Of a DNA stretch of 32,060 nucleotides, positions 1-32,060 are shown piece after piece. The notes beneath the pieces are model-generated. The model was not told the DNA's origin, made no database searches, and was given only the letters and a program-made list of their open reading frames with translations. The stretch spans positions 1 through 32,060 of the IMG/VR virus record IMGVR_UViG_3300006192_000532. One strand, written 5' to 3'. This stretch comes from a virus. The position numbers were made by a program, and so were the translations under genes. Every line of letters begins with the position of its first letter. The stretch's first letter is position 1.

Positions 1-56
1 GCTTAAGTGTTAATACACTAATATCTTTTTTATCCTAGTGTAAGTAAACAATATAA

Positions 57-923
57 CTATCTTTCTTTCCCTAAGAAAAATACACCTACCATGCCTGGTC
101 CTGTATGAGTCCCAATAATTGGCCCCAAGATATTTATTACTATGTCTTTGGGCGTTATCTCACTTAAAATCAGAGATTTTAGATACTCTGCATCTTCTAA
201 ACAATCACCATGAGCGATGTATATCATCTGTTCTTCTGGTTTTATAGCACGAGCTTTAAATTCTTCAAATAAAGTCTTGATCGATTTTTTTCTTCCTCTA
301 ATTCTTTTTACAGCGCTAAGACTTCCATCATTAGAGACAATCAAAACTGGTTTTACAACAAGCAAATCCCCAATAGCTGCACTGGTGGCTGATATTCGCC
401 CCCCTCTCTTTAAATGTTCCAAACTATCTATAGTAAACCAGTGATTTACCTTAAGTTTGTTAGACTCGATCCAATCTACTATTTCTTGTTTAGATTTTCC
501 TTGCCTTAACATCTCGCACGCATAATACACCAATAAGCCCTGACCAATAGAAGCACTTTTCGAATCAATAACTGTTAAATCTGCTTCTGGGTGCGCCTCC
601 ACTATTTCGTTTCTAGCTAGAACAGAACAATTAAACGTTTCACTTAAAGCTGATGAGAAACCTATATAGATAACTGATTCCCCTTTTGATATGAATTTTT
701 CAAACTCTTTCTCAAAAATATATGGCGTAATTTGCGCAGTCGTTGGCATGCTTCCATTTCGAAGTGCATTATAAAAATCTTTATGACTCAGAGAATTTCC
801 AAAATCATCTGTGTAGGTGATTCCATTTAATTGATAAGTAAAAGGAATTATGTGGATATTGTTTTGCGAAATATACTCAACAGGTAAATCGCAATTTGAG
901 TCTGTTATAATAGTTGTTCCCAT
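57..923 (-). CDS. DegV family fatty-acid-binding protein
   Basis: This 288-residue protein matches the DegV family in length and layout. Members are soluble proteins that bind a single fatty acid and, in several Firmicutes, hand it to the FakA kinase. Visible family marks are the N-terminal TDSNCDLP motif (about residues 7-14), the TTAQITPY segment that lines the lipid pocket, and HLKRGGRIS near residue 170. The ATG has a good Shine-Dalgarno (GAAAGGTGATTGA). It follows a phasin-like gene and a TetR gene on the same strand, which suggests one lipid-related operon. A weak inverted repeat (14-20 with 36-42) downstream of the stop may end the transcript. This is host DNA, more AT-rich than the phage genes. 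The family call is firm; the ligand is inferred. Confidence 0.93.
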   Translation of the reverse strand: MGTTIITDSNCDLPVEYISQNNIHIIPFTYQLNGITYTDDFGNSLSHKDFYNALRNGSMPTTAQITPYIFEKEFEKFISKGESVIYIGFSSALSETFNCSVLARNEIVEAHPEADLTVIDSKSASIGQGLLVYYACEMLRQGKSKQEIVDWIESNKLKVNHWFTIDSLEHLKRGGRISATSAAIGDLLVVKPVLIVSNDGSLSAVKRIRGRKKSIKTLFEEFKARAIKPEEQMIYIAHGDCLEDAEYLKSLILSEITPKDIVINILGPIIGTHTGPGMVGVFFLGKER

Positions 924-949
924 TCAATCACCTTTCATAAAATAGAATG

Positions 950-1007
950 ACCAGTTGGAGCAGCAATGACATTAAATAATCTGCCATCACTCTGCCTTTT
1001 AACTGGT
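950..1007 (-). other. Imperfect inverted repeat in the phasin-degV gap
   Basis: In the 96-base gap, ACCAGTT at 950-956 pairs with AACTGGT at 1001-1007, and AGCAG at 959-963 pairs with CTGCC at 992-996 (one G-U pair on the minus-strand RNA). The loop is long and AT-rich and no T-tract follows, so it is not a standard terminator. It could be a processing or stability element that separates expression of the two genes. It matches no riboswitch that I recognise. Confidence 0.3.
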
Positions 1008-1019
1008 ATTCTTAGTTAA

Positions 1020-1370
1020 TTACTTTTTCAACTCGCTTATATCTGTCTTGGTAGCTATTTCCTTCTCTTTCAAGATATCAATTAGCTCTTCCCTAATAAT
1101 TTTTCTCACATCATCTTTTTTCATTAGATCTTCTTTGCGAGCGATATCTTTATAGTCTAATGACTCTAGGATTTCATCCCTAATCATTTTCTTGAAATCA
1201 TCGCGTTGCTCTTCTCCTTTTTTGACAAGGTCATTCACTAAATCTTTAGCGTTCTTACGAGATACTTCACCTTTGTTCACAAGTTCATTAACAGCTTCTT
1301 CAATTTTCTCCCTTGAGTACGAAAATACCCCAAGCCCCAAATTAATAGATTTTTCGATTATTCCTGACAT
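1020..1370 (-). CDS. Phasin-like coiled-coil protein
   Basis: A 116-residue, highly charged, almost wholly helical protein. It starts with an amphipathic segment (MSGIIEKSINLGLGVFSYSR), followed by heptad-like helices rich in Lys, Glu and Asp. This pattern is seen in small proteins annotated as phasin family or polyhydroxyalkanoate-granule-associated proteins in Firmicutes, including the recurring VNELVNKGEVSRKNAKDLVN stretch near residues 27-46. It lies between a TetR regulator and degV on the same strand. No catalytic residues, signal peptide or membrane segment are visible. Granule or membrane-surface binding is an inference from family resemblance; a general coiled-coil protein is the alternative. 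Confidence 0.7.
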   Translation of the reverse strand: MSGIIEKSINLGLGVFSYSREKIEEAVNELVNKGEVSRKNAKDLVNDLVKKGEEQRDDFKKMIRDEILESLDYKDIARKEDLMKKDDVRKIIREELIDILKEKEIATKTDISELKK

Positions 1371-1402
1371 TTACATTTTCCTCACTTTCATAAAATATTT
1401 AT

Positions 1403-1981
1403 TTATTCAAATAGTATTTGTATAGCGTTTAATGCTTCTGGCAAATCTTCATCATAATCAAGTAATACCTGAATACCCGTACCGAACATCGATCCTAGAA
1501 TTAAGCGTGATAAGGATTTTGTAGAGTATCCTTTTAATTCTTTCATCTGAAAGTTGTTAACAATATACTTTTCTATCATATCTGATAATTCTTTGAATAA
1601 GTCACTTAGCAAGTTGCTAAAAACCGGGGACCACAGAGCCAGACCTGTAAAGTCATAGAGTAGCCTAAAGAGCTCTGGATTGTACTTTAACATTTTTGTA
1701 AAGTATTTTATTAATGATTTTGCCCTTTCCTTTGGTGATTCCTCTTTCTTTAGGGATTCTTCAATCTCATGCAGATATTTATCAATCATCATCCGCACAA
1801 CTTCTTTAAACAGCCCCTCTTTGTTTTTGAAATAATAATTCAGCTGACTTAACACAACACCTGCCTTGTCTGCAATATCTCTTGTTGAAACATTCGCATA
1901 ACCTTTGGTTGATATAACCTCAAAAGCAGCTATTAGTATTCTTTCCGGTTGACTTTGCTGTTCTGCTTCTGTAAGCATCAT
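1403..1981 (-). CDS. TetR/AcrR family transcriptional regulator
   Basis: About 192 residues, the usual TetR length. The N-terminal helix-turn-helix is clear: helix 1 near ERILIAAFEVISTKGY, then the recognition part VSTRDIADKAGV, and the hallmark YYFKNKEGLF that closes the DNA-binding domain. The remainder is a variable all-helical ligand-binding domain. I chose the ATG at 1981, next to the purine-rich AGGTGGTGAT Shine-Dalgarno; the frame is open five codons further to a TTG at 1996, which lies inside that Shine-Dalgarno region. It is the first gene of an operon with the phasin-like gene and degV, so autoregulation and control of a lipid-related function are likely. The ligand cannot be predicted. 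This is the last host gene before the prophage. Confidence 0.93.
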   Translation of the reverse strand: MMLTEAEQQSQPERILIAAFEVISTKGYANVSTRDIADKAGVVLSQLNYYFKNKEGLFKEVVRMMIDKYLHEIEESLKKEESPKERAKSLIKYFTKMLKYNPELFRLLYDFTGLALWSPVFSNLLSDLFKELSDMIEKYIVNNFQMKELKGYSTKSLSRLILGSMFGTGIQVLLDYDEDLPEALNAIQILFE

Positions 1982-2023
1982 ATCACCACCTCTCAATTTC
2001 GGTCGGGCGTTCGAATTATTTAT

Positions 2024-2052
2024 AGTGTATTACTTTTTTATTTGTCTGTCAA
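2024..2052 (-). promoter_or_regulatory. Sigma-A-type promoter of the tetR operon
   Basis: On the minus strand a perfect -35 hexamer TTGACA (2047-2052) is separated by exactly 17 bases from TACACT (2024-2029), a 4-of-6 match to the -10 consensus. The tetR start codon lies about 40 bases downstream. Its position shows that the prophage integrated just upstream and left the operon's core promoter intact. Confidence 0.75.
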
Positions 2053-2171
2053 TAATTAAATGACGATTTTATAACCATTTTTATAACCTCAGTTTCATCC
2101 TTAAATTTGAACTTCAGTAGACCCTCTAAATAAAGCTTACTTTTTCTGCTGTGAGCGTGTATCTATATGGA
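2053..2171. other. Probable prophage-chromosome junction (att region)
   Basis: This AT-rich gap separates the host tetR promoter from the last serine recombinase gene. Large serine integrases commonly lie next to one attachment site, so the left att site should fall here. TTTTATAACC occurs twice, at 2067-2076 and 2079-2088, as a 12-base tandem; it may be an operator, an UP-like element or part of the crossover region. I see no clear terminator after the recombinase stop. The exact core cannot be located without the right end of the prophage or an empty site. Confidence 0.5.
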
Positions 2172-3742
<1,571 letters not shown>

Positions 3743-3746
<4 letters not shown>

Positions 3747-4159
3747 TTTCCCACCTCACTTTCTATCAAGCTGTATACGTACTCAGCCTGTTTGAATGGA
3801 TCGATGAAAATCTTTCCTGCTTTTGGCATAATAAATTTTGTAGCTGGTTTGCATTCCTCTACTGGCTTATCTGGAAATATTCTGCCCATTTTACGCTGCC
3901 GTTTGAATCGCTCCGCTTCTGCTTTTTCAAAAGTCTCCTGATCGATGATAGCCGGATAGTACATATCACCAAGGTAGCGTTTATTTTGTAGTATTTTCTT
4001 TACTCCTGGATGGAAAAGCTTGAGTCCAACCGCTTCAGCTGCTGCAACATAGGCAAGGCCTGACAGATAGCCCTTGAAAATCATCCTAACCTGCTCCGCT
4101 TGCACTTCATCTATGACCGCTTTGCCTTTCTCAATTTTATATCCATATGGAATTGCCAT
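3743..4159 (-). CDS. Recombinase-domain protein lacking the catalytic domain
   Basis: This 138-residue protein begins directly with [20 protein letters not shown], the sequence that opens the recombinase DNA-binding domain of the two flanking integrases, and continues through the NKRYLGD motif near residue 60. It has no resolvase catalytic domain, nucleophilic serine, zinc ribbon or long coiled coil. It has its own Shine-Dalgarno (AGAAAGGTTGTGAG), starts four bases after the upstream recombinase stop and overlaps the next start by four. This clean gene structure argues for a functional accessory protein, for example one that binds att DNA or forms mixed complexes, rather than random decay. 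A recombination-directionality role is speculation. Confidence 0.8.
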
Positions 4160-4163
4160 AGTC

Positions 4164-5714
4164 TCACAACCTTTCTCTTAGCGTTAATCCACATTTAAGC
4201 ACAAAGCCTATTTCAAATCTTTTGAATACAATAATGTACTCAACATGCTCTTCAAAGGCAGCCTCATCAAATTCTTTAAGAGTACCTACGCCATTGATGT
4301 ACTTGATGAGCGCATTCAATGCTTCCAGGTGCTCGTGCTCATGAGCGAGCGAGGCGTAAAGTGCTTCTTTTTCATCACTTATCTGTTTAGCCTCCGCAAG
4401 AAGACCTGAATTCTGGTCATTAAAAACCGCTGGTTCAAGATACTCCTTTGCAAGCAACTCCATAAGCTTCTGCCTTTTGTTCAAATTGTCCTCAAGAGCC
4501 ACATCCAATTTATCAAGTCGCGCCAGTGCCTCACCCTGATTAAGATCTTTTAGGCTAGCCAGCAGCGGCTGCAGTAACACTTTATTAGAAAACGACAGTT
4601 TATTGATCATATTCAGGAAAGCCACTTCGATATTTTTTTCGCGGATGAATTGCATGCTGCATTGGTCTACTCTTTTAATATGTGTTTTGCAGGCATAAGC
4701 GAAATATTTGACTTTTGATTCAGTATGAGTTCTTCGCTTCCAAGTGGCACCACATTCGCCGCAGATGATTTTCCCTGAGAACGGATAGCGGTTTTGATAC
4801 TTGCCTTCTCCCGTCTTTATCTTCAACTCCTTGGAGCGCCTTTCGATTATTTCCTGTACCATTTCAAAATCTTCAGCGCTGATAATCGCTTCATGATGAT
4901 CTTTGACGTAGTACTGATTCTTCTCACCGTTATTGATGTGTCTAACGAAGGAACTGTCAGTAAAGGTTTTTTGGTAAAGCACGTCACCTTTATACTTTTC
5001 ATTCCGAAGAATCGAATTCACTGTGCCTGCTGACCACTGCGTTTTGCGTCTTGTTGAGATTCCTTTATCGTTGAGGTCCCTCGCAATTACATGGCCACCT
5101 TTACCGGCTAGGCATTCAGCAAAAATGTACTTGGCTACATCCACCTCATCTTCATTGATTACCATCAGCCCATCTTCATTTTTGTATCCATAAGGCGGAT
5201 ATGCCACTACATACGTTCCGTTTTGGAACCGCTTCTCGATGGACCATTTTTCATTTTCCGAAATTGAAATTGACTCACTTTCCGCAAGGCTGCTAAAAAT
5301 TGTGAGCAGCAGTTCATTCTCCATATCACCGGTGTTGATATTTTCTTTTTCAAAGTAAATGAATACTTTCAGCTTAATAAGCTTTCTAACCGCTTCTAAG
5401 CACTCTGTTGTGTTTCTTGCAAAGCGGCTGATGGATTTGATAATAATAAAGTCAATCTTGCCGGCCCCACAATCATCAAGCATTTTGATAAGTCCATCAC
5501 GCTTGGCCATGCTTGTACCTGATACGCCTTCATCATAGTAAAGTCCGACGTACTCCCAGTTGGGATTGCTCTTAATGCTGGTCTCATAATGACTTCTTTG
5601 AGCATCCAAGCTGACGAGTTGTTCACGACTATCCGTAGAAACACGAGCATAAGCAGCAACACGTAGTTTCTTTTGCAGCTTCTCGTTTGCTTCAATCTTT
5701 GTTATCCGTTTCAT
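4164..5714 (-). CDS. Large serine recombinase (first full-length copy)
   Basis: A 516-residue large serine recombinase. The catalytic nucleophile lies in YARVSTD (Ser26); DEGVSGTS and SRFARN complete the resolvase core. The recombinase domain starts at YPPYGYKNEDG, and the zinc ribbon has CGEC followed by later Cys residues (YACKTH, QC). A coiled-coil tail rich in Leu, Lys and Glu follows. I chose the ATG at 5714 because AAAGGAGG lies just upstream; the frame runs 19 codons further without a comparable ribosome site. It is clearly diverged from the 524-residue paralogue, so the pair is not a recent duplication. It is the second gene of the integration operon, after the small SHOCT-like gene. 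Confidence 0.93.
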   Translation of the reverse strand: MKRITKIEANEKLQKKLRVAAYARVSTDSREQLVSLDAQRSHYETSIKSNPNWEYVGLYYDEGVSGTSMAKRDGLIKMLDDCGAGKIDFIIIKSISRFARNTTECLEAVRKLIKLKVFIYFEKENINTGDMENELLLTIFSSLAESESISISENEKWSIEKRFQNGTYVVAYPPYGYKNEDGLMVINEDEVDVAKYIFAECLAGKGGHVIARDLNDKGISTRRKTQWSAGTVNSILRNEKYKGDVLYQKTFTDSSFVRHINNGEKNQYYVKDHHEAIISAEDFEMVQEIIERRSKELKIKTGEGKYQNRYPFSGKIICGECGATWKRRTHTESKVKYFAYACKTHIKRVDQCSMQFIREKNIEVAFLNMINKLSFSNKVLLQPLLASLKDLNQGEALARLDKLDVALEDNLNKRQKLMELLAKEYLEPAVFNDQNSGLLAEAKQISDEKEALYASLAHEHEHLEALNALIKYINGVGTLKEFDEAAFEEHVEYIIVFKRFEIGFVLKCGLTLRERL

Positions 5715-5776
5715 TGTCTCAACCTCCTTTCTCGCAGTACTATACATCACTCTAAAAGCCTTATTTAGCAAGTCTT

Positions 5777-5992
5777 TTATGACATGATCTCCGCCAACAA
5801 CGGAAGGAAGGTTTGACGGTTTTTCGCCATGATTTTGTCGAATTCATCCTGAGAAATGAGACCTTTTTCCAAGAGCTTCTTTGTAAGTTTCTCAGCCACC
5901 AGATAATTGTGCTCATTCTTAAGCGCTTGTTCAGTGGGCCTTTCAGCCTTATATTGAATGGACTCAACGTCTTCTAACTTTGTTACTTTCAT
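5777..5992 (-). CDS. Small SHOCT-like protein of the recombinase module
   Basis: A 71-residue protein starting MKVTKLEDVESIQYKAERP, using the ATG preceded by AAAGAGGTCGAGAAT. The reading frame is open upstream to 6031 but without a better ribosome site. Its C-terminal half, KLLEKGLISQDEFDKIMAKN, has the short amphipathic pattern (leucine-glycine turn, then acidic helix) of SHOCT-like segments. It is the first gene of the operon with the recombinases, and similar small genes accompany such clusters in Clostridia prophages as I recall. No catalytic residues are visible. A helper or oligomerisation role is inference. Confidence 0.65.
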   Translation of the reverse strand: MKVTKLEDVESIQYKAERPTEQALKNEHNYLVAEKLTKKLLEKGLISQDEFDKIMAKNRQTFLPLLAEIMS

Positions 5993-6080
5993 ATTCTCGA
6001 CCTCTTTCCGAGGGAACATATCAATCAACACCCTCTAATAGTCCCAGGACAGAAATCAGCCGAATGAACGAAAAACAGCA

Positions 6081-6123
6081 AAAAAATAATGCCTACCGAA
6101 AGACGAATCTCTCGATAGGCATT
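6081..6123 (-). terminator. Rho-independent terminator after the amidase gene
   Basis: On the minus strand AATGCCTA (from 6123) pairs with TAGGCATT (to 6088), with extra CGA/TCG pairing after a one-base mismatch inside the stem, followed directly by a run of T (ATTTTTTT). It begins about ten bases after the amidase stop and ends the late transcript before the recombinase module. Confidence 0.85.
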
Positions 6124-6133
6124 ACCCTGGGTA

Positions 6134-6838
6134 TTATTCGCTGTATTTGATGAAAGCATCGGCAAAGCCCGCCGCCTTGACCTTTCGGAGCATAGCATCA
6201 GCATTCGCCTTGACAGAAAATGCGCCAAGCTGGATGCGGTAGTATTTCTTTGGCGTAGTCGGCTCGACAGGAGTTGCAGAGGTAAGACCGGATTTTACAT
6301 CAGCTCGAAACGTATCCATAGATTTGCCATGTTTCGGAAACCAGTGCATGACGTCACTATGATTACTGGCGATACCTAGCTTAGCTCCTTCGCTATGGCA
6401 AATGATATTTTTCTCCGTGAGCCCATACTGTTTGCAGAGATATACACATAGATCCACTGCTTCCTTGTAGACGGCAGAAAAATACGAGGCATCGGTCAGA
6501 CCGTCCTCGCAGATTTCAAAGCCTATATGTGTATCGTTCGCTGCACCTCCGGCATGCCAGCCTCTATGATTCCACGGTAGGGTTTGATATGTTGCGATGC
6601 TTCCATCAGACAGCTTGCCGATGAAGCCGTGGACGCATACCTGTCTTCCATCAGGGTTATCCTGATTCCAGTGGTTATTATAAGGATTATTGCCCAGAAG
6701 ACCATCATCGGGGGCAACATAACGTTTCAGATAGGGATTGTTCGCCCCGGTTGAATGTACCATAATACCCTTTGGCGTTATCGTTTTGCCTGCTTTATAG
6801 CAATCGTTGTTGGTGAGAATGAGTTTATGTAGATTCAT
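6134..6838 (-). CDS. N-acetylmuramoyl-L-alanine amidase endolysin with SPOR domain
   Basis: A 234-residue endolysin. The N-terminal amidase_2 (PGRP-like) zinc hydrolase domain spans about residues 15-185. Candidate zinc ligands are His28 in MVHSTG and a His in the DVMHWFPKHGKSMD segment near residue 160; WHAGG and IGFEICED are further core motifs. After a TPVEPTTPKK linker comes a SPOR repeat (YYRIQLGAFSVKANADAML) to the C-terminus, which in bacterial proteins binds denuded glycan strands. It cleaves the amide bond between N-acetylmuramic acid and the stem peptide at lysis. It has no signal peptide, so it depends on the holin. The start overlaps the holin stop by four bases and has AAGGAGG upstream. 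A strong terminator follows. Confidence 0.94.
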   Translation of the reverse strand: MNLHKLILTNNDCYKAGKTITPKGIMVHSTGANNPYLKRYVAPDDGLLGNNPYNNHWNQDNPDGRQVCVHGFIGKLSDGSIATYQTLPWNHRGWHAGGAANDTHIGFEICEDGLTDASYFSAVYKEAVDLCVYLCKQYGLTEKNIICHSEGAKLGIASNHSDVMHWFPKHGKSMDTFRADVKSGLTSATPVEPTTPKKYYRIQLGAFSVKANADAMLRKVKAAGFADAFIKYSE

Positions 6839-7239
6839 TTGACGTCCTCCTTATTGAGTTGTTCCAATGCGCCCCTGAGATTTTGTGGTATGGGTAAACC
6901 AATTTTCGCAGTGTTCTCCAGAATGCTGATTCCCTCATTGGAAAGGTAGAAGAAAATGACTGCTGTACGGATAGCTCCGCCGTTCTGGATCAGCTTGGAA
7001 TCGATGATGTGTCCAACGGCGACAAGCGAAAAGATGAGCACTTTCTTGAAGATGCCCCTGAAGCCCACTTCGCTTGAGAGTCGTTTTTCAAGGACCGCCA
7101 CCATGATGCCGGTGATGTAGTCGATGACTACAAATGCCACCAGGGCATACAGGAAGCCGTCCCATCCGCCGAGAAAGTAGCCGATGTAGCCGCCCACAGC
7201 GGCAATGATGATTTGAAAAGTGTTGATGATGTCTTTCAT
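6835..7239 (-). CDS. Phage holin (toxin secretion/phage lysis holin family)
   Basis: A 134-residue membrane protein from the ATG at 7239, which has GAAGGAGGAACTA upstream; five further codons in frame lack a ribosome site. Three to four hydrophobic segments are visible: residues about 5-25 (IIIAAVGGYIGYFLGG), 28-50 (FLYALVAFVVIDYITGIMVAVL), 66-84 (VLIFSLVAVGHIID) and 93-105 (TAVIFFYLSNEGISI). The DYITG motif and the NEGISILEN sequence are typical of the Bacillus/Clostridium holin_4 (Cph1/TcdE-like) family. It makes the membrane lesion that releases the endolysin encoded next to it. It is the first gene after the UUCG terminator, so it depends on read-through or on a promoter that I do not see. 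Confidence 0.93.
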   Translation of the reverse strand: MKDIINTFQIIIAAVGGYIGYFLGGWDGFLYALVAFVVIDYITGIMVAVLEKRLSSEVGFRGIFKKVLIFSLVAVGHIIDSKLIQNGGAIRTAVIFFYLSNEGISILENTAKIGLPIPQNLRGALEQLNKEDVK

Positions 7240-7254
7240 TAGTTCCTCCTTCAT

Positions 7255-7284
7255 AAAAACAGGAAGGACCCGAAGGCCCTTCCT
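7255..7284 (-). terminator. Terminator with UUCG tetraloop between tail and lysis genes
   Basis: The minus strand reads AGGAAGGGCC-TTCG-GGTCCTTCCT followed by GTTTTTAT. The ten-base stem has one G-U pair and closes on a very stable UUCG loop, with a T run right behind. It lies between the stop of the 968-residue tail gene and the holin start, with the T run reaching close to the holin Shine-Dalgarno. Confidence 0.9.
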
Positions 7285-7305
7285 GAATTAGTACTATTTA
7301 TTTTT

Positions 7306-10212
7306 TTAAGGTTCCGTGACCCTGAACCAGTCGCACCTCCCCTTATAGGTCAGGCCGTTGGAGTTGTTGCGGAAATATCCGATTCCGACATGGCTGATCG
7401 CCGACAGGAAGTTCGAGATGGTTTCCGTGAATACCTGCCACCAGAAATCACCGTCGATAGACATGTCCAGAAAGTATGAACTTCCAACCTTGCGGATCCT
7501 CACATAAATGAAGTTGGAATCCCATCCGCCGTTCAGGTAAGCATCGCTCGAGTAAGCGGTGTTTGATGTGAATTTGATCGCTTGCATGCCTGAGTAACTG
7601 TCCCTGGAGCATTTGCCAAAAATGATCCTTCTGCTGTTGGCGCTGTTGTAAAGGCAAATGCCGATATTGAAGTAGTTGAGTCTCGGCCCGTTGAGCATGA
7701 CCTTGGCTGTTGCGGTGAAATCTCCTGCAGGCGCTGCCTGGACCAATAACCTCGTATGGTCGCTGCCTGGCAGAATGTCAATCGCCCCATAACGACCATT
7801 TTCAGTCCATGTTGCCGTACCTTGATTGACCCATGACCATTTCGTATCCATTACGGTATCATCGAACTCGTCGTCCTTTGAATGCGGGTTTGCAGGCGGG
7901 GCGTCGATTGGATTCGTGTAACTTGTACCGCTGCCGCCTGCCGAAGATATTGTAATCGTCTTTTGTTCGTCGTTTTGGGCGATGGATACGTTGGTGCCGG
8001 CTGCCAAGGTAACATCTCCGACCAGGGCATTCCCGCCTGTCCTCTTAATACTTGAAACCCTTGGGATGGCCGTATGCAGGTCAGCAGCATGCCTTTCATC
8101 GTTAAAGTACTGGGGATGGTCGTCTGCATTCAAGCCTTGTAGTGAGCCATGGGTATGGTTATGGCTCACTCCGGCAGGGCTTTCGGTTGAAGGGGTTGAG
8201 AGGGAGCTGTTCTGCGTGAACATCGACATCCGTTCAACCAGCTGGTTCATCCGGATTTCATGCTCAAGCATGATGTTGTTCAGCTCAAGGACATAGCTTA
8301 AAGCACCTGATTCATCTTCCTCGCAGGTGATTCCTTTGACCCTGACTTTCCCGTCAAAGCCTTCCGTGTCGCTTCCTTCTGGTGGAATGTACCAGCCGAT
8401 CCAGTCGCCCATCATGAAGGTTTCAAAAGGCTTGAGTTTGATGCCTTCAGAGTCTATGAATTTGATGACGCTTCCCTGAATGCCCCAGCTGACTTGCGCC
8501 GCCCCTCGAAGGAAAAGCTGACCATAATCCTGGAGCTTTGCCCAGTCGCTGGGGATGTTCCTCGCCTGGAGGTAACCTTCGCGCCTGCCCCAATCCGTCT
8601 GGCTTGTGGGGTGCGCCGTCTCGATGAGGCTTCCGCTTTCGCCTTCGACCAGGAGGGCGTTGGTCATGTTTGTGCTGTCGCTCTGGTTCTGGTGCTTGAC
8701 GATTGCCTGACCCGGCCGGTATTTGACCGTGTCATACTTGTCCGCACCTTTTGCCTTGTACAGCTTTAGATGCAGGGTCGGTGTCATCTCGATATCAAAA
8801 AGGCCCATGCCTTCGCTGAGTTTCGTGGCCACCTGGGAGAGCGGTGTACCTGCATGAAAGGAAAGGGTCGTAGAATCCTCGAAAGGATTCCCCAATGTAT
8901 CCGCATCGGCAGTCCAGTCGATGGAGACCCCGGTGAGGCAGCCCCTCTGCTGGGCTTCCAGAAGAAGCTGGCGCAAGATAGCGCCGCCGTGCGCATCGGT
9001 AAAGGTCCTCTCCAGCGTGGTCGGATGCGGCATTCCTTCGGGGTACACAACGCCCCGGTCAAGGAGGGAAAGGACGCCCCTGCCGCTTACCTCGATCATC
9101 TGCTGCTCGCCCTCATCTACATAGGAAGGCCGTCTTGATTCAATGATCCATTTGAAAATGTCGATGCCGTCAAGCCGACACAGGATGAAGTTCTGGTCGG
9201 TCACATAATCCCGGCTTCCGCCTTTGTCATCAAACCTGCTGATGGCAAATTTACCGCTGCCGGGGTTGTTCAGGAGCACCTGAAATGACTTGCTCTTTGC
9301 GCCGCTGAGCTGGCAAAGGATGCTGTTGGGATTGTTCTTATCGCAAACAAAAAGCTCGATCCCGATATCATCAGCAGGCTCTGCGTCATATACTTCAATA
9401 CCGATGACATTGCTGTAGCGAACACCTGGGGGATTGGGTTCTGTGAGTGCAACCTTGACAGCGCCGCTTTCTGCCTCCTGGGGGATCTGAAATACGATCT
9501 TGTCCCAGCTCCAGGAGATGATGTTGCAAAGGTGGGTGCCAAGGTAGACATACCCGCCGTAGCCGCGCAAATATCTGTCAACATTAAGCGGGTCCGCTTC
9601 AGCTTTGAAGCCGAACCCGTTTCCATAGATGGTCACAACCGAGCCTTCAGAGGCCCTTGTGGTCGATAGTCTTTCAATAAAAGGAAACGGAGGGTCGCTT
9701 GTGATGTTCTCATAGTCGTAAAGCGCGCGTCGGTTCGTCCAGATGTCGGCTTTGGCAACATTCTCGTAGAGTACCATTGTCCGTTTCCTTGGCCACTGGC
9801 TCAGCTTTGCGATATTCTCGTAGAAGCCAAGAATCCTTTTGTTTGTCCAGACTCCAAGTTTTGCGATGCTCAAATAAAATGAAACAGAGCGCTTCAGGAC
9901 TTGGCTCACGTTCAAGGAACGGACCAGTGAAACGGTAGTACCTGATGTGTTGGTGGCTGTGACCCTCCAGTACCAGGTGCCTTCAGACAGAATCACTGCC
10001 ATCCGGTAAGTGGTGTTGTGGCTCACGTTTATGGATTCGCTCGTTATTTTGGACGCGCTGTCGAATGTGTCGACGGTGTCCACCTCGACCTTGAGCGATG
10101 AGGCGACCAGCTGATTTTCATTATCGCTGTAAGTTACGTCAAAGGCGCAAATGGTCGCGCTCAGAGATGCCAGGTCGGAAGGCTTGACCAGATTTAAGCT
10201 AGGCAGCCCCAT
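7306..10212 (-). CDS. Phage tail tip/receptor-binding protein with IPT domain
   Basis: A 968-residue modular virion protein. Residues 1-105 look like a fibronectin-III-type sandwich (GTWYWRVTATNTSG). Residues 112-165 are three 18-residue repeats. About 177-266 is an IPT/TIG immunoglobulin-like domain (VVTIYGNGFG). The middle (about 270-670), with ISRFDDKGG and VSGRGVLSLLDRG, resembles the ReqiPepy6 Gp37-like siphovirus tail-hub family. A His-rich fibre motif follows (HNHTHG and DDHPQYFNDERH), then a C-terminal beta-sandwich (about 795-968, DEFDDTVMDTKWSW) like a DUF1349 or lectin domain. It probably forms the tail tip, and the C-terminus may bind the host surface. The start has GGAGGTGATTAG. 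Hub assignment is moderately sure; the receptor is unknown. Confidence 0.85.
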   Translation of the reverse strand: MGLPSLNLVKPSDLASLSATICAFDVTYSDNENQLVASSLKVEVDTVDTFDSASKITSESINVSHNTTYRMAVILSEGTWYWRVTATNTSGTTVSLVRSLNVSQVLKRSVSFYLSIAKLGVWTNKRILGFYENIAKLSQWPRKRTMVLYENVAKADIWTNRRALYDYENITSDPPFPFIERLSTTRASEGSVVTIYGNGFGFKAEADPLNVDRYLRGYGGYVYLGTHLCNIISWSWDKIVFQIPQEAESGAVKVALTEPNPPGVRYSNVIGIEVYDAEPADDIGIELFVCDKNNPNSILCQLSGAKSKSFQVLLNNPGSGKFAISRFDDKGGSRDYVTDQNFILCRLDGIDIFKWIIESRRPSYVDEGEQQMIEVSGRGVLSLLDRGVVYPEGMPHPTTLERTFTDAHGGAILRQLLLEAQQRGCLTGVSIDWTADADTLGNPFEDSTTLSFHAGTPLSQVATKLSEGMGLFDIEMTPTLHLKLYKAKGADKYDTVKYRPGQAIVKHQNQSDSTNMTNALLVEGESGSLIETAHPTSQTDWGRREGYLQARNIPSDWAKLQDYGQLFLRGAAQVSWGIQGSVIKFIDSEGIKLKPFETFMMGDWIGWYIPPEGSDTEGFDGKVRVKGITCEEDESGALSYVLELNNIMLEHEIRMNQLVERMSMFTQNSSLSTPSTESPAGVSHNHTHGSLQGLNADDHPQYFNDERHAADLHTAIPRVSSIKRTGGNALVGDVTLAAGTNVSIAQNDEQKTITISSAGGSGTSYTNPIDAPPANPHSKDDEFDDTVMDTKWSWVNQGTATWTENGRYGAIDILPGSDHTRLLVQAAPAGDFTATAKVMLNGPRLNYFNIGICLYNSANSRRIIFGKCSRDSYSGMQAIKFTSNTAYSSDAYLNGGWDSNFIYVRIRKVGSSYFLDMSIDGDFWWQVFTETISNFLSAISHVGIGYFRNNSNGLTYKGRCDWFRVTEP
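9718..9879 (-). repeat. Three 54-base coding repeats in the tail tip gene
   Basis: Residues 112-165 of the 968-residue protein consist of three consecutive 18-residue units: FYLSIAKLGVWTNKRILG, FYENIAKLSQWPRKRTMV and LYENVAKADIWTNRRALY. A fourth start (DYENITS) follows. The consensus is [FL]YENIAK-x3-W-x2-[KR]R-x3. They link the first sandwich domain to the IPT domain. Confidence 0.85.
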
Positions 10213-10226
10213 CTAATCACCTCCCG

Positions 10227-11096
10227 TTATGTCCAACTGCCGACGGTCACAATAGCCCTTGCCGCCTTTGGACCGAGGGTGAGGAGCGGAGGGCCCAGAA
10301 GGTTTCGGACAAAGATGGTGCTGGACAGTGAACCCGGGCCAATGGAAGAAATGTCGAGTACGCTTTGCCATGGCCCGTCCTGGCTGAAGGATATGGTAAA
10401 GTCCTCATGGTTCAACTGTATGTTCACGTTGTTGGCAATCTTGGTATTGCTGGTATTTTTTATCTTGAAGCTTTGGATCTCGGTCGTGCCTTCCGGCTGG
10501 TCTCCAAAATCGATGAGAGAGGTCAAGTCAACCCCCGATACATCAGTCATGACCACGTCATTAACCTGCTCGCCGACAGCCTTTCTCCCATAGAGGTGGA
10601 TCCCGCAAATATACAGATCCTCAAACTGCGGCGAAGTCTCCCGGAATCCAATCCTTATTGCTTTGACTGGTCCGGAGAAGGAAAGGGTGAAGATCTTGTT
10701 TCTCCAGTGGTCCATATCTGTGTTCGCCGCAGGAATCGTATAGACTCCAGTCTCCCAGGTGCCGTCCACACCGTTGGTCGTGTCGGCTGATCCCTGTATA
10801 GTATGGCTGACAAAAGAGCACACCGTAGTTGAACTCCAGTGGAACCCAACTTTATTTACTTCGCGCAATTCCGGGAAAAAGAACCAGAATACGCTGCCGA
10901 GTCTGTAGTCGCCAACCTTCCATGATTGGGATCGGTTTTCCTTGTTCAGGTTTCCTTTAGCTGTGCTGTCAAGCCAGGAAGCTATACCGTTCCCTATGAT
11001 TTGGCTGATGGTGCTCAAGTCGGACATGCTTCGAAAGCCAACTTCCGTTCCATCGATGTCATACGGCATCCGATGTTCCGCTACTTCTGCATACAT
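10227..11096 (-). CDS. Phage tail/baseplate protein with discoidin-like domain
   Basis: A 289-residue protein between the distal tail protein and the large tip protein. Its first half (about 55-170) has the pattern of an F5/8-type C (discoidin) galactose-binding fold: an initial DSTAKGNLNKENRSQSWKVG, a central VGFHWSSTT strand, KAIRIGFRETSP and ICGIHLYGR at the end. The second half is a beta-rich immunoglobulin-like domain (about 180-285, TEIQSFKIKNTSNTKIANNV). The ATG has GGAGGTGGAATT. A carbohydrate-binding accessory role on the tail tip fits the position and fold. I do not recognise a named phage family, so the function is inferred. Confidence 0.75.
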   Translation of the reverse strand: MYAEVAEHRMPYDIDGTEVGFRSMSDLSTISQIIGNGIASWLDSTAKGNLNKENRSQSWKVGDYRLGSVFWFFFPELREVNKVGFHWSSTTVCSFVSHTIQGSADTTNGVDGTWETGVYTIPAANTDMDHWRNKIFTLSFSGPVKAIRIGFRETSPQFEDLYICGIHLYGRKAVGEQVNDVVMTDVSGVDLTSLIDFGDQPEGTTEIQSFKIKNTSNTKIANNVNIQLNHEDFTISFSQDGPWQSVLDISSIGPGSLSSTIFVRNLLGPPLLTLGPKAARAIVTVGSWT

Positions 11097-11107
11097 AATT
11101 CCACCTC

Positions 11108-11917
11108 CTAGAAGAATGCCGGGTAGTATTCCAGCTTGATGCTGCCGCCCGACACTCCATTTGTGATTCTCAATTGGTTGTAGCCACTGTTAAGAAGCAG
11201 CCAATAGGCATCACCGCCATGCCTGATTGCGGAGAGCATGTTGGTGCTACCCTTGGTACATTTGAAATCTCCGGTATTTATAATGACGCTCTCGCCGGGA
11301 GCAATGCTTCCCTGGTACTGCAGCCACACGTCGTTGTCCAAACATTCTAGCTTTGGAGATTCCATCGGGCCGGTAAGGGTAATGGTCGCATCGGTTATCG
11401 GGGCAGTTCCGGGATTCTCGTGGCTCCATTCCTGAGTCAGGGAAGCCACTGCACTCGTCTCGGAAATGGCCAGCGGAGCATAGAAGAAAGGATCCGAAAG
11501 CATGAACTCCACAGCGAACTTGGCATATCCGGTCTGTGTCTTCCCGAAAGTAACGGGGCGGTACACCTCGGCTATGGCTTCACGGACAGTACCGTCTGGG
11601 AGGATCCGTTTCAAAACAAACTGCCCCAGCTTTCCGAATACGCTGCTGAGATAGTCAATATTTTCATAAAGGACTTCATTCTCGCTCTTGTCGCTCGGAA
11701 GCTTTCCGGTAAGGGGATCCAGGCCGCGAACCCACATGGGGAGCATGACGATCCGTTCCTCATATCGCTTTTTGATCCATCGTTTCCCGTTTTGGAAAGG
11801 CACCTGGATGTTATTGCCCCGGAGACCAGGTGTCCCCAAACCCTCAGGGACTTCTATCACTGACCAGGCTTTGGTGTTCAGGCTCACGCCATTAAATTGC
11901 CATGTCTGTCCGTTCAA
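11108..11917 (-). CDS. Distal tail protein (Dit family)
   Basis: A 269-residue protein directly after the tape measure gene, the standard place for the distal tail (Dit) protein that joins the tail tube to the tip. The N-terminal part has strands typical of siphovirus Dit (TWQFNGVSLNT, RIVMLPMWVRGLDP, then VRREAIAEVY-like VREAIAEVYRPVTF and FAVEFMLSDPFFY). A C-terminal galectin-like sandwich follows (about 155-269). The start is TTG: the ORF has no ATG near its N-terminus, a stop lies two codons upstream, and GGAGGTGAATTAGGAT precedes the TTG by about 11 bases. Family assignment is firm by both sequence pattern and position. Confidence 0.88.
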   Translation of the reverse strand: MNGQTWQFNGVSLNTKAWSVIEVPEGLGTPGLRGNNIQVPFQNGKRWIKKRYEERIVMLPMWVRGLDPLTGKLPSDKSENEVLYENIDYLSSVFGKLGQFVLKRILPDGTVREAIAEVYRPVTFGKTQTGYAKFAVEFMLSDPFFYAPLAISETSAVASLTQEWSHENPGTAPITDATITLTGPMESPKLECLDNDVWLQYQGSIAPGESVIINTGDFKCTKGSTNMLSAIRHGGDAYWLLLNSGYNQLRITNGVSGGSIKLEYYPAFF

Positions 11918-11935
11918 ATCCTAATTCACCTCCCG

Positions 11936-14233
11936 TTATCCCAGCCCGTAGGACTGCCTGAGCAGAACCCTGCGGGTGCTGTCAGACGCCGCTTCCGGCT
12001 TCGGGTTATTGATCGTTATGTCGTAGTTGTTTGTAACATTGCCGCTTTGAACCCCGGGTTCCGAAACTTTTGATTGAGCACCAACGCCAACCTTGAGCAG
12101 TGCTTTTGCCATGATCTCGTCCAGCTTTTCGATGGGGACCACCGCTTCAGTGCCGGCTTCACCAACGCCGATCACACTGGGACTTGAGAAGATTCCGCCC
12201 GACGCATACCAGTTGACCCCAAGCTTCGGGATCTGAGGAGGGTTCAAGCTGAACTTGCCTGTGATCTCAAAATGGGGAAGCTTGATGTGGGGGATTTTTA
12301 TCTCAGGAATCTTCAGGTTCCTGAAGAAGCCGACAATGGCGTCAATTGCTCCCTTTACGGTATTCCGCGCGGCATTGATGGGAGTCTCGATGGCGGATTT
12401 TATTCCGTTCCAAATGCTTGAGGTGACGGATTTGATAGCATTCCATGCGCCGGAAATTACATCCTTGATGACATTGATCTGAGTGGATACCAAACTTCTG
12501 ATTAAGTTCAGTACACCGCTGATGATGCTTTGGATGCCGTTCCATAGGCTGGAGGTCACATTTTTGATGCCTTCCCACACGCCTTGCCAGTCGCCCTTGA
12601 TCAGGCTCGTCACAACCTGAATAATTCCCTTGATCACGTTAAGGGCGGTGGTGACCACGGAGGATACGACGTTGAAGGCTGCTGTGATGACCGCCACGAT
12701 GTCGTTTCCGTACTTATTCCAGATGGCGCTTGCCACCTGAACGAAGGCGGCTATCAAAGCGCGGATGGCTTCAAACACACCCGCCATCACGGATTTGACC
12801 TGGTTCCAGATGGTGATGACGCTGTTCCTGAAATTTTCGTTGTTACGGAAAAGCAGCACAAATATTGCGATGAACCCGGCGACTGCAGCAACTGCGATGC
12901 CTACCGGTCCGGTGATAGCAGCGATGGCAGCACCGACCGCCCCGGATGCGCCGCCTGCGGCAGCCATAGCTCCTGAGATAGCTCCAAATGCAGAGGACAA
13001 TGTTCCTATAACCGACACGACTTTTCCGATGACTAAAACCACCGGCCCTATAGCCGCAGCAATTAGGGCGATTTTCACGACCATTTCCTGTTGTTCCTTG
13101 GAGAGTCCTTGGAATCTGTCCATCAAAGGCTTGATGACAGCGATGAGTTTCTCAAGTATCGGTATCAAAATCTGGCCGAATTGAATCCCTATCTGCTGGG
13201 CTTGTTCCTTCATTGCCCTGATCTTATTGGTCGGGCTGTCCATGGTCCTTGCCAGGTCGCCCTGGGCATTCTTCGTGGCTTCCATGATTGCGCCGTAACG
13301 GGCCTGTACCTTCTGGGCTTCAGTCAGCTGCTCGCCTTGCTTGGCGATTCCGTGGGTGTAGGCATAGGTCTTGACAGTCGTGTCGTTGACTAGGATTCCC
13401 AGAGCCTTGAGCGGTTCCGCTTCACCTGAGATACCGGACTTCAGCTTGTTGAAGGCTTCTTCTGGATTTAAGTTGTAGAAGGAAGCCATATCATAGGAAA
13501 GCTGGGTCAGACCTTCTGACATTTTTAAGGACTCGTCAGATGCAAGTCCCATGGAGGTGAGCATGGCATTGTAGGTGGCCATATTACTTCTGACATTATA
13601 TGCATTTAGCCCGAGAGCTTTGGAGGTTTCCTCCGACCATTTCCTTGCGTCGTCCGCCACACCGCCCATAGCCACTTCGAAAAGGTTCTCGGACTCTACA
13701 GCATCCATTGCCATCTTCGTCGCAGCAGTACCAATTCCAACGAGTGGAAGGGTTACTGCAGTGGAGAGTGTTTTTCCGGCTGAGGATATTTTGTCCCCAA
13801 CGGCCTTCATCTTTGCTCCTGCTTTGTCCATGCTTTCAGAGAGGGCGTACCAGGCGGAACTCTTGGTCTTCAGCTCCTCAGTGGTCGCTTTTAGTTCCTG
13901 TTGCATTTTGCCAAGTTCCGCATTGGCGTAGTTCAGCTTGATCTTCAGGTTCTCCGTGGCTTTGGCATCCGCACCTTTTTTCTCGACGCTCTCCTGGTAG
14001 CTGCGGGTGAGGGCTGCAACCTTATCTTTTTGAAGGTCGACCTGGCGGTTTAAGCTGTCCGCCTTGAGTTTCAAGCCGTCCGTGGACTTTCCGAAGTCCC
14101 CGAGCTTCGAACTGGCGGCTGCAAATTCGCTCTGGACTACCTTAAGGCTCCGTTGGATTTTGCTGACGCCCTCCTGGAAGCCGCTGTCGTCAAGGCCGAT
14201 CCTTGCAACGACCGTGCTGTTGTTTCCTGCCAT
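11936..14233 (-). CDS. Tape measure protein
   Basis: A 765-residue tape measure protein, which sets tail length and is ejected with the DNA. The first 130 residues are coiled coil (SKIQRSLKVVQSEFAAASSKLG onwards). Residues about 135-365 form the conserved TMP domain (AGAKMKAVGDKISSAG, ESENLFEVAMGG, MASFYNLNPEEAFNKLKSG). A strongly hydrophobic Ala/Val/Ile-rich stretch lies at about 385-465. Tryptophan-spaced repeats follow (AIWNKYGN, VWEGIKNVTSSLWNGIQS, AWNAIKSVTSSIWNGIKS). The tail end carries the ASGGIFSSPSVIGVGEAGTEAVVP motif that is common at TMP C-termini. It follows the G/GT chaperone frames, as expected. Using about 0.15 nm per residue, the tail would be roughly 115 nm long. Confidence 0.95.
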   Translation of the reverse strand: MAGNNSTVVARIGLDDSGFQEGVSKIQRSLKVVQSEFAAASSKLGDFGKSTDGLKLKADSLNRQVDLQKDKVAALTRSYQESVEKKGADAKATENLKIKLNYANAELGKMQQELKATTEELKTKSSAWYALSESMDKAGAKMKAVGDKISSAGKTLSTAVTLPLVGIGTAATKMAMDAVESENLFEVAMGGVADDARKWSEETSKALGLNAYNVRSNMATYNAMLTSMGLASDESLKMSEGLTQLSYDMASFYNLNPEEAFNKLKSGISGEAEPLKALGILVNDTTVKTYAYTHGIAKQGEQLTEAQKVQARYGAIMEATKNAQGDLARTMDSPTNKIRAMKEQAQQIGIQFGQILIPILEKLIAVIKPLMDRFQGLSKEQQEMVVKIALIAAAIGPVVLVIGKVVSVIGTLSSAFGAISGAMAAAGGASGAVGAAIAAITGPVGIAVAAVAGFIAIFVLLFRNNENFRNSVITIWNQVKSVMAGVFEAIRALIAAFVQVASAIWNKYGNDIVAVITAAFNVVSSVVTTALNVIKGIIQVVTSLIKGDWQGVWEGIKNVTSSLWNGIQSIISGVLNLIRSLVSTQINVIKDVISGAWNAIKSVTSSIWNGIKSAIETPINAARNTVKGAIDAIVGFFRNLKIPEIKIPHIKLPHFEITGKFSLNPPQIPKLGVNWYASGGIFSSPSVIGVGEAGTEAVVPIEKLDEIMAKALLKVGVGAQSKVSEPGVQSGNVTNNYDITINNPKPEAASDSTRRVLLRQSYGLG

Positions 14234-14247
14234 TTATCTCACCTCCC

Positions 14248-14448
14248 TTAGAACAGAATGTTGTCGATGGTGTCAAAGTCCGAATGCTCATCGATTCCGT
14301 TGACCGTCTTGTAGACCTTGAAAAGAGCCTGGAGCTTTTTGGGGGTGCTGCTCCAGAATTGTTCCTCGCTCATCCGCAGGAGGTTCGTCCCCAAATAGAA
14401 AAGCCACTCCCAGTCCCAGCTTGCGGAACTTAAGTGGCTTTCGATTCC
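14248..14448 (-). CDS. Tail assembly chaperone T extension, made by -1 frameshift
   Basis: This 66-codon open frame overlaps the end of the G-like gene in the -1 frame and ends 14 bases before the tape measure start. Its product contains ASWDWEWLFYLGTNLLRMSEE and FWSSTPKKLQALF. The FW-x-STP-(K/R)-K/F-x-AL signature is characteristic of the T part of siphovirus G/GT chaperones. It has no convincing ribosome site for independent translation, apart from an internal ATG at MSEEQFW. Slippage at the CCCGGGG heptamer (14448-14454) would yield a 172-residue GT fusion: 106 residues from the zero frame plus these 66. The fusion and its free G partner bind the tape measure and recruit the tube protein during assembly. 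Confidence 0.82.
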   Translation of the reverse strand, partial: GIESHLSSASWDWEWLFYLGTNLLRMSEEQFWSSTPKKLQALFKVYKTVNGIDEHSDFDTIDNILF

Positions 14449-14765
14449 CCCGGGGCGTCTTCTGTCTCCGGCATTGACATGTTGAGCGCCTCGTTGATCG
14501 CTGTACCGAGGCTTTCAAGGTCGCTGAGTCCCAGCTGTTCGCCGATGGCCTTGAGGGTGACGCTGCCATCCTCAACTTTCACTGCGGAGTAGATCAGCGC
14601 CCTGACCGCCTTGATCTTCATGTTCTGCAAATCCTCAAAGGCGGCGTTCAGATCGCCGTAGATTTCCTCCAGTTCGCAGAAGGTGTTCATATTGAGCTTC
14701 AGCTCGTACTCCTTATTTCCGAGCTTGAATTTGATGCCCTTGTTCTTCAGTTCAGCTGCCTTCAA
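14430..14765 (-). CDS. Tail assembly chaperone (G-like)
   Basis: A 111-residue protein between the tail tube gene and the tape measure gene, where phages with long non-contractile tails encode the lambda gpG-like chaperone. Its sequence (ELKNKGIKFKLGNKEYELKLNMNTFCELEEIYGDLNAAFEDL) matches the small tail assembly chaperones of Gram-positive siphoviruses: a short beta-hairpin, then helices. The last five codons (ESKAT) lie beyond the predicted slip site and are replaced by the T extension in a fraction of products. It prevents premature polymerisation of the tube protein and wraps the tape measure. The ATG lies behind AAGGGGTGATGAT. Confidence 0.88.
   Translation of the reverse strand: MKAAELKNKGIKFKLGNKEYELKLNMNTFCELEEIYGDLNAAFEDLQNMKIKAVRALIYSAVKVEDGSVTLKAIGEQLGLSDLESLGTAINEALNMSMPETEDAPGESKAT
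14448..14454 (-). promoter_or_regulatory. Programmed -1 ribosomal frameshift site
   Basis: The minus strand reads C CCG GGG in the zero frame, a proper X-XXY-YYZ heptamer. Slipping one base back re-pairs the two tRNAs on CCC and GGG, with a mismatch only at a wobble position. The -1 frame then runs into the T extension. The zero-frame stop follows 15 bases after the heptamer. Confidence 0.8.
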
Positions 14766-14781
14766 ATATCATCACCCCTTC

Positions 14782-15354
14782 TTAGACCGCAGGTGTCGGC
14801 TCAGCCGGCACTGCTGTAAACCAGGCTGAGATGATCGTCGGGTCTGAGCCTGGTTCATCTTCATCTGCAATGAACCTGAAATTGCCGTCAAAGTCCCTGG
14901 AGAAGAAGGTGCCTTTAAGCTTCGCGCTTTTCGGGGAGGGCTTTTCAGCTTCAGTGTCGTACTCGTCCGTAGCCAACTCGAACTTGCCTTTCAGGAGCCA
15001 TACGTAGCGGTACTTGCCGTTGTGCTTCTTCGACTTGAAACCCAGCGCCAGGGGCGGGGCGATGTCTTCCTTGCTCTCAACGAGAACGCCCTTGACTACC
15101 TTGGCACCCTGCAATGTGGCCCTGCTGGTGAGGGATAGCTGGTTAAGCTCGATCTCCACTTCCACGCTGTCAAAGGAAGAGATAATGTCTTCCACCGTAT
15201 CGTCGGAGTAGATATTTTCCGAGTTGACCTTGGGCGTGAGCTTCGCGCTTACAGCCCGTTCCAGCTTGGAGGGTGCCTGATAGGTCGCACCCGTGTTGTC
15301 GTCATCTGTCAGAAGGGCGATGTGGATGTCCCTTAATCCGATTTGTCTTGCCAT
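14782..15354 (-). CDS. Major tail tube protein
   Basis: A 190-residue protein with the layout of phage major tail proteins of the phi13/Gram-positive siphovirus type. The N-terminal strand is IGLRDIHIALLTDDD, the central part is TPKVNSENIYSDDTVEDIISSFDSVEVEIELNQLS (in pieces), and the GFKSKKHNGKYRYVWLLKGKFEL region is followed by an acidic C-terminus. It should polymerise as hexameric rings to make the tail tube. It sits between the tail terminator and the chaperone genes, the conserved order. Translation starts at an ATG with AAAGGAGGTCTAACAT. There is no Ig-like C-terminal extension. Confidence 0.9.
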   Translation of the reverse strand: MARQIGLRDIHIALLTDDDNTGATYQAPSKLERAVSAKLTPKVNSENIYSDDTVEDIISSFDSVEVEIELNQLSLTSRATLQGAKVVKGVLVESKEDIAPPLALGFKSKKHNGKYRYVWLLKGKFELATDEYDTEAEKPSPKSAKLKGTFFSRDFDGNFRFIADEDEPGSDPTIISAWFTAVPAEPTPAV

Positions 15355-15357
15355 ATG

Positions 15358-15696
15358 TTAGACCTCCTTTGGTTCTAAATAGTAAAATTTGATCCCCTTG
15401 TGGTAGAGAGCCGTGTCCGGTTCGTAAAGGTCCGCTTCATCCAGCCTATTGAAGCCTGCGTTCTTCAAGGCTTGCTTGATGCCGGCTACGAGGGTGCTGT
15501 AATCCGATTTGGACCAGACGTCCACCTGGATGTAATGGCCGGTGAACGCCTCGCCGTCATCTTCAAATTCCTCTCCGGTCTGCAGGTATTCGTGAAAGGT
15601 GATATAGGTCAGAGCCTGCCCGGAGTATTTCTGAAAACCGACCGGGACTCCCAGGGGGGTTAAGGTTTCAAGGATCAGTTTATTAAGCAAGTTCAT
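15358..15696 (-). CDS. Tail terminator/completion protein (putative)
   Basis: A 112-residue protein read from the ATG at 15696 (MNLLNKLILETLTPLGVPVG), which overlaps the end of the gp10-like gene by 14 bases. A much longer frame extends to 16026 but only runs antiparallel in meaning through the upstream gene's codons, so it is not real coding. The composition (YITFHEYL, IQVDVWSKSDYSTL, AGIKQALKNAGF) resembles small tail terminator proteins that cap the tail tube, and its place between the gp10-like and tube genes is that of the terminator in HK97-like and SPP1-like modules. Function is assigned by position and fold pattern, not by a diagnostic motif. Confidence 0.8.
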   Translation of the reverse strand: MNLLNKLILETLTPLGVPVGFQKYSGQALTYITFHEYLQTGEEFEDDGEAFTGHYIQVDVWSKSDYSTLVAGIKQALKNAGFNRLDEADLYEPDTALYHKGIKFYYLEPKEV

Positions 15697-16081
15697 CAAG
15701 CCCCCTTTGAAGTTCATCTTGTATGGTTTCGTTGATCTTCTTTCTGTTTTCCAGAACGGAGTTCTCAGCCCAGTGCACGGCGGGGATCTTCGAGGTTCCC
15801 CACTCGGTGAATTTGGAGTAAAAGAATTCAGAGTTGTCGCCCTTGTTGGGGCCAATCTGAATGAAGTCAACGCCGTTGGCCGTTTCAATCTCAGATACCT
15901 GGATGTTGTCAGCCATGTGCTTTTTGTTGGAGTCGGAGCGGGGAGCTTTTCCCTCCATGCTGCCTTTGACCATAGCCGCTGATTTTTCCAGGGCATTCTT
16001 CTTGATTTGGGTACCGCGGCTTCCAAGCTTATTGACTTTGTCGATTAGCTCCTGCATGCCCTCAAGCTCAATCTTGGCCAT
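15683..16081 (-). CDS. HK97 gp10-like head-tail/neck protein
   Basis: A 132-residue member of the HK97 gp10 family, recognisable from MAKIELEGMQELIDKVNKLG at the start, the basic helix KKNALEKSAAMVKGSMEGKAP, and GPNKGDNSEFFYSKFTEWGT near the middle with FTEWGTSKIPA as family mark. Members are neck or tail-completion proteins required for head-tail joining. The start at 16081 has GGAGGTGGACGTCA; 64 further codons are open but read across the preceding gene in another frame. The start overlaps the end of the head closure gene by 14 bases, which suggests coupled translation. Confidence 0.88.
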   Translation of the reverse strand: MAKIELEGMQELIDKVNKLGSRGTQIKKNALEKSAAMVKGSMEGKAPRSDSNKKHMADNIQVSEIETANGVDFIQIGPNKGDNSEFFYSKFTEWGTSKIPAVHWAENSVLENRKKINETIQDELQRGLDELA

Positions 16082-16400
16082 TGACGTCCACCTCCAATGC
16101 TCGGATCTCCATGTACCTGTTCCTGTATTTGATATGGTCGATGCCGGTGATGTTGTAGGTCCTGCCTTGGAAGAGGATCTGCATGGTCTGGTCGATTTCT
16201 TCCAGGAAGCGGATGGTGAACTTGACGGTGTTTTCTTCCTGGACTGACTTTGCTTCGAAATATTCTTTGCCATGCAGGTTTGTGGCCTCGGCCCATACCG
16301 TCTTTAAAACTTGGGGTAGTTCAGTCTCAAAGCCGTTCTCGTTTATGACCGGCATCACTCTTTGGATGGTGATGCGCTGTCGCATTTTTCCGATTCCCAA
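16068..16400 (-). CDS. Head closure protein (phage head-tail adaptor)
   Basis: About 110 residues, matching the phage head-tail adaptor/head closure (SPP1 gp16-like) family: IGKMRQRITIQRV at the N-terminus, the WAEATNLHGKEYFEAKS segment, and VKFTIRFLEEIDQTMQILF-like strands before YNITGIDHI. It caps the connector and forms the docking surface for the tail. I take the TTG at 16400 as start because AGAGGGG lies eight bases upstream and the protein then begins at the family's usual IGK position; a GTG at 16409 lies inside the ribosome site. It begins just after the connector stop. Confidence 0.88.
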   Translation of the reverse strand: MGIGKMRQRITIQRVMPVINENGFETELPQVLKTVWAEATNLHGKEYFEAKSVQEENTVKFTIRFLEEIDQTMQILFQGRTYNITGIDHIKYRNRYMEIRALEVDVNGQD

Positions 16401-16402
16401 AT

Positions 16403-16678
16403 TTACCACCCCTCTTTCCGATAGGCGAATAGGAGCCGCTTCATCAGGTCGATCATCGAATGCATATCCACGGTTTCCCGCTGCTCATAAAGGTTCCCGA
16501 TGGCATAGAGCGCGGCCTGTTTAACCGTCTCCGGTACTTCTACAAATTCTATGAGTGGGAATCGGAGGATGTCCTCGCAAAGCTCCTCTGCAGAATTGAT
16601 GCAGGAGGTGATGAGCGAATCGTCCGTATCACAGTCGACCTTCAGGTATAGTTTTGCTTCATCAAGTGTTACCAGCAA
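16403..16678 (-). CDS. Head-tail connector protein (gp6-like)
   Basis: A protein of about 91 residues with the signature of HK97 gp6/SPP1 gp15-like connectors: LDEAKLYLKVDCDTDDSLI, SCINSAEELCEDILRF, KQAALYAIGNLYEQRE. These small helical proteins form the ring below the portal. TTG at 16678 is the best start because GGAGG lies eight bases upstream; the GTG at 16687 is embedded in that Shine-Dalgarno. It follows the head fibre gene and precedes head closure. Confidence 0.9.
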   Translation of the reverse strand: MLVTLDEAKLYLKVDCDTDDSLITSCINSAEELCEDILRFPLIEFVEVPETVKQAALYAIGNLYEQRETVDMHSMIDLMKRLLFAYRKEGW

Positions 16679-16696
16679 TGCGCTCACCTCCCAGTG

Positions 16697-16918
16697 TTAT
16701 TCGGCAGCCATAAGTCCCGCAGCCTTGAGTTTGGCAAGCAGGGCGTTGAAGTCGACGACCAGTCCAGCGATGGTTGTAGCGGTGCTGTCGGCCTGGAAAG
16801 TAGCCGGAGTGAAGGCGGAGGGCAGGCCGACAACCTGGCCGCCCTCCACGATCTCAAGAGTTCCGCCGATGACGGTTTTTTCGCCGCCTTGCTCGGTATA
16901 GTTCTTTACGTTACTCAT
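16697..16918 (-). CDS. Head fiber protein
   Basis: A 73-residue protein directly after the capsid gene. The opening YTEQGGEKTVIGGTLEIVEG matches the small head fibre/decoration proteins found at this site in Firmicute phages, followed by a short Ala/Thr-rich segment and a helix (FNALLAKLKAAGLM). Such proteins decorate the capsid surface and are usually dispensable for assembly. The ATG is preceded by TAGGTGACGGGAT. There is no signal peptide or membrane segment. Confidence 0.8.
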   Translation of the reverse strand: MSNVKNYTEQGGEKTVIGGTLEIVEGGQVVGLPSAFTPATFQADSTATTIAGLVVDFNALLAKLKAAGLMAAE

Positions 16919-16928
16919 ATCCCGTCAC

Positions 16929-18128
16929 CTACGCTTTCTGCTGAAGGACCTTGATGGCTTCGGGAAGGATCAGCTTTCCGTCGACCCTCTGTGTAGCCTT
17001 AAAGCCCACCTGTCCGGTTGCGGCGAAGAGTTCGTTCAGTCTCTGGAAGGATCTGCCCTGACGGTCAGCCACCCAGTAGTAACCGAAGTCGCCGAAGGCG
17101 ATTGACTTTGCACTGGCAGCGATGGTCGGAACAAAGGCTGAAGTCTTGACCGGCCTGTTCAGGATGGTGTCAGGCTGTCCTGCCTGTATGGAAGGCTGCC
17201 AGATGTACTGCCCGTTGCCGTCTTTCAGTTTTCTGATGGCCTTGACAGTCGCATCGTTCATGACGAAGATGGCGTTCTTCCTGTATGGGGATTTCAGGCT
17301 GTAGAAAAGGTCCATGACCTCGTCGATGGTGATGGCAGTAGCTGAAGCCGCTGTAATGCCAAGCTGAGCTCCGCCGGTGGCGTTGAAGATGCCTGTGGGC
17401 TTGCCAACGCCGTCTCCAATGAAGAAGGCTTCCTCTTCCTTGGCACCGATCCTTCTGGCAAATTCCCTGGCGATATAGCTCTCCAGGTTGAAGACGCTGT
17501 CGTTTAAGAGTTCCTCAGACACCTTGATCATGGTGGCCAGCTTGTATGCGCCGATGGAGACCTGTCCGAAGGCGTCATCGGACTCTGGGATCGCGCCTTC
17601 CTCGTCGACCCAGAATGCCGTACCCTTGGTGGCGACTACAGGGATCTTTCTGTCGCCGGATGAGGTGGTGATGACCTTGGCGATGGATCTGAAGAGGTTC
17701 TCTTCCTCCAGGGATTCGACGAGGGTCTTCTCGAATTCATCAGGCACCAGGTATCCGCCTTCGGAATCCGTGCCGATCTGAAGGGCGTTCTGCACATCGT
17801 AGCTGTTCTTGTTTCTCATGGCTTTCCAGAAAGCCTGGGTGTAGGCGTCAGATGCCTTGCCTTTCTTCATTTCGCCGGACATGTTGGCTCCGGGCTGATT
17901 GGTGATGGGAGAAGCGGTGGGTCTTGAGAGTTCGGCATCGATGGCTGCCTGGCGCTCCAGCCGCTCGATCTCTTTGCCGAGGTTCATGACGTCGGTCTCC
18001 ATCTTTTCGTAGGTTTCGGTGTCTGTGGCAGAGAGCAGGCCGTCCGTACCTCTTTTGCTGTCTAGGAATGCCTTTGCGGATTCCCAGGCTTTCGCGCGTT
18101 TTTCTCTCAGTTCAAGAATTGTGTTCAT
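16929..18128 (-). CDS. Major capsid protein (HK97 fold)
   Basis: A 399-residue HK97-type capsid precursor. Residues 1-100 form a charged coiled-coil delta domain (LREKRAKAWESAKAFLDSK, LGKEIERLERQAAIDAEL) that acts as scaffold and is normally removed by the prohead protease. The capsid domain follows, with SEGGYLVPDEFEKTLVESLE, a long E-loop region, IGAKEEEAFFIGDGVGKP-like helix and FGDFGYYWVADRQG near the C-terminus. Length and order are standard. It lies directly downstream of the protease gene. The ATG has AAGGAGGATAACACCT upstream. Confidence 0.96.
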   Translation of the reverse strand: MNTILELREKRAKAWESAKAFLDSKRGTDGLLSATDTETYEKMETDVMNLGKEIERLERQAAIDAELSRPTASPITNQPGANMSGEMKKGKASDAYTQAFWKAMRNKNSYDVQNALQIGTDSEGGYLVPDEFEKTLVESLEEENLFRSIAKVITTSSGDRKIPVVATKGTAFWVDEEGAIPESDDAFGQVSIGAYKLATMIKVSEELLNDSVFNLESYIAREFARRIGAKEEEAFFIGDGVGKPTGIFNATGGAQLGITAASATAITIDEVMDLFYSLKSPYRKNAIFVMNDATVKAIRKLKDGNGQYIWQPSIQAGQPDTILNRPVKTSAFVPTIAASAKSIAFGDFGYYWVADRQGRSFQRLNELFAATGQVGFKATQRVDGKLILPEAIKVLQQKA

Positions 18129-18147
18129 AGGTGTTATCCTCCTTAAA

Positions 18148-18849
18148 TTAGTGAGCTAGCAGGCTCAGTCTCTTTTCGAGCTGTTCGATTGGGGTCTTGT
18201 TCTCAGGCTTAGGCGGGATCAGTTTCAAAAGCAAAGAGTTGGTCACTGCGGTTCTTGAGAACATCACAGCTTCCAACTCTTCTTCATGATCCGTTTGATT
18301 GTCGTCGTGAAATAGCATCTTGTCAGCGAAGCCCATCTCGATGGCCTTCTTGGCGTTGAACCAGCTTTCAGCATCCATGAGCCTTGAGATCTTTGCCCGG
18401 GATAGACCCGACTTAATCTCGTAGGCATTGATGATGGATTCCTTGACCTCGGAAAGCATCTCGATGGCCCGCTGCATTTCCTGGGAGTCCCCGATGGCAA
18501 CGGTCATGGGATTGTGGATCATCATCATTGCCACGGGCGACATCAGGACTTCTGTTCCGGCCATGGCAATGACAGATGCCGCCGAAGCGGCAAGGCCGTC
18601 GATCTTGACCGTCACATCGCCTTTGTAGTCCATCAGCATGTTGTAGATCTGCGCTGCTGCGAAAACATCCCCGCCCGGCGAATTGATCCAAACGGTAATG
18701 TCTCCCTGACAGGATTCCAGCTCCTCTTTGAAGACCCTTGGCGTCACTTCATCGCCGAACCAGGTTTCATCGGAAATCTGGCCGTTCAGGTAGAGGGTGT
18801 TGCCTGTGTCGTCTCTGACCCAGTTCCAAAATTTGCGGTTCATACTCAT
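18148..18849 (-). CDS. ClpP-like prohead protease
   Basis: A 233-residue head maturation protease of the ClpP/S14 class. The NSPGGDVFAA oxyanion region (about 56-65), the nucleophile motif GLAASAAS (Ser89) and MMMIHNPM (His112) give the Ser-His pair. An Asp in the helix around residues 150-165 probably completes the triad. It cleaves the capsid delta domain and scaffold inside the prohead. The start overlaps the portal stop (ATGA), with GGAAGTGATGC as ribosome site; a second ATG two codons later is also possible. Gene order portal-protease-capsid is canonical for HK97-like heads. Confidence 0.94.
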   Translation of the reverse strand: MSMNRKFWNWVRDDTGNTLYLNGQISDETWFGDEVTPRVFKEELESCQGDITVWINSPGGDVFAAAQIYNMLMDYKGDVTVKIDGLAASAASVIAMAGTEVLMSPVAMMMIHNPMTVAIGDSQEMQRAIEMLSEVKESIINAYEIKSGLSRAKISRLMDAESWFNAKKAIEMGFADKMLFHDDNQTDHEEELEAVMFSRTAVTNSLLLKLIPPKPENKTPIEQLEKRLSLLAH

Positions 18850-20129
18850 GCATCACTTCCTTTCTGTTGAATCTGCGTGTCGGGTGCATTGGCTGTGTTT
18901 GCAAACGCCCCGGCATCTTTGAGTTTTGTCATGTTGCCGTTGATGAGGTAGAGGTTTCCGCCTTCCTCATCTGGGATTGGGTTCATATCCTCCATCTCGC
19001 GGATATCATTGGCTGACAGCCATCCGTTTTGCCTTGCGATGGAGTAGCCGTTCATGCGGCTTTGGTAATCACCTCGGAGCAGCCCGTCCACATTCAGCTT
19101 GATGAAGTACTCGGTTTTTTCACGCGGCAGGAGCAAAGACCTTTGGAGAGCTTGTTCCCAGCGGATGACCCAGGGGTCGAGGGTGTACTTTACGAACTCC
19201 AGGGATTGCTGCTCGATGTTCGAGAAGCTGGACTTTTCCAGATCCCCAACCATGTGCGGAGGGATCCGGTAGAGCCTTGCGATCTCATTGATCTGGAACT
19301 TCCGTGTTTCCAGGAATTGCGCTTCTTCCGGAGGGATACCGATCTGCTGGTATTTCATGCCTTCCTCAAGGACCGCAACCTTGTGGGCATTGTTCGTTCC
19401 CCGGTACACCTCATTCCAGGAATCACGGACTTTCTTGGGGTCTTTCAGAACTCCAGGATGTTCCAGCACACCACCGGGGTTAGCTCCGTTGGCGAAGAAA
19501 CTGGCTCCGTATTCCTCGCAGGCAAGCGTCATACCGACAGCGTTTTTGGCCATGGCGATGGGTGAATATCCTACCAAACCATCAAAGCCAAGACCAGGGA
19601 TGTGCAGCACATCTTGCTTTCTAAGGATAACGGTACCGTAGTCTTTAAAATTTGGGTTCTCGTCTGAGTTGCGAGAATAGATGTAGAAAATCTCGCCATT
19701 CTTGTCTCTTCCAACCTCCATTTTGTTAGGCAAAAGTGGGTAAAGGGCGACCACGCGTCCAGCTCCGTCCCGGATGATTTGTGCGTAGGCATTGCCCCAA
19801 ATGAGCAGATGGCTCATGAGGGTTTCTCTAAAAACAAATGATGTCATCTCACTGTTCGGCTCGTCATGCAGGATGTGGTAAAGCGGATGGTCGTAAACCC
19901 TCTCCTTTCCGCCCTGGCTATAGCGGTAGACATTAAGAGGCAGCGAGGCCAGCGCTTCAGAAAGGATGCGGACGCAGGAATAGACTGCCGTGGTTTGCAT
20001 GGCAGTAAACTCGTTTACAATTTTTCCGCTGGTTGTTCCTCCGAATAGGAAGGTGTAATTGGAGCCAGAGTAATAATCGCTAGGCTTGTCTCTTGCCTTG
20101 AAAATCTTTGTGAGAATTGGTATATTCAT
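18846..20129 (-). CDS. Portal protein (HK97 family)
   Basis: A 427-residue phage portal protein. Typical features are VYSCVRILSEALASLPLNVY (about 48-68), the DGAGRVVALYPLLP segment, GLVGYSPIAMAKNAV, LPREKTEYFIKLNVDGLLRGD and, near the end, LSANDIREMEDMNPIPDEEG. The protein forms the dodecameric DNA gate at one capsid vertex. I use the ATG at 20129, which has GGAGGTGAAGCCC at proper distance; five upstream codons are open but overlap that site. It follows the large terminase gene after 27 bases. Confidence 0.95.
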   Translation of the reverse strand: MNIPILTKIFKARDKPSDYYSGSNYTFLFGGTTSGKIVNEFTAMQTTAVYSCVRILSEALASLPLNVYRYSQGGKERVYDHPLYHILHDEPNSEMTSFVFRETLMSHLLIWGNAYAQIIRDGAGRVVALYPLLPNKMEVGRDKNGEIFYIYSRNSDENPNFKDYGTVILRKQDVLHIPGLGFDGLVGYSPIAMAKNAVGMTLACEEYGASFFANGANPGGVLEHPGVLKDPKKVRDSWNEVYRGTNNAHKVAVLEEGMKYQQIGIPPEEAQFLETRKFQINEIARLYRIPPHMVGDLEKSSFSNIEQQSLEFVKYTLDPWVIRWEQALQRSLLLPREKTEYFIKLNVDGLLRGDYQSRMNGYSIARQNGWLSANDIREMEDMNPIPDEEGGNLYLINGNMTKLKDAGAFANTANAPDTQIQQKGSDA

Positions 20130-20156
20130 GGGCTTCACCTCCAAATAAGCTTGTCG

Positions 20157-21722
20157 TTAGAAATATAAAAGGCCTCTTTGATTGTAGACCGATTCATTGT
20201 TGTCATTACCGCCGCGGATTGCACGATCCAGTGCCATTATTGTGGCAACAGCGCCGTCGATTTTTTCGGTACTTTTTTCTTTATCCGGTTTGATATTTCC
20301 GGCTGGGTCTGTTCGGATAAAGATATTGTCCATCATCCAGCGAAGAACCGGATGCCCGCTATGGGCCAGTTTTTCCTCTAATATCAGCTTCATAAGCTCT
20401 TTTGTTGGCGGGGACATGTCTTTGAATCCCTGGCCGAATGGGACTACCGTGAAGCCCATACCTTCAAGGTTCTGGACCATCTGCACCGCCCCCCAGCGGT
20501 CAAATGCGATTTCTTTGAGGTTGTATTTCTCTCCGAGTTTTTCAATAAACGCTTCTATATAGCCGTAGTGGACTACATTGCCGTCAGTGGTCTGCACGAA
20601 TCCTTGTTTTTGCCAAACGTCATAAGGCACATGGTCTCTTCTGGCACGAAGGTCTATATTTTCTTCCGGTATCCAGAAATATGGTAATATAGAATACTTG
20701 TCGTCCTCATCCTCTGGCGGGAAAACTAAAACGAAAGCAGTAATGTCTGTGGTACTTGATAGGTCAAGACCCCCATAGCAGATGCGGCCTTCCAGCGAAT
20801 CGGGATTGACCAGAAAGGAGCATTTGTCCCATTTGTCCATCGGCATCCAGCGGATAGCTTGCTTGACCCATTGGTTCAGCCTCAATTGCCGAAAGCTGTT
20901 CTCTTCGGCAGGGTTTTGCTTTGCACTTTCGCAAGCAGCCTTGACTTTATCGAGGCCAACCGTAATGCCAAGAGATGGATTTGCCTTTTTCCATACTTTT
21001 GGGTCGGTCCAGTCATCGGCTTCGTCCGCTCCGAAGATGATCGGATAGAAAGTGGGGTCGTTTTTTCTTCCTTCCAGGATATCTTGAGCTTTTTGGTGGA
21101 TCTCATAACATATACTGTTTGTGTCATTGCCCGCAGTGGTGATCAGGAAGTACAGTGGCTGCGTTCTGGCATCGCCGCTACCTTTGGTCATAACATCAAA
21201 AAGTTTCCTGTTGGGTTGTGTATGGAGCTCATCAAATACGACCCCATGGGTATTGAATCCGTGCTTGTTCGAAACGTCTGCGGAAAGCACCTGATAGATG
21301 CTCCCAGTAGGCAGGTAAATCAATCGCTTCTGGGAATCCAAGATTTTCACGCGCTTTGAAAGTGCCGGGCATAGTCTCACCATGTCAGCCGCCACATTAA
21401 AGACGATGGATGCCTGGTTTCGATCAGCGGCGCACCCATAGACCTCGGCCCGTTCTTCACCATCACCGCAAGTGAGGAGGAGGGCTATAGCAGCAGCTAG
21501 TTCTGACTTGCCCATCTTCTTTGGGATTTCTACATAGGCAGTGTTGAACTGCCTGTAGCCATTTGCCTTTATCGTTCCGAAAACATCTCGGATGATTTGC
21601 TCTTGCCAGTCTATAAGTTCAAAGGGCTTTCCGGCCCATGTTCCTTTGGTATGGGACAGGCACTCAATGAATCCGACCGCATAATCAGCGGCTTTTTTGT
21701 CATAATGAGAATCTTTACCCAT
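20157..21722 (-). CDS. Terminase large subunit
   Basis: At least 521 residues of a phage large terminase, the ATPase-nuclease motor for DNA packaging. Walker A lies in PKKMGKS (67-73), Walker B in VVFDELH (161-167), and a coupling motif in LITTAGN. The C-terminal RNase H-like nuclease has a first acidic residue in GGLDLSSTTD, then FDRWGA and DGAVATIMALDRA. The first ATG (21722) lacks any ribosome site. A strong AAAGGAGGTGA sits more than 40 bases upstream and the frame is open to that point, so the true protein probably starts about 12 codons earlier, with IRKLKKYKPTQF, at an ATT codon. Unusually, the small subunit is 4 kb upstream. Confidence 0.95.
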   Translation of the reverse strand: MGKDSHYDKKAADYAVGFIECLSHTKGTWAGKPFELIDWQEQIIRDVFGTIKANGYRQFNTAYVEIPKKMGKSELAAAIALLLTCGDGEERAEVYGCAADRNQASIVFNVAADMVRLCPALSKRVKILDSQKRLIYLPTGSIYQVLSADVSNKHGFNTHGVVFDELHTQPNRKLFDVMTKGSGDARTQPLYFLITTAGNDTNSICYEIHQKAQDILEGRKNDPTFYPIIFGADEADDWTDPKVWKKANPSLGITVGLDKVKAACESAKQNPAEENSFRQLRLNQWVKQAIRWMPMDKWDKCSFLVNPDSLEGRICYGGLDLSSTTDITAFVLVFPPEDEDDKYSILPYFWIPEENIDLRARRDHVPYDVWQKQGFVQTTDGNVVHYGYIEAFIEKLGEKYNLKEIAFDRWGAVQMVQNLEGMGFTVVPFGQGFKDMSPPTKELMKLILEEKLAHSGHPVLRWMMDNIFIRTDPAGNIKPDKEKSTEKIDGAVATIMALDRAIRGGNDNNESVYNQRGLLYF

Positions 21723-21755
21723 GAATTGGGTTGGTTTGTATTTCTTCAGCTTTCG

Positions 21756-21777
21756 AATATGCGGTCACCTCCTTTAA
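21756..21777 (-). promoter_or_regulatory. Ribosome site pointing to an ATT start of the large terminase
   Basis: GGAGG (21768-21772) is part of AAAGGAGGTGA. Nine bases downstream, in the terminase frame, is ATT (21756-21758), followed by CGA AAG CTG AAG AAA TAC. No ATG, GTG or TTG exists in this frame between the Shine-Dalgarno and 21722. The in-frame TGA that bounds the frame overlaps the Shine-Dalgarno itself. Confidence 0.55.
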
Positions 21778-21788
21778 CTTCTGGACGA

Positions 21789-21812
21789 CAAAAGAAGCCC
21801 CGAAAGGCTTCT
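21789..21812 (-). terminator. Short terminator-like hairpin before the large terminase
   Basis: The minus strand reads AGAAGCCT-TTCG-GGGCTTCT followed by TTTGTCG. The eight-base stem (one G-U pair) has a UUCG loop. The T run is short, so it may act as a partial terminator between the accessory genes and the structural operon. Confidence 0.6.
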
Positions 21813-21833
21813 CTTGAGTCAGTTTTCTGTATT

Positions 21834-22319
21834 TTATAGCTCGCCAGTGAGTATGAAACGGCTGTATTCTTTCTTGTATTCTTCAATAAATGTCACGAGA
21901 TCATAGTAACCACGCTCGTAAGCAATCCGCTGGACAGTTTTTGTATCAAACATGTTAGTCTCGCCGGTCTCTCTAATGGCAAGAATCTGTCTAATGATGC
22001 GTTCCTTTGGGCTCTCTGTGCCTGGGTAGTAGGCTGAATACCGGGCGTAATCGTAGCCTTCGCTTTCAACAAGGATGCCATCCTCAGTTCCCTTGGCCTT
22101 GACCAAGATGCAGTGCCATACCTTTTCGGCATCCATAAACATCTTGTCAATTCGCTCAGCAATGAAATCATAATCATCAATGAGGCTCTCAGAAAAAGAT
22201 CTAAAATCCTCCGGTTCCAGCTCGACCACTTCCTCGATGACAAATTGGCTGCCACTTTCTTCCCCATAACCCTTCAAGTCCTCGATGGTATTGGCTTTTC
22301 TTATAAAATGTACTTTCAT
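21834..22319 (-). CDS. Conserved phage protein, DUF6329-like
   Basis: A 161-residue acidic soluble protein. The N-terminus (MKVHFIRKANTIEDLKGYGEE), the central DDYDFIAERIDKMF and the YDYARYSAY segment match, as I recall, a conserved Clostridia phage family listed as DUF6329. No catalytic motif, membrane segment or signal peptide is visible. It lies in a string of three small genes between the methyltransferase and the large terminase, with a Shine-Dalgarno AAGGAGGATAAC, and is followed by the hairpin at 21789-21812. No function is known to me. Confidence 0.75.
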   Translation of the reverse strand: MKVHFIRKANTIEDLKGYGEESGSQFVIEEVVELEPEDFRSFSESLIDDYDFIAERIDKMFMDAEKVWHCILVKAKGTEDGILVESEGYDYARYSAYYPGTESPKERIIRQILAIRETGETNMFDTKTVQRIAYERGYYDLVTFIEEYKKEYSRFILTGEL

Positions 22320-22329
22320 GTTATCCTCC

Positions 22330-22569
22330 TTATCGGTCCTTGATGACTTCGCACGAATCTTCGTGGAAAGCTACGCCAAGGCTTGAACCGCAGTCCCAGG
22401 AAACGTGGATCGTACCGAGGTCGTCGACTCCTAATACAGTCCCAAGTTCGCCGGGGCTTAGCTTTGTATAAACGTCATTCATTTGAACCAGCCTCACCCT
22501 TGTTCCCGGCGGATACTTATCCTTAAGGTAGCATAGCATTCCTGGAGAGATGATATTCATATTACTCAA
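22330..22569 (-). CDS. DUF4314 family small beta protein
   Basis: A 79-residue protein whose core (PPGTRVRLVQMNDVYTKL, then GELGTVLGVDDLGTIHVSWD and ending in DSCEVI) is the DUF4314 pattern: a small SH3-like beta barrel common in Firmicute phages and mobile elements. Such folds often bind nucleic acid or protein partners. The start overlaps the end of the upstream gene by eight bases. The exact role is unknown. Confidence 0.85.
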   Translation of the reverse strand: MSNMNIISPGMLCYLKDKYPPGTRVRLVQMNDVYTKLSPGELGTVLGVDDLGTIHVSWDCGSSLGVAFHEDSCEVIKDR

Positions 22570-23251
22570 CCTCCTTATGTTTCGCTTCGCCGCTTTTAAA
22601 AGCCGAGCTGCCTGTCAATTTTGAGAGCAGGAGTTTTCGCTCAGCTTTATACTCGTCCCCAATGAAGCCAAGCCTAAGCAGGAAGCACCGGAAAGCATAT
22701 TTTTCATTTTCGATTTCTTTGGGCTTTGCGGTGATCCGTTTCTGTTCTTTTGCTAATTTAGCCAAGGAGCAGATAAAGTGTGAGTATGCTTTAATTTCCT
22801 CAGGGGCTACCGGAAAGGGGAACCACAGGAAACTTACTCTTTCATCCGTAACTTCAATCGGTAGTTCCTCAAGCTGCAGGGCTTTCTTTATAAGCCCGCC
22901 TTTGCTTTCCAGGAGCCGCTTCAAATTTTCAAGGCCTGTGTCTGTGAATGTGGCTCGTGGCAGTTCGATTACAAGTCCTTCGATTTCATCTGAAGATTCT
23001 TTAGCTGGAATGGTTTCTGTGATTTCTGCTTCAAATCCATGTTCCGCGAGCCTTTCAATAAGTAATTCCAGTTTGCTTATGTCCGCACCATCTTCGAAGG
23101 TAAGCTCTCCCTCCTTGCTGACGGTGAAGCAGCTCACCTGGTAAGCGCAGGAAGGAACGCCCAGGTATTTTGCTGAAGAACCAGTCATTTCGCTGATAAG
23201 TTGGACCAGACGCTTGCGTTCAGCACCGTTAACGTTAAATTTGATTGTCAT
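22562..23251 (-). CDS. Phage 'virulence-related' family protein
   Basis: A 229-residue protein starting MTIKFNVNGAERKRLVQLIS at the ATG preceded by AAAAAAGGAGGTCTATATC; 20 more open codons upstream lack a ribosome site. The N-terminal part (about 1-95, with MTGSSAKYLGVPSCAYQV) and the middle part (about 100-190, with LENLKRLLESKGGLIKKAL and VSFLWFPF) correspond to a family often labelled virulence-related protein in Clostridia prophages. That name has no demonstrated meaning here. No enzyme motif is visible. It is co-transcribed with the methyltransferase and DUF4314 genes. Confidence 0.75.
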   Translation of the reverse strand: MTIKFNVNGAERKRLVQLISEMTGSSAKYLGVPSCAYQVSCFTVSKEGELTFEDGADISKLELLIERLAEHGFEAEITETIPAKESSDEIEGLVIELPRATFTDTGLENLKRLLESKGGLIKKALQLEELPIEVTDERVSFLWFPFPVAPEEIKAYSHFICSLAKLAKEQKRITAKPKEIENEKYAFRCFLLRLGFIGDEYKAERKLLLSKLTGSSAFKSGEAKHKEVE

Positions 23252-23312
23252 GATATAGACCTCCTTTTTTCTTGGTAGTACATATATCACTCTAACCAAG
23301 TGTAATAGCAAG

Positions 23313-24578
23313 CTAATTCTGTTGATTTGAAGATGAAGTATCAGTGCTTATTTCAAGCTCTCTATAGGCTGTTTGGATTCCATCGCGTAGAAGAAAAATC
23401 TGCTCATCGGAGCCAAACTGCTGGATGCACCTTTTTACAATGACATCACAGAATTTTTCATCGAGTTCTATGGTGTGGCATACACGGTCAGTTTGTTCGC
23501 AAGCAATAAGGGTCGAACCCGAGCCTCCAAATGGATCGAGGACGATGCAACCGGACATGCTGGAATTTGTAATGGGATATGCAATAAGGGCTACAGGCTT
23601 CATTGTCGGATGCTCACCGTTCTTCTTAGGTTTGTCATATTCCCAGATGGTTGACTGCTTGCGGTCTGAATACCACATGTGCTTGCCTTTTTTCTTCCAT
23701 CCGAAGAGCACCGGTTCGTGCTGCCATTGGTATGGGGAGCGACCTAGTACCAGGCTCTGTTTTTTCCAGATGCACGTCCCGGAAAGGTAAAAGCCCACAT
23801 CTGTGAACGCCTTCCTGAAATTCAATCCTTCAGTGTCGGCATGGAACACATAAATGGAAGCATCCTGGGCCATAACTTCCTCAATATTCTTGAATGCATC
23901 AAAGAGGAAGGAGTAGAACGCTTCATTGCCCATATTGTCGTTTTTGATTTTTCCCGCAGATCCTTCGTAGTTAACATTGTATGGTGGGTCTGTGACCACA
24001 AGGTTAGCCTTCTTGCCGTCCATCAGTGCGCTGTAGGTTTCGGGCTTTGTGCTGTCTCCACAGACAAGTCTGTGCCTGCCCAGGAGCCAGATGTCTCCTG
24101 GCTTGGTGATGGCCGGCTTTTGAAGCTCTGCATCGACATCAAAGTCATCCTCTTCAATCCCATCCTCATCAGTCATGAGTTTATTGAGTTCGGCTGGCTC
24201 AAAACCGAGCAATCCAACATCAAACTCCATACCCTGCAGACTTTCAATCTCAAGTCGCAAAAGTTCTTCATCCCAGCCGGCATCCTCGGCGTAGCGGTTG
24301 TCGGCGATGATATAGGCTTTCTTCTGGGCTTCGGTCAGGTGGTCGACAAAGACGCAAGGGACTTCAGTGAAGCCTTCCTCCTTGGCGGCGATTAAGCGGC
24401 CGTGTCCAGCAATCACGCTGAAGTCCCGGTCCACGATGATGGGATTGACGAATCCGAACTCTCGAAGGCTTGAGCGCAACTTGGTGATCTGTGCTGGAGA
24501 GTGGGTCCTCGCATTATTCACATAGGGTATCAGTTCCTGTATCGGAACCAGCTTCATGTCACTGGTTGTCTTGCTCAT
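23313..24578 (-). CDS. ParB-nuclease-domain/DNA methyltransferase fusion
   Basis: A 421-residue two-domain protein. Residues about 9-110 form a ParB N-terminal-like domain (LIPYVNNARTHSPAQITKL, AGHGRL at 57-62). Residues about 165-405 form a DNA N6-adenine or N4-cytosine methyltransferase. The catalytic motif DPPY lies at 197-200 and the S-adenosylmethionine motif DPFGGSGS at 348-355, so the order is that of a beta-class enzyme with its recognition segment between the motifs. It probably methylates phage DNA as protection from restriction or to regulate packaging. The start overlaps the metK stop by 20 bases, tying expression to the enzyme that makes its cofactor. No cognate restriction endonuclease is seen. 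Confidence 0.93.
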   Translation of the reverse strand: MSKTTSDMKLVPIQELIPYVNNARTHSPAQITKLRSSLREFGFVNPIIVDRDFSVIAGHGRLIAAKEEGFTEVPCVFVDHLTEAQKKAYIIADNRYAEDAGWDEELLRLEIESLQGMEFDVGLLGFEPAELNKLMTDEDGIEEDDFDVDAELQKPAITKPGDIWLLGRHRLVCGDSTKPETYSALMDGKKANLVVTDPPYNVNYEGSAGKIKNDNMGNEAFYSFLFDAFKNIEEVMAQDASIYVFHADTEGLNFRKAFTDVGFYLSGTCIWKKQSLVLGRSPYQWQHEPVLFGWKKKGKHMWYSDRKQSTIWEYDKPKKNGEHPTMKPVALIAYPITNSSMSGCIVLDPFGGSGSTLIACEQTDRVCHTIELDEKFCDVIVKRCIQQFGSDEQIFLLRDGIQTAYRELEISTDTSSSNQQN

Positions 24579-25734
24579 ACTTCTTCACCACCTCTTCCAA
24601 TTCTTTATATTTTCCGACATTCTCCCATGGGTACAGACAAGATGAGAAATGGCCATAGACTGCTGTTTCTGAATACCTGGGGAATCGGAGATTCAAAAGT
24701 TCAATAATGGCAGCTGGGCGAAGGCACCAAACTTCCATGACCGCTTTTCTTAAGAACTCATCAGGTACCTTCCCAGTCTCGAAAGTATCTACCTCTACAG
24801 ATACTGGATCTGCCTTTCCGATGGCGTAGGCAATATTGACCTGACACCGCTCGGCAAAATCGCACCAGACGATGTGCTTGGCAATGTTCCTGGCCATATA
24901 GGCAGCTGACCGGTCAACCTTGGTTGGGTCCTTTCCAGAGAAAGCTCCGCCGCCATGTGCAGCAAGACCGCCGTAGGTATCAACCATAAGCTTCCTACCG
25001 GTTAGCCCTGTGTCTGCCGCAGGACCACCCTCGACGAATCTTCCAGAGGGATTGATCAGTATTTCGGTATTTTCGTCAAAAGGAAAATCCTCAAAGCATT
25101 TCCAGAGAACATTGGCGTAGATATCTTTGGTCAGCTCATCTAGTGTTTTTGAAGCATCATGCTGCACAGAGACGACGATGGTTTTAACCCTATTTGGTTT
25201 CCCATCCTGGTACTCCACAGTAACCTGAGCCTTTCCATCCGGTCTAATTCCCTTGATGAGACCGTCATGCCTGGCTTGATCCAGCCTTTTTGTGATGCTG
25301 TTTACGAGTACGACTGGAAGAGGTAGCATCTGTCTGGTTTCGTTAGTAGCATAACCGTACATGGTTCCCTGGTCCCCGGCTCCTAAGCTTCCGTACCAAG
25401 AGGTGTTGCCGTTCCTGTATTCCAAGGTATTATCAACACCGTTAGCGATATCCGGGCTTTGCTTGTGCACGAAAACGAGGATACGGAACTTCCTAGGATC
25501 ATATCCGACCTGTTGGAGCGTGTACCTCACAATTCTTTTAATATCGATTTTACCGCTACAGGTGATTTCGCCCGCCACGATAATCTTTCCCTTTGTAGCC
25601 ATTACCTCGCAGGCCACGCGAGAAGCGGAGTCTTTGCTAAGGCACGCATCCAGGACGCTATCGGCGATAAGGTCGCAGAGCTTGTCAGGATGGCCTTCAC
25701 ACACGCTTTCTGCTGTTAGAAATTTGCTTTCCAT
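24559..25734 (-). CDS. metK: S-adenosylmethionine synthetase
   Basis: A 391-residue methionine adenosyltransferase, full length for the family. It converts ATP and methionine to S-adenosylmethionine, phosphate and pyrophosphate. Family motifs are all visible: GHPDKLCDLIADSVLDA (14-30), GAGDQGTMYGYATNE, and the phosphate loop GGGAFSGKDPTKVDRSAAY. The gene sits inside the phage late block, starting two bases after the small terminase stop and overlapping the methyltransferase gene, so it is phage cargo and not the host's housekeeping copy. It probably raises cofactor supply for methylation of the many new phage genomes. All catalytic motifs look intact. Confidence 0.95.
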   Translation of the reverse strand: MESKFLTAESVCEGHPDKLCDLIADSVLDACLSKDSASRVACEVMATKGKIIVAGEITCSGKIDIKRIVRYTLQQVGYDPRKFRILVFVHKQSPDIANGVDNTLEYRNGNTSWYGSLGAGDQGTMYGYATNETRQMLPLPVVLVNSITKRLDQARHDGLIKGIRPDGKAQVTVEYQDGKPNRVKTIVVSVQHDASKTLDELTKDIYANVLWKCFEDFPFDENTEILINPSGRFVEGGPAADTGLTGRKLMVDTYGGLAAHGGGAFSGKDPTKVDRSAAYMARNIAKHIVWCDFAERCQVNIAYAIGKADPVSVEVDTFETGKVPDEFLRKAVMEVWCLRPAAIIELLNLRFPRYSETAVYGHFSSCLYPWENVGKYKELEEVVKKYEQDNQ

Positions 25735-25735
25735 A

Positions 25736-26269
25736 TCATTTTCCTTTCCGAGCGGTAAGTAGCCGCTCCATCAAATCGTCTTGAGGGGTATAGTTCGAGC
25801 AATCAGTCAGGCTGTTCTCTCGCACAATGGCGAAAATTTGAGCCCATAAACTGTACGTCTGTTTTGAAAAGGACTGAGCCATACTTACATACGGAGACGC
25901 GATTGGAGCACCCGTCGTCGGATGTTTTGCCAGAAGTCCATATTCTGAGATAGCCTGCTCGCATTGAATCCAGCGGGCGGCACTCATGGCATATTGTTCT
26001 ATTTGTTGCTTCGGGACCAGATGGCTGCATTTGTGTTTTATAAGCCATCCCCAGGTATCTGTGTAGATGTCATTGGCTATCAGTGGATGTCCGTTCTTTT
26101 GCGTGGCTGATAACCAGTCTGCAGGTTTTGGCATTTCCGTCCCTATCTCTGAATCGCCTTCAGGCAATGGGACAATCTGAAGATTGTGCGATTTGCCATC
26201 CTGTATTTTATCCGCTAAAGCCTTTCGCGGTCTGCCACCTACACCTGGCTGAGGACCTCTTTTTCCCAT
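25736..26269 (-). CDS. Terminase small subunit (P27 family)
   Basis: A 177-residue small terminase of the P27 family. It opens with the family's basic GKRGPQPGVGGRPRK segment, followed by PKPADWLSATQK and a helical core (QIEQYAMSAARWIQCEQAISEYG, LLAKHPTTGAPIASPYVSMA) and an acidic C-terminus. Small terminases recognise the packaging site and load the large subunit. It lies directly after the candidate cos region and the HNH gene, but the large subunit is separated from it by metK, the methyltransferase and three small genes. The ATG has GGAGGTGAACTG. Confidence 0.93.
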   Translation of the reverse strand: MGKRGPQPGVGGRPRKALADKIQDGKSHNLQIVPLPEGDSEIGTEMPKPADWLSATQKNGHPLIANDIYTDTWGWLIKHKCSHLVPKQQIEQYAMSAARWIQCEQAISEYGLLAKHPTTGAPIASPYVSMAQSFSKQTYSLWAQIFAIVRENSLTDCSNYTPQDDLMERLLTARKGK

Positions 26270-26382
26270 CAGTTCACCTCCAATCTAAATGAGGGGGTTA
26301 ATACCCCCAAAACTTATGAAAAAATTTACACGAAGCCCCACGCCCGTTCCCCGGGCATAAGGTTGTAGAGATTTGATCCCCC
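26270..26382. other. Candidate cos packaging site
   Basis: This 113-base gap between the HNH and small terminase genes holds several GC-rich symmetrical elements in an otherwise mixed sequence: GGGGGT-TAAT-ACCCCC at 26293-26308, a GCCC/GGGC pair around 26340-26360, and a C run followed by CTACCGG near 26378. The hairpin at 26293 has no T run, so it is not a terminator. HNH proteins beside terminase genes are part of cos-type packaging machines, and the cos site usually lies in this gap. The cut position cannot be read from sequence alone. Confidence 0.5.
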
Positions 26383-26742
26383 CTACCGGTCGTGCCAACG
26401 ATCCCCGTCACGAGCTGTGATGGATGAATGGCAAGGTGTGCAAAGGGCCATGAGGTTGGATTCATCATGGGTTCCTCCCCGTGCAAGCGGAAGGATGTGG
26501 TGGACCTCAGTTGCCTGAGTCATTCGTCCTTGCTTCATACACTCCTCACAGAGTGGGTTGGCTTCGATGTAGCGATCTCGTATGCGCTTCCAGGCACGAC
26601 CGTACCTTTTCTTTGAGTGGGGATCACGATCATACTTCTCATAACGAGATGCTTCCTGCTTTGCATGCTTCTCACAAAATCTGCTCTCTGTCAGCTCCGG
26701 GCAACCGGGGTGAGAACATGGTCGTTTTGGTTTTCTTGGCAT
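26383..26742 (-). CDS. HNH endonuclease of the packaging module
   Basis: A 119-residue HNH nuclease starting MPRKPKRPCSHPGCPEL at the ATG after GTGAGGTGTTTT. The catalytic core is VHHILPLARGGTHDESNLMALC (split: His81-His82, Asn96, His105), with structural zinc pairs C65-x2-C68 and C101-x2-C104. An extra Cys pair lies in the first 25 residues. In cos phages a terminase-linked HNH protein is needed for cleavage at cos and for packaging. Its position right before the small terminase supports that role over a homing endonuclease, which would normally interrupt or flank its target gene differently. Confidence 0.93.
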   Translation of the reverse strand: MPRKPKRPCSHPGCPELTESRFCEKHAKQEASRYEKYDRDPHSKKRYGRAWKRIRDRYIEANPLCEECMKQGRMTQATEVHHILPLARGGTHDESNLMALCTPCHSSITARDGDRWHDR

Positions 26743-26766
26743 AAAACACCTCACTTTCTGGGCATA

Positions 26767-26800
26767 ACAAAAGCCCCACAGGATTGCTCCCATGAGGCTT
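26767..26800 (-). terminator. Terminator hairpin ahead of the late genes
   Basis: The minus strand reads AAGCCTCATGGGA-GCAA-TCCTGTGGGGCTT and then TTGTT. All 13 base pairs form (including three G-U) around a GNRA-type GCAA loop. The T run is interrupted, so termination may be partial or subject to antitermination. It stands between the DUF1492 gene and the HNH gene. Confidence 0.75.
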
Positions 26801-26819
26801 CGCCTTTATGCTTTTCGCT

Positions 26820-26828
26820 ACTATAACA
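26820..26828 (-). promoter_or_regulatory. Extended -10 candidate late promoter
   Basis: The minus strand has TGT-TATAGT, a TGn-extended -10 element with five of six matches to TATAAT. The -35 position with a 17-base spacer reads TCCCAA, which is a poor match, so the promoter would need the extended element or an activator. Transcription would begin near 26812, only about 12 bases before the hairpin at 26771-26800. It starts right after the stop of the DUF1492 gene. Confidence 0.5.
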
Positions 26829-26848
26829 TTAACATGATCACATTGGGA

Positions 26849-27277
26849 CTAATAGTGACAAACAGTGACGTCTTCAGGAATTTTAACTTTATCAAGCGCT
26901 GCATCATGCAATCGGTAAAGGTGGCGAAGGTTATACCCAAGCTCCACGGCTATTTCTGGCCAAGACTTATTGCTGATATAACGCTTCTCCAGGATCATTC
27001 GATACTCGTTGTAATCCACTTCACGGATAACAAGACTGATCTCACGCTTAAGATCCACCAAACTTTCTAGGTCTGTGTTAATCTCGTCCTGCAGATCAAT
27101 GATTTTCAATACAGTGTCAGCCATAGGCGATACGCTTTTACTAGGATTCCTTGGCATACTTGTTAATGTAGAGGTGCATCTCGTTGCCAACTCATTTAAG
27201 GATTCTACCATTTCGAGCTTGCTGGCAATCCTCTGATCCAATCGATATGCCTGTGATAAATATTCTTTAGCGGTCAT
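26849..27277 (-). CDS. DUF1492 protein, sigma-region-4-like late regulator
   Basis: A 142-residue protein of the DUF1492 family. The N-terminal half is a coiled coil (RLDQRIASKLEMVESLNEL, LKIIDLQDEINTDLESLVDL). The C-terminal half resembles a sigma-70 region 4/ArpU-RinA helix-turn-helix: ILEKRYISNKSWPEIAVELG followed by the recognition helix in YNLRHLYRLHDAAL. Related proteins switch on late genes in Gram-positive phages. It is the last gene before the promoter-terminator pair that leads into packaging genes, exactly where a late regulator is expected. The ATG has GGAGGTGCAAAGAA and overlaps the preceding gene by 11 bases. Direct evidence for its target is lacking. Confidence 0.85.
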   Translation of the reverse strand: MTAKEYLSQAYRLDQRIASKLEMVESLNELATRCTSTLTSMPRNPSKSVSPMADTVLKIIDLQDEINTDLESLVDLKREISLVIREVDYNEYRMILEKRYISNKSWPEIAVELGYNLRHLYRLHDAALDKVKIPEDVTVCHY

Positions 27278-27494
27278 TTCTTTGCACCTCCTCGTTCACT
27301 CTTCGAATGAGGTACTCAGCATTAAGACTGGTTATCTCACCGTACCAATTAGAACGGAAGAACCGTTCTAATATTCTCACTTCAGTTTGGTAGCCTCTGT
27401 TATCAGGTCTCTTCTTCAAATTACGAAGTGCACTCCGATAATCTTTTACGGCTTGCATAACAATGGCATTTGCTAAACTTTCATATGGTTCCAT
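27267..27494 (-). CDS. Small conserved phage protein of unknown function
   Basis: A 75-residue mostly helical protein (YESLANAIVMQAVKDYRSAL, LERFFRSNWYGEITSLNAEY). Similar short proteins with an AIVMQAVKDYR start and an FFRS-W segment lie before DUF1492 genes in Clostridia prophages, as I recall. The aromatic FFRSNWYGE motif may form a small core. There is no catalytic motif, signal or membrane segment. It overlaps the start of the DUF1492 gene, which suggests coupled expression and possibly a partner role. The function is unknown. Confidence 0.75.
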   Translation of the reverse strand: MEPYESLANAIVMQAVKDYRSALRNLKKRPDNRGYQTEVRILERFFRSNWYGEITSLNAEYLIRRVNEEVQRNDR

Positions 27495-27542
27495 AGTCGT
27501 ACCCCCGGATTTTTATTTTTCTCGGATTGGCACGGATTGTCT

Positions 27543-28916
27543 TTATTTGACTCTCATTTGCAGATCAGCTTTGACAGCATCGATAAGCGCTGACTGGCTT
27601 TTATCCTTCAAGGACAGAGCCCTTAAAACACGCTCATCAATAGTGCCTTTTGTAACGATGTGCTGCACCACAACCGTTTCAGCTGTTTGGCCTTGTCGCC
27701 AAAGCCTGGCATTTGTCTGTTGATATAACTCTAGTGACCAGGTAAGGCCGAACCATACAATGCAAGATCCGCCGGCTTGAAGATTTAAACCGTGTCCTGC
27801 AGATGCGGGATGAATTAAGCCGACCGTTATTTCCTTGTTGTTCCACCTTCGAATACTTTCAGCGGTATCCAGCTTAGAAAATGAGACCTTAATGCTTTGA
27901 AGCTTTTCTACGATTCTTTCGTAGTCATGCTTATACCAGTAGGCCACGAGTATCGGTTTTCCGGCTGCCGCCTCAATAATATCCTCCAAGGCATCTACCT
28001 TCTGATTATGAATTACCTCTGTTCCACCACAGTCGTTATAAATGGCACCGTTGGCCATCTGACAGAGCTTGCCTGAAAGTGCTGCAGCATTGGCAGCAGT
28101 AACTTCACCACCAGGAAGTTCTAATACTAGGTCTCTTGCTAATTCACCATAGCGCTCTGCCTCTTTTTCAGAAAGCAATACGGTGTATTCACTGCTGATC
28201 AGTTCAGGCATCTTAAGATAATCCGTTGACTTCATTGAAATCGTAATGTCGGAAATTTTCTTGTAGATACATTGCTCCGCACCGGGAAGCGGCTTGTAGC
28301 TATAAACGATCTGGCCATTTCTCTTATCTGGCATAAAATAGTTGCTGCGAAATGCCGAAATAAATCTACCAAGCCTTACACCCATGTCAAGCAATTTGAA
28401 CTCAGCCCACAAATCCATTAGTCCATTGCTGCTTGGTGTTCCTGTCATTCCAATAATGCGCTTTACTTTAGGCCTCACTTTCATCAGTGACTTAAAGCGC
28501 TTGGTCTGATGATTTTTGAAGGAAGAAAGTTCATCAATGATTATCGTATCGAAATCAAAGGTCAGTCCGCTATCATCAATGAGCCAGCAAAGATTCTCAC
28601 GGTTGATTACATAGATATCTGCTGAAGCCTTTAGCGCCTTAAGCCGTTCAGCAGTGCTTCCTACTGCAACTGTAACAATCAGGTCAGATAGATGATCCCA
28701 TTTTTTTATTTCAGCTGGCCAGGTATCTCTTGCCACTCGAAGCGGTGCAACCACTAATACCTTATGGGCGTCGAAGTAATCAAACAGTAGATCATTGATA
28801 GCAGTAAGGGCGATACTTGTTTTTCCTAAACCCATATCCAGCAGTACTGCCGATACCGGATGAGACTCTATGTAGTCTATCGCATACTTTTGATATTCAT
28901 GTGGTTTGTACTGCAT
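27543..28916 (-). CDS. SNF2-type DEAD/DEAH helicase
   Basis: A 457-residue superfamily 2 ATPase of the phage SNF2 type. Walker A is DMGLGKTS (27-34), motif II is IIDELSSF (DEAx variant), motif III is MTGTPSSNGL, motif V is SAGHGLNLQAGG and motif VI is QTNARLWRQGQ. It probably remodels or unwinds DNA during phage replication or recombination. I use the ATG at 28916, which has GGAGGGATTTTTG upstream; five further codons in frame lie inside that site. It overlaps the end of the VRR-NUC gene by 20 bases, and the helicase-nuclease pair is common in Firmicute phages. Confidence 0.93.
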   Translation of the reverse strand: MQYKPHEYQKYAIDYIESHPVSAVLLDMGLGKTSIALTAINDLLFDYFDAHKVLVVAPLRVARDTWPAEIKKWDHLSDLIVTVAVGSTAERLKALKASADIYVINRENLCWLIDDSGLTFDFDTIIIDELSSFKNHQTKRFKSLMKVRPKVKRIIGMTGTPSSNGLMDLWAEFKLLDMGVRLGRFISAFRSNYFMPDKRNGQIVYSYKPLPGAEQCIYKKISDITISMKSTDYLKMPELISSEYTVLLSEKEAERYGELARDLVLELPGGEVTAANAAALSGKLCQMANGAIYNDCGGTEVIHNQKVDALEDIIEAAAGKPILVAYWYKHDYERIVEKLQSIKVSFSKLDTAESIRRWNNKEITVGLIHPASAGHGLNLQAGGSCIVWFGLTWSLELYQQTNARLWRQGQTAETVVVQHIVTKGTIDERVLRALSLKDKSQSALIDAVKADLQMRVK

Positions 28917-29178
28917 CAAAAATCCCTCCAATCTGACTCTCGTCGTCTAATATGAAAACTGAAAATCCCAAACTTCTTAGCAACTTGTGCCTTGCCATCT
29001 GTAATGGACGCGGGTGTTTGCCAGGGGCTTTTACTTCAACAAAGGCTATAATTCCTCCAGGCATTAGAAGTATTCGATCCGGCATGCCATCAAAGCCCGG
29101 AGATACAAACTTCACCGCCAGCCCGCCACGCTTTTTTGCTTCCAAAGTTAACTTCTTTTCTATCTCTTTTTCTCTCAT
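28897..29178 (-). CDS. VRR-NUC domain nuclease
   Basis: A 93-residue stand-alone VRR-NUC protein of the PD-(D/E)XK superfamily. Catalytic residues are visible as Asp34 (GMPDRILL) and the E-x-K pair Glu48/Lys50 (FVEVKAPG), with a basic N-terminal helix (REKEIEKKLTLEAKKRGG). Such proteins cut branched or flap DNA and accompany SNF2 helicases in phage replication blocks. I chose the ATG at 29178, eight bases after GGAG; the frame is open to 29217, but that extension consists of the repeat at 29203-29216. The gene overlaps the helicase gene by 20 bases. Confidence 0.9.
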   Translation of the reverse strand: MREKEIEKKLTLEAKKRGGLAVKFVSPGFDGMPDRILLMPGGIIAFVEVKAPGKHPRPLQMARHKLLRSLGFSVFILDDESQIGGIFDAVQTT

Positions 29179-29199
29179 CGCCATATCTCCATCAATCAA

Positions 29200-29328
29200 T
29201 GGTGCAGGTCGGTGCATGTCACTGCATAAACCCCCTATAGGCTATTTTTATATAAAAACTCTCTATAGGGACTTTTTATATAGGACCTTCATCGACCTGC
29301 ACCATTATATTTTTTGCAGGTCGGTGCA
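29200..29328. repeat. Repeat-rich intergenic region, candidate replication origin
   Basis: TGCAGGTCGGTGCA occurs twice as an exact direct repeat (29203-29216 and 29315-29328), and 12 bases of the same element (29200-29211) recur inverted at 29293-29304. Between them CCCTATAG (29233-29240) and CTATAGGG (29263-29270) form an inverted pair around the perfect 14-base palindrome TTTTTATATAAAAA (29245-29258), so the stretch can fold as a nested hairpin or cruciform with an AT-rich centre. It lies between the primase-helicase and VRR-NUC genes. An origin, an operator cluster or an attenuator are all possible. Confidence 0.7.
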
Positions 29329-29330
29329 AC

Positions 29331-31586
29331 TCAATTTAGAAATTCTTCTTCTTTTAGTCGCAAACCGTAAATGAAAATTCCTTTCTTTGTCTTTTTGCGT
29401 TCAAACCCGGCAGTCTCCAAAGCAGTATAGAAATCGGTTGTACTCCTTGTGTACTCACCGTTGCGCCCACAATGGGCCCTGTATTCCTGATAAAACTCGC
29501 CGGATTTCTGCTGGTAGGACTTATTCACCTCGCAGCAATCCTCCAAGAAGGAAGCAAGCCAGTCATTGTTCTCTCTGTACGCTTTAATGGCGTCCTGAAC
29601 ACATGATGGAACAACAAAGTGGTAGTTAGCCTCAATAGCTTTCTTTGCTCCTTCGATGATCCAGCTCATGATGGACGGTCCTGCATTAGTAACAAGGTAG
29701 TCGGCAAAGTTTTTGATGTCGCTCCTACCCTCAATTTTTGCATTGAAGGGGATAACAATAAGACGCCTCCAGGTACCATCATCATTGGCACCGACTCTCG
29801 GTAGGTGGTTTGTGTAAAGCACCAATGTATGAGAAGGTTCAAACTTGAACGGGTCCTTATACTTTTTCTCAGCCTCAATTTCATCCGTAGAGCTGAGCTG
29901 CTTCACAATAGATGTGTTCAGGCGCATGCCCTCTTCAAGTTCGGAAGCAATGATGAGACGTTTGCCCTTGAGCTCAGCCATTTCAGGTTTTACATTTCTC
30001 CGACATCCAACCGTAAGCGTGTCCGCTGATATGGCACCGCTGTAAGAACCGAGCACCCTTGAGATGCTATTCCAAAAGGTAGACTTACCATTGCGACCCC
30101 CACCATAGGCAATGATGATCGCTTCCAGGTAAACTTTACCGATTGCTGAGAGACCAACAATCTGCTGAACATAATCAATCAGCTTTTGGTCGTTACAGAA
30201 AAACGTACTCAGTGCCTCTAACCAAATCTGCTCACCCTTATCTCCTGGTGAAGCGGTCGTTTGCTTTGTAATATAATCTGACGCCTCAGGAGCACGGCCA
30301 CCAGCGATACCCTTACGAAGGTCAAATGTAACACCCGGCGTGTTAAGAAGGAACTCGTCCTTATCTAAGTCGCTCACTTTGATTTCCAGCATCGGCTTTG
30401 CGGCCTGCAGTGCCGAGATGACATATTTCATATCTCTGCGCTTCATCACAAAAGCTTTGTAAGCCAGCGCCGACTGATATTTTTTTAATGCCTTTAATGG
30501 ATCACCAGAAAGTGAAGCTTCATACTTTTTACCGCCAGCAAGAATATCTTCTTCTTTTTCACCCAAGGCAACTAAAGCATTCAGAGCTCCTGTCACCTCA
30601 TCAATAGCATCCTGGAGCTGTAAATCGAGGAACTCTTCCATAGCACCAACCGACTGCTGCCTTGATTCCATCCAGAACTCACCATTAAAACGAAGGTAAT
30701 CTGTGGCATCGGTGTAACAAAGCTCATTGCCATATTCACGAGTCAGTACCTTCGCCTGGCCAATATCAGAAAAATCAGAAGGCCGCAGCGAGTTATTGTC
30801 AAAATCTGCATTGAAATCATCTGGAGGAACATACCCATCCTGACCTTGTACCTTCCTTGCAAACCTGATGGCGCTATTCCAAATAGCGGTAAGCTCTTCA
30901 TCATCCATAGGCGGGTCGCACTTTTTAGCTTCTTCCAAGAAGATCTCATGGGCTTTGCCGGTGCTACCGTATCTCTTTACAACACGACCAGCAAAACGCG
31001 ACAGCGTGTTATTGCGGCGACCTTCAGGTATTGAACTGCTACTTGTTTTTGTAGGTGCAGGAATGTCCTGAAGCAGCTCATCAATCGTGAGCCAGCCTTC
31101 ATTCCAGAAAACATCAGAGGCATCAGCGCCGTAGATGAAACGCGCTGCATCTAACGCATTCTCATCGAAGAATGGGAACTGAGCATGGATTGCTCTTTTC
31201 AAAGCCACGTATCCTTCCGCATCTGATATCTCTTCTATAGAAAAGTAAACATGGAACTTGGGTCGTACTGTTTTCCCGTCCTTAGGAATCATGTTGTGAC
31301 GGCTGGGAGCAATCGCATATGAGACATCTGATATCAGCTCATCCAAAGCCTCTGGCGTTATCCACTCATCCGGATTTTCGGTATGATCATTATCACAATC
31401 CATGACAATAACATCAGACTTAATGAAGTTATCTGCGCTGCGGTAGTTGTTCTTATACTCAGCACACACATGGTCGAGCTTCACCACTTCCTTAAGTTCA
31501 TCCACCGAGGTAACCACGCTTTTATTTGGATAGAGGCAGTTCTTCTGATTGCCGGTAAAGTTTGCGGTGCAAATCGTTAGCTGCAT
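29331..31586 (-). CDS. Primase-helicase (AEP primase with D5-like ATPase)
   Basis: A 751-residue replication protein of the phage/plasmid primase type. The N-terminal archaeo-eukaryotic primase domain (about 1-175) has the metal-binding DCD (63-65, in VMDCDND) and RPKFHVYF (108-115) with its catalytic His. A PriCT-like helical segment lies at about 190-245. After a D5_N-like region (about 410-490) comes the superfamily 3 helicase with Walker A GGGRNGKST (495-503), Walker B near ELKGKRLIIASELEEG, and a sensor Asn in LVLYTNHLPR. It should unwind and prime phage DNA at the origin. The ATG has GGAGGTTGAGTC and overlaps the upstream gene by ten bases. Confidence 0.94.
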   Translation of the reverse strand: MQLTICTANFTGNQKNCLYPNKSVVTSVDELKEVVKLDHVCAEYKNNYRSADNFIKSDVIVMDCDNDHTENPDEWITPEALDELISDVSYAIAPSRHNMIPKDGKTVRPKFHVYFSIEEISDAEGYVALKRAIHAQFPFFDENALDAARFIYGADASDVFWNEGWLTIDELLQDIPAPTKTSSSSIPEGRRNNTLSRFAGRVVKRYGSTGKAHEIFLEEAKKCDPPMDDEELTAIWNSAIRFARKVQGQDGYVPPDDFNADFDNNSLRPSDFSDIGQAKVLTREYGNELCYTDATDYLRFNGEFWMESRQQSVGAMEEFLDLQLQDAIDEVTGALNALVALGEKEEDILAGGKKYEASLSGDPLKALKKYQSALAYKAFVMKRRDMKYVISALQAAKPMLEIKVSDLDKDEFLLNTPGVTFDLRKGIAGGRAPEASDYITKQTTASPGDKGEQIWLEALSTFFCNDQKLIDYVQQIVGLSAIGKVYLEAIIIAYGGGRNGKSTFWNSISRVLGSYSGAISADTLTVGCRRNVKPEMAELKGKRLIIASELEEGMRLNTSIVKQLSSTDEIEAEKKYKDPFKFEPSHTLVLYTNHLPRVGANDDGTWRRLIVIPFNAKIEGRSDIKNFADYLVTNAGPSIMSWIIEGAKKAIEANYHFVVPSCVQDAIKAYRENNDWLASFLEDCCEVNKSYQQKSGEFYQEYRAHCGRNGEYTRSTTDFYTALETAGFERKKTKKGIFIYGLRLKEEEFLN

Positions 31587-32059
31587 GACTCAACCTCCTC
31601 CATATCCTCGGTGAAATAGCGAATCTTCATGCATCGCTTCTTGGCTTTATCAATCTCTCGCTGCATGCCATTCGTGATTTTCTCGCCGAACACCCACAGC
31701 TCATTGCATTTACCTAAGAAGACTATGTCCATGAACAGTGCAAGCTCGCGTTCTTCTGGATCATCATCTGAAAGGTATAAAGGTAAAAGTAGATGTGGAG
31801 CGAAGGCAATGGCATTTCTCTCGAAAACAGCGAATCGACTATACATCTTAGCCCTCTCTGTGTTTTTCTCTATATCACCCGCATAAGGTGAGCAGATAAA
31901 CACTAGCGGCCTGAAGACCTTGTCTTCCTTTTTTATGTTTCTCAGCGCTGGATAGGTTACACTTAACTGGACAAATTCATTGAGGTCTATACAATAGAAC
32001 TTAATATAATCAAAAGGAGAATATAATCCCCATGACACCACGTCCAAGAAGAACCTATA
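31577..32059 (-). CDS. DUF4406-like protein, 5' end at window edge
   Basis: A frame open to the right edge of the window, so the true start may lie outside; a TTG at 32047 without a clear ribosome site is the first possible start inside. The C-terminal 100 residues (about RPLVFICSPYAGDIEKN, AIAFAPHLLLPLYL, ELALFMDIVFLGKCNELWVFG, and GMQREIDKAKK) show the nucleoside 2-deoxyribosyltransferase-like fold of DUF4406 family phage proteins: a Rossmann-like start SPYAG, then the acidic D motif. A role in nucleotide metabolism is suggested by fold only. It overlaps the primase start by ten bases. Confidence 0.8.
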   Translation of the reverse strand, partial: YRFFLDVVSWGLYSPFDYIKFYCIDLNEFVQLSVTYPALRNIKKEDKVFRPLVFICSPYAGDIEKNTERAKMYSRFAVFERNAIAFAPHLLLPLYLSDDDPEERELALFMDIVFLGKCNELWVFGEKITNGMQREIDKAKKRCMKIRYFTEDMEEVESCS

Positions 32060-32060
32060 C

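Follow-up and report, generated by a model that had tools for sequence, protein, structure and literature searches.

In phage lambda, both the functions of gpG and gpGT and the gene order tail tube, G/T, tape measure have been described (PMC5009743). In actinophages, the heptamer GGGGGAA is the sole sequence of the 'fivetwo' motif of PRFect, with about a thousand annotated sites, and the same G-U re-pairing argument that we use below was given there for GGGGGAA (PMC10885494). For corynephage phi16, a combination of GAGG, GGGGGAA and a pseudoknot was predicted (PMC5506516). No paper writing the site as G-GGG-GAA was found in our literature search.

The locus studied here lies in a viral record of 32,060 bases (hereafter the window, meaning the whole stretch of DNA analyzed) that carries siphophage genes. 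Of the window, the 7 kb tested match the genome of Youngiibacter fragilis 232.1 (Clostridiaceae) at 100% identity, and the window is therefore presumably a siphophage prophage of this species. Several places in the 232.1 genome (L145-L152, on at least three contigs) are related to the phage head-tail module, with 63-100% identity. On the minus strand of the window, HK97-type head genes (terminase, portal and capsid) are followed by the tail genes, which are arranged in the order tail tube, G/GT, tape measure, the position expected of a lambda-type chaperone pair (Table 1). We propose, with a probability of about 0.88, that the locus encodes the lambda-type G/GT pair of a clostridial siphophage, and that slippage would take place at G-GGG-GAA, aided by the hairpin that follows it. 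That tail chaperones G and GT are joined here by a -1 frameshift had already been put forward in a sequence-only reading of this DNA, which had placed the slip at C-CCG-GGG; the joining itself is now strongly supported by synteny, by protein families, by the conservation of T in 66 relatives and by a covarying hairpin. A G/GT frameshift is ordinary in kind; what is new is the displacement of the slip site by 3 nt and the covarying hairpin.

The locus shares with lambda the gene order and a short chaperone that is extended in the -1 frame close to the end of G (PMC5009743), whereas the slip heptamer is GGGAAAG in lambda and probably G-GGG-GAA here, where a covarying hairpin was also found; this comparison is one of layout. 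The slip motif of actinophage tail chaperones consists of the same seven bases, as judged by base composition and order, but the host here is clostridial. The prediction for corynephage phi16 includes the same heptamer and elements of the same kinds on either side, of which the upstream one is only a possible element here; its predicted downstream element is a pseudoknot and ours is a simple hairpin, the possible pseudoknot of the window not being conserved. A homologous G (29-31% identity) with the same neighbors was found in Paenibacillus phages LincolnB and Bob, in which T is likewise in the -1 frame and carries a DFFW-x-STL motif, but in which the heptamer is the standard A-AAA-AAC, with its first base 13 nt upstream of the point where the G ORF ends. 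A DNA-level search of the named phages gave no match.

Table 1 Features of the G/GT locus (window coordinates) and tail tube-G gaps in relatives (coordinates of the locus named)
Feature	Position	Strand	Basis
Major tail (tube) protein, directly upstream of G	14782-15354	minus	phrog_88, E 5e-50
G, zero-frame tail assembly chaperone, 111 aa, TTG start	14430-14765	minus	ORF
TGA opening the -1 frame upstream of the slip site	14515-14517	minus	frame scan
Possible Shine-Dalgarno-like GGAG, 14 nt upstream of the heptamer	14466-14469	minus	codon bias
C-CCG-GGG, earlier proposed heptamer, in phase, not conserved	14448-14454	minus	gcC CCG GGG
Probable slippery heptamer G-GGG-GAA (zero-frame ccG GGG GAA)	14445-14451	minus	conservation in relatives
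T, -1-frame extension, 66 codons + stop	14248-14448	minus	open frame, pN/pS, phrog_10988
Downstream RNA hairpin, 18 pairs	14399-14442	minus	MFE fold
Tail tape measure protein, directly downstream of G/T	11936-14233	minus	phrog_1272, E 1e-81, and many other tape measure families
Cargo gaps in relatives, part 1	L129 5092-6934; L130 4720-4968; L131 4813-5337; L133 5165-5629		
Cargo gaps in relatives, part 2	L136 4662-6452; L138 4627-6449; L140 4684-5370		

The zero-frame chaperone G was found on the minus strand with the extent and length (111 residues) given for it earlier; its TTG start sits behind AAGGGGTGAT. It belongs to known tail chaperone families: the protein matches phrog_2115 (E 4e-23) and the tail chaperone family phrog_183 (E 5e-7), and Pfam TAC_12 is matched by 42 of the 44 members of its family (best E 3e-8), the window's own G scoring 18.7, under the Pfam cut-off of 26.2. 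A PDB fold search with an AlphaFold model of G (pLDDT 81) returned no match, and solved structures searched by sequence contained no relatives.

In the -1 frame, the sequence is open from the TGA upstream of the slip site to a TAA at 14248-14250, which leaves 66 codons after the slip and predicts a GT product of 172 aa, exactly as read from the sequence beforehand; the FW-x-STPKK motif noted then is also present in T. The 95-residue ORF that had been named as a wrong call likely at this place does exist, at 14288-14575 in the third frame, and has no match among the PHROG families. T matches phrog_10988 (E 8e-9), and 23 of 33 T members match Pfam TAC_6 weakly. Its AlphaFold model (pLDDT 78) is helical, and the best structural matches are weak, some of them being phage tail assembly proteins. 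Viral contigs were scanned twice and genomes once at the protein level, which yielded 73 distinct G/T pairs. T lies in the -1 frame, as an extension overlapping the end of G and lacking a start of its own, in 66 distinct relatives; among the pairs with both parts scorable, L048 is the only exception. In the latter (near 2501-2836), GGGGGAA and T are intact but the G frame appears to be disrupted upstream of them, through either decay of the prophage or an error in the assembly.

The sequence-only reading had proposed that homologous phages be aligned for conservation of both its heptamer and the T frame. T stays in the -1 frame and open across the relatives; C-CCG-GGG is disrupted in nearly all of them and must be rejected as the conserved site. 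CCCGGGG is indeed in X-XXY-YYZ phase (gcC CCG GGG), and G contains no other XXXYYYZ heptamer in slip phase. However, the rate of such in-phase heptamers in 12 other genes of the window (0.0037 per codon) predicts about 0.10 in the 27-codon overlap, so that CCCGGGG alone is weak evidence; on both strands of the window, four copies were seen vs. 2.5 expected by chance. It is the open, conserved -1 frame, and not the heptamer, that carries the case for frameshifting. The CCC preceding GGGG was kept only in the GT of the window (identical in L002 and L123), in L004, L005 and L109, and in L048 with its damaged G.

By contrast, GGGGGAA, which starts 3 nt further downstream, within the overlap, is invariant in 67 of 67 aligned close relatives, while the bases on either side vary; in the window it occurs once. 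Since GGGGGAA is invariant and CCC is rarely kept, the conserved element is G-GGG-GAA; the site therefore probably moves by 3 nt, and the CCC of the window is most simply regarded as incidental. The codon preceding GGG GAA (ATG in 26 sequences, CCG in 13, TCG in 11, CTG and TTG in 5 each, GTG in 4 and CAG in 2) encodes six amino acids and always ends in G, a base that occupies only 22% of the third positions of these genes. It should be noted that the conservation of GGGGGAA is partly forced by coding, the two frames reading it as Gly-Glu and as Gly-Gly; this constraint leaves the invariant first G and last A unexplained. G-GGG-GAA also departs from the standard X-XXY-YYZ pattern, and its A-site tRNA would re-pair poorly.

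The same G/GT pair produced by a tandem slip on C-CCG-GGG (CCG to CCC, GGG to GGG) would be in phase and would place the start of the hairpin 5 nt after the A-site codon. We consider it improbable, as a family-wide mechanism cannot depend on a heptamer whose CCC has disappeared from nearly all the relatives with GGGGGAA and a -1-frame T. In the phage of the window itself, whose copy also has the CCC, either heptamer could possibly serve.

Three further observations concern the heptamer. Depletion of GGGGGAA elsewhere (13 seen vs. about 46 expected) was set aside as evidence, several other G5 heptamers being equally or more depleted. Two relatives, L039 and L041, carry a second in-phase GGGGGAA about 15 nt upstream of the conserved one, forming a tandem slip site. 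In the distant relatives (the L110-L122 group and the Paenibacillus phages), A-AAA-AAC is found instead of GGGGGAA.

Synthesis of T from a gene of its own, by re-initiation after G and with no frameshift, seems very improbable. The stop of G overlaps T in many relatives, the T frame contains internal TTG and ATG codons, and the annotation of Enterococcus phage vB_EfaS_140 gives the T homolog a CDS of its own in a different frame. However, the first start codon of the -1 frame lies 48-78 nt after the slip in 66 of 66 relatives, in every case downstream of at least the beginning of the conserved ESH...WDWEWL residues, so that ordinary initiation cannot yield a complete T; re-initiation would also leave the invariant heptamer and the hairpin unexplained. 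Once G has ended, no stop occurs in the T frame in 51 relatives of equal length, and its pN/pS is 0.175, vs. 1.46 and 1.52 for the other two frames. Taken with the -1 frame of T and the lack of a start before its conserved N-terminus, this constraint means that a full GT needs recoding. With respect to G, the T homolog of vB_EfaS_140 (L144, 1495-2053) is in the +1 (or -2) frame, so that in this phage either the shift is by +1/-2 or T is separate.

Downstream of the heptamer, an RNA structure is conserved. RNAalifold gives a hairpin core in which 14434-14439 pairs with 14402-14407 and which begins 5 nt after GGGGGAA, the usual spacing of a stimulator. Among 65 aligned sequences, 92% of the cells at paired positions form standard pairs, vs. 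35-55% after displacement of the partner by 1-3 columns, and compensatory double changes were found at six pairs, for example A-U to C-G at columns 12/51, G-C to U-A at 14/49, C-G to U-A and A-U at 18/45, and G-C to A-U at 23/39. None of 500 shuffles reached the observed pairing or covariation, and the folding z averages -5.3 in 63 relatives (mononucleotide shuffles). The hairpin thus has what is looked for in an RNA stimulator, namely a stable, covarying structure about 5-9 nt downstream of the slip site; an Rfam search gave no match. An H-type pseudoknot between 14422-14427 and 14373-14378 was rejected, as only 43% of its cells pair across relatives and as it clashes with the upper stem. Upstream, the Glu codon at the position of GGAG is GAG in 38 of 55 sequences, vs. 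35% of the Glu codons in the rest of G; the bias is confined to the higher-GC group, where GAG is found in 24 of 24, and is only suggestive of an internal Shine-Dalgarno stimulator. Least likely of all is transcriptional slippage, in which RNA polymerase would add or drop a base in the G run and yield mixed mRNAs: the conserved core is indeed a homopolymer, but a run of five G is short for polymerase slippage, which would need neither a fixed phase, nor the conserved AA, nor a hairpin 5 nt downstream.

For frameshifting at G-GGG-GAA, we infer the slippage itself, its rate and which tRNAs move. Most ribosomes would finish G, and a minority, held up by the hairpin, would slip back one base. The P-site glycyl-tRNA would re-pair perfectly (GGG to GGG), and the glutamyl-tRNA would re-pair from GAA to GGA via a middle G-U pair, or the A site would still be empty. 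The slipped ribosomes would then read on through T to give GT. By analogy with lambda, G would coat the tape measure protein and T would recruit tail tube subunits. Depending on the mode of slip, the GT junction would be APG-G-IESH (slip with GGG in the P site ahead of the reading of GAA, or slip on CCG-GGG) or APG-E-IESH; the junction DAPG-GIESH predicted earlier may need changing, as a tandem slip on GGG-GAA would give DAPG-E-IESH, and the check put forward with it addresses the former junction only. The corrected site thus changes both the predicted junction peptide and the mutations worth testing.

Tentatively, and at somewhat less than even odds, G-GGG-GAA might constitute a distinct slippery class, common to the tail chaperones of actinophages and clostridial phages, in which the P-site glycyl-tRNA moves from GGG to GGG and tRNA-Glu either forms a middle G-U pair or is absent. 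The 66 clostridial phages, in which this non-standard heptamer never varies and the hairpin covaries, form a comparative set well suited to the question of how GGGGGAA, common in actinophages, is slippery. In addition, NNG GGG GAA followed by AGCCAC...GTGGCT is a useful signature for gene callers, which easily miss T parts.

The gap between the tail tube gene and G, closed in the window (14766-14781), holds differing cargo genes in clostridial relatives (Table 1). The cargo includes an AbiQ/ToxN toxin, a PDC-M38A-like protein with an Mrr-type nuclease, a PDDEXK nuclease, an SMR transporter with B3/4 and radical SAM proteins (the latter with a viperin-like match), a GIY-YIG protein, an HTH-DUF5680 protein and a BFD ferredoxin. 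This gap looks like a moron and defense hotspot inside the tail operon.
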